Shown: piece by piece, positions 1-32,572 of the stretch | How positions within the stretch are numbered: the stretch's first letter is position 1 | Layout of the letters: every line of letters starts with the position of its first letter | DNA from: a virus | DNA: 32,572 bases | Virus record (IMG/VR): IMGVR_UViG_3300025806_000113 | Coordinates: 1-32,572 of that record | Strand: one strand, 5' to 3' | The notes under the pieces: model-generated | Database searches by the model: none | What the model saw: the letters and a program-made list of their open reading frames with translations, nothing else | Told to the model about the DNA's origin: nothing | Translations under genes and position numbers: made by a program

Positions 1-79
1 GTTACTGGCTGACCTACTGCAGTGGATTATGGATCAGGTAGGGATTAAGGTAGAGATATTCCCTCTCACATACACACCT

Positions 80-119
80 CACGCCTGCAGTAAATTATTT
101 CCCCACACCTGCAGTATTT
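80..119. repeat. Two direct repeats, CACRCCTGCAGTAWWT, 24 bases apart
   Basis: Copies at 80-95 and 104-119 share CAC-CCTGCAGTA and differ at one position in the first 13 bases. Their starts are 24 bases apart, a little over two helical turns. A third CTGCAG at 17-22 lacks most of the flanking match. Evenly spaced sites in a non-coding region suggest protein binding, but no partner can be named. Confidence 0.4.
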
Positions 120-276
120 GCACCGATAAGGCAGCAAATAGGGCTTGACCGGGTACCCCTAACTGGCCCGCCTCTTTTATTCTAGAATATCCACCCCATA
201 TACCGGACGGGATTTTAGAACCTAAAAGGCACAATTGCTTTAGTAATCAAGGAGTTATACGGAAATAAGGGCTTAG

Positions 277-298
277 GTAGTACCAAATTAGGGACTAC
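277..298 (+). repeat. Iteron-like site outside the initiator gene
   Basis: GTAGTACCAAATTAGGGAC at 277-295 matches the middle iteron in the replication initiator gene (28958-28976) at 17 of 19 positions. It continues to ACTAC at 298, so the ends GTAGT and ACTAC form an inverted repeat. By hand estimate, such a match is unlikely by chance in 32 kb. A partial inverted copy lies at 343-355. It may be an extra binding site for the initiator, but that is inference. Confidence 0.45.
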
Positions 299-730
299 TA
301 CAGAGGGTATTTGGAGGTAAGTTACTGTTTTAGAAGGGTTTTATGTGGGACTACCTATAGCGACTCAAGGTAGTTAGTTGTTTCGAGGTAAAAGAACCCC
401 AACCCAGAGCCTTTAAGCTTTAGGTTTGGTTCCGTTTACTTAGGGAACTTAGTTGCTCCTTCGGTAGATCGCCATTAACGCAATTGGACGAACTCGACTG
501 CCTTCTACTAGCGTGTAGTCCACCCCCTGTTCAGTCTTTAGAACTCAGATGTGCCGTGGGGTATCTTTTTGCACTTTAAGCCTTGAGCGGTGAGGGATGC
601 TTTCGCAGGACATATCCTTCAAGGCCGAGCAATTTCTTGCGTTCTGGATTATAATCTCTCACAGGCCATTTTACAAGCGAGAAGGACTCCTTTATACTCC
701 AGCCAATCACCTAGCATAATTGGAGCTACT

Positions 731-979
731 ATGAAATATATCTTGCTTTTAGCGTTATCTGTACCCGCCCTGGCAATGGGCCAGTCTTTAGAAGAAACAG
801 GCACACTCCATCGGTGGGATTACGTTGATTTGGTAATGGGTATCCTTTCTACTATGGGTGGCGGTGCTGCACTAGCGGCCTACGTCCCACTAAAGATTCA
901 AAAAGCAATACCTGGTGTCCGAATGCTGATTAACCTTGTTGGTCAGAACTTCCGAAACGCAAAAAACAGTGAAGACTAG
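731..979 (+). CDS. Small exported or membrane protein, possible lysis protein
   Basis: The 82-residue product begins with a Lys followed by a hydrophobic stretch (residues 2-16) ending near ALAMGQ, which looks like a signal peptide or signal-anchor. A second apolar, Gly/Ala-rich segment (about residues 29-46) could span the membrane, and the C-terminus is basic. The ATG at 731 is chosen because GGAG sits six bases upstream and the predicted signal peptide starts exactly there; the frame is open back to 590 but that extension has no protein character. It heads a set of three small membrane-type genes, so a holin or spanin-related role is plausible, but no family was recognised. Confidence 0.6.
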   Translation: MKYILLLALSVPALAMGQSLEETGTLHRWDYVDLVMGILSTMGGGAALAAYVPLKIQKAIPGVRMLINLVGQNFRNAKNSED

Positions 980-981
980 CC

Positions 982-1236
982 ATGACCGAGGTGGACGTTG
1001 TCGGCATGGCCTCTGCTATGGTCATTGCCTTGTCTGGAGGTATGGTTGTGCTCTGGCGGAATAACCAAGCTAGTTTAAAAGATCGAATCGATCACACAGC
1101 CCAGCAGCTTCTAAACTGCGAAAAGCACCACAGGGACGCAATGCAGATAATTGTTGCCCTAAACAAAAGAGTCGCCAATCTTGAAGGCTTTGCCCAGCGC
1201 AAGCATGGTGATTTCGTAAGAAAGGACGACCAATAA
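982..1236 (+). CDS. Small single-span membrane protein with helical tail
   Basis: The 84-residue product has one N-terminal hydrophobic segment (about residues 7-25) followed by a charged, probably helical region rich in Gln, Lys and Arg. This is the layout of inner-membrane spanins and of some small phage holins. It starts two bases after the previous stop, and its TAA overlaps the next start as TAATG, so it belongs to the same translational unit. The gene lies far from the predicted peptidoglycan hydrolase at 24799, unusual for a lysis cassette unless the genome is read as a circle. Function is inference from topology only. Confidence 0.6.
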   Translation: MTEVDVVGMASAMVIALSGGMVVLWRNNQASLKDRIDHTAQQLLNCEKHHRDAMQIIVALNKRVANLEGFAQRKHGDFVRKDDQ

Positions 1237-1604
1237 TGAAGGCAGTTGCCAGCTTTGTGTTAATCCTAGTTATTGCACTTACTGTAGCGTCAATCCCTTG
1301 GTTTATTATTGCACAACCCGAAAAGACCTTAGTCTTTGATTGGAAACAACCGGTTAACAGAGTTGACGGTTCAATGCTGCTTTCTAGCGAGATTGCAGGC
1401 TACGAATTAATAGGTGGCGGCCTTTTTGCAGAGATATCAAGAGACTCTGAGACTTACACAGCGTCAAATTACACAATACCAGAGGAGGGAGCTTGTTTTT
1501 CGTTAGTGACGAAAGACACATTAGGTAATCGCAGCGAGCCAGTCACGGCTTGCATTGCTGCCATTCCTAGCGCACCTTCATCTTTTACAGTAAAAATTCA
1601 ATGA
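1236..1604 (+). CDS. Membrane-anchored fibronectin-III-like domain protein
   Basis: The 122-residue protein has a hydrophobic N-terminus (residues 4-26) that could be a signal peptide or anchor. It is followed by a beta-rich segment with the typical fibronectin type III pattern: a W-x-x-P start, an R-x-DGS turn, SEIAGYEL, and a SLVTKDTLGNRSEP strand pair near the end. Phages often carry such single domains on surface or tail-associated proteins. Its start overlaps the previous stop and its TGA overlaps the next ATG. The domain call rests on pattern recognition by eye. A role in contact with the cell envelope is inferred. Confidence 0.55.
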   Translation: MKAVASFVLILVIALTVASIPWFIIAQPEKTLVFDWKQPVNRVDGSMLLSSEIAGYELIGGGLFAEISRDSETYTASNYTIPEEGACFSLVTKDTLGNRSEPVTACIAAIPSAPSSFTVKIQ

Positions 1605-1984
1605 TAGAGAAATTTACTAAATTAATTGAAGATGCTGGCGGCTATGTAAATCCAGACCTTAAATTACTAGTTGGTGATGAGGCAAAGCATGGAATGGTAA
1701 GTTTGGAAGGTGTTGATAATGACGTTTTGTCAATTATAGCGCCTTATACATTAGCAGAACCAAAAGAGCGTTCTGGTCCTTGGATAGAGTTTCTTGAAAG
1801 TCTGGGTTATAACTGCAAAACAGATGATTTCTTTTTAGCTAATTCATTTAACTGCGGTTTCATGCCTTTACTTGGTGCTGCAAACCATAATGAAAATGGT
1901 GGAAAGCTAGTAGAGTCGAAAGATTCTTTTGAATTATACGGTATAGATTTTACCTACCATAAAGGCGCAATTTTTAATGAGTAA
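1601..1984 (+). CDS. Hypothetical protein next to tail genes
   Basis: The 127-residue protein has no signal peptide, membrane segment or motif that I recognise. It is mildly acidic and appears globular, with a Gly/Asn-rich patch near residues 88-102. The start overlaps the upstream stop as ATGA and the end overlaps the PhoD-like gene by eight bases. That context suggests a role linked to the host-recognition block, for example as a chaperone or partner of the neighbouring large protein, but nothing in the sequence proves it. Confidence 0.6.
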   Translation: MIEKFTKLIEDAGGYVNPDLKLLVGDEAKHGMVSLEGVDNDVLSIIAPYTLAEPKERSGPWIEFLESLGYNCKTDDFFLANSFNCGFMPLLGAANHNENGGKLVESKDSFELYGIDFTYHKGAIFNE

Positions 1985-4040
1985 AGAGTTTTTACAAGGT
2001 AAAGTTGGTACTGGGGTTCGCGCAGCATGGGTTGGGGAAAAGACAACAACCAGTTTTGCGGTTTACGTTCTTGTAAGGAATATGTCTAGCCAAGCCTACA
2101 ATGCTATTCACGACACATCGTTAACCAACGTAGGTACGCATTTAATAAACACAACAAACGCGACTATAGGATGTAAAAACATTACCACTGGTGTGGATGT
2201 TCCTGTTACTGGGGTTGATTTAACTAACGACCCGTTAGTCCATAGCGACCCAGACTCAAGGAATTGGTATGGGTTGAGGATTCGCAGGTTTAATTTCACT
2301 GGGTTAAAGGAAGGCACTAATTACACGGTTGAGCCTTACACAAACACAGTGGCTGCGAACGATCCGTCAATCGGAACGCTAAAAAGCTTTCAGTTTGAGG
2401 TTAGGACGTTAAGCAGTTCTGTGATAAGCGGAATGCACTACGGCTGTGATAAATTCAGATGGGTTTCTGCTGGTAGCAACAGTATGTATTTAGGGTTTGG
2501 CGACAAACCTTCTTGGTTTGATTGTGCTGATATCCAACATGATCTAAATGTTGACCTTTGTGTTAGCCAAGATGACATGATGTACTCAATAAGCTCTGTT
2601 AACGCCCCTGAGACTAACAAGTTAAATTGGATTGATCCTGTAAGCCTAACTTCTGATACAGTAGATAATGCTGAATTTTACATTACTGGTGGTAGAATTC
2701 GAGATGCCGTTTTAAATGTTGAAGAGCAAACAACTGCTTTTCAGTATAGCTTAGTAGGTGAGTTCTTTAGCGCAATGCTTGCTCCAGCACCACTGGCTAC
2801 AGCCATGAGAGCTAGCCTAGAGAGCACTGATGCGGGTGACCATTTAGCAACACTCAACAATTGCAATTTTAATATAGCTGATGATAAGTTTGGTTTAAAC
2901 ACAGCGGTTGGTTCAAATATAGATAACCAACCGCCAAACAGTGCATTTTTGGTAGATTATGGGTTAAATAATTTAAGCGGAACAAAACCCACTGATACTT
3001 CGACAGTAAATTACCTTCATGGGGGAAGCGGAAGTGCATCAGTAAGCGATCCCTTTAACCCATCCACTGCCTGCTACAACAACACCATTACTGACCTGCA
3101 ATCAATGGCAACAATGCAAGTCAATCATAAAATCTTAATGGAATACTTTTTTGGCAGAACGACTGGAGTTCAAGAAGACGGCAGTGCAAGCTACAAGAAT
3201 TTATGGACTGAGCATCCTTTAGGTGTTGCAGGCCTTAGTATTCCAGCGTATGCCGGTTCTGGGTTTTGGCGCAAGAGAGAACATCCGTTAGTTGATATGA
3301 TTTATTTAAACACTGGATACCATGCGGATTATTGCGGTAACGGTATTGGCGATGCAGTATTAAACAACCCGTGGACAAATTTAAGGGCTTACCCAGCGAC
3401 AAACAATGAAACGGTTGGGCCAGTTCAAAAAGCATGGCTTATCAATCAAATACAAAACAGCACAAAGGATTTTATTGTTATATTTTGTGGTGACTGCGTT
3501 CAACCAGTTAATCAAGCACCTGACGGAAGCCCTGGTGACGCTCAAGGCGGTATTTACGGACAAACTGATGGTTGGGGTCAAACAAGCAGAACTGAAATGA
3601 TTTCTACATTGGAATCGTTGCAGGCGGTTACAAACAAAGGAATACTTGTTTTAACCAGTGATCACCACACCACTTGCATGACTAACACTAACACAGATCA
3701 GACTGTTGGACATTCAAACATACTCCAATTGCTTTCTGTTACCGGTTGGGGTGGGGCTTTAAGGCGATTTACAAGTAATGATACAGGTTTTGTTGGTCAA
3801 TACACAGATTTTGAGCCTGCTAACTCATTAAATTCTCCCAGAGGTATTTCTCGCTTTATCGTTACCGAAAAAGAAATGGTTGCTTATAATGTTGAAGCAA
3901 TGATAGGTAATAACTTAAATTCAGATGTTGCAGTGTTCAAAAAAGGCGCGGATCGGTGGGTTTTTGAAGATAGGTCTACACACAAATATTTTAAATCATT
4001 GGCAATTGGCAATGGTCTTGCCAGTGTTAAAACAAATTAA
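1977..4040 (+). CDS. PhoD-phosphatase-like tail or host-interaction protein
   Basis: This 687-residue protein resembles the PhoD alkaline phosphatase/phosphodiesterase family. Residues 10-145 look like its N-terminal beta-sandwich. Residues 192-203 (VDLCVSQDDMMY) align with the family motif DFVLHLGDxIY, though the usual His and Gly are replaced. Residues 439-450 (VDMIYLNTGYHA) match the family's LDTRxYRD strand, 481-500 match the GxxQxxWLxxxLxxS helix, and 557-564 (LVLTSDHH) match the VxLSGDxH motif. Asp199, Asp200, Asp562, His563 and His564 are candidate metal ligands. I see no signal peptide. It sits between small membrane proteins and tail-type genes just before the terminase genes, so a virion enzyme or tailspike is more likely than a secreted phosphatase. 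Activity is uncertain because the first metal motif is altered. Confidence 0.6.
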   Translation: MSKEFLQGKVGTGVRAAWVGEKTTTSFAVYVLVRNMSSQAYNAIHDTSLTNVGTHLINTTNATIGCKNITTGVDVPVTGVDLTNDPLVHSDPDSRNWYGLRIRRFNFTGLKEGTNYTVEPYTNTVAANDPSIGTLKSFQFEVRTLSSSVISGMHYGCDKFRWVSAGSNSMYLGFGDKPSWFDCADIQHDLNVDLCVSQDDMMYSISSVNAPETNKLNWIDPVSLTSDTVDNAEFYITGGRIRDAVLNVEEQTTAFQYSLVGEFFSAMLAPAPLATAMRASLESTDAGDHLATLNNCNFNIADDKFGLNTAVGSNIDNQPPNSAFLVDYGLNNLSGTKPTDTSTVNYLHGGSGSASVSDPFNPSTACYNNTITDLQSMATMQVNHKILMEYFFGRTTGVQEDGSASYKNLWTEHPLGVAGLSIPAYAGSGFWRKREHPLVDMIYLNTGYHADYCGNGIGDAVLNNPWTNLRAYPATNNETVGPVQKAWLINQIQNSTKDFIVIFCGDCVQPVNQAPDGSPGDAQGGIYGQTDGWGQTSRTEMISTLESLQAVTNKGILVLTSDHHTTCMTNTNTDQTVGHSNILQLLSVTGWGGALRRFTSNDTGFVGQYTDFEPANSLNSPRGISRFIVTEKEMVAYNVEAMIGNNLNSDVAVFKKGADRWVFEDRSTHKYFKSLAIGNGLASVKTN

Positions 4041-4052
4041 AGGTAATTTACA

Positions 4053-5354
4053 ATGGGAATGTTTAGGTACAAGTTTAAAAGTGTTGGCGCAACAAATTTG
4101 TTTGGTCACGGCATTTCAGGCAATGGTATAGCTACCGTCAACCATTCAGCTTCACCGCATTTTGATTTTTATCAAGGCAATACTTTTTTATTCCGTGTTA
4201 CCGGAGTTATTTTTTTTATAGGAGCGAAAGGCCCGCACGTTTCTTTTAATGTGGACACATCAGTTGCGGGTTCTGTCATTTCGTATTCTGATACAACATG
4301 GCCTGCTAATTTGGACCGCCTCAGAACATATAAGGCTTCTGACGGTTCGACTTTTGGGGCTGATGTTACTTCAGCTACTTTTGATACGACTGGTCAACAA
4401 ACTTCTATTAATTATGAAAATGGCGGAAGTCAATCGAGATTTTTAAGTATCAAGGGAGACTCGACAACACAAACCACATCAACAAGTTTAGATAATGTAG
4501 ATATTGTTGCTGAATTTAGTGGCAACTTTACTCATGTAGAAATGGCTTACCCGTGGACTTTATGGGCACCTAACACAAACTACTCTGCGACCACAGGAAA
4601 TGGATTTACTACTGGAAATATGTTTATTGCTCAAGAAACCGGCCAACAACCAAAAATCTACCGTCCTCTTGCAAACACTACGGGTGCAGCCGATTTTGAT
4701 GCTTTTGTCGCGGCTAATTCATCGGAAATGACAGCAGCAATTAAAACCGACTTGTTGGGTGGGCAGGTTTTTGCAATAGAAACAGATTTTAACAACCCAG
4801 CGACAAATAGACCTGAGTTTAAAGCTACGCAAGGTACATCAGATATTATTCCTTTGTATGACGAGCCTTCAATATATATTAATACGGCTGCTGCAAGTGA
4901 CGGAACTGGTTATTCTAGACAAAGCCCAAGAAATGTTGTTCCAACATTAAATGATAACGATGAAGTGTTGGTTATGGCTGGCTCTACAATAGGTGAAACT
5001 ACTTTTACAAGTGACGCATTGCTTACAGCGCAGAATGGCGTAGTAGGCGGTGGTGGAAGCTCTACAGGAACTCCTAGGGCAAACATACCAATTCCATTAG
5101 GCAATGACCAGGCAACATCTGCTACATTTACTTTAGCTCCAAGCCAATCTAGACGCTACTACACTGCCCCTGAGCTTGCGTTTGGTGAGTTTGTCACAGC
5201 AGAGGTTCTTGGTGAAAGTGGTTATGAAAGTCTTGGTATTTTAATTAACCAAAACTCAGACTCTGGTGTCTTAACTAACAACTCAACACACACTCAAACC
5301 TACAAGATAACCAAATCTTTCACGCAATCTGAAACACGGGTGGAATACGATTAA
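4053..5354 (+). CDS. Tail fibre or appendage protein with repeated C-terminal domain
   Basis: The 433-residue protein is rich in Ser, Thr, Asn and Gly and low in Lys, like beta-structured phage fibres. Its N-terminal half has no recognised fold. A Gly-rich linker (VVGGGGSSTG, about residues 330-340) separates a C-terminal domain of about 80 residues containing SRRYYTAPELAFGEFV and SLGILINQ. That domain is clearly related to the whole of the next gene's product. It starts twelve bases after the PhoD-like gene and ends with a TAATG overlap. The most likely role is a host-recognition structure or its attachment to the virion. Confidence 0.55.
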   Translation: MGMFRYKFKSVGATNLFGHGISGNGIATVNHSASPHFDFYQGNTFLFRVTGVIFFIGAKGPHVSFNVDTSVAGSVISYSDTTWPANLDRLRTYKASDGSTFGADVTSATFDTTGQQTSINYENGGSQSRFLSIKGDSTTQTTSTSLDNVDIVAEFSGNFTHVEMAYPWTLWAPNTNYSATTGNGFTTGNMFIAQETGQQPKIYRPLANTTGAADFDAFVAANSSEMTAAIKTDLLGGQVFAIETDFNNPATNRPEFKATQGTSDIIPLYDEPSIYINTAAASDGTGYSRQSPRNVVPTLNDNDEVLVMAGSTIGETTFTSDALLTAQNGVVGGGGSSTGTPRANIPIPLGNDQATSATFTLAPSQSRRYYTAPELAFGEFVTAEVLGESGYESLGILINQNSDSGVLTNNSTHTQTYKITKSFTQSETRVEYD

Positions 5355-5638
5355 TGGCTAGAGTAACTTACATCTCAGCAAGTAAATCAGAAATAGTAGG
5401 ATCTGAGTTTACATTACAACCATCAGAAAGTAGGCGTTTCTATTCTCGACCGCAACTTTTAACTGGTGAGTTTGTTAAAGCGCAAGGCCGCTCAGAATCT
5501 GGTTTTAACTCTCTTGGAATTTTAATTAACCAAGGCGATGATTCTGGGTTGCTAACCAACGAAACAACTCAGCCACGGGCTTTTAAATTAACTAAAAGTG
5601 CCACAACTCAAGATATTGAAATCCAATACGATGATTAA
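5354..5638 (+). CDS. Stand-alone copy of the tail C-terminal domain
   Basis: The 94-residue protein matches the last 80 or so residues of the preceding gene product from end to end: FTL-PS-SRR-Y, GEFV-A, ESG--SLGILINQ, DSG-LTN and a closing beta-strand ending in QYDD. About half the positions are identical by eye. It therefore encodes the same domain without the fibre part. Either the domain assembles as a separate ring or cap, or the gene is a recent duplicate that supplies a second attachment protein. Its start overlaps the upstream stop as TAATG, and its end overlaps the small terminase gene. Confidence 0.6.
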   Translation: MARVTYISASKSEIVGSEFTLQPSESRRFYSRPQLLTGEFVKAQGRSESGFNSLGILINQGDDSGLLTNETTQPRAFKLTKSATTQDIEIQYDD

Positions 5639-6086
5639 GACAAAAAGAAAAGTAAAGTTAACAAGCCAGCAAGAAAAGTTTATTGATTTAATGGCTAAGG
5701 GTTATCACGAAGGCAAAGATCCTTTGAAGATGACTATTGCTGACGCTTTTGCTCTTGCTGGTTATGCTCCAGACCCTGGTAATGCTTACAGGATGTATAA
5801 AAAGTTTAAAGATGTAATAAAAGAAAAAAGAGATGACTTGATTGACGAAAACCAAGTTGCTTCTTTAGCTACAAAAATCATTGAAGACATAATGATTGAT
5901 AAAGAGAATAAACCTGAGATTAGATTGAAAGCAGCACAGGATATATTGCACAGAACAGGCTATGACAAACCAAGAGAGCTTAATGTAACACAAACCGTAT
6001 CAGATTTATCTGATGCAGAGCTAGATGAACAACTATCGGATCTGATTGAATCATCGCAAAATGTCAAAAAACTTAAGCACGGCTGA
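5631..6086 (+). CDS. terS: Terminase small subunit
   Basis: The 151-residue product would bind the packaging site and recruit the large terminase. The N-terminus carries LTSQQEKFIDLMAKG followed by an ADAFALAGYAP helix-turn-helix, the classic arrangement of phage small terminases. A helical region follows, with a motif of the type IRLKAAQDILHRTGYDKP that is common in this family. The ATG at 5631 is preferred over an upstream GTG at 5598 because the product then starts with a normal basic N-terminus and the overlap with the previous gene is only eight bases. It directly precedes the large terminase, as expected. Confidence 0.8.
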   Translation: MIKTKRKVKLTSQQEKFIDLMAKGYHEGKDPLKMTIADAFALAGYAPDPGNAYRMYKKFKDVIKEKRDDLIDENQVASLATKIIEDIMIDKENKPEIRLKAAQDILHRTGYDKPRELNVTQTVSDLSDAELDEQLSDLIESSQNVKKLKHG

Positions 6087-7527
6087 AAAGCAAAAGCTCC
6101 TAAAGTTAATTCAGGAGAAAGAGGAAAGACGAAAGTTTAACCAGATAAAGGAGTGGGTTCCTTATGGTTGGCAGGAGTCTTTGTCTAATGCAACACTTGA
6201 AAACAATCAGTGTCTTGCAATGGCGGGTAACCGAGTTGGTAAGACGTACACTGGTGCAAGAATTACTGCCTGCCATCTAACAGGGATATATCCTGATTGG
6301 TGGAAAGGCAAAAGATTCACTAAGCCTATAAATGCTTGGGCTGCTGGTGCTAGTACAGTTACAACTAGAGATATTTTACAGAAAGAATTACTTGGTGATC
6401 CAGTTAATCAAGACATGAGGGGATCTGGTGCTATACCTAAAGACTTTATCCATAGTGTTGTTAGAAAACCGCAAATACCGAACGCAGTAGAGAGTATTGT
6501 AGTAAAGTTTCATAACGCTTTTGGCGTACACATTGGTGAGTCTGTTGTGTCGTTTAAGTCTTATGAAATGGGTGAAGAGAAGTTCATGGGTTCTTCTCTT
6601 GATTGGATTTGGCTAGATGAGCAGCCAGCACAGAACATATACACTCAGTGTCTTACTCGGACACTGGACAAAAGGGGGTACGTCATGATGACGTTTACTC
6701 CTGAAAGTGGAATGACACCAGTTATAAGTCAGTTTATGAACGACAGAAAGCCTGGTCAGTTCTTAATACAGGCAGGGTGGGATGAAGCGCCTCACTTAGA
6801 TGAGGCCGCTAAAGAGCAGATATTAAGTCAGTATCTCCCAAACGAAAGGGATATGAGGACAAAAGGTCAGCCGGTATTTGGTAGAGGTATGGTTTTTCCA
6901 TACTCATTGGACAAACTTGTTGTTGATGATTTCCCAATACCTGATACTTGGCTCAAAATATGCGGTATTGACTTTGGGTTTGATCACCCAACAGCTATTG
7001 TTTGGGGAGCAATAAACCCAGACAATGGTTGTTTTTACATTTACGATGAATACAGAGAGTCAAGGCAGACTCCTACAATGCACTCAATAGCTTTAAAGGC
7101 TAGAGGGTCTGAGCCACCAGTTGCATGGCCTCACGATGGTAACAGATCGTTTGACGGTGGCGACAGCATGGCTACACAATATAGACAAGAAGGCGTTAAT
7201 TTGTTGCCTGAGCATTTTACAAATCCTCCTGATATATCGCAAAAGAAAGGCGATATAAAGATATCAGCAGGCATTACTGCAATGTCTCAAGCAATGGAAA
7301 AGGGTCTTTTTAAAGTTTTTAAAAGTTGTTATTTTTGGCAACAAGAATACGGCCAATACCACTTTGGCGACCAAGGCAAAATTGTTGATAAAGACGATGA
7401 TTTGATGTCTGCTTCTAGGTACTGTTACCAGAGCAGACGGTTTGCTGAGAAATCTAGAAGCACAGCAAACAAGAAAAAAAGACCTTGGGAAAAACAAAAT
7501 AAATCTACTTATGATTGGGTTATTTAA
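6061..7527 (+). CDS. terL: Terminase large subunit (packaging ATPase and nuclease)
   Basis: The 488-residue protein powers DNA packaging and cuts the genome. The N-terminal ATPase has a Walker A motif GNRVGKT (residues 56-62) and a Walker B motif IWLDE (183-187). The nuclease domain begins with GIDFGFDHPTAIVW (302-315), where Asp304 is the first metal-binding acid. A later WPHDG segment and DDDLMSASRY near the end supply further acidic residues. An ATG at 6061 is chosen; an upstream TTG would add five residues without support. The gene overlaps the small terminase by 26 bases and ends in TAATG with the portal gene. Confidence 0.9.
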   Translation: MSKNLSTAEKQKLLKLIQEKEERRKFNQIKEWVPYGWQESLSNATLENNQCLAMAGNRVGKTYTGARITACHLTGIYPDWWKGKRFTKPINAWAAGASTVTTRDILQKELLGDPVNQDMRGSGAIPKDFIHSVVRKPQIPNAVESIVVKFHNAFGVHIGESVVSFKSYEMGEEKFMGSSLDWIWLDEQPAQNIYTQCLTRTLDKRGYVMMTFTPESGMTPVISQFMNDRKPGQFLIQAGWDEAPHLDEAAKEQILSQYLPNERDMRTKGQPVFGRGMVFPYSLDKLVVDDFPIPDTWLKICGIDFGFDHPTAIVWGAINPDNGCFYIYDEYRESRQTPTMHSIALKARGSEPPVAWPHDGNRSFDGGDSMATQYRQEGVNLLPEHFTNPPDISQKKGDIKISAGITAMSQAMEKGLFKVFKSCYFWQQEYGQYHFGDQGKIVDKDDDLMSASRYCYQSRRFAEKSRSTANKKKRPWEKQNKSTYDWVI

Positions 7528-9479
7528 TGCTTACAAATAAAGACCTTCTTTCAAAGATACAGAGCTATGAAGACAATGTGTCTGACAACCTAGATAGTGA
7601 TGCATCTCAGACTCGCGCAGATCTTATGCGCTATTATCTTGGTGAAGAATATGGCAATGAAAGAACTGGCTACTCATCGATAGTTACAAGAGAGGTTTTT
7701 CAAACAGTAGAAAACATAAAATCAGACATTGCTGAATTGTTTATTGCTGATGATGAGACTGTTAGATTTGAGCCGCAAGGGCCAGAAGATGTTGAAGCAG
7801 CCCAGCAAGCAACAGATTATATCCGCTATGTCTTTTACCGACAAAACGATGGCTTTTCAAATGTTTTAGACAGCCTATACGATGGGCTTCTCCAGCGTCA
7901 GGGCGTTATCAAGCGATGGCGCTCTATGGAAGATGAGATAACAACTCATTCTTTTGAAAACATATCAGAACAAGCGTTTCAAATACTTCAAGCAGACCCA
8001 GAAGTTGAAATAACTGAATTTGAAGAGTCTATAGATTTAGAGACTCAGATGATTTCTTTTGATGGAAAATTAATTAGAACTCAAGAGAAAGGAAAAACAA
8101 GGATTGAGGTTATACCTCCAGAAGAGTTTGCCATACATCGTGACGCAACAACGATTGAAGACGCAAAGTTTGTTCGTCAAAGAAGCATGAAGTCAGCAAG
8201 TGATTTAATCGCTATGGGTTTTTCCAAGGAAAAAGTTAAAAACCTTGGATCGTCAACAGGTTATACCGAATACGATTCTCCTGAAAGAATTGCTCGCCAG
8301 TTTGACACAGACGATTACGGTGAAGAAGGCAATGACATTATCAAGATGTATGACCTTCATGAAGTATATATGCGGTGTGATCGCAATCAAGACGATTATG
8401 ATGAGCTTTTAAAGGTTTGCTTAGTAAACAATGTAATACTAAATATTGAAGAAGTTGATGAGATACCTTTTGTTATTTGGACTCCTATTAGGATTTCTCA
8501 CAGACTTACAGGTCTTTGCCCAGCGGATGCTGCTGCCCCAATACAAAAAATGAAAAGCCAGTTGTGGCGGAATCAGCTAGACAACCAATATAACCTAAAC
8601 AATGGACGACCAATTGTTGTTGAAGGTCAAGTTGATCTAGATTCCGTCATGAATAGTAAACCAGGCGCTCCATATCTGGTTAAGCATCCAAACGGCATCT
8701 CATTCCCTCAGCAGCCATCTTTTGGCACTCACACCTACAATATGATGGGTATAGCTGATCAGATGCTAGAGCAGGATGTAGGCTCTACTGACAACACTAT
8801 TAGCCCAGATATATTAAACGGAAACACCGCATCAGGCGCTGTTAGTCAGGTTCTATCTAAGCGACAGGCCCGTATTCGCTTGATAGCTCGTGAATTTGGT
8901 GAGTTTTTGCGTAAAGTCTTTATGGGTGTTTATGAGTTAGAAATAGCTCATGCTGAAGATAAGAGTATATTTCGTTTAGACAATAAATTTGTTGAAGTTG
9001 ACCCTCGTAGCTGGAATGCGCGAAAAGATGTAACGGTTCTTGTTGGTTTGGGTAATGGAAACAAGACAGAACAACTATTTCATATGCAGCAGACTATGCA
9101 AGCACAGCAAGCTATGGTATCTAATGGTGGCATGGGTGTTACCGTACTTCCACAGCAAATAGTACAATTGCAAGAGGATATGGTTAAGCTGTTTGATAAA
9201 AGCGCTCATGGTAGGTATTTCACTATGCCAGACCCTGAATTTACTGGTCAACAGGAAGGTCCATCACCTGAGCAGCAAGCTATAGAAGGTCAATTGCAAA
9301 TAGAGCAAGGCAAGCTACAAATCAAGCAGGCCGAACTTCAGTTAGCGCAAGCCGAGCTTGAAATAAAGCAAAAAGAGTTTGAGCTTAAAGTAAGAGAGCA
9401 TGAGGACCAAAACGAATTTAAGTTAGCTGAGTTAAACCTGGAGGCAAGAAGTGACAGAGCCGTCAAGATTGGCAATTAG
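7527..9479 (+). CDS. Portal protein, SU10-like
   Basis: The 650-residue protein forms the dodecameric ring through which DNA enters and leaves the head. The N-terminus has the pattern RYYLGEEYGNERTGYSSIVT followed by REVFQTVENI, which I recognise from portals of the SU10/P22-like group, and a conserved IPPEEFAIHRDA segment lies near residue 195. The C-terminal 70 residues are Gln/Glu/Lys-rich and strongly helical, probably a barrel or coiled coil. The ATG at 7527 overlaps the terminase stop; a TTG twelve bases earlier is less likely. Position directly after the terminase supports the call. Confidence 0.85.
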   Translation: MLTNKDLLSKIQSYEDNVSDNLDSDASQTRADLMRYYLGEEYGNERTGYSSIVTREVFQTVENIKSDIAELFIADDETVRFEPQGPEDVEAAQQATDYIRYVFYRQNDGFSNVLDSLYDGLLQRQGVIKRWRSMEDEITTHSFENISEQAFQILQADPEVEITEFEESIDLETQMISFDGKLIRTQEKGKTRIEVIPPEEFAIHRDATTIEDAKFVRQRSMKSASDLIAMGFSKEKVKNLGSSTGYTEYDSPERIARQFDTDDYGEEGNDIIKMYDLHEVYMRCDRNQDDYDELLKVCLVNNVILNIEEVDEIPFVIWTPIRISHRLTGLCPADAAAPIQKMKSQLWRNQLDNQYNLNNGRPIVVEGQVDLDSVMNSKPGAPYLVKHPNGISFPQQPSFGTHTYNMMGIADQMLEQDVGSTDNTISPDILNGNTASGAVSQVLSKRQARIRLIAREFGEFLRKVFMGVYELEIAHAEDKSIFRLDNKFVEVDPRSWNARKDVTVLVGLGNGNKTEQLFHMQQTMQAQQAMVSNGGMGVTVLPQQIVQLQEDMVKLFDKSAHGRYFTMPDPEFTGQQEGPSPEQQAIEGQLQIEQGKLQIKQAELQLAQAELEIKQKEFELKVREHEDQNEFKLAELNLEARSDRAVKIGN

Positions 9480-9735
9480 TTTAGATTGCGAGAATGCGGA
9501 TTTAGATAAGAAAATAAAAGTTGCAAATGCAGCTTATAGATTGATAAACGATGATTCGGTTAAGTTTATCTTTCAGGAAATGCAAGAAAATTTATTTAAA
9601 GCATTCTCTTCTGTTCAGACACCAGAGGTTGGCGAGTCTGTTTGGAGAGAAGTTAAAGTTATTAATGCATTGAAAGACAATTTGGAGTGGTATGCAAACC
9701 AACGAGAAAGTCTCGCAAAACGAGCAAGAAAGTGA
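9451..9735 (+). CDS. Conserved small phage protein between portal and scaffold
   Basis: The 94-residue protein is mostly helical, with an AYRLINDDSVKFIFQEM segment and a C-terminal helix of the form WREVKVINALKDNLEWY. Small proteins of this type often sit between portal and scaffold genes in phages, but I know no function for them. The start is a GTG: a strong GGAGG lies six bases before it, and the next in-frame ATG would remove most of the protein. The gene overlaps the portal end by 29 bases. Confidence 0.7.
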   Translation: MTEPSRLAISLDCENADLDKKIKVANAAYRLINDDSVKFIFQEMQENLFKAFSSVQTPEVGESVWREVKVINALKDNLEWYANQRESLAKRARK

Positions 9736-9907
9736 AGAATATTACATAGTGTCTGAATCAATTATGAATTGGATGCGGTCGGTGGCTTATACAAAGCTAA
9801 CGATGCAAGAAGTCGATGGTAAGGTTGAAGAATTGTGGGCTTGTCCTACTGTTCAACAGTACCTTGATCTGCAACAAGAAAAGAAACCCCAAATTATTAC
9901 TAATTAA
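9692..9907 (+). CDS. Hypothetical small protein before the scaffold gene
   Basis: The 71-residue acidic protein begins Gln/Glu-rich and contains a helix around SIMNWMRSVAYTKLTMQEV. Its ATG is preceded by GGAG at about five bases. It overlaps the previous gene by 44 bases in another frame, more than most pairs here but typical of small phage genes. No family is recognised. The position between portal and scaffold suggests a structural or assembly accessory. Confidence 0.6.
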   Translation: MQTNEKVSQNEQESEEYYIVSESIMNWMRSVAYTKLTMQEVDGKVEELWACPTVQQYLDLQQEKKPQIITN

Positions 9908-9942
9908 AGGACAACGGGAAACCGACCCTTGAGGAAGCAAAA

Positions 9943-10977
9943 ATGTTAGACAATGAGAACAACTCTTCGGAACTCTCTAATGAACCCATTACACAGGATG
10001 CTGGAATAGAGGCAATAATGGGCATGGTCAATCCTAAAGAAGATTTAGGAGAAATTGAAAATGAACCTGTAGCTGAAGTTGAATCTGAAGAATACTCTGA
10101 AGATGAGACTGAAGAAACCCTTGATCAGATTGAAGACGATGATTCTGAGGAAAGTGATTTAGCGGAAGATTATTCTGGCGAAATCGAGCTTGATCCTGAT
10201 GATTACGAATATTTAGTCTCTGCCAAAGAATTTCTTAACAAAAATGGTCTTGACGACATTAAGAAAATTGAAAACGGCATATTGATGCAAGGTGATTATA
10301 CTCGCAAGACTCAGGCATTATCTGAAGAACGTAAGGTTTTTGAAGAACAGCGTAATAGCAATCTAGAAGAGACTGCAAAAATGCTGGAAACTGCCCAGGC
10401 TATGATCTTAGGTCAAAAGCCAGAGCTTTCAACTCAAAAACTTATGGAGTTAAAACAGACAGATCCTTATGCTTATGAAAAGGCATTGGAAGCTAAAGTT
10501 GTTTATGAACAGCGTCAAGAAGAAATCACTGCTGCTCAAAATCAAGTTGCCGCGCAGTATCAAGAGCAACTAAAAGAAGCAGAGAAACAAACTTCAATTG
10601 AACAAGCAGCAAAACTTATGGAGTTAGAGCCAAGTTTTTCTAACCAAACAACTGCTGTTAAGAATGTTGAAGTTATCAGTGATTACTTTGAAAGCATTGG
10701 TGGAGATACAGAAATGTTAAACTCTATTAATGACGCGCTGGTCTTAAAAGTCCTTTATGACGCAGCTACAGCTAACAAAGCTCAAAAACAGGTTGCTAAA
10801 GTAAAAGCTCCTGCAAAGAAAAAGGCATCAAAAACTGTTTTACGAAAAGGTGTGTCATCAAGTCGAGCGGAAAAACAGGCTGCGGCAAATTCCAAAAAAC
10901 TAAAGGATGCCACTAATCCAGATGGCTCATTTAGTCAACAAGCTGCCGTAGATTTAATTCTCGATTCTTTTAAATAG
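9943..10977 (+). CDS. Capsid scaffolding protein
   Basis: The 344-residue protein would guide assembly of the coat shell and then leave it. Residues 10-90 are extremely acidic (runs of Glu, Asp and Ser). They are followed by the motif QGDYTRKTQALSEER, which I recognise from many phage scaffolding proteins, and then a long coiled coil rich in Gln, Ala and Glu. The C-terminus has a basic, Lys/Ala-rich patch (KVKAPAKKKASK), as expected for binding coat protein. The start follows GAGG by seven bases. It lies immediately before the major capsid gene, the normal order. Confidence 0.8.
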   Translation: MLDNENNSSELSNEPITQDAGIEAIMGMVNPKEDLGEIENEPVAEVESEEYSEDETEETLDQIEDDDSEESDLAEDYSGEIELDPDDYEYLVSAKEFLNKNGLDDIKKIENGILMQGDYTRKTQALSEERKVFEEQRNSNLEETAKMLETAQAMILGQKPELSTQKLMELKQTDPYAYEKALEAKVVYEQRQEEITAAQNQVAAQYQEQLKEAEKQTSIEQAAKLMELEPSFSNQTTAVKNVEVISDYFESIGGDTEMLNSINDALVLKVLYDAATANKAQKQVAKVKAPAKKKASKTVLRKGVSSSRAEKQAAANSKKLKDATNPDGSFSQQAAVDLILDSFK

Positions 10978-10987
10978 GTAAAATATC

Positions 10988-12025
10988 ATGGCTACAATTA
11001 CATCAACCTCAGTACCAGTTCTTACTGGTCAAGGCAACATTCGTGAAGATTTAGGTAACGTAATCTTTAACGTAACCCCTTTCCAGACTCCATTTACTTC
11101 TGGAATTCCTCAAGCTCGCGTAACTGCTGACACTCATGAGTGGCTGACCGATACTTTGGCAAACTCTGTCTCTGACAACGCAGTAGTTGAAGCGGGAGAT
11201 CCAATAGCTGCTGTTGCAGGTTCAACTCGTACTCGTAAAGGTAACTTCATTCAAATCGCTGATACTTCAGTTGTTGTAACTAAGAAAGCTGAATTCATGG
11301 ATCGTGCAGGTGTTCCTGGTCGTGAAATGGCTTATCAGTTAATGAAGAAAGGTAAAGAGCTACAAATGGATGTTGAAAAACAAACATTGCAGGCTTATGG
11401 CTTAACTCCTAACACAGGCGGAACTCCTGCTGCTACTAAGCGTCAAGGCACTTCAGGTGATCCAGGCGTTTCTGCGGCTGTTGGCTCTTGGATTCTTTCT
11501 AACCAAGAATTAAATGCTGCAACTAACGCTTCTTTAAACACTGCTTCAGATGGAACTACTGTTCCCGTAATTGGTTCTGGCGGCACTCCAACAAACATCA
11601 TTAACCAAACTAGAATGGATAATTTGCTTGACGGTGTTTGGAATAACTCTGGCGATATTAATAGCGCAAAGATCATGGCAACTGCTGGCACTGTTTCTTC
11701 ATTTCGCGCCTTAAGCGGCATGGCTGACAATGTTGACACCAACTTAAACGGTAACTCTACTAGCGGTGGTAACATTATCTCTCGCGTAGCTGTTTACGTT
11801 TCTCAGTTTGGCCCAATTGCTGTTGTTCCTAACAAGCATATGCCTGCCAACACTTTGTATGTTCTTGATTTTAGCACTTGGGGTCTAGCATTTGCTGGTG
11901 GTAAGAAGATTCATACCACTGATATTGCTACTCGAACTTCTGCTGAACAGAAACTTCTAGAGTGTTATTACACTCTTGAGTGTCGTTCTGAAGAAGCTAA
12001 CGGTGCTTACTACAACATTACATAG
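10988..12025 (+). CDS. Major capsid protein, SU10/DUF5309 type
   Basis: The 345-residue protein forms the head shell. The N-terminal region has VTPFQTPFTSGIP followed by a THEWLTDTLA strand and RKGNFIQIAD, the hallmarks of the SU10-like coat family (DUF5309), recalled by eye. Central residues about 130-200 are Gly/Thr/Asn-rich and may form a surface insertion. The C-terminal part contains ISRVAVYVSQFGPIAVVPNKHMP, a typical HK97-fold strand and helix region. The gene follows the scaffold by eleven bases and is followed by a terminator-like hairpin. Confidence 0.85.
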   Translation: MATITSTSVPVLTGQGNIREDLGNVIFNVTPFQTPFTSGIPQARVTADTHEWLTDTLANSVSDNAVVEAGDPIAAVAGSTRTRKGNFIQIADTSVVVTKKAEFMDRAGVPGREMAYQLMKKGKELQMDVEKQTLQAYGLTPNTGGTPAATKRQGTSGDPGVSAAVGSWILSNQELNAATNASLNTASDGTTVPVIGSGGTPTNIINQTRMDNLLDGVWNNSGDINSAKIMATAGTVSSFRALSGMADNVDTNLNGNSTSGGNIISRVAVYVSQFGPIAVVPNKHMPANTLYVLDFSTWGLAFAGGKKIHTTDIATRTSAEQKLLECYYTLECRSEEANGAYYNIT

Positions 12026-12040
12026 TGTTTAAGTAAGTTT

Positions 12041-12080
12041 GGTGGGGGAGTTCACGCTCCCCTTACCTTTATTTTTATTA
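12041..12080 (+). terminator. Rho-independent-type terminator after the capsid gene
   Basis: A stem with arms GGGGAG (12045-12050) and CTCCCC (12057-12062) closes a six-base loop. Outer GGT and ACC can extend the pairing, and a T-rich run (TTTATTTTTATTA) follows. This is a good intrinsic terminator shape, placed just after the most highly expressed gene. It may be leaky, because the operon continues on the same strand without an obvious new promoter. Confidence 0.65.
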
Positions 12081-12090
12081 GGAGTTTATT

Positions 12091-12189
12091 ATGCCATCAG
12101 GTAAAGGTACATACGGTTCAAAAGTAGGTCGCCCATCAAAGGCAAGCAAGCCTAAGCAATCTAAACCTTACAAAAAAAGCAAGAAGTAA
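12091..12189 (+). CDS. Very small basic protein downstream of capsid
   Basis: This 32-residue gene is easily missed. It has a strong TAGGAG six bases before its ATG, and its TAA overlaps the next ATG as TAATG, the same coupling used throughout the operon. The product is almost all Lys, Ser, Gly and Pro, beginning MPSGKGTYGSKVGRPSK. I recall similar short peptides with the GKGTYGSKVGRP start next to capsid genes in other phages, but no function. It may bind DNA or another acidic partner, or be a minor structural protein. Confidence 0.75.
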   Translation: MPSGKGTYGSKVGRPSKASKPKQSKPYKKSKK

Positions 12190-12518
12190 TGAGATCATTT
12201 GTTGAAAAAGATTTTAGCAATGGTGTCCAAGAGGAAACACATTTTACCAGTGATGGTGGGATGCACCAGACCTTTACTCAAGACATAACACAGTTAATGG
12301 ATGATAACAAAAACAAAAGAAATTCCACTAGCTCTTGGATGAAGTACGATCCAAAACAAAATTACCATCAAGTTTTAGATTTATCTATGACTGATGTTAT
12401 GCGTATTAAAAGAGAACACGGTGTTGATTTACTTGGTGATAACGTAGATTACAAATACCTGTTTAAATTAATTGAAACGCATTACCCTTACATGAAAACC
12501 ACAACAGCGAGGCTGTAA
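12189..12518 (+). CDS. Conserved hypothetical phage protein
   Basis: The 109-residue protein shows no membrane segment. Its C-terminal half contains LDLSMTDVMRIKREHGVDLLGD followed by an aromatic stretch YKYLFKLIE. I cannot name the family. It overlaps both neighbours through TAATG junctions and lies between the capsid and adaptor genes, so a head-completion or assembly role is possible. Confidence 0.65.
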   Translation: MRSFVEKDFSNGVQEETHFTSDGGMHQTFTQDITQLMDDNKNKRNSTSSWMKYDPKQNYHQVLDLSMTDVMRIKREHGVDLLGDNVDYKYLFKLIETHYPYMKTTTARL

Positions 12519-13150
12519 TGGCTCTAAGCACACTATCCGATATAAGAGCGTCTACGGCTGATTGGTTAAACCGTTCTGACCTATCTGCTCAGATTGAAGA
12601 TTTTGTAAATCTTGCTTCTGAAGAAATGCAGCGAAAACTGACAATTCCATTTTTGAATAAAGTTCAAGAATACACAGTATTAGCAGCAGATGTTACAAAT
12701 GGCTATTTCACCATCCCTTCAAAAAGCCTTAGCGTTATATCTGTAACTGATTCTAAGGGACGGGTTCTTCAACCATTAACATTTGAATCTTACAGGGGTC
12801 ATATTACTGGCGGAGGAATTGCATCTGTCTATAGCTCAACTGATGACAAGATATATATTGGTTCAAACCCTTCTGCCGGAGAAGTATTTACCATCCAGTA
12901 TCAATCTGGTGACAGCCCAAACCTAGAAAACTATCAAGGTGTAACCGATGCTATTGCAATGCCAGAGGTGTTGTTAATGGGTGCTTTAATGTTTGGTTGC
13001 ACATATTTAAAGGATGATGTTAGAGCGCAAATGTTTAGAGCTAAGTTTTATGATGGAATTGAAGATCAAAACAGAAAAGGAACTGGAGGTGCTGGTCGAT
13101 CCCGCATCACAGACCATAGTATATCCACTAATGGAGGTCCGTTAGTCTAA
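12518..13150 (+). CDS. Head-tail adaptor protein, P22 gp4-like
   Basis: The 210-residue protein begins with a helical segment (TADWLNRSDLSAQIEDFV followed by NLASEEMQRKL) typical of podovirus and siphovirus adaptor proteins that attach below the portal, such as P22 tail accessory factor gp4. The middle is beta-rich (YTVLAADVTNGYFTIPSKSL) and the C-terminus contains a helix with LLMGALMFGCTYLKDD. It is coupled to both neighbours. The family assignment is by pattern and position rather than search. Confidence 0.6.
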   Translation: MALSTLSDIRASTADWLNRSDLSAQIEDFVNLASEEMQRKLTIPFLNKVQEYTVLAADVTNGYFTIPSKSLSVISVTDSKGRVLQPLTFESYRGHITGGGIASVYSSTDDKIYIGSNPSAGEVFTIQYQSGDSPNLENYQGVTDAIAMPEVLLMGALMFGCTYLKDDVRAQMFRAKFYDGIEDQNRKGTGGAGRSRITDHSISTNGGPLV

Positions 13151-13740
13151 TGACATCTAATATAAATCCAACCCTACCTGCACAGGGTACAGCTACTACA
13201 TCATCAGTTAGAACTAATTTTCTAGAAGCGGCAAAAGATATTGACAAGCTTCTTAGGTCTTCTTTTGACTTTCAAACATCAAACGGTAGCAGTAGTTCGT
13301 ATACTGCATCTTTTCCAAATGGTGAGTCTGCATTTACATTGGTTGATGGCGCTAGAGTTTTAATCAAGATACACACTAATAGCACTGGCACTGTACCGAC
13401 ATTAAACGTAAACACAACAGCAAATAAAACTATTGTTACAAATAGTGGTGGTGCATTACAACCTGGTGATCTTGCTGCTAATGGTATTTATGATTTTGTC
13501 TATTCTTCAGTAATAGATAAATGGGTTTGTTTGAACTTAGCATCATTTGATGGCAGCGTATACGCTCCTGCTGGTGGTAGCAATGTGCCTTTTGAGGTTG
13601 CAGGCCCAGGCTCACAAAATGAAACTAATGCTATTCGCAGAGATACTTACGCAACAAGTAATGGACAATATGGCGGCACATTAAAAGCTAGGCTCGATGG
13701 CAGCACTTTATATTTAAGAGCTGACGGCCAGAACGCATAA
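13150..13740 (+). CDS. Probable virion or tail structural protein
   Basis: The 196-residue product is Ser/Thr/Asn/Gly-rich and beta-structured. The N-terminus has a helical PAQGTATTSSVRTNFLEAA segment, often found at the start of phage fibre and head-decoration proteins, and the segment LVDGARVLIKIHTNSTGTVP resembles repeats in tail fibres. It ends with LDGSTLYLRADG. Both ends are TAATG overlaps. A short fibre or adhesin-attached protein is the best guess; the exact role is unknown. Confidence 0.55.
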   Translation: MTSNINPTLPAQGTATTSSVRTNFLEAAKDIDKLLRSSFDFQTSNGSSSSYTASFPNGESAFTLVDGARVLIKIHTNSTGTVPTLNVNTTANKTIVTNSGGALQPGDLAANGIYDFVYSSVIDKWVCLNLASFDGSVYAPAGGSNVPFEVAGPGSQNETNAIRRDTYATSNGQYGGTLKARLDGSTLYLRADGQNA

Positions 13741-14333
13741 TGCCTATTATATTTAACGGAACAACTGTAGATAGCATTGTCTTTAACGGGACTGTTATTG
13801 ATACTGCGTTTTTTAACGGCACTGAGGTTTCCACCCCGCCATCAACATTAACGTGTGGCTCAGGATCAGATAACCCAAGCGAGGCTGTTATTGGTTTTAA
13901 GCTTGGTTCACTCAATAATATACCAGAAAATGGACTCCTATTTCCAAACCCACCTAGTAATCTAACTACTTCAGGTTCAGGGATTCCAGCAGTAAACTTT
14001 GTGGATAGTGTTTTAGACGTAGATTTTAAAGTTAATGGGATACTAAACGGAACAGGCAGAAGGGTTTCTTTTAGGACTATTGGGCAGCTTACTGGTAACG
14101 CAGACAATATGTTTACTACCCTTAGTGTTACTGGTAAGTTTTCAGATAATCCAAGTCTAACGCAAACAAAAAATTTACCAATAACTTCTTTAAATGTTAG
14201 GACACTTAATACATCTGTTGGTAATAATATTTACACGCAAACTTACCAAACAAGCAACAGCCAATTTGACACTAAATTTGGATTTATTGCTACAAATCAG
14301 TATGAAGTTAAATTCCTTGGAAGAATTATTTAA
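13740..14333 (+). CDS. Structural protein with FNGTxV tandem repeats
   Basis: The 197-residue protein opens with three tandem ten-residue units containing FNGT (FNGTTVDSIV, FNGTVIDTAF, FNGTEVSTPP). Such repeats are seen at the start of small phage structural proteins and probably form short beta-strands. The remainder is beta-rich with the conserved-looking FKLGSLNNIPENGLLFPNP. Function is unknown. Position within the tail block and TAATG coupling on both sides indicate a virion role. Confidence 0.55.
   Translation: MPIIFNGTTVDSIVFNGTVIDTAFFNGTEVSTPPSTLTCGSGSDNPSEAVIGFKLGSLNNIPENGLLFPNPPSNLTTSGSGIPAVNFVDSVLDVDFKVNGILNGTGRRVSFRTIGQLTGNADNMFTTLSVTGKFSDNPSLTQTKNLPITSLNVRTLNTSVGNNIYTQTYQTSNSQFDTKFGFIATNQYEVKFLGRII
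13752..13821 (+). repeat. Three 30-base in-frame repeats (TTTAACGG)
   Basis: TTTAACGG recurs at 13752, 13782 and 13812, an exact 30-base period. Each copy encodes FNG, followed by ACA, ACT or ACT-type Thr codons. The copies differ mainly at silent or conservative sites, so selection on protein sequence explains them better than a recent slippage event. Confidence 0.6.
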
Positions 14334-16645
14334 TGCCATTTGAGACAGACAAAGACAAAGGCTTTAAGATAGACCTATCAGAACTTATAAAAACTGGTGT
14401 CTATCCTGAGCGTTTTGATCGATCTATTCCTTTCTGGGAAACGGTCAATGGTGTCCAGTACAATGAATTTGGCATGAAGAGGAAGGCTGGTCGGCAACTT
14501 GTATACACTACAGAAGTTGAGGGCGGTGCAGATTTAATAAACGATGTTGTTAAAATTGAATCAACATTTTCTGCCCAATTATATCAACCACCTCCATCAG
14601 TTCTTCAAATCCAACACAAGATATTTTTTAATGGCGTAAAGAATTTTCAAGCTGGCGACCAAATTAATATTACTGGCGTTCCAAATCCTTCTCCTAATGC
14701 TGGTACTATTTTGCCAAACGGAGGAACCTGGACTCAAAACATGAGGGATAGATATGAGATAAATGGTGTCCAGACTATTGTTGCTGCCGTTTATTCTGGA
14801 TCAGTTCCTGCTGGACAAAGTGCCTTTGTTTTTTATTCTATAACTGGATCTTATGATAATAATGGTAATCAAACAGGCTTTGATAGACCAGATCCACTTG
14901 ACCCACCCATGTGGCTTGGAACTCCTACTTCTCCGGCTGGAGGGACAACTCAATTCGACATAAGCTCTGCTGGTGTTTTTGCAATTGGTGATGCAATACC
15001 TCCAGGTGTAAGAACTCCAATTAGGGGAATAACATCTGTAATCGAGAATGATGATAAGTTTGCATATTTTGGTGATTTGAATCAAATATATTCTTATAGT
15101 TTAAAAACAAATAGTTCTGACATAGTTGGATTTAATTACTCTTTATTTGCTACCTCGTCTGGTACTCAGTGGATTGATAACCCTGGTGTCAATGCTGTGA
15201 CCACAACATGGCTTGATAATGTTAGTGGCGAAAATGTATTAACCGTTTGGGATGAGGGTATTAATGAAGCTGACCAGTGGGACTTTGAGACATTTGGCAG
15301 TTGGGTTGTTGGTGCGTATGGTTCATCTAAGCCGGTCATCAAGAAAAATGGCACAACCTTTAATACGTTTTTTGAAGACGATATATCTGGCGTAACTTTT
15401 GTAACTCCAACTTCAGCAGTTAATTGGGCCGTAGGTGATACAGGTTTTTGTGATCCTACTGGTACTCAATCCGCAAACAGCATACTGTTTACAGTTACAG
15501 AGATAGGAGTTAGTGGCGCTCCAGTTACCATTCGCGTTACTGATTGGGGTGTTGGTAGCTCATTTACTTCTGGAACATTTGATGCTAAAAAAATAACAGG
15601 AGTAGGAACTGACGCTCAATTTATTGTAACAAAAACAGATATTAATTTTACAAAGGTGAAATGCTTTCACAAGCAAGGCCCTCATATGCTGGCCTTTAAC
15701 TACGAAAGAAACGGAGTAAACTTAGATAGAAACTTTGCGTGGTGTAGTGCAGATGATTTAGACACTTGGACAGCAGACGCGACTAACACAGCAGGCAGTC
15801 TTTTGATCCGTGAAGCAAATTCTGCAATTAACTGCGTTGCTCAGATTGGAAACAATTTAGCAGTGTACACTGAAACTCAAATGTTCTTAGTTTCTTATGT
15901 TGGTCTTCCAAACATATTTGGCTACCAAGCAGCTCTTGAGAATGGTGTTGGCGCTGTTTCACCAAACTCTGTAATATCTGTAGGGCGATTAAATTACGGT
16001 GTTACAAGAGATGGTTTCTTTGTTACTGATGGTACTAGTGTGCAGATGATTGGCCGCGAAAGTGGTATGAATACTTTCTTTAGAGATAACATTTCAACTG
16101 GTGAATTGGGCCAGATATATGGTTACAACAACTCAAAAGAAAACGAAGTTGTTTGGGCTGTTCCATTAAACGCATCATCGATCACAAAAGAAATCTACTA
16201 CAATTACAAGACAAAGCAGTGGAGTATGAGAGACTCATCGATATCTGCATATCATGAGAGAGGATTGTTTAGAAATAGTTTATCAGGTGATACGGGTAAC
16301 TTTTACTTTGAAGGTAATAAATCTGATCTAGCTAATCCATCTGTTGTTGCAACAACCAAAGCTCACGATCTTAATGATGCAAGCAGAATTAAAGAGGTTT
16401 CATCTGTTAGAGTTGGGAAAGAAGGAACCGGTTCACCTAGAGTTAGGGTTGGCTGGTCAAATGAAATAGATGATGAGCCTTATTGGAATGAGTCAGACTC
16501 TTTCTTTGTTGACGAGAGCTTTAAAAAGAACGATCTAAGGACTGCTGGCAGATACATTCACCTAGAGATATCTAGCGATCAGTCAACCGATGATTGGACA
16601 ATTACAGACATGGTTGTGCAGGGTAGGTTTGAGGGTTCTCGCTAA
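14333..16645 (+). CDS. Tail hub or DNA-stabilisation protein, P22 gp10-like
   Basis: The 770-residue protein begins with a segment describing an entire-tail scaffold (PFETDKDKGFKIDLSELIKT, then GVQYNEFGMKRKAGRQL). Its second half shows a beta-propeller-like pattern: FVTDGTSVQMIGR, then IYGYNNSKENEVVWAVP, then YYNYKTKQWSMRD. These blade-like repeats resemble P22 gp10 and related tail-tube closing proteins. It lies just after the adaptor and before the ejection-type genes, where gp10 would be expected. The assignment is moderate, based on the pattern and gene order. Confidence 0.55.
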   Translation: MPFETDKDKGFKIDLSELIKTGVYPERFDRSIPFWETVNGVQYNEFGMKRKAGRQLVYTTEVEGGADLINDVVKIESTFSAQLYQPPPSVLQIQHKIFFNGVKNFQAGDQINITGVPNPSPNAGTILPNGGTWTQNMRDRYEINGVQTIVAAVYSGSVPAGQSAFVFYSITGSYDNNGNQTGFDRPDPLDPPMWLGTPTSPAGGTTQFDISSAGVFAIGDAIPPGVRTPIRGITSVIENDDKFAYFGDLNQIYSYSLKTNSSDIVGFNYSLFATSSGTQWIDNPGVNAVTTTWLDNVSGENVLTVWDEGINEADQWDFETFGSWVVGAYGSSKPVIKKNGTTFNTFFEDDISGVTFVTPTSAVNWAVGDTGFCDPTGTQSANSILFTVTEIGVSGAPVTIRVTDWGVGSSFTSGTFDAKKITGVGTDAQFIVTKTDINFTKVKCFHKQGPHMLAFNYERNGVNLDRNFAWCSADDLDTWTADATNTAGSLLIREANSAINCVAQIGNNLAVYTETQMFLVSYVGLPNIFGYQAALENGVGAVSPNSVISVGRLNYGVTRDGFFVTDGTSVQMIGRESGMNTFFRDNISTGELGQIYGYNNSKENEVVWAVPLNASSITKEIYYNYKTKQWSMRDSSISAYHERGLFRNSLSGDTGNFYFEGNKSDLANPSVVATTKAHDLNDASRIKEVSSVRVGKEGTGSPRVRVGWSNEIDDEPYWNESDSFFVDESFKKNDLRTAGRYIHLEISSDQSTDDWTITDMVVQGRFEGSR

Positions 16646-17226
16646 TGGCTTTACTGCCTCAGACTTACAACACTGCTGCGATTGAGGATGAGCTTAGGCG
16701 CTTAAATCAAAGGATTGATGCCCTTAGCACATTACACGCATTTATACCTCAAGCAGATCCTGTGGCTAACCCTAGAATTGGCATGATTATGTACTCTGAT
16801 GGCTCTACTACAGGGTTTAGCGAGCACAAAGAGCGTGGCCTTTATAGGTACGATTACTTAAATAAAGATGTCAATAATGATCTTGGGTGGATTCATTTCG
16901 CAAGTAATGATCAGACTCCGTTTATTATTAATCAGTCTGCTGGCGATACTGTTAGCTACACAGCTTCTAGTGGTTTTGTTTTATTAAAGTACACTGGGGG
17001 TAATGGGTCTTACATAGTTGACCTTCCAAACCCAACCTTACAAAAATATAGAACAATAAGGTTTATTGCTGACGGGTCTATAACAGCAAACCATAAAGCT
17101 TTTTTGAATCCAGGCGCTTTTTTGATAGACGGATCAACTGCTGATTTTGAGTTTAATCGTTCTTTTGAGGGTATAACATTGTTTAGTGATGGCTCTAATT
17201 GGTTAGTTACGCAGGCGAAAAAATAA
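16645..17226 (+). CDS. Tail structural protein with N-terminal coiled coil
   Basis: The 193-residue protein starts with a short helix of the type EDELRRLNQRIDALSTL, which could form a trimeric coiled coil or bind the hub protein. The remainder is beta-rich with no recognised enzyme motif (for example IGMIMYSDGSTTGFSEH). It overlaps the hub gene and the next gene through TAATG. A short tail fibre or needle-like protein is possible. Confidence 0.5.
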   Translation: MALLPQTYNTAAIEDELRRLNQRIDALSTLHAFIPQADPVANPRIGMIMYSDGSTTGFSEHKERGLYRYDYLNKDVNNDLGWIHFASNDQTPFIINQSAGDTVSYTASSGFVLLKYTGGNGSYIVDLPNPTLQKYRTIRFIADGSITANHKAFLNPGAFLIDGSTADFEFNRSFEGITLFSDGSNWLVTQAKK

Positions 17227-17657
17227 TGACCCCAGTGGTAGCAAATATTAGAGATGAGTGGTATTGGGTAAAAGATGGAATCAACGAAATACTTCAACAG
17301 TTTTATTGGTTTGATTATAGGGCTGAAGATGTGTATGCGGCCTGCGTTAATGGATCTGCAATTCTATACAAGACAGAAGAAGGTTTTGCTGTTTTTACTA
17401 TAGAAGCAAATACTTTAACAAAAGAGAATTCATTTCTTTGCTGGTTGGCGTGGGGTAAGCCAGAGTACAAAGGCAACCTAATAGCAAGCCACTTTGACTT
17501 CTTTTTAGAGCAGTCCAGAGATTATGGTTGTGAGCGAATTAGTGTTAAAACAGCGATAGATGGTTTAGATAAATTTCTTGTTGACCAAGGGTGGCGGGTT
17601 GACATGAGAGTCTTTAGTTACGATGTGGGCAATGGCCCCGAACAGATAGAGGAATAA
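17226..17657 (+). CDS. Hypothetical protein, possibly GNAT-like
   Basis: The 143-residue protein has the order of a GNAT-type fold: a beta-strand with AVFTIEA, a segment LASHFDFFLEQSRDYGCERIS around residues 78-98, and a closing DGLDKFLVDQGWRVDMRVFSYDV. The second half resembles the acetyltransferase end region where a loop precedes a GWRV or GF-type strand. No clear acetyl-CoA binding loop (Q/RxxGxG/A) is visible, so an enzymatic role is unproven. The ATG at 17226 is preferred to an earlier ATG at 17199 because it makes the usual TAATG junction. Confidence 0.55.
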   Translation: MTPVVANIRDEWYWVKDGINEILQQFYWFDYRAEDVYAACVNGSAILYKTEEGFAVFTIEANTLTKENSFLCWLAWGKPEYKGNLIASHFDFFLEQSRDYGCERISVKTAIDGLDKFLVDQGWRVDMRVFSYDVGNGPEQIEE

Positions 17658-17659
17658 TT

Positions 17660-18409
17660 ATGGGTGGCGGTGGATCAGCTCCTTCAAATACAACACAAAC
17701 GACTAAGCCTTTTCCAGCGCAGGAACGGGCATTAACCCAGCTATTTGGCCTAGCTGAAAACCAATTTGGGCAAGGCCCTCAAGGTTTTTTTCCTGGTGAC
17801 ACTGTAGGTGCTCAATCTCAGAACACTGTTGCGGCTCAGCAATTAGCTCTTGATGCCGTTAACCCTCAAGCGCAACTAGGGATGGCAGGGTTTCAGTCAG
17901 CTATGGCTGGTCTTGACCCTAATTCAGCTCAAAGCCAAGCCATTATCAATCCGATGATTGCAAACCTTCAAAGCCAGATACTTCCTAGCATAGGAAGCAA
18001 TGCCATACAACAGGGCGCTTTTGGTGGTGATAGGCAGCGAATACAAGAGCAACAGGCCGCAGAAGCCACCACAGCCTCCGCTATGCAGGCTCTAATGGCT
18101 AATCAACAGCGAGCCATAGGCAACATGGGCATGGTCAACCAAGGCCTTCTACAGCCTGCACAGACAGCCTCATCGGTTGGTGCTCAACAAGAAGCAAGAA
18201 ACCAAGCCATCATTAATGCGGAGCGACAACGCTTCATGTTTGGTCAGGAGGCTCCTGAAACTGCGCTTGATAGACTTGGTAGTCGAATTAGCGGCGTAAA
18301 CCTTGGTCAAATAACAAACAGCTCATCTGGTGGTAGTGGTAGCAGTTCTGGTCGAAACTTGGGAACTGCGGTTGGTGCTGGGTTAACTGCTTACGGTTTA
18401 GCGAAATAA
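17660..18409 (+). CDS. Putative ejection or internal virion protein (MGGGGSAP type)
   Basis: The 249-residue protein starts with a Gly-rich MGGGGSAPSNTTQTTKPF tail, then is helical and extremely rich in Gln, Ala and Asn. This composition, and its place between the tail hub and the two giant proteins, resembles the small ejection proteins of P22-like phages. It ends Gly/Ala-rich and apolar. The ribosome-binding site is GAGG about eight bases before the ATG. The role as an ejected virion protein is inference. Confidence 0.55.
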   Translation: MGGGGSAPSNTTQTTKPFPAQERALTQLFGLAENQFGQGPQGFFPGDTVGAQSQNTVAAQQLALDAVNPQAQLGMAGFQSAMAGLDPNSAQSQAIINPMIANLQSQILPSIGSNAIQQGAFGGDRQRIQEQQAAEATTASAMQALMANQQRAIGNMGMVNQGLLQPAQTASSVGAQQEARNQAIINAERQRFMFGQEAPETALDRLGSRISGVNLGQITNSSSGGSGSSSGRNLGTAVGAGLTAYGLAK

Positions 18410-18421
18410 GAGGATATTATT

Positions 18422-19048
18422 ATGGGTGCGGGAGCAGTACAAACACTACTTGGCGGGAAAAGCATAGATGATCGCCTTAATAAGAAATTAAAAAACGGGC
18501 AGGTTGAAAAGCCAACATTTAAAAGTGGCCAGCGTAATGAGGTCAATCGACAGCTAGCTCCTATGATTCAGGCAAGTATTGATCGGCAGCGTAATGCTGT
18601 TATGCAGGATAGTGGGCCATTGCTTGCTGGTATTGGGCCAGCAGTTCGCCAAGATGTTCAGAACTTTTCTCCATTTAGTAATCCTTTTGAAGCAGACGCA
18701 GCAACAAATGCGGATTATATTGAAGATCTTAATACTATGAAGGATAACACTAGAAAAACAATCACTAAAAGCAAATTTGGTGGCCTGAAAAGGAAAAAGA
18801 AAGCAAACCCAGCTTACACAAAATTAACCAATCAAATCCTTGAAGCTGAAACACAGCAAAAAGCATTAGAGCAAGGAAGGTTGGGTGCAGACGCTCAATT
18901 TCAGGCATACAACAATCAGGCCCCATCTTATCGTGCAGCACCAATTCAAGCCGGTCTTCTCCAGCGTATGGCTGGTGGCAACACTGGCATGAACCAGATT
19001 GCCGCAGGACAGCAAAACAACCCAACATTGGCTAAAGCAAAGGTTTAA
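18422..19048 (+). CDS. Putative internal virion protein
   Basis: The 208-residue protein is basic and rich in Gln, Asn and Ala. It has a helical middle (ITKSKFGGLKRKKKANPAYT around residue 117) with a Lys/Arg-rich stretch that could contact DNA. No family was recognised. It starts thirteen bases after the previous gene with AGAGG before the ATG. Context places it in the ejection-type block. Confidence 0.5.
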   Translation: MGAGAVQTLLGGKSIDDRLNKKLKNGQVEKPTFKSGQRNEVNRQLAPMIQASIDRQRNAVMQDSGPLLAGIGPAVRQDVQNFSPFSNPFEADAATNADYIEDLNTMKDNTRKTITKSKFGGLKRKKKANPAYTKLTNQILEAETQQKALEQGRLGADAQFQAYNNQAPSYRAAPIQAGLLQRMAGGNTGMNQIAAGQQNNPTLAKAKV

Positions 19049-19050
19049 CT

Positions 19051-19821
19051 ATGGCACTCCCAGCATTATTAATTCCAATACTTGCTGGCGCAGCAATAGG
19101 CGCAGCAACAAATCCTGACGACAAATTACGCGGTGCAATTGGTGGTGGCTTGTTAGGTGCGTTCACTGGTGGTATGGGTGGTGCATTAGCTGGCGGTGGT
19201 GGCGCTGCAAGTTCTGGAATAGGCGCTAGTTTAGCTGGTGGTGCTGGAGCTACATCACCGGCTGCTGCGGGTATTGTTTCATCAGGCCTAGGGACTGCTG
19301 GTACTGCTGCTGCACTACCTGGCGCTGCGTCTTCTGGCGTTGGCGCAAATTTAGCTGCAAATTTAGCAATGGGTGCTAACCCTGGGTCAGTTGCTGCATC
19401 TTCCAGCGCACTATCTGGCGGGGCATCATCAGGCTTGGCTCAAAGCCTTGCTGGTGGTGTAGCACCTCAATCGGCAACTGTATTGCCAGCAGGTAGTTCT
19501 TTTGCATCACCAACTTTAGCATCTCAGGTTAAGACTGGTCTTGGACAGATGGCATCGGGCGCTACAGAAAACCCAATGAAAACACAAGCTATGATGCAGC
19601 TAACTGGGATGGGTGTTCAACCACAACAACAAGCACCAATGATTCAGTCAGCACCAATAACCCAGCCCCAAGTTGCTAGGCCACCGTCTGTATCAGAGCG
19701 AATTGGTGACGAGCCAACATTTATTCCAAAGCCTTTGTTTTCTAGCGAAGGTTTTTCAGAAGAAGAAAAAATGAGAAAACAACTTTTACAACGAGAACTT
19801 CAAGCTAGAGGCCTTGCATAG
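19051..19821 (+). CDS. Gly/Ala-rich membrane-active virion protein
   Basis: The 256-residue protein is made of Gly, Ala, Ser and Leu in its first 150 residues (for example LLIPILAGAAIGAATNPDD and a GGG-rich run), a glycine-zipper-like composition able to insert into membranes. The second half becomes Gln/Pro-rich. Ejection proteins that build a channel across the envelope can look like this, but so can low-complexity structural proteins. It is a candidate pore former, inferred from composition only. Confidence 0.5.
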   Translation: MALPALLIPILAGAAIGAATNPDDKLRGAIGGGLLGAFTGGMGGALAGGGGAASSGIGASLAGGAGATSPAAAGIVSSGLGTAGTAAALPGAASSGVGANLAANLAMGANPGSVAASSSALSGGASSGLAQSLAGGVAPQSATVLPAGSSFASPTLASQVKTGLGQMASGATENPMKTQAMMQLTGMGVQPQQQAPMIQSAPITQPQVARPPSVSERIGDEPTFIPKPLFSSEGFSEEEKMRKQLLQRELQARGLA

Positions 19822-19823
19822 AA

Positions 19824-21467
19824 ATGGCAGAATTTGATTACTTACAAGCTCTTAGGTTAGCAATGGGTGGCCAGCAACAACTACAGGATCAAGAGATTGA
19901 TGCTAGAAATGCTTTATCTGCTGCGGTTAGTCAGCCAATAAGACCTGGATACCGTGCTCTTAATGATCAAGGTGAAGTGCGCGGGTGGGCTGATACATTT
20001 AAGAACCCAACAGAAGGTCAGAAGGGTTTTGCTTTACAGGCTGGACTATCTCTTCTTGGTAGCGCAGACAGCACTGCAAGCCTCTCTAGTCGCATTGGTG
20101 CGGCCATTGGTACTGGCTCTCAAGCACAACAAAAAATAAGAGCAACCGAGCAAGCACAACGAGCTAGTGCGGCTCAATCAAATCTTGACATAATCGGTTC
20201 TCAAAGAGATAACCTTACTGCCCAGATGGGTTTTATGAAGGATATAAATACCGAGCGAAGGGCTGCTGCTGGAGAGCAAAGAGATGTGGCTGGCGAAGAA
20301 AGAGCTGTTCAAGATCAAATCATGCAAGAAGAGACACACAGGCTCAGCCAATTAACCCCAATTCAGCGATCTAAAGAGCAACAACAAAAAGCAATAGCAG
20401 AGGGTAATTTTTCTCTTGCTGAGCAAATACAAGGCGAAATTGACAAAGCTCAAGGCTTTGGTCCAAACTCTATTGAAGTTTATAATAAACAAATAAATGA
20501 TTTACGAGATCAGATTTCTACAGGAAAAAATTTAATTGCAAGTGGCAATAACAGTCCAGAGGCTGCTGCGGCACTGGCTAGGCTCGAAGAAGAATTGTTG
20601 TATGCAGAGCAGGGTAGGGATAAGGCCGTGCGAACATCTGGAATGTCTGTAACAACAACAAACCCTGACGGAACAACTACTACAGTGAACGTGGGTGGTT
20701 CTGGTAGCTCTAATAGGAGAAGGGGTAATGAAACTAAAATAGATAAAACTTTTCTTGATCAAGTTAGCTTTTTAGATAATGAAAATAGTCTTATGCAAAG
20801 GTCTATTTCTTTAATGACAGAGCCAGCTTTTCAAAGCGTACAAGGCGCTATCAAAGGAAGGGTTGTTGGAGGTGTTCCTGGGGCAGACATACTTATGTCA
20901 GAGGAACAACAGTCAGCGTTGAATCGATACGATAGAATTAAGAGTGAACAAGGTTTGGCTTTTGCCCCTCTTTTAAAACCCATGTCTGACAGTGATCTTA
21001 AGTTTGTTTTAGAAGCAATGGCTATCCCAATTGGCATAACACCTGCGTCTGCAATATCTGGAATGTTTACAGATAAGATTCCGCAAGCCTTATCTAGAAT
21101 AAAATCTGCTTACAGCGTTTTTGAAAATGACGATCCTGAATATTATCCACCAGGGTCTGCTGATGTTGCTCAAATGAAAATGGCTACAGATTTAGCGGCA
21201 GAATGGTCTAAGGGTGGTATTAGTTTAGCAGGAGATCCTAACAACCCCGAATCCATAAAAGGAAGTATTGGGTACGCTATGCAAAATTGGTTTCCACAGG
21301 TTAACCCTGCATTAAAAGGAAAGGGTTATTATTACAGTAAGCAAACTGGTAAAATGTATTCGGCAGGGTTTTTGGCAAATTTCTTAGCGCAAACAAGAAG
21401 GGAACTTAAGGTTCCTGATTATCCAGAAAAAGAACTTCTGAGATCACTTCAATTGGAAGAATATTAA
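19824..21467 (+). CDS. Large internal virion (ejection) protein
   Basis: The 547-residue protein has a long helical, Gln/Glu/Ala-rich centre (about residues 20-215; EERAVQDQIMQEETHRLSQL) that could be a coiled coil. A Thr/Gly-rich hinge follows (VTTTNPDGTTTTVNVGG, about residue 272), and the second half is globular, ending with an aromatic GKGYYYSKQTGKMYSAGF segment. The architecture fits DNA-ejection proteins of podoviruses. The stop overlaps the next ATG as TAATG. I did not recognise any enzyme motif. Confidence 0.55.
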   Translation: MAEFDYLQALRLAMGGQQQLQDQEIDARNALSAAVSQPIRPGYRALNDQGEVRGWADTFKNPTEGQKGFALQAGLSLLGSADSTASLSSRIGAAIGTGSQAQQKIRATEQAQRASAAQSNLDIIGSQRDNLTAQMGFMKDINTERRAAAGEQRDVAGEERAVQDQIMQEETHRLSQLTPIQRSKEQQQKAIAEGNFSLAEQIQGEIDKAQGFGPNSIEVYNKQINDLRDQISTGKNLIASGNNSPEAAAALARLEEELLYAEQGRDKAVRTSGMSVTTTNPDGTTTTVNVGGSGSSNRRRGNETKIDKTFLDQVSFLDNENSLMQRSISLMTEPAFQSVQGAIKGRVVGGVPGADILMSEEQQSALNRYDRIKSEQGLAFAPLLKPMSDSDLKFVLEAMAIPIGITPASAISGMFTDKIPQALSRIKSAYSVFENDDPEYYPPGSADVAQMKMATDLAAEWSKGGISLAGDPNNPESIKGSIGYAMQNWFPQVNPALKGKGYYYSKQTGKMYSAGFLANFLAQTRRELKVPDYPEKELLRSLQLEEY

Positions 21468-24400
21468 TGACTGAAAATGAAATAATCCGTAGTCAAGAAG
21501 GTGTTGATCCAAGATTTGTTGATGTAAATGAATATGTCCGGAAATCTGCTGGGCTAGACCCCCAAAGCGAAGAAAAACCATTAAGGTCTTTTAATCAACT
21601 ATCTTCTTCTGAAGTTGAGAAAATGAATTCTTTAATTTCACAATCTGCTGGATTGTCTCCAAATTATAACAATAGCCCAGAGTTTAATGACATTGGATCA
21701 GAAGTTAATAAGATGCCTGGTGTTGGTATTGATTACGCTGAGACATTAAGTCAAGGCGCGATCAGGGGTATGCTTTCTGTTTTAGATGTAGGTCCAATGG
21801 CTTGGAATGCTCTTTCTTGGGCCAACAATAAGATGGGTGGCCTTCAAACAACTTCCATCGAGTATCCATCTAAGATTATTGGAGAGCTAACTGGTCTTGG
21901 AGATAGAAATACTAATGAAATTAATTTTGGCACATTAGATGCTGCCGCAGCACAAACCATTCGTGATGTAGCATCTAGTAAAGTTGTTAAAGACGTAAAG
22001 GGAAGCATCATCGAGGCGCTTGGCGGGGAAGCCGCTCCAGAAGGGGAGAAAGACGTAAGGCCATTAAGAAAGGGTCTTTTTGGTGATGAAATAAAAGCTG
22101 AAGACCTTAGCTTTAGTGACAACCCTTTAACAGCAGAACAACGACAATCAATAGCGCCTTTTGAATTTGGTCTAGAAATAGCAAGTGCTGCTACTACAGG
22201 CGCTGGACTTATGGCCTTTGGTGGTATGAGGTCACTAGAAAGCGCTAGACAATTTTTGCCTATTGCACAAAAGGCTGGTATCAATCCTTTCTTTGCAGAA
22301 GGAAGACTTATACCCAGAAGTCTAGACGATCTTAAAAAAATAACAACCACAGCGCCAACTGTTCCTACAAGAACTGGCGCAAGTAAAGCTGCTGTTATTG
22401 CGGCAAGTAAAGAGGGAATAAAAGCCGAAGCTAAGTTTGCAGCATTATCTTCTCTTTCTGCAACTTCAGTTGGCTTGGCGACAAATGGTGACCCGCTTGC
22501 AATGACAATTGCGTCCCTTCTTGTGCCTACTAGCTTTGCTGCTTACAAAGGTGTTAAGGACTTTAGAATAAGAAAGCAAGATGAACTTCTAAAAATAGTT
22601 GGCAGGGAGGGGCAGGAATTTATGGCTCTTGAAAACATACTTCTTCATTCTTCTGATAGGGATGCGGTTATAGCTAAGGTTCGAGAGTGGGCAGCAAGTG
22701 GTCAGAAGTTCCCTGGTACACTTGGAGCTTTAACTGGAGATAGAGGTTTGCTTGCTTGGGAGAAGGGAAGAAAGGCTCAAGGTTTTAATGCAGAAATGAG
22801 AGACATGGATCGAGATGCTCTTGAATTCCTATCTAATTCTTTGAGTGAAATTCAAAAAAACGGATCTGAAGAAAGTTTAAACAAATGGCTTCAGATGAGA
22901 GTTGCTGCTGAAGAGTCTGATGCTGAAATGATGCTGGATAACGCTAGGCAGACTACTGAGGATATTCTTGAATCAAAAGGCACTAAGTACGAATCCCTAG
23001 AAGATGCAAACCTTGCCCAAGAAATACAAACTGAAGCTGTTTTAGCGAACATGGAAGAAAAACATGAAGCTTTGTGGGATCAAGTTCCAGATGAAGATTT
23101 GGTTAATGTCAGTGAGGTTTATAGAAACTTTAAAGGAACAATGGATTCTATTCTTGACACAGAAACTGCAAGATCAATGGGTTCAAAAGGATACGCTGAA
23201 GAGTTAAATATACTAAAGGGCTTGGCTAAAATATCTGATGATGCTAGCGCCCCAATTGGGTCATCAACTCCAAGTTTAATGAGTCAATTAATTAAAAGTA
23301 ATGCAGTAAAACTTACAAGAAAAGAAGCAAATGAGTATGGTTATGAAAATTCTGGGTGGTATTACATAGACCCAGATACAAATAGCCCTATGGGGACCAG
23401 CCATGCTACTAAAAAAGATTTAGTGGCAGATATTGAAAACTCCCCATTTGATTATGGAATTGACATTAAGTCTACTAGTGAGGCTGTTGGGCCTGTTGAA
23501 GATGTTTTTGTTTCCGCAAAAGAATTAATTGACTTAAGAAGTGCAATTAATGCAAAAACAAGACAGCTTAAATCTCCAGGCAAGGCCGAATCAAATAAAT
23601 TTAATGCTAAATTTGCTAGCGAGTTTCAAGAAAGTTTATTGAATGGAATTAACTCAGCTCCAAATGTTAGTCCAGCGTACACAGAAGCTGCAAACTACAC
23701 GCGACTTCTTAAGCAAACCACAGACAAGACAGCTAAAAATCTTGCGCTCGATGACGCTGCAACCACAGATCAAAGAATACTTAAGGCTAATGAGCGAGGC
23801 GCAAAACCTGCTGATGAAATTATAAGCCAAGCGCAATTTGCTAACGAGCAAGGTGTTGAAGGTGCTCAAGACTTGCTTCAGGCAACCGAGGAAGTTGGTA
23901 TTAGCAGTTTTGCCTCTGCCGCTATATCCCCTGAAGGTGTTGTTAACACTAAAGCAGCAAACGCTTGGATTAAAAAACACGCTTCTTTCTTGAGAAGATT
24001 TCCTAATGCTAGAGCAAGAATGGAGAAAATAGCAGACACTGGTGATGCAGAAGATCTTGCTCAGGAATCAGCAAAGTTAACTAGAAGCTCGCGGGAAAAA
24101 TCTGTTGCTGTAAATTTAATTCAGTCTCCAAATGCAATAGATACTATTGATAAACTTTTAGCCGGTAAGTTGAAAGGTGGATTCCAGAAAGGCGTTGATG
24201 ATCTGCTTGAAGATATAAGTCAGACTCAAGATCCGGCTGAGTCTCTTAGGGGCCTTCAGGTTCTTATTCTTGATCGATTAAGTCACAACATGACGTTTGC
24301 TTCAAAAAACTACAGAGTTAAAGTAGACCCCTTACTTAAACAGGTTTTTGGTGATGAGGCTTACAACAACATAAAGCAAATATATGATGATGTTGATAAG

Positions 24401-24799
24401 GTTATCGCTAGAAAAAGCGTTGGGATGACTAGGGATGAGTACAAACAAGATCTTTTAAAGACAACAATAGGCAAAGTGCTTGGTGCAAGAATTGGCTCTC
24501 AGTTTGGTCAGTCACCTCTAATCATGGCCAATGTTGGTGGCCGAGTCATGGAGCGACTGCTTACTAAAATACCTGGTGAGCAAATTGATGAGATAACAAA
24601 TGCGATGCTTTTAAATCCTCAAGAGTTTATCGATTACGTTGACAAGGTTGATAAGATAGACAATGTTAATGAAGCTGTCTCTATGCTGCATCAATGGATG
24701 TTGATTGCTGGGGTTCAAGGGGAAATGTACAGGACTGGTTCAAAAGAAGTTGAAGAGCGCAGACCTGAGAGCTTAGAAGAAAGAATGAGGGCGCAATAA
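21467..24799 (+). CDS. Giant internal virion (ejection) protein
   Basis: At 1110 residues this is the longest product in the window. It contains two apolar, Ala/Gly-rich patches (about residues 235-255 and 330-365) that could cross membranes, a large helical middle, and a C-terminal part with long amphipathic helices. There is no obvious peptidase or lysozyme motif; that activity may be supplied by the next gene. Position after three helical virion proteins and before a hydrolase matches the ejection block of P22- and T7-like phages. Confidence 0.55.
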   Translation: MTENEIIRSQEGVDPRFVDVNEYVRKSAGLDPQSEEKPLRSFNQLSSSEVEKMNSLISQSAGLSPNYNNSPEFNDIGSEVNKMPGVGIDYAETLSQGAIRGMLSVLDVGPMAWNALSWANNKMGGLQTTSIEYPSKIIGELTGLGDRNTNEINFGTLDAAAAQTIRDVASSKVVKDVKGSIIEALGGEAAPEGEKDVRPLRKGLFGDEIKAEDLSFSDNPLTAEQRQSIAPFEFGLEIASAATTGAGLMAFGGMRSLESARQFLPIAQKAGINPFFAEGRLIPRSLDDLKKITTTAPTVPTRTGASKAAVIAASKEGIKAEAKFAALSSLSATSVGLATNGDPLAMTIASLLVPTSFAAYKGVKDFRIRKQDELLKIVGREGQEFMALENILLHSSDRDAVIAKVREWAASGQKFPGTLGALTGDRGLLAWEKGRKAQGFNAEMRDMDRDALEFLSNSLSEIQKNGSEESLNKWLQMRVAAEESDAEMMLDNARQTTEDILESKGTKYESLEDANLAQEIQTEAVLANMEEKHEALWDQVPDEDLVNVSEVYRNFKGTMDSILDTETARSMGSKGYAEELNILKGLAKISDDASAPIGSSTPSLMSQLIKSNAVKLTRKEANEYGYENSGWYYIDPDTNSPMGTSHATKKDLVADIENSPFDYGIDIKSTSEAVGPVEDVFVSAKELIDLRSAINAKTRQLKSPGKAESNKFNAKFASEFQESLLNGINSAPNVSPAYTEAANYTRLLKQTTDKTAKNLALDDAATTDQRILKANERGAKPADEIISQAQFANEQGVEGAQDLLQATEEVGISSFASAAISPEGVVNTKAANAWIKKHASFLRRFPNARARMEKIADTGDAEDLAQESAKLTRSSREKSVAVNLIQSPNAIDTIDKLLAGKLKGGFQKGVDDLLEDISQTQDPAESLRGLQVLILDRLSHNMTFASKNYRVKVDPLLKQVFGDEAYNNIKQIYDDVDKVIARKSVGMTRDEYKQDLLKTTIGKVLGARIGSQFGQSPLIMANVGGRVMERLLTKIPGEQIDEITNAMLLNPQEFIDYVDKVDKIDNVNEAVSMLHQWMLIAGVQGEMYRTGSKEVEERRPESLEERMRAQ

Positions 24800-25629
24800 T
24801 GGAAGATATTTTAACTCAATTAGCCCAGCAAGGGGGCAAACCTCCAATTGAAGTGCCTGGTCAGCCAGCTACTTTAGACGGCTTGATTCAGCAACTAATT
24901 GGCTCAGGTGTAGGTTCAACACCGGAGTCACCAGGCATGGGCGCACAGCAAGCTGTAGAGCCTCCTGCGACCCTTATAGAGCAGGTTACAGCACCTCAAC
25001 AAGTGCAAACTCCAAACCCAGTAAATAAGAAAATAATTAGCGAAGTTGTTCCAAAGCCAACTAAGAAGGAAGAAAAGCAATTAATAAAAAACCCTATAGA
25101 GCTTATATATGGCAAAGAGTATTATGGTCTGGATGAGGCTAACCCCAAACACCAACCCATCATAGCAAGTTTCTTTGATAAAAGTATACCAAGCCTTATG
25201 ACATCAAAGGATGGCAAGAAGGACCCATCAAAAGTACAAAGTGTTGCGTGGTGCGCTGCATTTGTTGACCATGTTTTAAATGATTTAGGTCAGCCAAGTT
25301 TAAAATACGAGAAGGATAAATACGACATTGTTAGGGCTGCTAAGTATTTGCAATATGGCGAAAATGTTGACAATGACCCACAGCTTGGTGATCTTGCTGT
25401 AATACAAAACCCAAAAAACGGATTGTTTCATGTTGGCTTTTTTGCAGGAGAAGGGGAAAAAGGTAAAATTAAAATTCTTGGTGGAAATCAGAATAACCAA
25501 GTAAATGTTAGTTCTTATGACACCTCTAGAATTAAAGGTTTTAGAAGAATTGGTGATTTGGAAACGGTAAGCCCAGAGACTTTAATTAAAATATCTGAAG
25601 ACATACAGGGGCAGGGGGGAACTAGGTAA
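24799..25629 (+). CDS. Peptidoglycan hydrolase, CHAP/NlpC-like (TIGR02594-type)
   Basis: The 276-residue protein has a Pro/Gln-rich N-terminus (to about residue 95) then a cysteine-peptidase domain. The motifs match the TIGR02594 family: WCAAFVDHVL with catalytic Cys152, a LGDLAVI strand near 196-202, HVGFF with His211, and GGNQNNQV with Asn230, ending in GFRRI. Such domains cut the peptide part of peptidoglycan. Being encoded right after the ejection proteins, with a non-catalytic N-terminal half, it may be a virion-associated enzyme that opens the wall at entry, or the endolysin for release. No separate endolysin is visible. Confidence 0.75.
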   Translation: MEDILTQLAQQGGKPPIEVPGQPATLDGLIQQLIGSGVGSTPESPGMGAQQAVEPPATLIEQVTAPQQVQTPNPVNKKIISEVVPKPTKKEEKQLIKNPIELIYGKEYYGLDEANPKHQPIIASFFDKSIPSLMTSKDGKKDPSKVQSVAWCAAFVDHVLNDLGQPSLKYEKDKYDIVRAAKYLQYGENVDNDPQLGDLAVIQNPKNGLFHVGFFAGEGEKGKIKILGGNQNNQVNVSSYDTSRIKGFRRIGDLETVSPETLIKISEDIQGQGGTR

Positions 25630-25641
25630 TTCGAACAAGGT

Positions 25642-25667
25642 GCTGACTACAGGGATCGCAGGTCAGC
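25642..25667. terminator. Weak hairpin between convergent operons
   Basis: GCTGAC (25642-25647) and GTCAGC (25662-25667) form a perfect six-base inverted repeat with a 14-base loop, lying in the 52-base gap where two operons converge. There is no T-run on either side, so it is at best a weak or factor-dependent terminator. Confidence 0.3.
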
Positions 25668-25681
25668 GTCTACGTGGAGGG

Positions 25682-25900
25682 CTACTTCCCTGCTAAGGAT
25701 TCCATTGTACCAGAGACAGCAATTAAGAACTCACCGAGTTCATAGCAATCTTTAGCACTTTCAATAGCGTAAGTCTTTGTTCCAGCAAAATCACTTGCAG
25801 TAATCCTGACAACGTCACCTTCAGCAACATAATCAACAATTAACTGCCTAGCGCCAATAGTATCATCAGTGCCAATAGTTAAGCTAATATTCTTTATCAC
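25682..25900 (-). CDS. Hypothetical small protein at end of early operon
   Basis: The 72-residue protein is acidic, with a beta-rich start (ISLTIGTDDTIGARQLIVDY) and a helical tail. The start is a GTG overlapping the NinG-like stop as GTGA. It is the last gene of the leftward operon. I recognise no family. A role in recombination or replication is possible from context only. Confidence 0.55.
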   Translation of the reverse strand: MIKNISLTIGTDDTIGARQLIVDYVAEGDVVRITASDFAGTKTYAIESAKDCYELGEFLIAVSGTMESLAGK

Positions 25901-26337
25901 AAACCCACCCGTTGCAATTGATTAGATATTTCTTTATCCCACTCAGCTATCATTTCTCGATAATCTGCTGAGTAAAACTTTACCGGATTCTTTTTTGTAT
26001 TAAGCATCATTTCAACATGGTCTTTGCCATACATATCGATCATGTATAGCGTGTACTGCGCTTCAGCGCTCCCATGCTTCATTCCAAATTGATTGCAAGA
26101 CGAGCACTGAGGGTGAATGTTTTCTTCCTCTAAGGCCCATCTAGAGCTACTGCCTTTTGGTATAAAATGACCACCTTGCATACCTTCATTCCATTTCTTA
26201 GAACAACCGCAGCTAACACAGGTAACGTACCCTGTGTCATCCGCAGCCTTAAGCCTGACAAGTTTTTGCAAAGTCTTTAAAGCAGTTTGACGTAGCTCTT
26301 GACTTGTCTTGGCCTTTTTCTTTTTCTTAGCAGCCAT
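25897..26337 (-). CDS. ninG: NinG/Rap-like recombination nuclease
   Basis: The 146-residue protein resembles NinG (Rap) of lambda, a Holliday-junction-type endonuclease that aids recombination. After a very Lys-rich N-terminus it has CVSCGCSKKW, then GGHFIPKG, then HPQCSSCNQF, a zinc-binding HNH-like layout (CxxC, then His, then HxxCxxCN). The central LEEENIHPQCSSCN and closing region match this family by eye. The start follows directly after the upstream stop and has no clear ribosome-binding site, so it likely relies on coupling. It sits next to a single-strand annealing gene. Confidence 0.8.
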   Translation of the reverse strand: MAAKKKKKAKTSQELRQTALKTLQKLVRLKAADDTGYVTCVSCGCSKKWNEGMQGGHFIPKGSSSRWALEEENIHPQCSSCNQFGMKHGSAEAQYTLYMIDMYGKDHVEMMLNTKKNPVKFYSADYREMIAEWDKEISNQLQRVGL

Positions 26338-26583
26338 CTAGAATGGGATGTCGTCATCAAAATCATCGTCAAGGCTTACAGGTGCCGCCTGGACCTGAGC
26401 TTCTTTTGGCGTTGCAGATAAACTAAAGTATTTTTGACCTGCTTTAGACTGCTTGACCCACCCAGATAAATAGCAATCAACGCCATTGACGTTAATCGTA
26501 CCTGTGTAATCAGGATGTTTTTCTGACTTCTTTTCTTTTGCTCTAAACAAAGCGCCAGAATTTGTGTTGTCGTATTCGCTCAT
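26338..26583 (-). CDS. Small ssDNA-pathway protein with SSB-like tail
   Basis: The 81-residue protein begins MSEYDNTNSGALF, a form I recall from phage proteins of unknown function, and contains KHPDYTGTINVNGVDCYLSG followed by a beta-strand. It ends DDDFDDDIPF, nearly identical to the acidic tip of bacterial SSB that recruits DNA-repair proteins. The start at 26583 is chosen because GGAG lies six bases before it; an ATG at 26595 overlapping the ERF stop would add four residues. Being next to ERF, it could bind single strands or replace host SSB contacts. The OB-fold itself is not proven. Confidence 0.7.
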   Translation of the reverse strand: MSEYDNTNSGALFRAKEKKSEKHPDYTGTINVNGVDCYLSGWVKQSKAGQKYFSLSATPKEAQVQAAPVSLDDDFDDDIPF

Positions 26584-26594
26584 TTTAATCTCCA

Positions 26595-27305
26595 TTATGC
26601 CAGTTGTTTAATTTGCTTTCTTTCTAGTGTTGAGAAAAACGCTTCTTGCGGGTATTTACTTGGTGCTACCCAAAGCGCAAGTTGATCTTCTTGAGGAATG
26701 CATGACCATGCTCCCATAGCCTCCTCGTAGTGTTTTATCTTTTCTGACCCCTCCTGAAGCCCGTTATGTATTGCCAAATGCTTTCTCATGTAATCAAGAG
26801 CCTCTCTGTTTCTATCAACCGCATCTGCACAAGCTTTTGCTTTTGTCTCATGAGAGTAGTCTTGATTAACACTCCCATCAACCGTAATGACCTCCTCCTG
26901 CGGCTTTCCCCGCATCATCGATGCCTCGCTGTCATCATCCACAGAGGGAACTCCTGCAAGGGCTGCCAAAGAGTACCTACGGGCGTAAGTAATTGCGCTG
27001 CCAGCAGCTTGCGGGTCTTGCTTGGCTAGCGGCAAATAGAACTCTTCTTCTATCCACTGGCCACTAAGGTGCATCAAGATGGTTTTAACACCGACACCAT
27101 TGCCACCTGAAGAGTTAACAGGGAATTGGGCGTATGATAAGCCATTGTTAACAAAAGGTTGTTTAATTGTTTTGATAACGCTAGTAAGGTCAGCGTAATT
27201 AGATTTAAAGAATGGGTTCTTGCTGTCTTTAACAGCACCGCCCATTTCGTTCTGCGCCCTGCTAAGTGCGGCAGCAAGTTCGTTTATATTTTCTGATTTG
27301 TTCAT
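26595..27305 (-). CDS. erf: ERF-family single-strand annealing protein
   Basis: The 236-residue protein belongs to the ERF family, which anneals complementary single strands during phage recombination and genome circularisation. It has the conserved NPFFKSNYADLTSVIKTI segment (residues 27-44), VKTILMHLSGQWIEE, and the signature AGSAITYARRYSLAALAGV (about residues 101-119). The C-terminal third is unrelated to the conserved core and probably helical. A strong AGGAGGGG precedes the ATG. The gene neighbours the SSB-tailed and NinG-like genes, giving a compact recombination cassette. Confidence 0.9.
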   Translation of the reverse strand: MNKSENINELAAALSRAQNEMGGAVKDSKNPFFKSNYADLTSVIKTIKQPFVNNGLSYAQFPVNSSGGNGVGVKTILMHLSGQWIEEEFYLPLAKQDPQAAGSAITYARRYSLAALAGVPSVDDDSEASMMRGKPQEEVITVDGSVNQDYSHETKAKACADAVDRNREALDYMRKHLAIHNGLQEGSEKIKHYEEAMGAWSCIPQEDQLALWVAPSKYPQEAFFSTLERKQIKQLA

Positions 27306-27313
27306 AGCCCCTC

Positions 27314-27508
27314 CTAGGGTTTGGTTTTTTTAACACAAGATCCGCAGTCGCCATTATCGTCAACTCCGGTTTCATCCCAAGCGTTACAGGTAACGCAAAC
27401 GCATTGTACTACACAATCCTCACAAGTAAAACCAATTTCTGTTTCTTCGCCTGGATTGTAGTCATCATCAAACAAGTCGCCACAATTGTCGCACATTGCC
27501 ACAGCCAT
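27314..27508 (-). CDS. Small multi-CxxC zinc-binding protein
   Basis: The 64-residue acidic protein contains four cysteine pairs: CDNC (6-9), CEDC (29-32), CVCVTC (36-41) and CGSC (55-58). Spaced CxxC pairs usually bind one or two zinc ions. There is no signal peptide and no DNA-binding basic patch, so a protein-binding role is more likely than DNA binding. Its start overlaps the previous stop as TAATG. Function unknown. Confidence 0.6.
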   Translation of the reverse strand: MAVAMCDNCGDLFDDDYNPGEETEIGFTCEDCVVQCVCVTCNAWDETGVDDNGDCGSCVKKTKP

Positions 27509-27756
27509 TATTCACCCCTCTCATCGCAATCAACGTAATCATCTAAAAGATCGATATCACACTGGGTTTCTTCACCACCAGCAGCAAGGCACTGCTTAAA
27601 CTGGTAGACAATTTCCCTATAACACATTTCTTTTGCACTTAACTCAGGGTAAGCGTTTTCACAATATTCCGCGTCTTGAGGCAGCAGGTCCGAAGACCAA
27701 GCGAAAGAACAAAAAGAAATTAAAGCAACACTAACATTCAATTTAACTAACCTCAT
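27508..27756 (-). CDS. Exported cysteine-rich early protein
   Basis: The 82-residue product starts with a classic short signal peptide: Arg and Lys at positions 2 and 5, a hydrophobic core, and a likely cleavage near SFAWS (about residues 19-22). The mature part is about 60 residues, strongly acidic, with five cysteines at 32, 45, 56, 66 and 77, suggesting disulphides in the periplasm. No lipobox is evident. Its position near the start of an early operon, distant from lysis genes, fits an envelope protein such as a superinfection-exclusion factor, though this is inference. Confidence 0.6.
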   Translation of the reverse strand: MRLVKLNVSVALISFCSFAWSSDLLPQDAEYCENAYPELSAKEMCYREIVYQFKQCLAAGGEETQCDIDLLDDYVDCDERGE

Positions 27757-27971
27757 ATTTTTGCTCCAGATTCTTTAATCTTGGCAAGCTTTTCTTCGTT
27801 ATTTATCCAAGCAAGGCCGCTAGTAATGTTCACAAAGCGATTAAATGTCTGCTCATTATCAAAATCGACCTGCTCAACCAAAGAAGTTAAGGCGCACTTA
27901 AAGTTCTGTAACGCCCAGGCTTCAGCGGCTTCTGCACTGTGCTCATCATGTATATCTCTTAATTTAGTCAT
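27753..27971 (-). CDS. Small hypothetical protein, first in leftward operon
   Basis: The 72-residue protein is mainly helical and begins with DIHDEHSAEAAEAWALQNF. I do not recognise it. A GGAGGG lies five or so bases before the ATG and it is the first gene after the predicted leftward promoter. It ends with an ATGA-type overlap with the exported protein. Early position suggests a host-takeover or regulatory role. Confidence 0.6.
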   Translation of the reverse strand: MTKLRDIHDEHSAEAAEAWALQNFKCALTSLVEQVDFDNEQTFNRFVNITSGLAWINNEEKLAKIKESGAKI

Positions 27972-28004
27972 AGTCCCTCCACGGGAGTTGTTTAGTGAGA
28001 CTCA

Positions 28005-28032
28005 ACTTTAACCTATATTGGCAAAATGTCAA
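28005..28032 (-). promoter_or_regulatory. Predicted leftward early promoter
   Basis: On the minus strand, a perfect TTGACA (plus 28027-28032) is followed after 16 bases by TAAAGT (plus 28005-28010). Transcription would begin near 27998, giving a short leader with GGAGGG before the first gene. The -35 box overlaps the left arm of the inverted repeat at 28030-28069. Confidence 0.6.
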
Positions 28033-28069
28033 CTGGTAAGAATTTAAAAAACTTTTTCTTTACCTGTTG
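28030..28069. promoter_or_regulatory. Candidate Cro operator, inverted repeat
   Basis: CAACTGGTAA (28030-28039) and TTACCTGTTG (28060-28069) form an inverted repeat with one mismatch in ten, separated by 20 AT-rich bases. Each arm overlaps a -35 box of the divergent promoters. A related CAACTTTAA occurs at 28003-28011. A Cro-like protein could bind here and repress both promoters. Confidence 0.5.
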
Positions 28070-28095
28070 CTTTATTTTTAAAGCTAGCTTACAGT
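28067..28095 (+). promoter_or_regulatory. Predicted rightward early promoter
   Basis: TTGCTT (28067-28072) and TACAGT (28090-28095) are 17 bases apart. Transcription would start near 28102, about 20 bases before the ATG of the Cro-like gene, with AGGAGGGG in between. The match to sigma-70 consensus is moderate. Confidence 0.5.
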
Positions 28096-28120
28096 GGCCT
28101 GACTTTATTTAGGAGGGGAT

Positions 28121-28303
28121 ATGCAACCAAACAGTTTGATTTACGATGAAATGCTTAGTTATTTTGGTTCTGTTGAAAATATAGCTAACTATTACGACAC
28201 TACTCCACAGGCCGTTTATCAATGGAGGCAATGGGTTCCGGTTCTTAGGGCTAGGGAGTTTAAATTGCTTCTTAAGTGGAGGGAGGCAGAAAGTGAGCAT
28301 TGA
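28121..28303 (+). CDS. Cro-like transcriptional regulator
   Basis: The 60-residue protein has a helix-turn-helix of the Cro type: YFGSVENIANYYDTTPQAVY followed by QWRQWVP, closely similar in layout to P22 Cro, where helix 2, a tight turn and SQWK recognise the operator. It would repress the early promoters between it and the leftward operon. No opposing CI-type repressor gene is found, so it acts in a lytic rather than a switch setting. A strong AGGAGG precedes the start. Confidence 0.8.
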   Translation: MQPNSLIYDEMLSYFGSVENIANYYDTTPQAVYQWRQWVPVLRAREFKLLLKWREAESEH

Positions 28304-28688
28304 TAAATTAGTGGAAAGGCTTGATAACTGCAAGGAAGTTAAGCCACGCAGAGGTCATCAGCAGTCATGGATTGCAAGATGCCCAGCTCATGATGACACC
28401 AAGCCTTCTTTGTATGTTGACCTTGCCCAGAATGGAAATATTTTGATTAAGTGCTGGACTGGTTGTGGTGCTAATGATGTGATTGAGTCAGTAGGTATGC
28501 ACCCAGTTGAGCTTTTCCCAGAGGACGGTTACCAGCAAAGGTCACACAGAGAAATCAAGAAAGACTCTGACTGGAGAGAAATCCATCTTTCTATAGCAAA
28601 AACAAGGAGAGAGCAGGGTAAAACCCAGACCGCTAAGGAAAAGGAAGAGGAGTTGCAGTCTTACTTAGCCCTGAGAGGCTCTGTATGA
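28293..28688 (+). CDS. Primase-like zinc-ribbon protein without catalytic domain
   Basis: The 131-residue protein matches only the zinc-binding front part of phage and plasmid primases: RCPAHDDTKPSLYVD, then KCWTGCGANDVIESVG. Cys30, His33, Cys54 and Cys58 probably hold one zinc ion. No TOPRIM or polymerase motif follows; the remainder is a charged helical tail. It may guide template recognition for a host primase. The GTG start is supported by GGAGGGAGG just upstream. It overlaps the Cro-like gene by eleven bases and the initiator gene by four. Confidence 0.75.
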   Translation: MSIDKLVERLDNCKEVKPRRGHQQSWIARCPAHDDTKPSLYVDLAQNGNILIKCWTGCGANDVIESVGMHPVELFPEDGYQQRSHREIKKDSDWREIHLSIAKTRREQGKTQTAKEKEEELQSYLALRGSV

Positions 28689-29323
28689 GCGCGAGAGCGA
28701 CTTTCTGGGCTTGGGACATACAAGTGCCTTCCTCTGAGAAGTTGGTGCTTCTGTGCCTCGCAGATTGCCATAATGCTGACACTGGTCAATGTAATCCTAG
28801 TGTTAATTATATCTCTAGGCAGACATCCTTAGAAAGAAAAACTGTTCTCAAGGCATTAAGTCTGTTGAACGATAAATCTTTGCTCTCAAGGGTAAAGGTT
28901 TCTGGCTCAAGTAACTGGTACACACTGAGTATAGGTAGTGCCAATATTGGGACAGGGGTAGTACCAAATATGGGACAGGGGGTAGTGCCAAATTTGGGAC
29001 ACAAACCTACAAGTAAACCTAAAAAGAACCTAAGCTGGACTGAAGAGGACAGAAAGGTCGCTGAAAGTATCTATGAAAAATTGCTTAATTTGAACTCAAA
29101 GCACAAGAAACCAAACATGGATTCGTGGTCAAATGAGATCAGATTAATGCGTGAAAGTGATGGTCATTCTCATGATGAGATAAATGATCTTTTTGCTTAT
29201 GCCAATAGCGATAAGTTTTGGCAGTCAAATGTTCTTAGCCCTAAAAAGTTAAGAGAGAAGTGGGATGTATTAACAATCAAAAAGGGTGATACAAGCAGTT
29301 CACCCAAATTAACTTGGATTTAA
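28685..29323 (+). CDS. Replication initiator, lambda O-like, with internal iterons
   Basis: The 212-residue protein carries a winged-helix DNA-binding domain (residues 1-83; VNYISRQTSLERKTVLKALS is the recognition region). A linker of repeated GVVPNxG units (about residues 85-106) is encoded by tandem DNA iterons. The C-terminal domain (about 115-212) is charged and helical, where O proteins bind the helicase or its loader. The layout is that of lambda O, whose origin lies inside its gene. It overlaps the upstream gene as ATGA and precedes the methyltransferase and helicase genes. The role is inferred from architecture. Confidence 0.75.
   Translation: MSARATFWAWDIQVPSSEKLVLLCLADCHNADTGQCNPSVNYISRQTSLERKTVLKALSLLNDKSLLSRVKVSGSSNWYTLSIGSANIGTGVVPNMGQGVVPNLGHKPTSKPKKNLSWTEEDRKVAESIYEKLLNLNSKHKKPNMDSWSNEIRLMRESDGHSHDEINDLFAYANSDKFWQSNVLSPKKLREKWDVLTIKKGDTSSSPKLTWI
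28934..29000 (+). repeat. Three origin-type iterons inside the initiator gene
   Basis: Three copies of about 23 bases start at 28934, 28957 and 28981. The shared core is GTRCCAAWWWTGGGAC (at 28938-28953, 28961-28976 and 28985-29000), with palindromic centres CCAATATTGG and CCAAATTTGG. Spacing of 23 and 24 bases puts them on one face of the helix. They encode the GVVPNMGQGVVPNLG peptide repeat. This is the expected position of an origin of replication. Confidence 0.75.
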
Positions 29324-29336
29324 TCGGAGGATTAAG

Positions 29337-30203
29337 ATGTGGATAATACCAAAGAATTACCAACCGTCATCAGCTTTTGTTCTGGCTACGGTGGAATCGA
29401 AAGAGGACTTGACCTTATTGGAGTCGAACATAGAGTCATCGCTTACTGTGAGATCGAAGCCTATGCAATTGCAAACTTGCTTGCGAAAATGGAAGCGGGA
29501 TTATTGGTTCCGGCACCTGTGTACACATCTCTTGCTACCTTCCCAGCGCACTTGTTTCGAGATGCAGTTGACATCATCGTTGGCGGGTATCCGTGCCAGC
29601 CGTTTAGCACGGCAGGTAAGCGAGAAGGAGAAGGAGACTCAAGACATCTTTGGCCACTTATTCGGAGACATACACAAGCAATTAGACCTTCTAGGGTCTT
29701 CTTTGAAAATGTCGAAGGCCACATCTCGCTTGGACTCTCCAGCGTCATCAGCGACTTGGAAGAAGATAGTTATAGAGCAACGTGGGGAATATTCTCAGCG
29801 AGCGAAGTTGGCGCGCCTCACCAAAGAAAACGAGTCTACATCATGGGCGACTCCGAATACAATGGATTATTTGCCGCAGAGAAGCGAGGAAGCGACTCTG
29901 AAGATGGCTACAGGGCAAAGGAAGGGCAGATCGAGGCCATCCAATCTGAGAGAGCAGGTGAACCCCAGAGCTGTAGAGATTTATCAGGAGGTCAAGAGTT
30001 GGCCGACACCAAGGGCGAGCGAGTACAAGGATTGCGGACCAGTGGGGAGCAAGAGCCAGATCCACATGGACAAAAGAAGCTACCTTTGTGCGAAAGTCAA
30101 GGAAGAATCAAAGCCGACTGGACTGCTGAACCCAGACTGGACAGAGTGGTTGATGGGGGTCCCAATCGGGTGGACAGAATTAGGCTGCTGGGGAACGGAG
30201 TAG
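29337..30203 (+). CDS. Overlapping second frame inside the methyltransferase gene
   Basis: A 288-codon frame runs without a stop over almost the whole methyltransferase gene in the +1 frame. Its ATG at 29337 is fused to the methyltransferase GTG as ATGTG, six bases after GGAGG. The second half carries motifs known to me from phage proteins tied to methyltransferase loci: SWATPNTMDYLPQRS, GRSRPSNLREQV, SWPTPRASEYKDCG and LNPDWTEWLMGVPIGWTEL. Its N-terminal third looks random, so translation may begin later or by frameshift from the enzyme frame. It could also be an unexpressed frame kept open by chance or codon bias. I rate it possible, not proven. Confidence 0.35.
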   Translation: MWIIPKNYQPSSAFVLATVESKEDLTLLESNIESSLTVRSKPMQLQTCLRKWKRDYWFRHLCTHLLLPSQRTCFEMQLTSSLAGIRASRLARQVSEKEKETQDIFGHLFGDIHKQLDLLGSSLKMSKATSRLDSPASSATWKKIVIEQRGEYSQRAKLARLTKENESTSWATPNTMDYLPQRSEEATLKMATGQRKGRSRPSNLREQVNPRAVEIYQEVKSWPTPRASEYKDCGPVGSKSQIHMDKRSYLCAKVKEESKPTGLLNPDWTEWLMGVPIGWTELGCWGTE

Positions 30204-30265
30204 TGCCGCAAACAGCAGCGAAAGCGTGGCAAGTATTAAATCGGAGGATGCATGAAGAAAATTGA
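29339..30265 (+). CDS. Cytosine-5 DNA methyltransferase
   Basis: The 308-residue enzyme would transfer a methyl group from S-adenosylmethionine to cytosine C5. Motif I is SFCSGYGGIERGL (residues 12-24), motif IV is GGYPCQPFS with catalytic Cys86, motif VI is FENV (122-125), motif VIII is QRKRVYI, and motif X is LLGNGVVPQ near the end. The region between VIII and X, normally the target-recognition domain, is short and of low-complexity composition. The start is GTG at 29339, eight bases after GGAGG, because the next ATG lies beyond motif I. Methylation of phage DNA would give protection from host restriction. Confidence 0.85.
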   Translation: MDNTKELPTVISFCSGYGGIERGLDLIGVEHRVIAYCEIEAYAIANLLAKMEAGLLVPAPVYTSLATFPAHLFRDAVDIIVGGYPCQPFSTAGKREGEGDSRHLWPLIRRHTQAIRPSRVFFENVEGHISLGLSSVISDLEEDSYRATWGIFSASEVGAPHQRKRVYIMGDSEYNGLFAAEKRGSDSEDGYRAKEGQIEAIQSERAGEPQSCRDLSGGQELADTKGERVQGLRTSGEQEPDPHGQKKLPLCESQGRIKADWTAEPRLDRVVDGGPNRVDRIRLLGNGVVPQTAAKAWQVLNRRMHEEN

Positions 30266-31148
30266 TTTGACAGACAAAGAGCTTATGAATTTTATAGGCC
30301 AGCAGGAGAGTCAAGAGGTTGGTGACTTCTCAAGCTATTCAGAGAGGGTTGCTAGTCATCTAAGGAGTGGCGCAAGGTTAATTGGGGATAAGTTACCGTG
30401 GGCTAAGACTCACGATTACGTCAGGTGTGGTGAGGGTCAATTAAGCATTTGGGCTGGCATAAACGGGCATGGCAAGTCAGAGCTTGTTACAAATGTGATG
30501 ACTCACTTCATGCTAAATGGTCGAAAGGTTTTAATAGCTAGTATGGAAATGAAACCGGAAGAGATATTGACCTCAGTGTGCAGTCAGGCAGCAGGGTGTG
30601 AGCCGTCAGTTAAGTTCAGCCAAGGTTTGTTAAATGACTTAAGTGAAACCGGATTTATTTATGAGTGCGAAGGTCGTGTAAAGAAGGAGCGGATGCTTGG
30701 CTTAGTTCATTATGCTGGCTCAGAGTTAAAGATAAACCATATGGTCATCGACAGTTTAACTATGTGCGTTAATCGTGACGACTATGAGGGTCAGGCTGAG
30801 TTCTGCAACAACTTAAGGGCTGCGGCAAAACAATGGAATATGCATATTCACCTTGTTGTTCATATGAGAAAGGGTGAGAGTGAAAGCAAGATGCCAAATA
30901 AGTATGATATTCGTGGCGCTGGAGAGATATCAGACTTAACTGATAAATTGTTTATTGTTTTTAGAAATAAGCAGCGCGAAAAGAACCAAGAGAAGTTTGG
31001 CGATCAGCCTGGGGTATGGCTTGCGCTAGAAAAGAACAGGCAAGACGGTGATGAGGCTAATTTTGGGTTATACTTTCACAAGCAAAGCAAACAATTTACT
31101 GCTTTTGAAAATAAAACTATGAATTTATTTAGAGGTAATAAGGTTTGA
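30252..31148 (+). CDS. DnaB-type replicative helicase core
   Basis: The 298-residue protein has the RecA-like motor of DnaB-family helicases: Walker A-type GINGHGKSE (about residues 69-77), MEMKPEEI, Walker B HMVIDSL, HLVVHMRKG, and IRGAGEISDLTDKLFIVFRN, which contains the arginine-rich end motif region. It lacks the N-terminal primase-binding domain and begins with a short helical segment. It would unwind DNA after loading at the iteron origin by the O-like protein. GGAGG precedes its ATG, and it overlaps the methyltransferase end by 14 bases. Confidence 0.8.
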   Translation: MKKIDLTDKELMNFIGQQESQEVGDFSSYSERVASHLRSGARLIGDKLPWAKTHDYVRCGEGQLSIWAGINGHGKSELVTNVMTHFMLNGRKVLIASMEMKPEEILTSVCSQAAGCEPSVKFSQGLLNDLSETGFIYECEGRVKKERMLGLVHYAGSELKINHMVIDSLTMCVNRDDYEGQAEFCNNLRAAAKQWNMHIHLVVHMRKGESESKMPNKYDIRGAGEISDLTDKLFIVFRNKQREKNQEKFGDQPGVWLALEKNRQDGDEANFGLYFHKQSKQFTAFENKTMNLFRGNKV

Positions 31149-31567
31149 AAAGAACAAGGGGTTTTAACCCAAAAGATAAAAAAACAAAATACATTGCAAT
31201 AATGATTCACAATATTGTTCAAAGGTTATCTGTTTCTTTTGGGTTTGATACCACTTTAAATGTTTGGACTTCTCCAGAAAAACAACTAATGCTGTCAGTT
31301 ATTCACACTGCATTAATTGATAAGTTTAATTTTAGACACGCATATTTAGCTGCTGGTTCTATAGAAGACAAGAAGCTGGTGTTAAATGCTAAAAATTATT
31401 TTAATGGTGTTATCTGGCACAGTGAGATTTGTGGAGTTGATTCAGATTATATTAGGCGAATAATCAAAGAAGAATTTAAAAACATGGTAGACTCTGTTGA
31501 AGAGGGCTTTAGAAAAGAAGAGGTGAGGGTTTTAGAAGATGACACCGGAACAGAAAAAGAAAGTTAG
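31145..31567 (+). CDS. Conserved small phage protein (nin-type region)
   Basis: The 140-residue protein has a helical pattern ending with NYFNGVIWHSEICGVDSDYIR, which I recall from uncharacterised phage proteins located near replication genes. The N-terminus is basic. The start is a TTG overlapping the helicase stop as TTGA, with AAGG upstream; an ATG at residue 20 is an alternative start. Function unknown. Confidence 0.6.
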   Translation: MKRTRGFNPKDKKTKYIAIMIHNIVQRLSVSFGFDTTLNVWTSPEKQLMLSVIHTALIDKFNFRHAYLAAGSIEDKKLVLNAKNYFNGVIWHSEICGVDSDYIRRIIKEEFKNMVDSVEEGFRKEEVRVLEDDTGTEKES

Positions 31568-31760
31568 TTATATGTACGTTAATTCAAATATTCCTATGGA
31601 AGAGATAGCTAGGGCGCTAAAAGTAAAAACCAATGTTGTTGTTGCATATTTAAAAAGACAAAACATTAGATCATTACCGCCTAGTGATGAGGAGTTGGCT
31701 TGCAATGAGCCAACAGAAGGTTTTTTAAGTTATTTGAGGGAAATCGGCTATGAAGTTTAA
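31539..31760 (+). CDS. Small helix-turn-helix protein
   Basis: The 73-residue protein starts with KKKVSYMYVNSNIPMEEIAR followed by ALKVKTNVVVAYLKR, a clear helix-turn-helix of the sigma-factor or Trp-repressor type, then an acidic tail. It could act as a small regulator of late genes or bind a partner. It overlaps both neighbours, so it is coupled in the rightward operon. No family was recognised by name. Confidence 0.6.
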   Translation: MTPEQKKKVSYMYVNSNIPMEEIARALKVKTNVVVAYLKRQNIRSLPPSDEELACNEPTEGFLSYLREIGYEV

Positions 31761-32178
31761 AGTAAACCATAAGAGTGAGCTTGTGCCTAGAATAGTAAAT
31801 TCAAGGATTCCTGATTCAAAAAACGGCTACATAGTCACAATAGAGGTCGCAGATAGCCCAAAACGGCCTAAAACCGACTCTCAGAGAGCTTCTTTGCACC
31901 TATGGTGTAGGGAGCTAGCGGGTCAATTAAACGACTCAGGATGTGACCAGATTGCCGTTTTTAAGCTAATTAAGGAGGGTGTTGAGGTTCCGTGGAATGA
32001 GTCAACAGTTAAGGAAAATATTTGGAAACCTTTCCAGGCTGCTATGGTTAAGAAGAAATTCAACAGCACTGAAGAACTTGACAGTGATGAGCCATCAAAA
32101 ATATATGATGTCATAAATCGCTGGCTATCTGGTCATGGAATGCCTTGCCCAGAGTGGCCGAGCAGGTGGAACAAATGA
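31750..32178 (+). CDS. NinB-like or conserved phage recombination-associated protein
   Basis: The 142-residue protein resembles a frequent phage family near NinB of lambda in layout: an N-terminal beta-strand with YIVTIEVADSPKRP, the pattern KTDSQRASLHLWCRELA, then VPWNESTVKENIWKPFQAAM and a closing NRWLSGHGMPCPEWPSRW. NinB binds single-stranded DNA and assists recombination. The match is partial, and a related family of unknown role is equally possible. It ends with an ATGA overlap. Confidence 0.55.
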   Translation: MKFKVNHKSELVPRIVNSRIPDSKNGYIVTIEVADSPKRPKTDSQRASLHLWCRELAGQLNDSGCDQIAVFKLIKEGVEVPWNESTVKENIWKPFQAAMVKKKFNSTEELDSDEPSKIYDVINRWLSGHGMPCPEWPSRWNK

Positions 32179-32426
32179 AAACTAGAATCCATGTTAATCA
32201 GCACGTTATAAGGCGTAATGCTAAGGCAACTGACGGTGTGGTTGAACCGCCCCTAACTGTTAAGACTTACAAGGATAACACCAAGTGCTTCGCTGCCAAG
32301 ATACATGGCGAGAGTACCGTAGTGTATAGCCCTGATAAGCCTTTAAGTTGTGGGGCTAGGGTGTGGATTGAAACTGATGCTGAAGTAACAACGGGAGATA
32401 AAAATGGCCACAGAATTAAAAGTTAG
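32175..32426 (+). CDS. Conserved small phage protein (PDKPLSCGARVWIET type)
   Basis: The 83-residue protein has RIHVNQHVIRRN near the start and VVYSPDKPLSCGARVWIET at about residues 49-67, a signature I recall from widespread phage proteins of unknown function. The fold looks beta-rich. The ATG at 32175 overlaps the previous stop as ATGA; the frame is open 30 bases further upstream but lacks a good start. It is followed by another short gene. Confidence 0.65.
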   Translation: MKTRIHVNQHVIRRNAKATDGVVEPPLTVKTYKDNTKCFAAKIHGESTVVYSPDKPLSCGARVWIETDAEVTTGDKNGHRIKS

Positions 32427-32562
32427 GCACTTATCAAATGACACCTATCAGGTGGTTGAACTCGATGAGTGTGGTTATGAAACCGTTTATTTCCAAGGCT
32501 CTATCGCTGATTGTGAAGCGTATGTGAGACTTAACGACAGCGGGAGAATTTATGGAACTTAA
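32404..32562 (+). CDS. Short hypothetical protein at window end
   Basis: The 52-residue product begins MATELKVRHLSNDTYQVVEL and has a central aromatic, beta-like stretch. A GGGAG lies seven bases before its ATG, and it overlaps the preceding gene by 23 bases. No family was recognised, but the ribosome-binding site and operon position support a real gene. Confidence 0.6.
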   Translation: MATELKVRHLSNDTYQVVELDECGYETVYFQGSIADCEAYVRLNDSGRIYGT

Positions 32563-32572
32563 ATTGACAACT
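32552..32572 (+). CDS. Start of a gene cut by the window end
   Basis: An ATG at 32552, five bases after GGGAG, opens a frame MELKLTT that overlaps the previous stop and continues to the last base. Only seven codons are visible. The spacing and overlap match the other genes of this operon. Confidence 0.4.

Follow-up and report, generated by a model that had tools for sequence, protein, structure and literature searches.

The window, by which we mean the whole 32,572-nucleotide stretch of DNA analysed here (a 32.6 kb record), comes from a marine podovirus. It encodes portal, capsid and adaptor proteins of the SU10 type and a large terminase that shares ~50% identity with its counterparts in Vibrio, Pseudomonas and Pelagibacter phages. 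Upstream of the terminase lies the gene of interest, which encodes a protein with a PhoD-type fold (P0001). The coordinates, frame and length given for it in the first-pass annotation were exact, and the absence of a signal peptide was confirmed from the sequence. The genes and features at this locus are:

1601..5630, + strand: variable cassette for host interaction; sister phage L006 has other genes between 1600 and 5631
1601..1984, + strand: 127-aa ORF that opens the swapped cassette and overlaps the start of P0001
1977..4040, + strand: P0001, PhoD-fold protein, ATG start, 687 aa, intact ORF
4053..5354, + strand: 433-aa ORF whose final ~95 aa form a domain common to the fibre-like slot proteins of relatives
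5354..5638, + strand: 94-aa ORF, a stand-alone copy of the ~95-aa slot domain
6046..7527, + strand: large terminase, used as backbone anchor for finding sister phages

The start of P0001 shares 8 bases with the end of the preceding ORF, for which family searches gave no match. Elsewhere in the window, a CHAP-domain protein (24799-25629) matches the phage baseplate hub/tail lysozyme family and is thus perhaps a virion peptidoglycan enzyme.

A gene cassette exchanged between close relatives

Sister phages were retrieved by terminase similarity (80 records). One of them, L006, is 94.4% identical to the window at positions 1207-1600 and 98.0% identical over 5,287 bases from 5631 onward; between 1600 and 5631 it is wholly different (about 4.0 kb in the window against 4.1 kb in L006). 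The gene module of P0001, including the 127-aa ORF, has been cleanly replaced between these close relatives. In L006 the slot encodes two proteins, one of 827 aa and one of 509 aa, the latter with a GDSL/SGNH hydrolase domain (PF13472, 8e-12); both terminate in the ~95-aa slot domain. The slot of other sisters holds proteins of 530-1,090 aa, among them a right-handed beta-helix protein in L023. A clean replacement of 1601-5630 combined with fibre and esterase alleles is what a host-recognition cassette exchanged between phages looks like. The placement of P0001 in a host-interaction block, proposed in the first-pass annotation, is therefore borne out by its exact replacement in a 98%-identical sister and by the SGNH esterase or beta-helix protein found at this position. 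This genomic context is the strongest part of the evidence.

Some SGNH tail fibres are documented to remove acetyl groups from O-polysaccharide (PMC9569702), and a GDSL/SGNH protein holds in L006 the slot that P0001 holds in the window. Like the esterase tail fibres G7C gp63.1 and Possum gp66, P0001 would carry an enzyme fold on a host-recognition protein. Unlike them, it has an unrelated fold, and its chemistry would be directed at phosphodiesters instead of carboxyl esters.

Searches of phage and IMG/VR sequences found P0001 in one virus population only; the other record that bears it, IMGVR_UViG_3300007231_000130, is 100% identical across 14,460 bases and belongs to the same population. Among the 50 sister records searched, many of which are fragments, none had a PhoD match.

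The ~95-aa slot domain, which possibly serves in assembly or anchoring, is found in the 433-aa and 94-aa neighbours of P0001. P0001 itself carries neither this domain nor a recognised virion anchor, and some slot proteins of sister phages likewise do without the domain. As a gene of its own it precedes the small terminase, and it also forms the C-terminus of many large slot proteins (window, L006, L016, L027, L030, L044 and L066). A further family of slot proteins, 770-930 aa in length, lies upstream of the terminase in L031, L056, L064, L067, L068 and L069. Several of its members start ALITDLITKKQRN..IDH..VACFCDTSS, and the member tested (from L031) gave no Pfam match.

PhoD relationship at both ends of the protein

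The Pfam PhoD family PF09423 matches residues 471-574 of P0001 (E=2e-5), with a whole-protein score of 24.3 bits that lies below the curated cut-off of 27 bits. We built a family profile from phage PhoD proteins, with seeds from B. subtilis PhoD (PDB), annotated phages and plasmids; the collection was then widened with 80 IMG/VR contigs, and column conservation was judged over 63 PhoD relatives. The resulting HMM matches residues 477-580 at 27 bits; the value of its C-terminal match is about 1e-10 for one sequence. An N-terminal Ig-like PhoD domain is also present: its sub-HMM scored 17.9 bits, a value reached by 0 of 500 shuffles, and its pieces are colinear with the C-terminal core when aligned with the family profile by hhalign. 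The two matching regions are:

2013..2411, + strand: N-terminal Ig/FN3-like PhoD domain, residues 13-145 (AWVGEKTTTSFAV ... FTGLKEGTNYTVEPY), located by the family sub-HMM
3393..3716, + strand: C-terminal PhoD core, residues 473-580 (GPVQKAWL ... DGW ... VLTSDHH), the statistically firm part

Within the core, D562, H564 and W533 sit in columns that are invariant in 63/63 relatives, and Q484, D562 and H564 were placed identically in all 34 subset alignments. The first-pass annotation had reported four stretches aligning in order with PhoD motifs. Since the ends lie above chance and the middle is at chance level when taken alone, this ordered alignment is firm at both ends but weak in between.

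P0001 shares with the PhoD family (PF09423; B. subtilis PhoD, PDB 2yeq) the Ig-like N-terminal domain followed by a metallophosphatase core, the DxH element (D562/H564), the conserved Trp, the GxxQ..WL elements and, probably, the Asp and Tyr of GDxxY. It differs from B. subtilis PhoD in having no Tat signal. It differs from the family as a whole in the long added stretches that separate GDxxY from the LDTR strand, in the loss of the LDTR and HLG motifs, and in a calcium Asp pair that is not placeable. Pairwise BLAST and phmmer searches with whole P0001 against PDB, phages, plasmids and IMG/VR returned its own virus population only, and when genomes were scanned with the profile of the C-terminal core, the only matches were cellular relatives (planctomycete, verrucomicrobial and Lysobacterales MAGs). 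A global alignment of P0001 with cellular PhoD was discarded because the N-terminal half was misplaced.

Structure prediction and overlay on PhoD had been proposed as a check. A model built with an alignment of PhoD relatives had a mean pLDDT of 57 and a pTM of 0.70. Its best PDB match was indeed 2yeq (Foldseek E 2.2e-12; Z 22.8 over 413 residues, rmsd 3.8), but this match is partly circular because the modelling alignment consisted of PhoD relatives. Purple acid phosphatases were the next-best structural matches. AlphaFold prediction from the single sequence gave a pLDDT of 32 and no usable model. The PhoD-type fold is supported by the Pfam and HMM matches of the C-terminal core, the shuffle test of the N-terminal domain and the invariant columns.

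Metal-site residues

B. subtilis PhoD loses its activity when C180, D265, N271, N272 or D436 is replaced by alanine; D207A is nearly inactive, and the activity of D266A is drastically lowered (PMC4223295). The corresponding or candidate positions in P0001 are:

2445..2447, + strand: C157, candidate Fe ligand (B. subtilis C180), from the full-set alignment
2565..2585, + strand: SQDDMMY, residues 197-203, candidate GDxxY metal motif (D200, Y203), from full-set alignments
2835..2861, + strand: GDHLATLNN, residues 287-295, candidate 1 for the DDHD.G.NN calcium motif, from alignments
2880..2903, + strand: DDKFGLNT, residues 302-309, candidate 2 for the calcium motif, from E-INS-i
2955..2972, + strand: DYGLNN, residues 327-332, candidate 3 for the calcium motif, best HMM score for the Asn-Asn half
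3660..3668, + strand: D562-H563-H564, DxH metal motif (B. subtilis D436, H438), with the D562 and H564 columns conserved in 63/63 relatives

TSDHH is present at residues 560-564, and with their stable alignment (34/34 subsets) D562 and H564 are firmly predicted as C-terminal DxH metal ligands. D200 and Y203 are plausible metal ligands by sequence. They represent the most frequent placement (full-set alignments, 12-13 of 24 L-INS-i subsets and 7-9 of 10 E-INS-i subsets), which does not rise above shuffles. The GDxxY block score peaks at SQDDMMY, yet 44% of shuffles score equally, and the ungapped block scores for GDxxY and WDDH are at chance level. Asp and Tyr arose in the GDxxY columns in 126 of 800 shuffled middles; D, Y, N and N/D arose jointly in 38 of 800. 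SQDDMMY had been described as replacing HLGDxIY: it is present at residues 197-203 and retains the Asp and Tyr letters, but the Gly that is invariant in 63/63 relatives has become D199. The column of C157 contains Cys in 37/63 and Asp in 21/63 relatives, and its placement is unstable in random subsets.

For the DDxxxxNN calcium ligands there are three competing placements. The DYGLNN score for the Asn-Asn half was reached by 9 of 500 shuffles; as an ungapped placement it puts F324/L325 at the positions of the calcium Asp pair, so that no Asp pair is left. Completion of a full ligand set by DDKFGLNT (302-309) was dropped because the two other placements are equal or better. The LDxR strand motif is missing, with N445 and G447 in P0001 against Asp and Arg in 63/63 relatives (LDTR to LNTG), in a strand whose placement shifts among subset alignments. 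Altogether D199, P437, N445 and G447 occupy columns that are invariant or nearly so in relatives. With DxH kept but the calcium motif ambiguous and LDxR lost, the site may be either an active, rebuilt one or an inactive binding relic.

PhoD genes of other phages and the role of P0001

The neighbours of phage PhoD genes belong mainly to tape-measure, Dit and minor tail families. At least 23 of 50 phage PhoD records have a tape-measure match on the same strand no more than 8 kb upstream, a lower bound obtained from contig positions and from tape-measure matches to three PHROG families. Thermobifida phage P1312 encodes a 1,096-aa 'phosphodiesterase' (PhoD) after the tape measure and a tail protein, and the PhoD gene of Nostoc phage YongM adjoins a 'capsid fiber' gene. 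LC-MS/MS of concentrated YongM listed the PhoD protein seventh, with 35% coverage, among structural proteins; its authors assigned it to DNA metabolism, a few replication proteins with low scores appear in the list as well, and the purity of the preparation is incompletely documented (PMC8875764). These closest annotated homologues (YongM, P1312) look like virion proteins. The pattern is not general: large Streptomyces phages have their PhoD gene among tRNA genes. P0001 resembles the PhoD proteins of tailed phages (YongM, Anabaena phage Elbi, P1312 and the 80 IMG/VR contigs) in being encoded by a phage gene, often in a structural neighbourhood. Most of these proteins retain HLGDxHY and WDDHDxGpNN and many of their genes adjoin tape-measure genes, whereas P0001 is a far more diverged podovirus protein.

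The PhoD relationship together with the swappable host-recognition slot suggests that P0001 probably touches or trims phosphate-bearing polymers of the host surface. Our best reading is a diverged protein of the tail and of host recognition, either a phosphodiesterase or the binding remnant of one, and not a phosphate-scavenging gene. We infer its virion location, substrate and activity, and our confidence differs between them: a virion/host-recognition role is likely, whereas retained phosphodiesterase activity has somewhat less than an even chance. The combined view, a diverged PhoD-fold host-recognition tail part that binds and perhaps cleaves phosphate-bearing surface polymers, its activity being left open, is one that we favour with reasonable confidence. 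In such a tail, the protein, with its Ig-like N-terminal domain and metallophosphatase core, would most likely bind lipid head groups or phosphodiester-linked glycans of the capsule or LPS; with an intact metal site it could cleave the surface polymers and let the virion close in. Glycerophosphodiesterase-type tail proteins of Gram-positive phages act against teichoic acids (survey PMC10194240). P0001 may work like these in cleaving a phosphodiester polymer at adsorption, but it belongs to a different family, and the related phages infect Gram-negatives. A teichoic-acid-like substrate would follow by analogy with other PhoD enzymes.

Loss of catalysis is the alternative that we take most seriously: P0001 could be a receptor-binding protein derived from PhoD that kept the fold and surface groove, which is a real possibility even if we would not quite bet on it. 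LNTG in place of the family-invariant LDTR, D199 in place of the invariant Gly before D200, and F324/L325 at the calcium Asp pair in the best-scoring Asn-Asn placement (DYGLNN 327-332) all point this way, and the B. subtilis enzyme is inactive with D265A and retains little activity with D266A (PMC4223295). On the other hand, D200, Y203, D562, H564 and W533 are retained, and the alternative placements DDKFGLNT or GDHLATLNN keep one or both Asp. We consider it very unlikely that P0001 is no PhoD relative at all and is a fibre protein with chance similarity. The Pfam score under the curated cut-off, the lack of pairwise BLAST/phmmer matches to phage or PDB proteins and the chance-level middle motifs would suit such a protein, but the N-domain and the C-core match separately and in the correct order, and every subset alignment agrees on Q484, D562 and H564.

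Phage phoD genes are usually described as phosphate-acquisition genes; those of soil phages have been catalogued as auxiliary metabolic genes, and PhoD22 is active in vitro (PMC10987575). A phosphatase that frees phosphate for the infected cell is nevertheless an improbable role for P0001, which has no signal peptide and is encoded within a swapped fibre-type cassette a short way upstream of the terminase. Moreover, a fibre-like esterase is among the alleles of sister phages, and related phage PhoD genes lie near tape measures, with one product detected in a phage preparation. Slighter still is the chance of a lysis or late accessory enzyme that works from inside the cell, a reading prompted by the small membrane-type genes that precede P0001. 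By inspection only, these short ORFs (590-1604) look hydrophobic and lysis-like, but ORF 1236-1604 is conserved in sister L006 while the PhoD cassette is exchanged, and a CHAP-domain wall enzyme is encoded elsewhere (24799-25629).

Phage-tail enzymes acting on surface polymers are known as depolymerases and deacetylases. If P0001 is a host-recognition tail protein, a PhoD-type phosphodiesterase or binder would add another chemistry to the tail slot and a class of receptors open to testing, namely glycans or lipids of the surface that bear phosphate. Phage phoD genes scored as phosphate-scavenging would then have to be reinterpreted. The PhoD fold itself is known. Its proposed host-recognition role is under-recognised, and our search of the open-access literature found no paper on a role of PhoD in the phage tail or in receptor binding. 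PhoD-fold tail proteins may be widespread unrecognised host-interaction enzymes of phages, with many 'phoD' genes misfiled and P0001 a version with a rebuilt site that is swapped against an SGNH esterase; we regard this generalization as nearly an even call.

In five records (L115, L106, L131, L154 and L175), the PhoD domain is C-terminal in very large phage proteins (1,279-2,127 aa), which suggests a tip position. The published mass spectrometry table (PMC8875764) contains the products of each of the four genes in the PhoD cluster of YongM (L087, 5256-9086). A UV mutant cyanophage carries a one-base deletion at position 6196, in a predicted alkaline phosphatase D gene (PMC11356776); if the numbering is that of YongM (L087), the deletion falls beyond the catalytic core.

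Follow-up and report, generated by a model that had tools for sequence, protein, structure and literature searches.

Two overlapping, selected reading frames in a phage methylase gene point to a nested two-subunit C5-cytosine methyltransferase

Overlapping frames at the methylase locus

The window analysed here, a stretch of 32,572 nucleotides that corresponds to positions 1 to 32,572 of the IMG/VR virus record IMGVR_UViG_3300025806_000113, contains a locus in which two long reading frames overlap on the plus strand. Frame A (29339–30265) begins with GTG and encodes a protein of 308 residues, referred to as alpha; frame B (29337–30203) begins with ATG, lies in +1 relative to frame A and encodes a protein of 288 residues, referred to as beta. 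The two start codons are merged in the sequence ATGTG (29337–29341), with the ATG at 29337 opening frame B and the GTG at 29339 opening frame A, and the Shine-Dalgarno sequence GGAGG (29326–29330), recognized from the sequence, is common to both. An earlier note on this DNA had described such merged starts behind a single GGAGG as well as an open +1 frame of 288 codons; both are present, and every motif that it quoted for the second frame is found in frame B.

The same merged layout, ATGTGGATA, occurs in most of the IMG/VR homologues. Within 111 distinct homologue start regions, frame B starts two bases before the GTG of frame A (ATGTG or GTGTG, the frame B codon being ATG in 94 and GTG in 17), and an SD-like tetramer lies upstream of the merged start in 72 of the 111. 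Lineages with frame B closed upstream typically start beta about 60 codons into frame A, for example AAAGGAGAGCTTTTATG, and a Shine-Dalgarno sequence of at least 5 nt is found at these internal starts in 20 of 30 loci, the background being 13%. The internal starts of loci L002, L004 and L006 and of Clostridia are close to the position of an internal ATG of our beta (Met76, 29562–29564), which is probably not the main beta start in this phage because the Shine-Dalgarno sequence there is weak.

The genes around the locus are those of a phage: a portal protein (phrog_1216), a major head protein (phrog_1328), an Erf-like annealing protein and a DnaB-like helicase are encoded within 7515–12022, 26595–27302 (minus strand) and 30252–31148, the helicase gene being located directly downstream of the methylase. 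Upstream of the latter, a 131-residue open reading frame (28293–28688) has a match to DNA primase families (phrog_6088, E 2e-12) that is confined to their N-terminal part. No restriction endonuclease was recognized among ten further proteins scanned from this stretch.

Alpha (29339–30265) matches the PFAM family PF00145 over residues 9–204 (E 2e-29) and phrog_363 among the PHROGs (E 1e-56). It carries the core of a C5-cytosine methyltransferase (motif I, the PCQ of motif IV, the ENV of motif VI and the QRxR of motif VIII), the segments GYPCQP, ENV and HQRxR being invariant in the alignments. Motifs I–VIII belong to a predicted catalytic domain (residues 4–176, 29348–29866; pLDDT mostly above 90), followed by a segment predicted to be disordered (residues 177–284, 29867–30190; pLDDT below 50 throughout) and by a motif X helix, GNGVVPQ..., modelled with a pLDDT of 92–97 (residues 285–307, 30191–30259). 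Assignment of methyltransferase motifs to this frame by the earlier note is thus borne out. On the other hand, neither motif IX nor the small domain with the target recognition domain (TRD), which in PF00145 proteins other than the known split members usually share the chain with the other motifs, is found in frame A. The AlphaFold2 model of alpha aligns end to end with M.HhaI minus the small domain (Z 19.8, 195 residues, rmsd 3.1); it thus contains the catalytic domain and the motif X helix but lacks the small domain. The segment 177–284, which had been taken for a low-complexity recognition region, has rather the appearance of a linker that leads to motif X; its DNA also encodes the recognition region and motif IX of beta. 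The end of alpha with motif X matches the ends of both the phrog_363 and the phrog_1008 profiles, and it was its fit to phrog_1008, the family matched by frame B, that first suggested that both frames might encode parts of a single enzyme.

Searched against the PHROGs, frame B matches phrog_1008, annotated 'DNA methyltransferase', over residues 77–281 with an E-value of 2e-18, a naive value inflated by the conservation of frame A (see below); the same family is matched by all 93 aligned B proteins. This comparison with phage proteins had been proposed as a check. Rather than the phage-protein domain originally envisaged, frame B appears to be the missing motif IX and recognition half of the same enzyme. 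PFAM and NCBIfam searches with frame B alone gave nothing above cut-off, a sequence search of the PDB gave chance matches only, and AlphaFold2 modelled beta on its own with low confidence (pLDDT 60, pTM 0.27). Beta is composed of a long N-terminal extension, a putative target recognition region of the W/LxTPxAxD type with two 'W.TP' modules (residues 170–260, 29844–30116; WATPNTMD..., SWPTPRASEYKD...) and motif IX (TGLLNPDWTEWLMGVPIGWTEL; residues 261–282, 30117–30182). Motif IX is the most conserved part of frame B (z 34.6 against the shuffled sequences described below), and most of the segment with the TP modules reaches z values of 14–23, with 5 at codons 239–252. The C-terminus of beta, LNPDWTEWLMGVPIGWTEL, resembles in form the motif IX of C5 methyltransferases, which reads RKLHPRECARVMGYPDSYKV in M.HhaI; hhalign pairs precisely these two segments, motif IX of beta being placed on TRKLHPRECARVMGYPDSYKV of M.HhaI, a weak match to a single-sequence target (probability 0.4%, E 0.17). 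The DNA of EWLMGVPIGWT, thought earlier to encode motif X in the other frame, reads DRVVDGGPNRVD in frame A and sits just 5' of the frame A motif X (RLLGNGVVPQ): the observation was nearly right, the two motifs adjoining each other rather than sharing the same DNA.

Among the homologues, the stretch between motifs VIII and IX lengthens by approximately 30 residues per 'W/LxTP' unit (0–6 units per gene, r 0.78). The number and order of the units differ from one homologue to another, and the same cassettes appear at differing positions. This length growth, together with the shifting cassettes, suggests a modular recognition of the target by the TP units.

Selection on the two frames

The conservation of frame B was compared with a null model in which the synonymous codons of frame A are shuffled, using 35 diverged representatives less than 60% identical to each other in A. 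Stops throughout the second frame, which the earlier note had named as evidence against a second gene, are not what the homologues carry: these 35 sequences hold 32 frame-B stops where 267 are expected from the shuffles, and most of the residual ones come from loci where B opens only inside A (L002, L004 and L046, for example). The third frame contains 650 stops for 662 expected. In the phage studied here the 288 codons of frame B hold no stop where 7.5 are expected, and none of 300 shuffles was free of stops. Moreover, from codon 1 to codon 280 the loci resemble each other in frame B more than the shuffles predict (z approximately 94 overall and approximately 35 at motif IX), and this excess disappears just past the B stop codon (z 1.9 and –3.0). 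The null ignores common ancestry, which is covered in part by this loss of signal and by control genes from the same loci at 35–62% identity, whose median z is 1.0 vs. 8.3 for the methylase; the downstream helicase, with three homologues, was unsuitable as a control, and other genes of the loci were used instead. Silent-site conservation, another check proposed for this DNA, points the same way: differences at fourfold-degenerate sites amount to 0.32–0.34 vs. 0.62–0.66 in control genes (50–70% identity). Conservation of the third frame is likewise above the null (z 34), and since its number of stops agrees with the expectation, we read this value as a by-product of silent-site constraint.

A profile of frame B was built only from distant loci, namely those of bacteria and named phages. 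The frame B of our phage scores 183 bits on it, and 1000 shuffled genes score 82 bits on average and 122 at most; the fact that shuffled genes still average 82 bits means that a naive E-value for frame B is inflated by the conservation of A.

In the reciprocal test, frame B was kept fixed, its synonymous codons were shuffled and the stops of frame A were counted from motif VIII to motif IX. In this stretch a single frame-A stop was observed at 197 loci where 709 are expected, the alpha linker being stop-free in 196 of the 197 nested loci, whereas the third frame shows 1540 stops for 1417 expected. This implies that frame A is translated continuously to motif X. Judged from the sequences, the dual coding is not due to chance and both frames are under selection. 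The claim that the second frame is a real one, and the nested gene among the meanings proposed for it, are thereby strongly supported, frame B being kept open and conserved far above the constraint imposed by A in phages as well as in bacteria.

Homologues and natural rearrangements

Searching phage records by tblastn with both frames placed them at the same positions in widely different phages (those of Acinetobacter, Lacticaseibacillus and Microcystis and one gut phage), with frame B in +1 of frame A. In Paenibacillus larvae phages both frames are already annotated, as overlapping 'DNA cytosine methyltransferase' genes. Both frames match in 166 of 168 loci, and B is in +1 at 124 of 125 distinct loci, the remaining one (Rothia phage Spartoi) having all parts in one frame. 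The first 80 loci were retrieved with B as query; the sets seeded with A escape this bias, and they show motif IX in the B frame and motif X in the A frame at 144 of 159 loci (74 of 79 distinct viral and 70 of 80 bacterial ones, the latter including Rhodobacteraceae, Clostridia, Pseudomonas, Bacteroidales and Verrucomicrobia). Motif IX was found in the third frame at none of these 159 loci. The layout is common to hundreds of phages and bacteria, and its second half usually goes without annotation. It also occurs on a bacterial plasmid (pAP1 of Paenibacillus polymyxa, locus L171), where the +1 frame contains, further along, a second motif IX stretch (LNPTWVECLMGFP ... LNPAWVECLMG), which looks like a duplication of the recognition block.

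Several relatives distribute the motifs differently. Motifs IX and X are both in frame B at loci L149, L151, L155, L256 and L176, a split similar to that of M.AquI; where motif X is in the B frame, frame A usually closes a few codons past motif VIII (L149, L151, L155, L154, L256 and L176). Relatives from Streptomyces and other actinobacteria and from actinophages have IX and X in frame A, and their open +1 frame retains 'LLPTPxAxD' modules. Fused proteins with IX and X in the A frame match almost the entire PF00145 profile. In the actinobacterial and actinophage relatives at loci L172–L180, L234, L237, L242 and L247 the 'LLPTPxAxD' modules of the +1 frame end just 5' of motif IX.

A probable nested two-subunit enzyme, its rivals and known systems

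The locus most probably encodes a nested two-subunit C5-cytosine DNA methyltransferase of the M.EcoHK31I type. Both frames are open and selected, motif IX is in B and not in A, fused relatives exist, and the alpha model lacks the small domain. Frame A would provide the AdoMet-binding and catalytic core with motifs I–VIII, a disordered linker of approximately 108 residues and a motif X helix predicted to pack on this core; frame B, very probably the DNA-recognizing half, would provide the part of the small domain missing from alpha, that is the recognition modules and motif IX, preceded in this lineage by the long N-terminal extension. One ribosome-binding site could serve both starts here (the ATG of beta and the GTG of alpha, 2 bases apart), and in other lineages beta would initiate inside alpha from an embedded Shine-Dalgarno sequence. 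The two expressed proteins would then assemble into one active enzyme, which probably methylates the phage DNA at a target sequence set by beta, most likely as a protection against host restriction.

A single-polypeptide enzyme could also arise by programmed frameshifting, with ribosomes leaving A for B once motif VIII has been read and returning to A ahead of motif X, and the earlier note had proposed a frameshift that swaps the recognition region. A single-frame relative exists (L005), and the layout of L149, L151, L256 and L176, in which A ends near motif VIII and B holds IX and X, could be used by one +1 shift; the nested form, however, would require two. Moreover, a product made only by fusion would not need frame A to be kept open through the recognition region as strictly as the reciprocal test indicates, and B possesses its own starts as well as an N-terminal region that precedes any shift site and is conserved. 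A conserved shift signal and an upstream frame that closes soon afterwards are the usual marks of programmed frameshifting; frame A does not close in this way, and no slippery or stop-type motif is shared by the 196 frame junctions. Frameshifting is thus not needed to explain the locus and we consider it unlikely.

Still less likely is the possibility that beta is a separate protein with another function (e.g., a nuclease, a regulator of the methylase or an anti-restriction protein) whose gene simply happens to overlap that of the methylase. There is a precedent in the out-of-frame HNH endonucleases within phage methylase genes (ShiLan element, PMC11855218), and no PFAM family corresponds to frame B. 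Yet B holds precisely the motif IX that is missing from A, single-frame relatives hold the same motifs within the methylase, no HNH or nuclease match was obtained for B in PHROGs, PFAM or NCBIfam, and the ShiLan element is a sporadic insertion whereas B occurs in nearly all loci seeded with A. Finally, frame B might be a by-product of the protein sequence and codon use of A that yields no product. Frame A does impose some similarity on B, as the scores of the shuffled genes on the distant profile indicate, but the best of these remains far below that of the real frame, and the z of approximately 94 with matched controls, the halved fourfold divergence and the embedded Shine-Dalgarno sequences all speak against this explanation, which is very improbable indeed and, as far as sequence allows, already refuted.

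If the nested two-subunit reading is true, many phage and bacterial genes annotated as one 'DNA methyltransferase' encode half an enzyme, the recognition half having been overlooked because gene callers usually reject overlapping frames. This would account for inactive cloned methylases and misassigned specificities. The families phrog_363 and phrog_1008, both matched within 29337–30265, look like two reading frames of the same genes, and a count that treats them as distinct methylases would reflect an artefact of annotation. The locus would also represent an unusually broad case of same-strand dual coding across phages and bacteria, the natural in-frame, split and nested versions of which could show how overlapping genes arise and dissolve. 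More tentatively, and with somewhat less than even confidence, we propose that in a large and mostly unannotated branch of C5 methyltransferases the target specificity is a mosaic of exchangeable second-frame modules. Any module exchanged in this way would have to leave the catalytic frame open and encode a flexible linker there, and during evolution motifs IX and X would have changed frame, so that nested, AquI-like and single-chain forms turned into one another.

The closest known system is M.EcoHK31I, whose alpha subunit has 309 residues and whose beta subunit is encoded within the gene for alpha, in another frame. Our locus shares with it the two overlapping frames, both of which are under selection here. 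M.EcoHK31I (YGGCCR) was described as a two-polypeptide C5 methyltransferase by Lee, Kam and Shaw in 1995 (PMID 7870574, as cited in PMC3404938), and the latter places motifs I–VIII and X on the larger subunit and motif IX on the smaller one, both subunits being required for methylation in vitro. The same distribution is observed here, and on every testable feature the locus would work like M.EcoHK31I, the likeness being one of motif and frame layout. The present case differs in being a phage gene with merged ATGTG starts and a beta that spans nearly all of alpha; in addition, the recognition modules appear in beta, whereas the predicted TRD of M.EcoHK31I is placed in the larger subunit (PMC3404938). 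M.AquI (CYCGRG) is likewise made of two polypeptides, the smaller one with motifs IX–X (PMC3404938), a distribution found in variants L149, L151 and L256; in our phage, by contrast, the larger subunit retains motif X and beta lies nested in +1. The ShiLan element, the nearest case reported from phages, also combines alternative-frame coding with an open methylase frame, its HNH endonuclease being a sporadic homing insertion (PMC11855218), whereas the second frame described here is conserved family-wide and carries a methylase motif IX. With the monomeric M.HhaI and M.HaeIII, alpha has in common the catalytic domain and the motif X helix, and the locus the same type of motif IX, but in those enzymes a single chain carries the TRD together with every motif, and alpha is without the small domain. 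Multispecific C5 methyltransferases of Bacillus subtilis phages contain several swappable TRDs, each with its own target. The short recognition-like modules that separate motif VIII from motif IX, in numbers that vary between genes, resemble this arrangement, except that the modules here are in a second reading frame. No published description of this phage methylase family was found in the open-licence literature. Compared with the systems above, several features are new: the gene belongs to a phage, beta begins at a merged start and extends over almost the whole of alpha, the layout is widespread among phages and bacteria, there is evidence of selection in both directions, and motifs IX and X have changed frame among the relatives.
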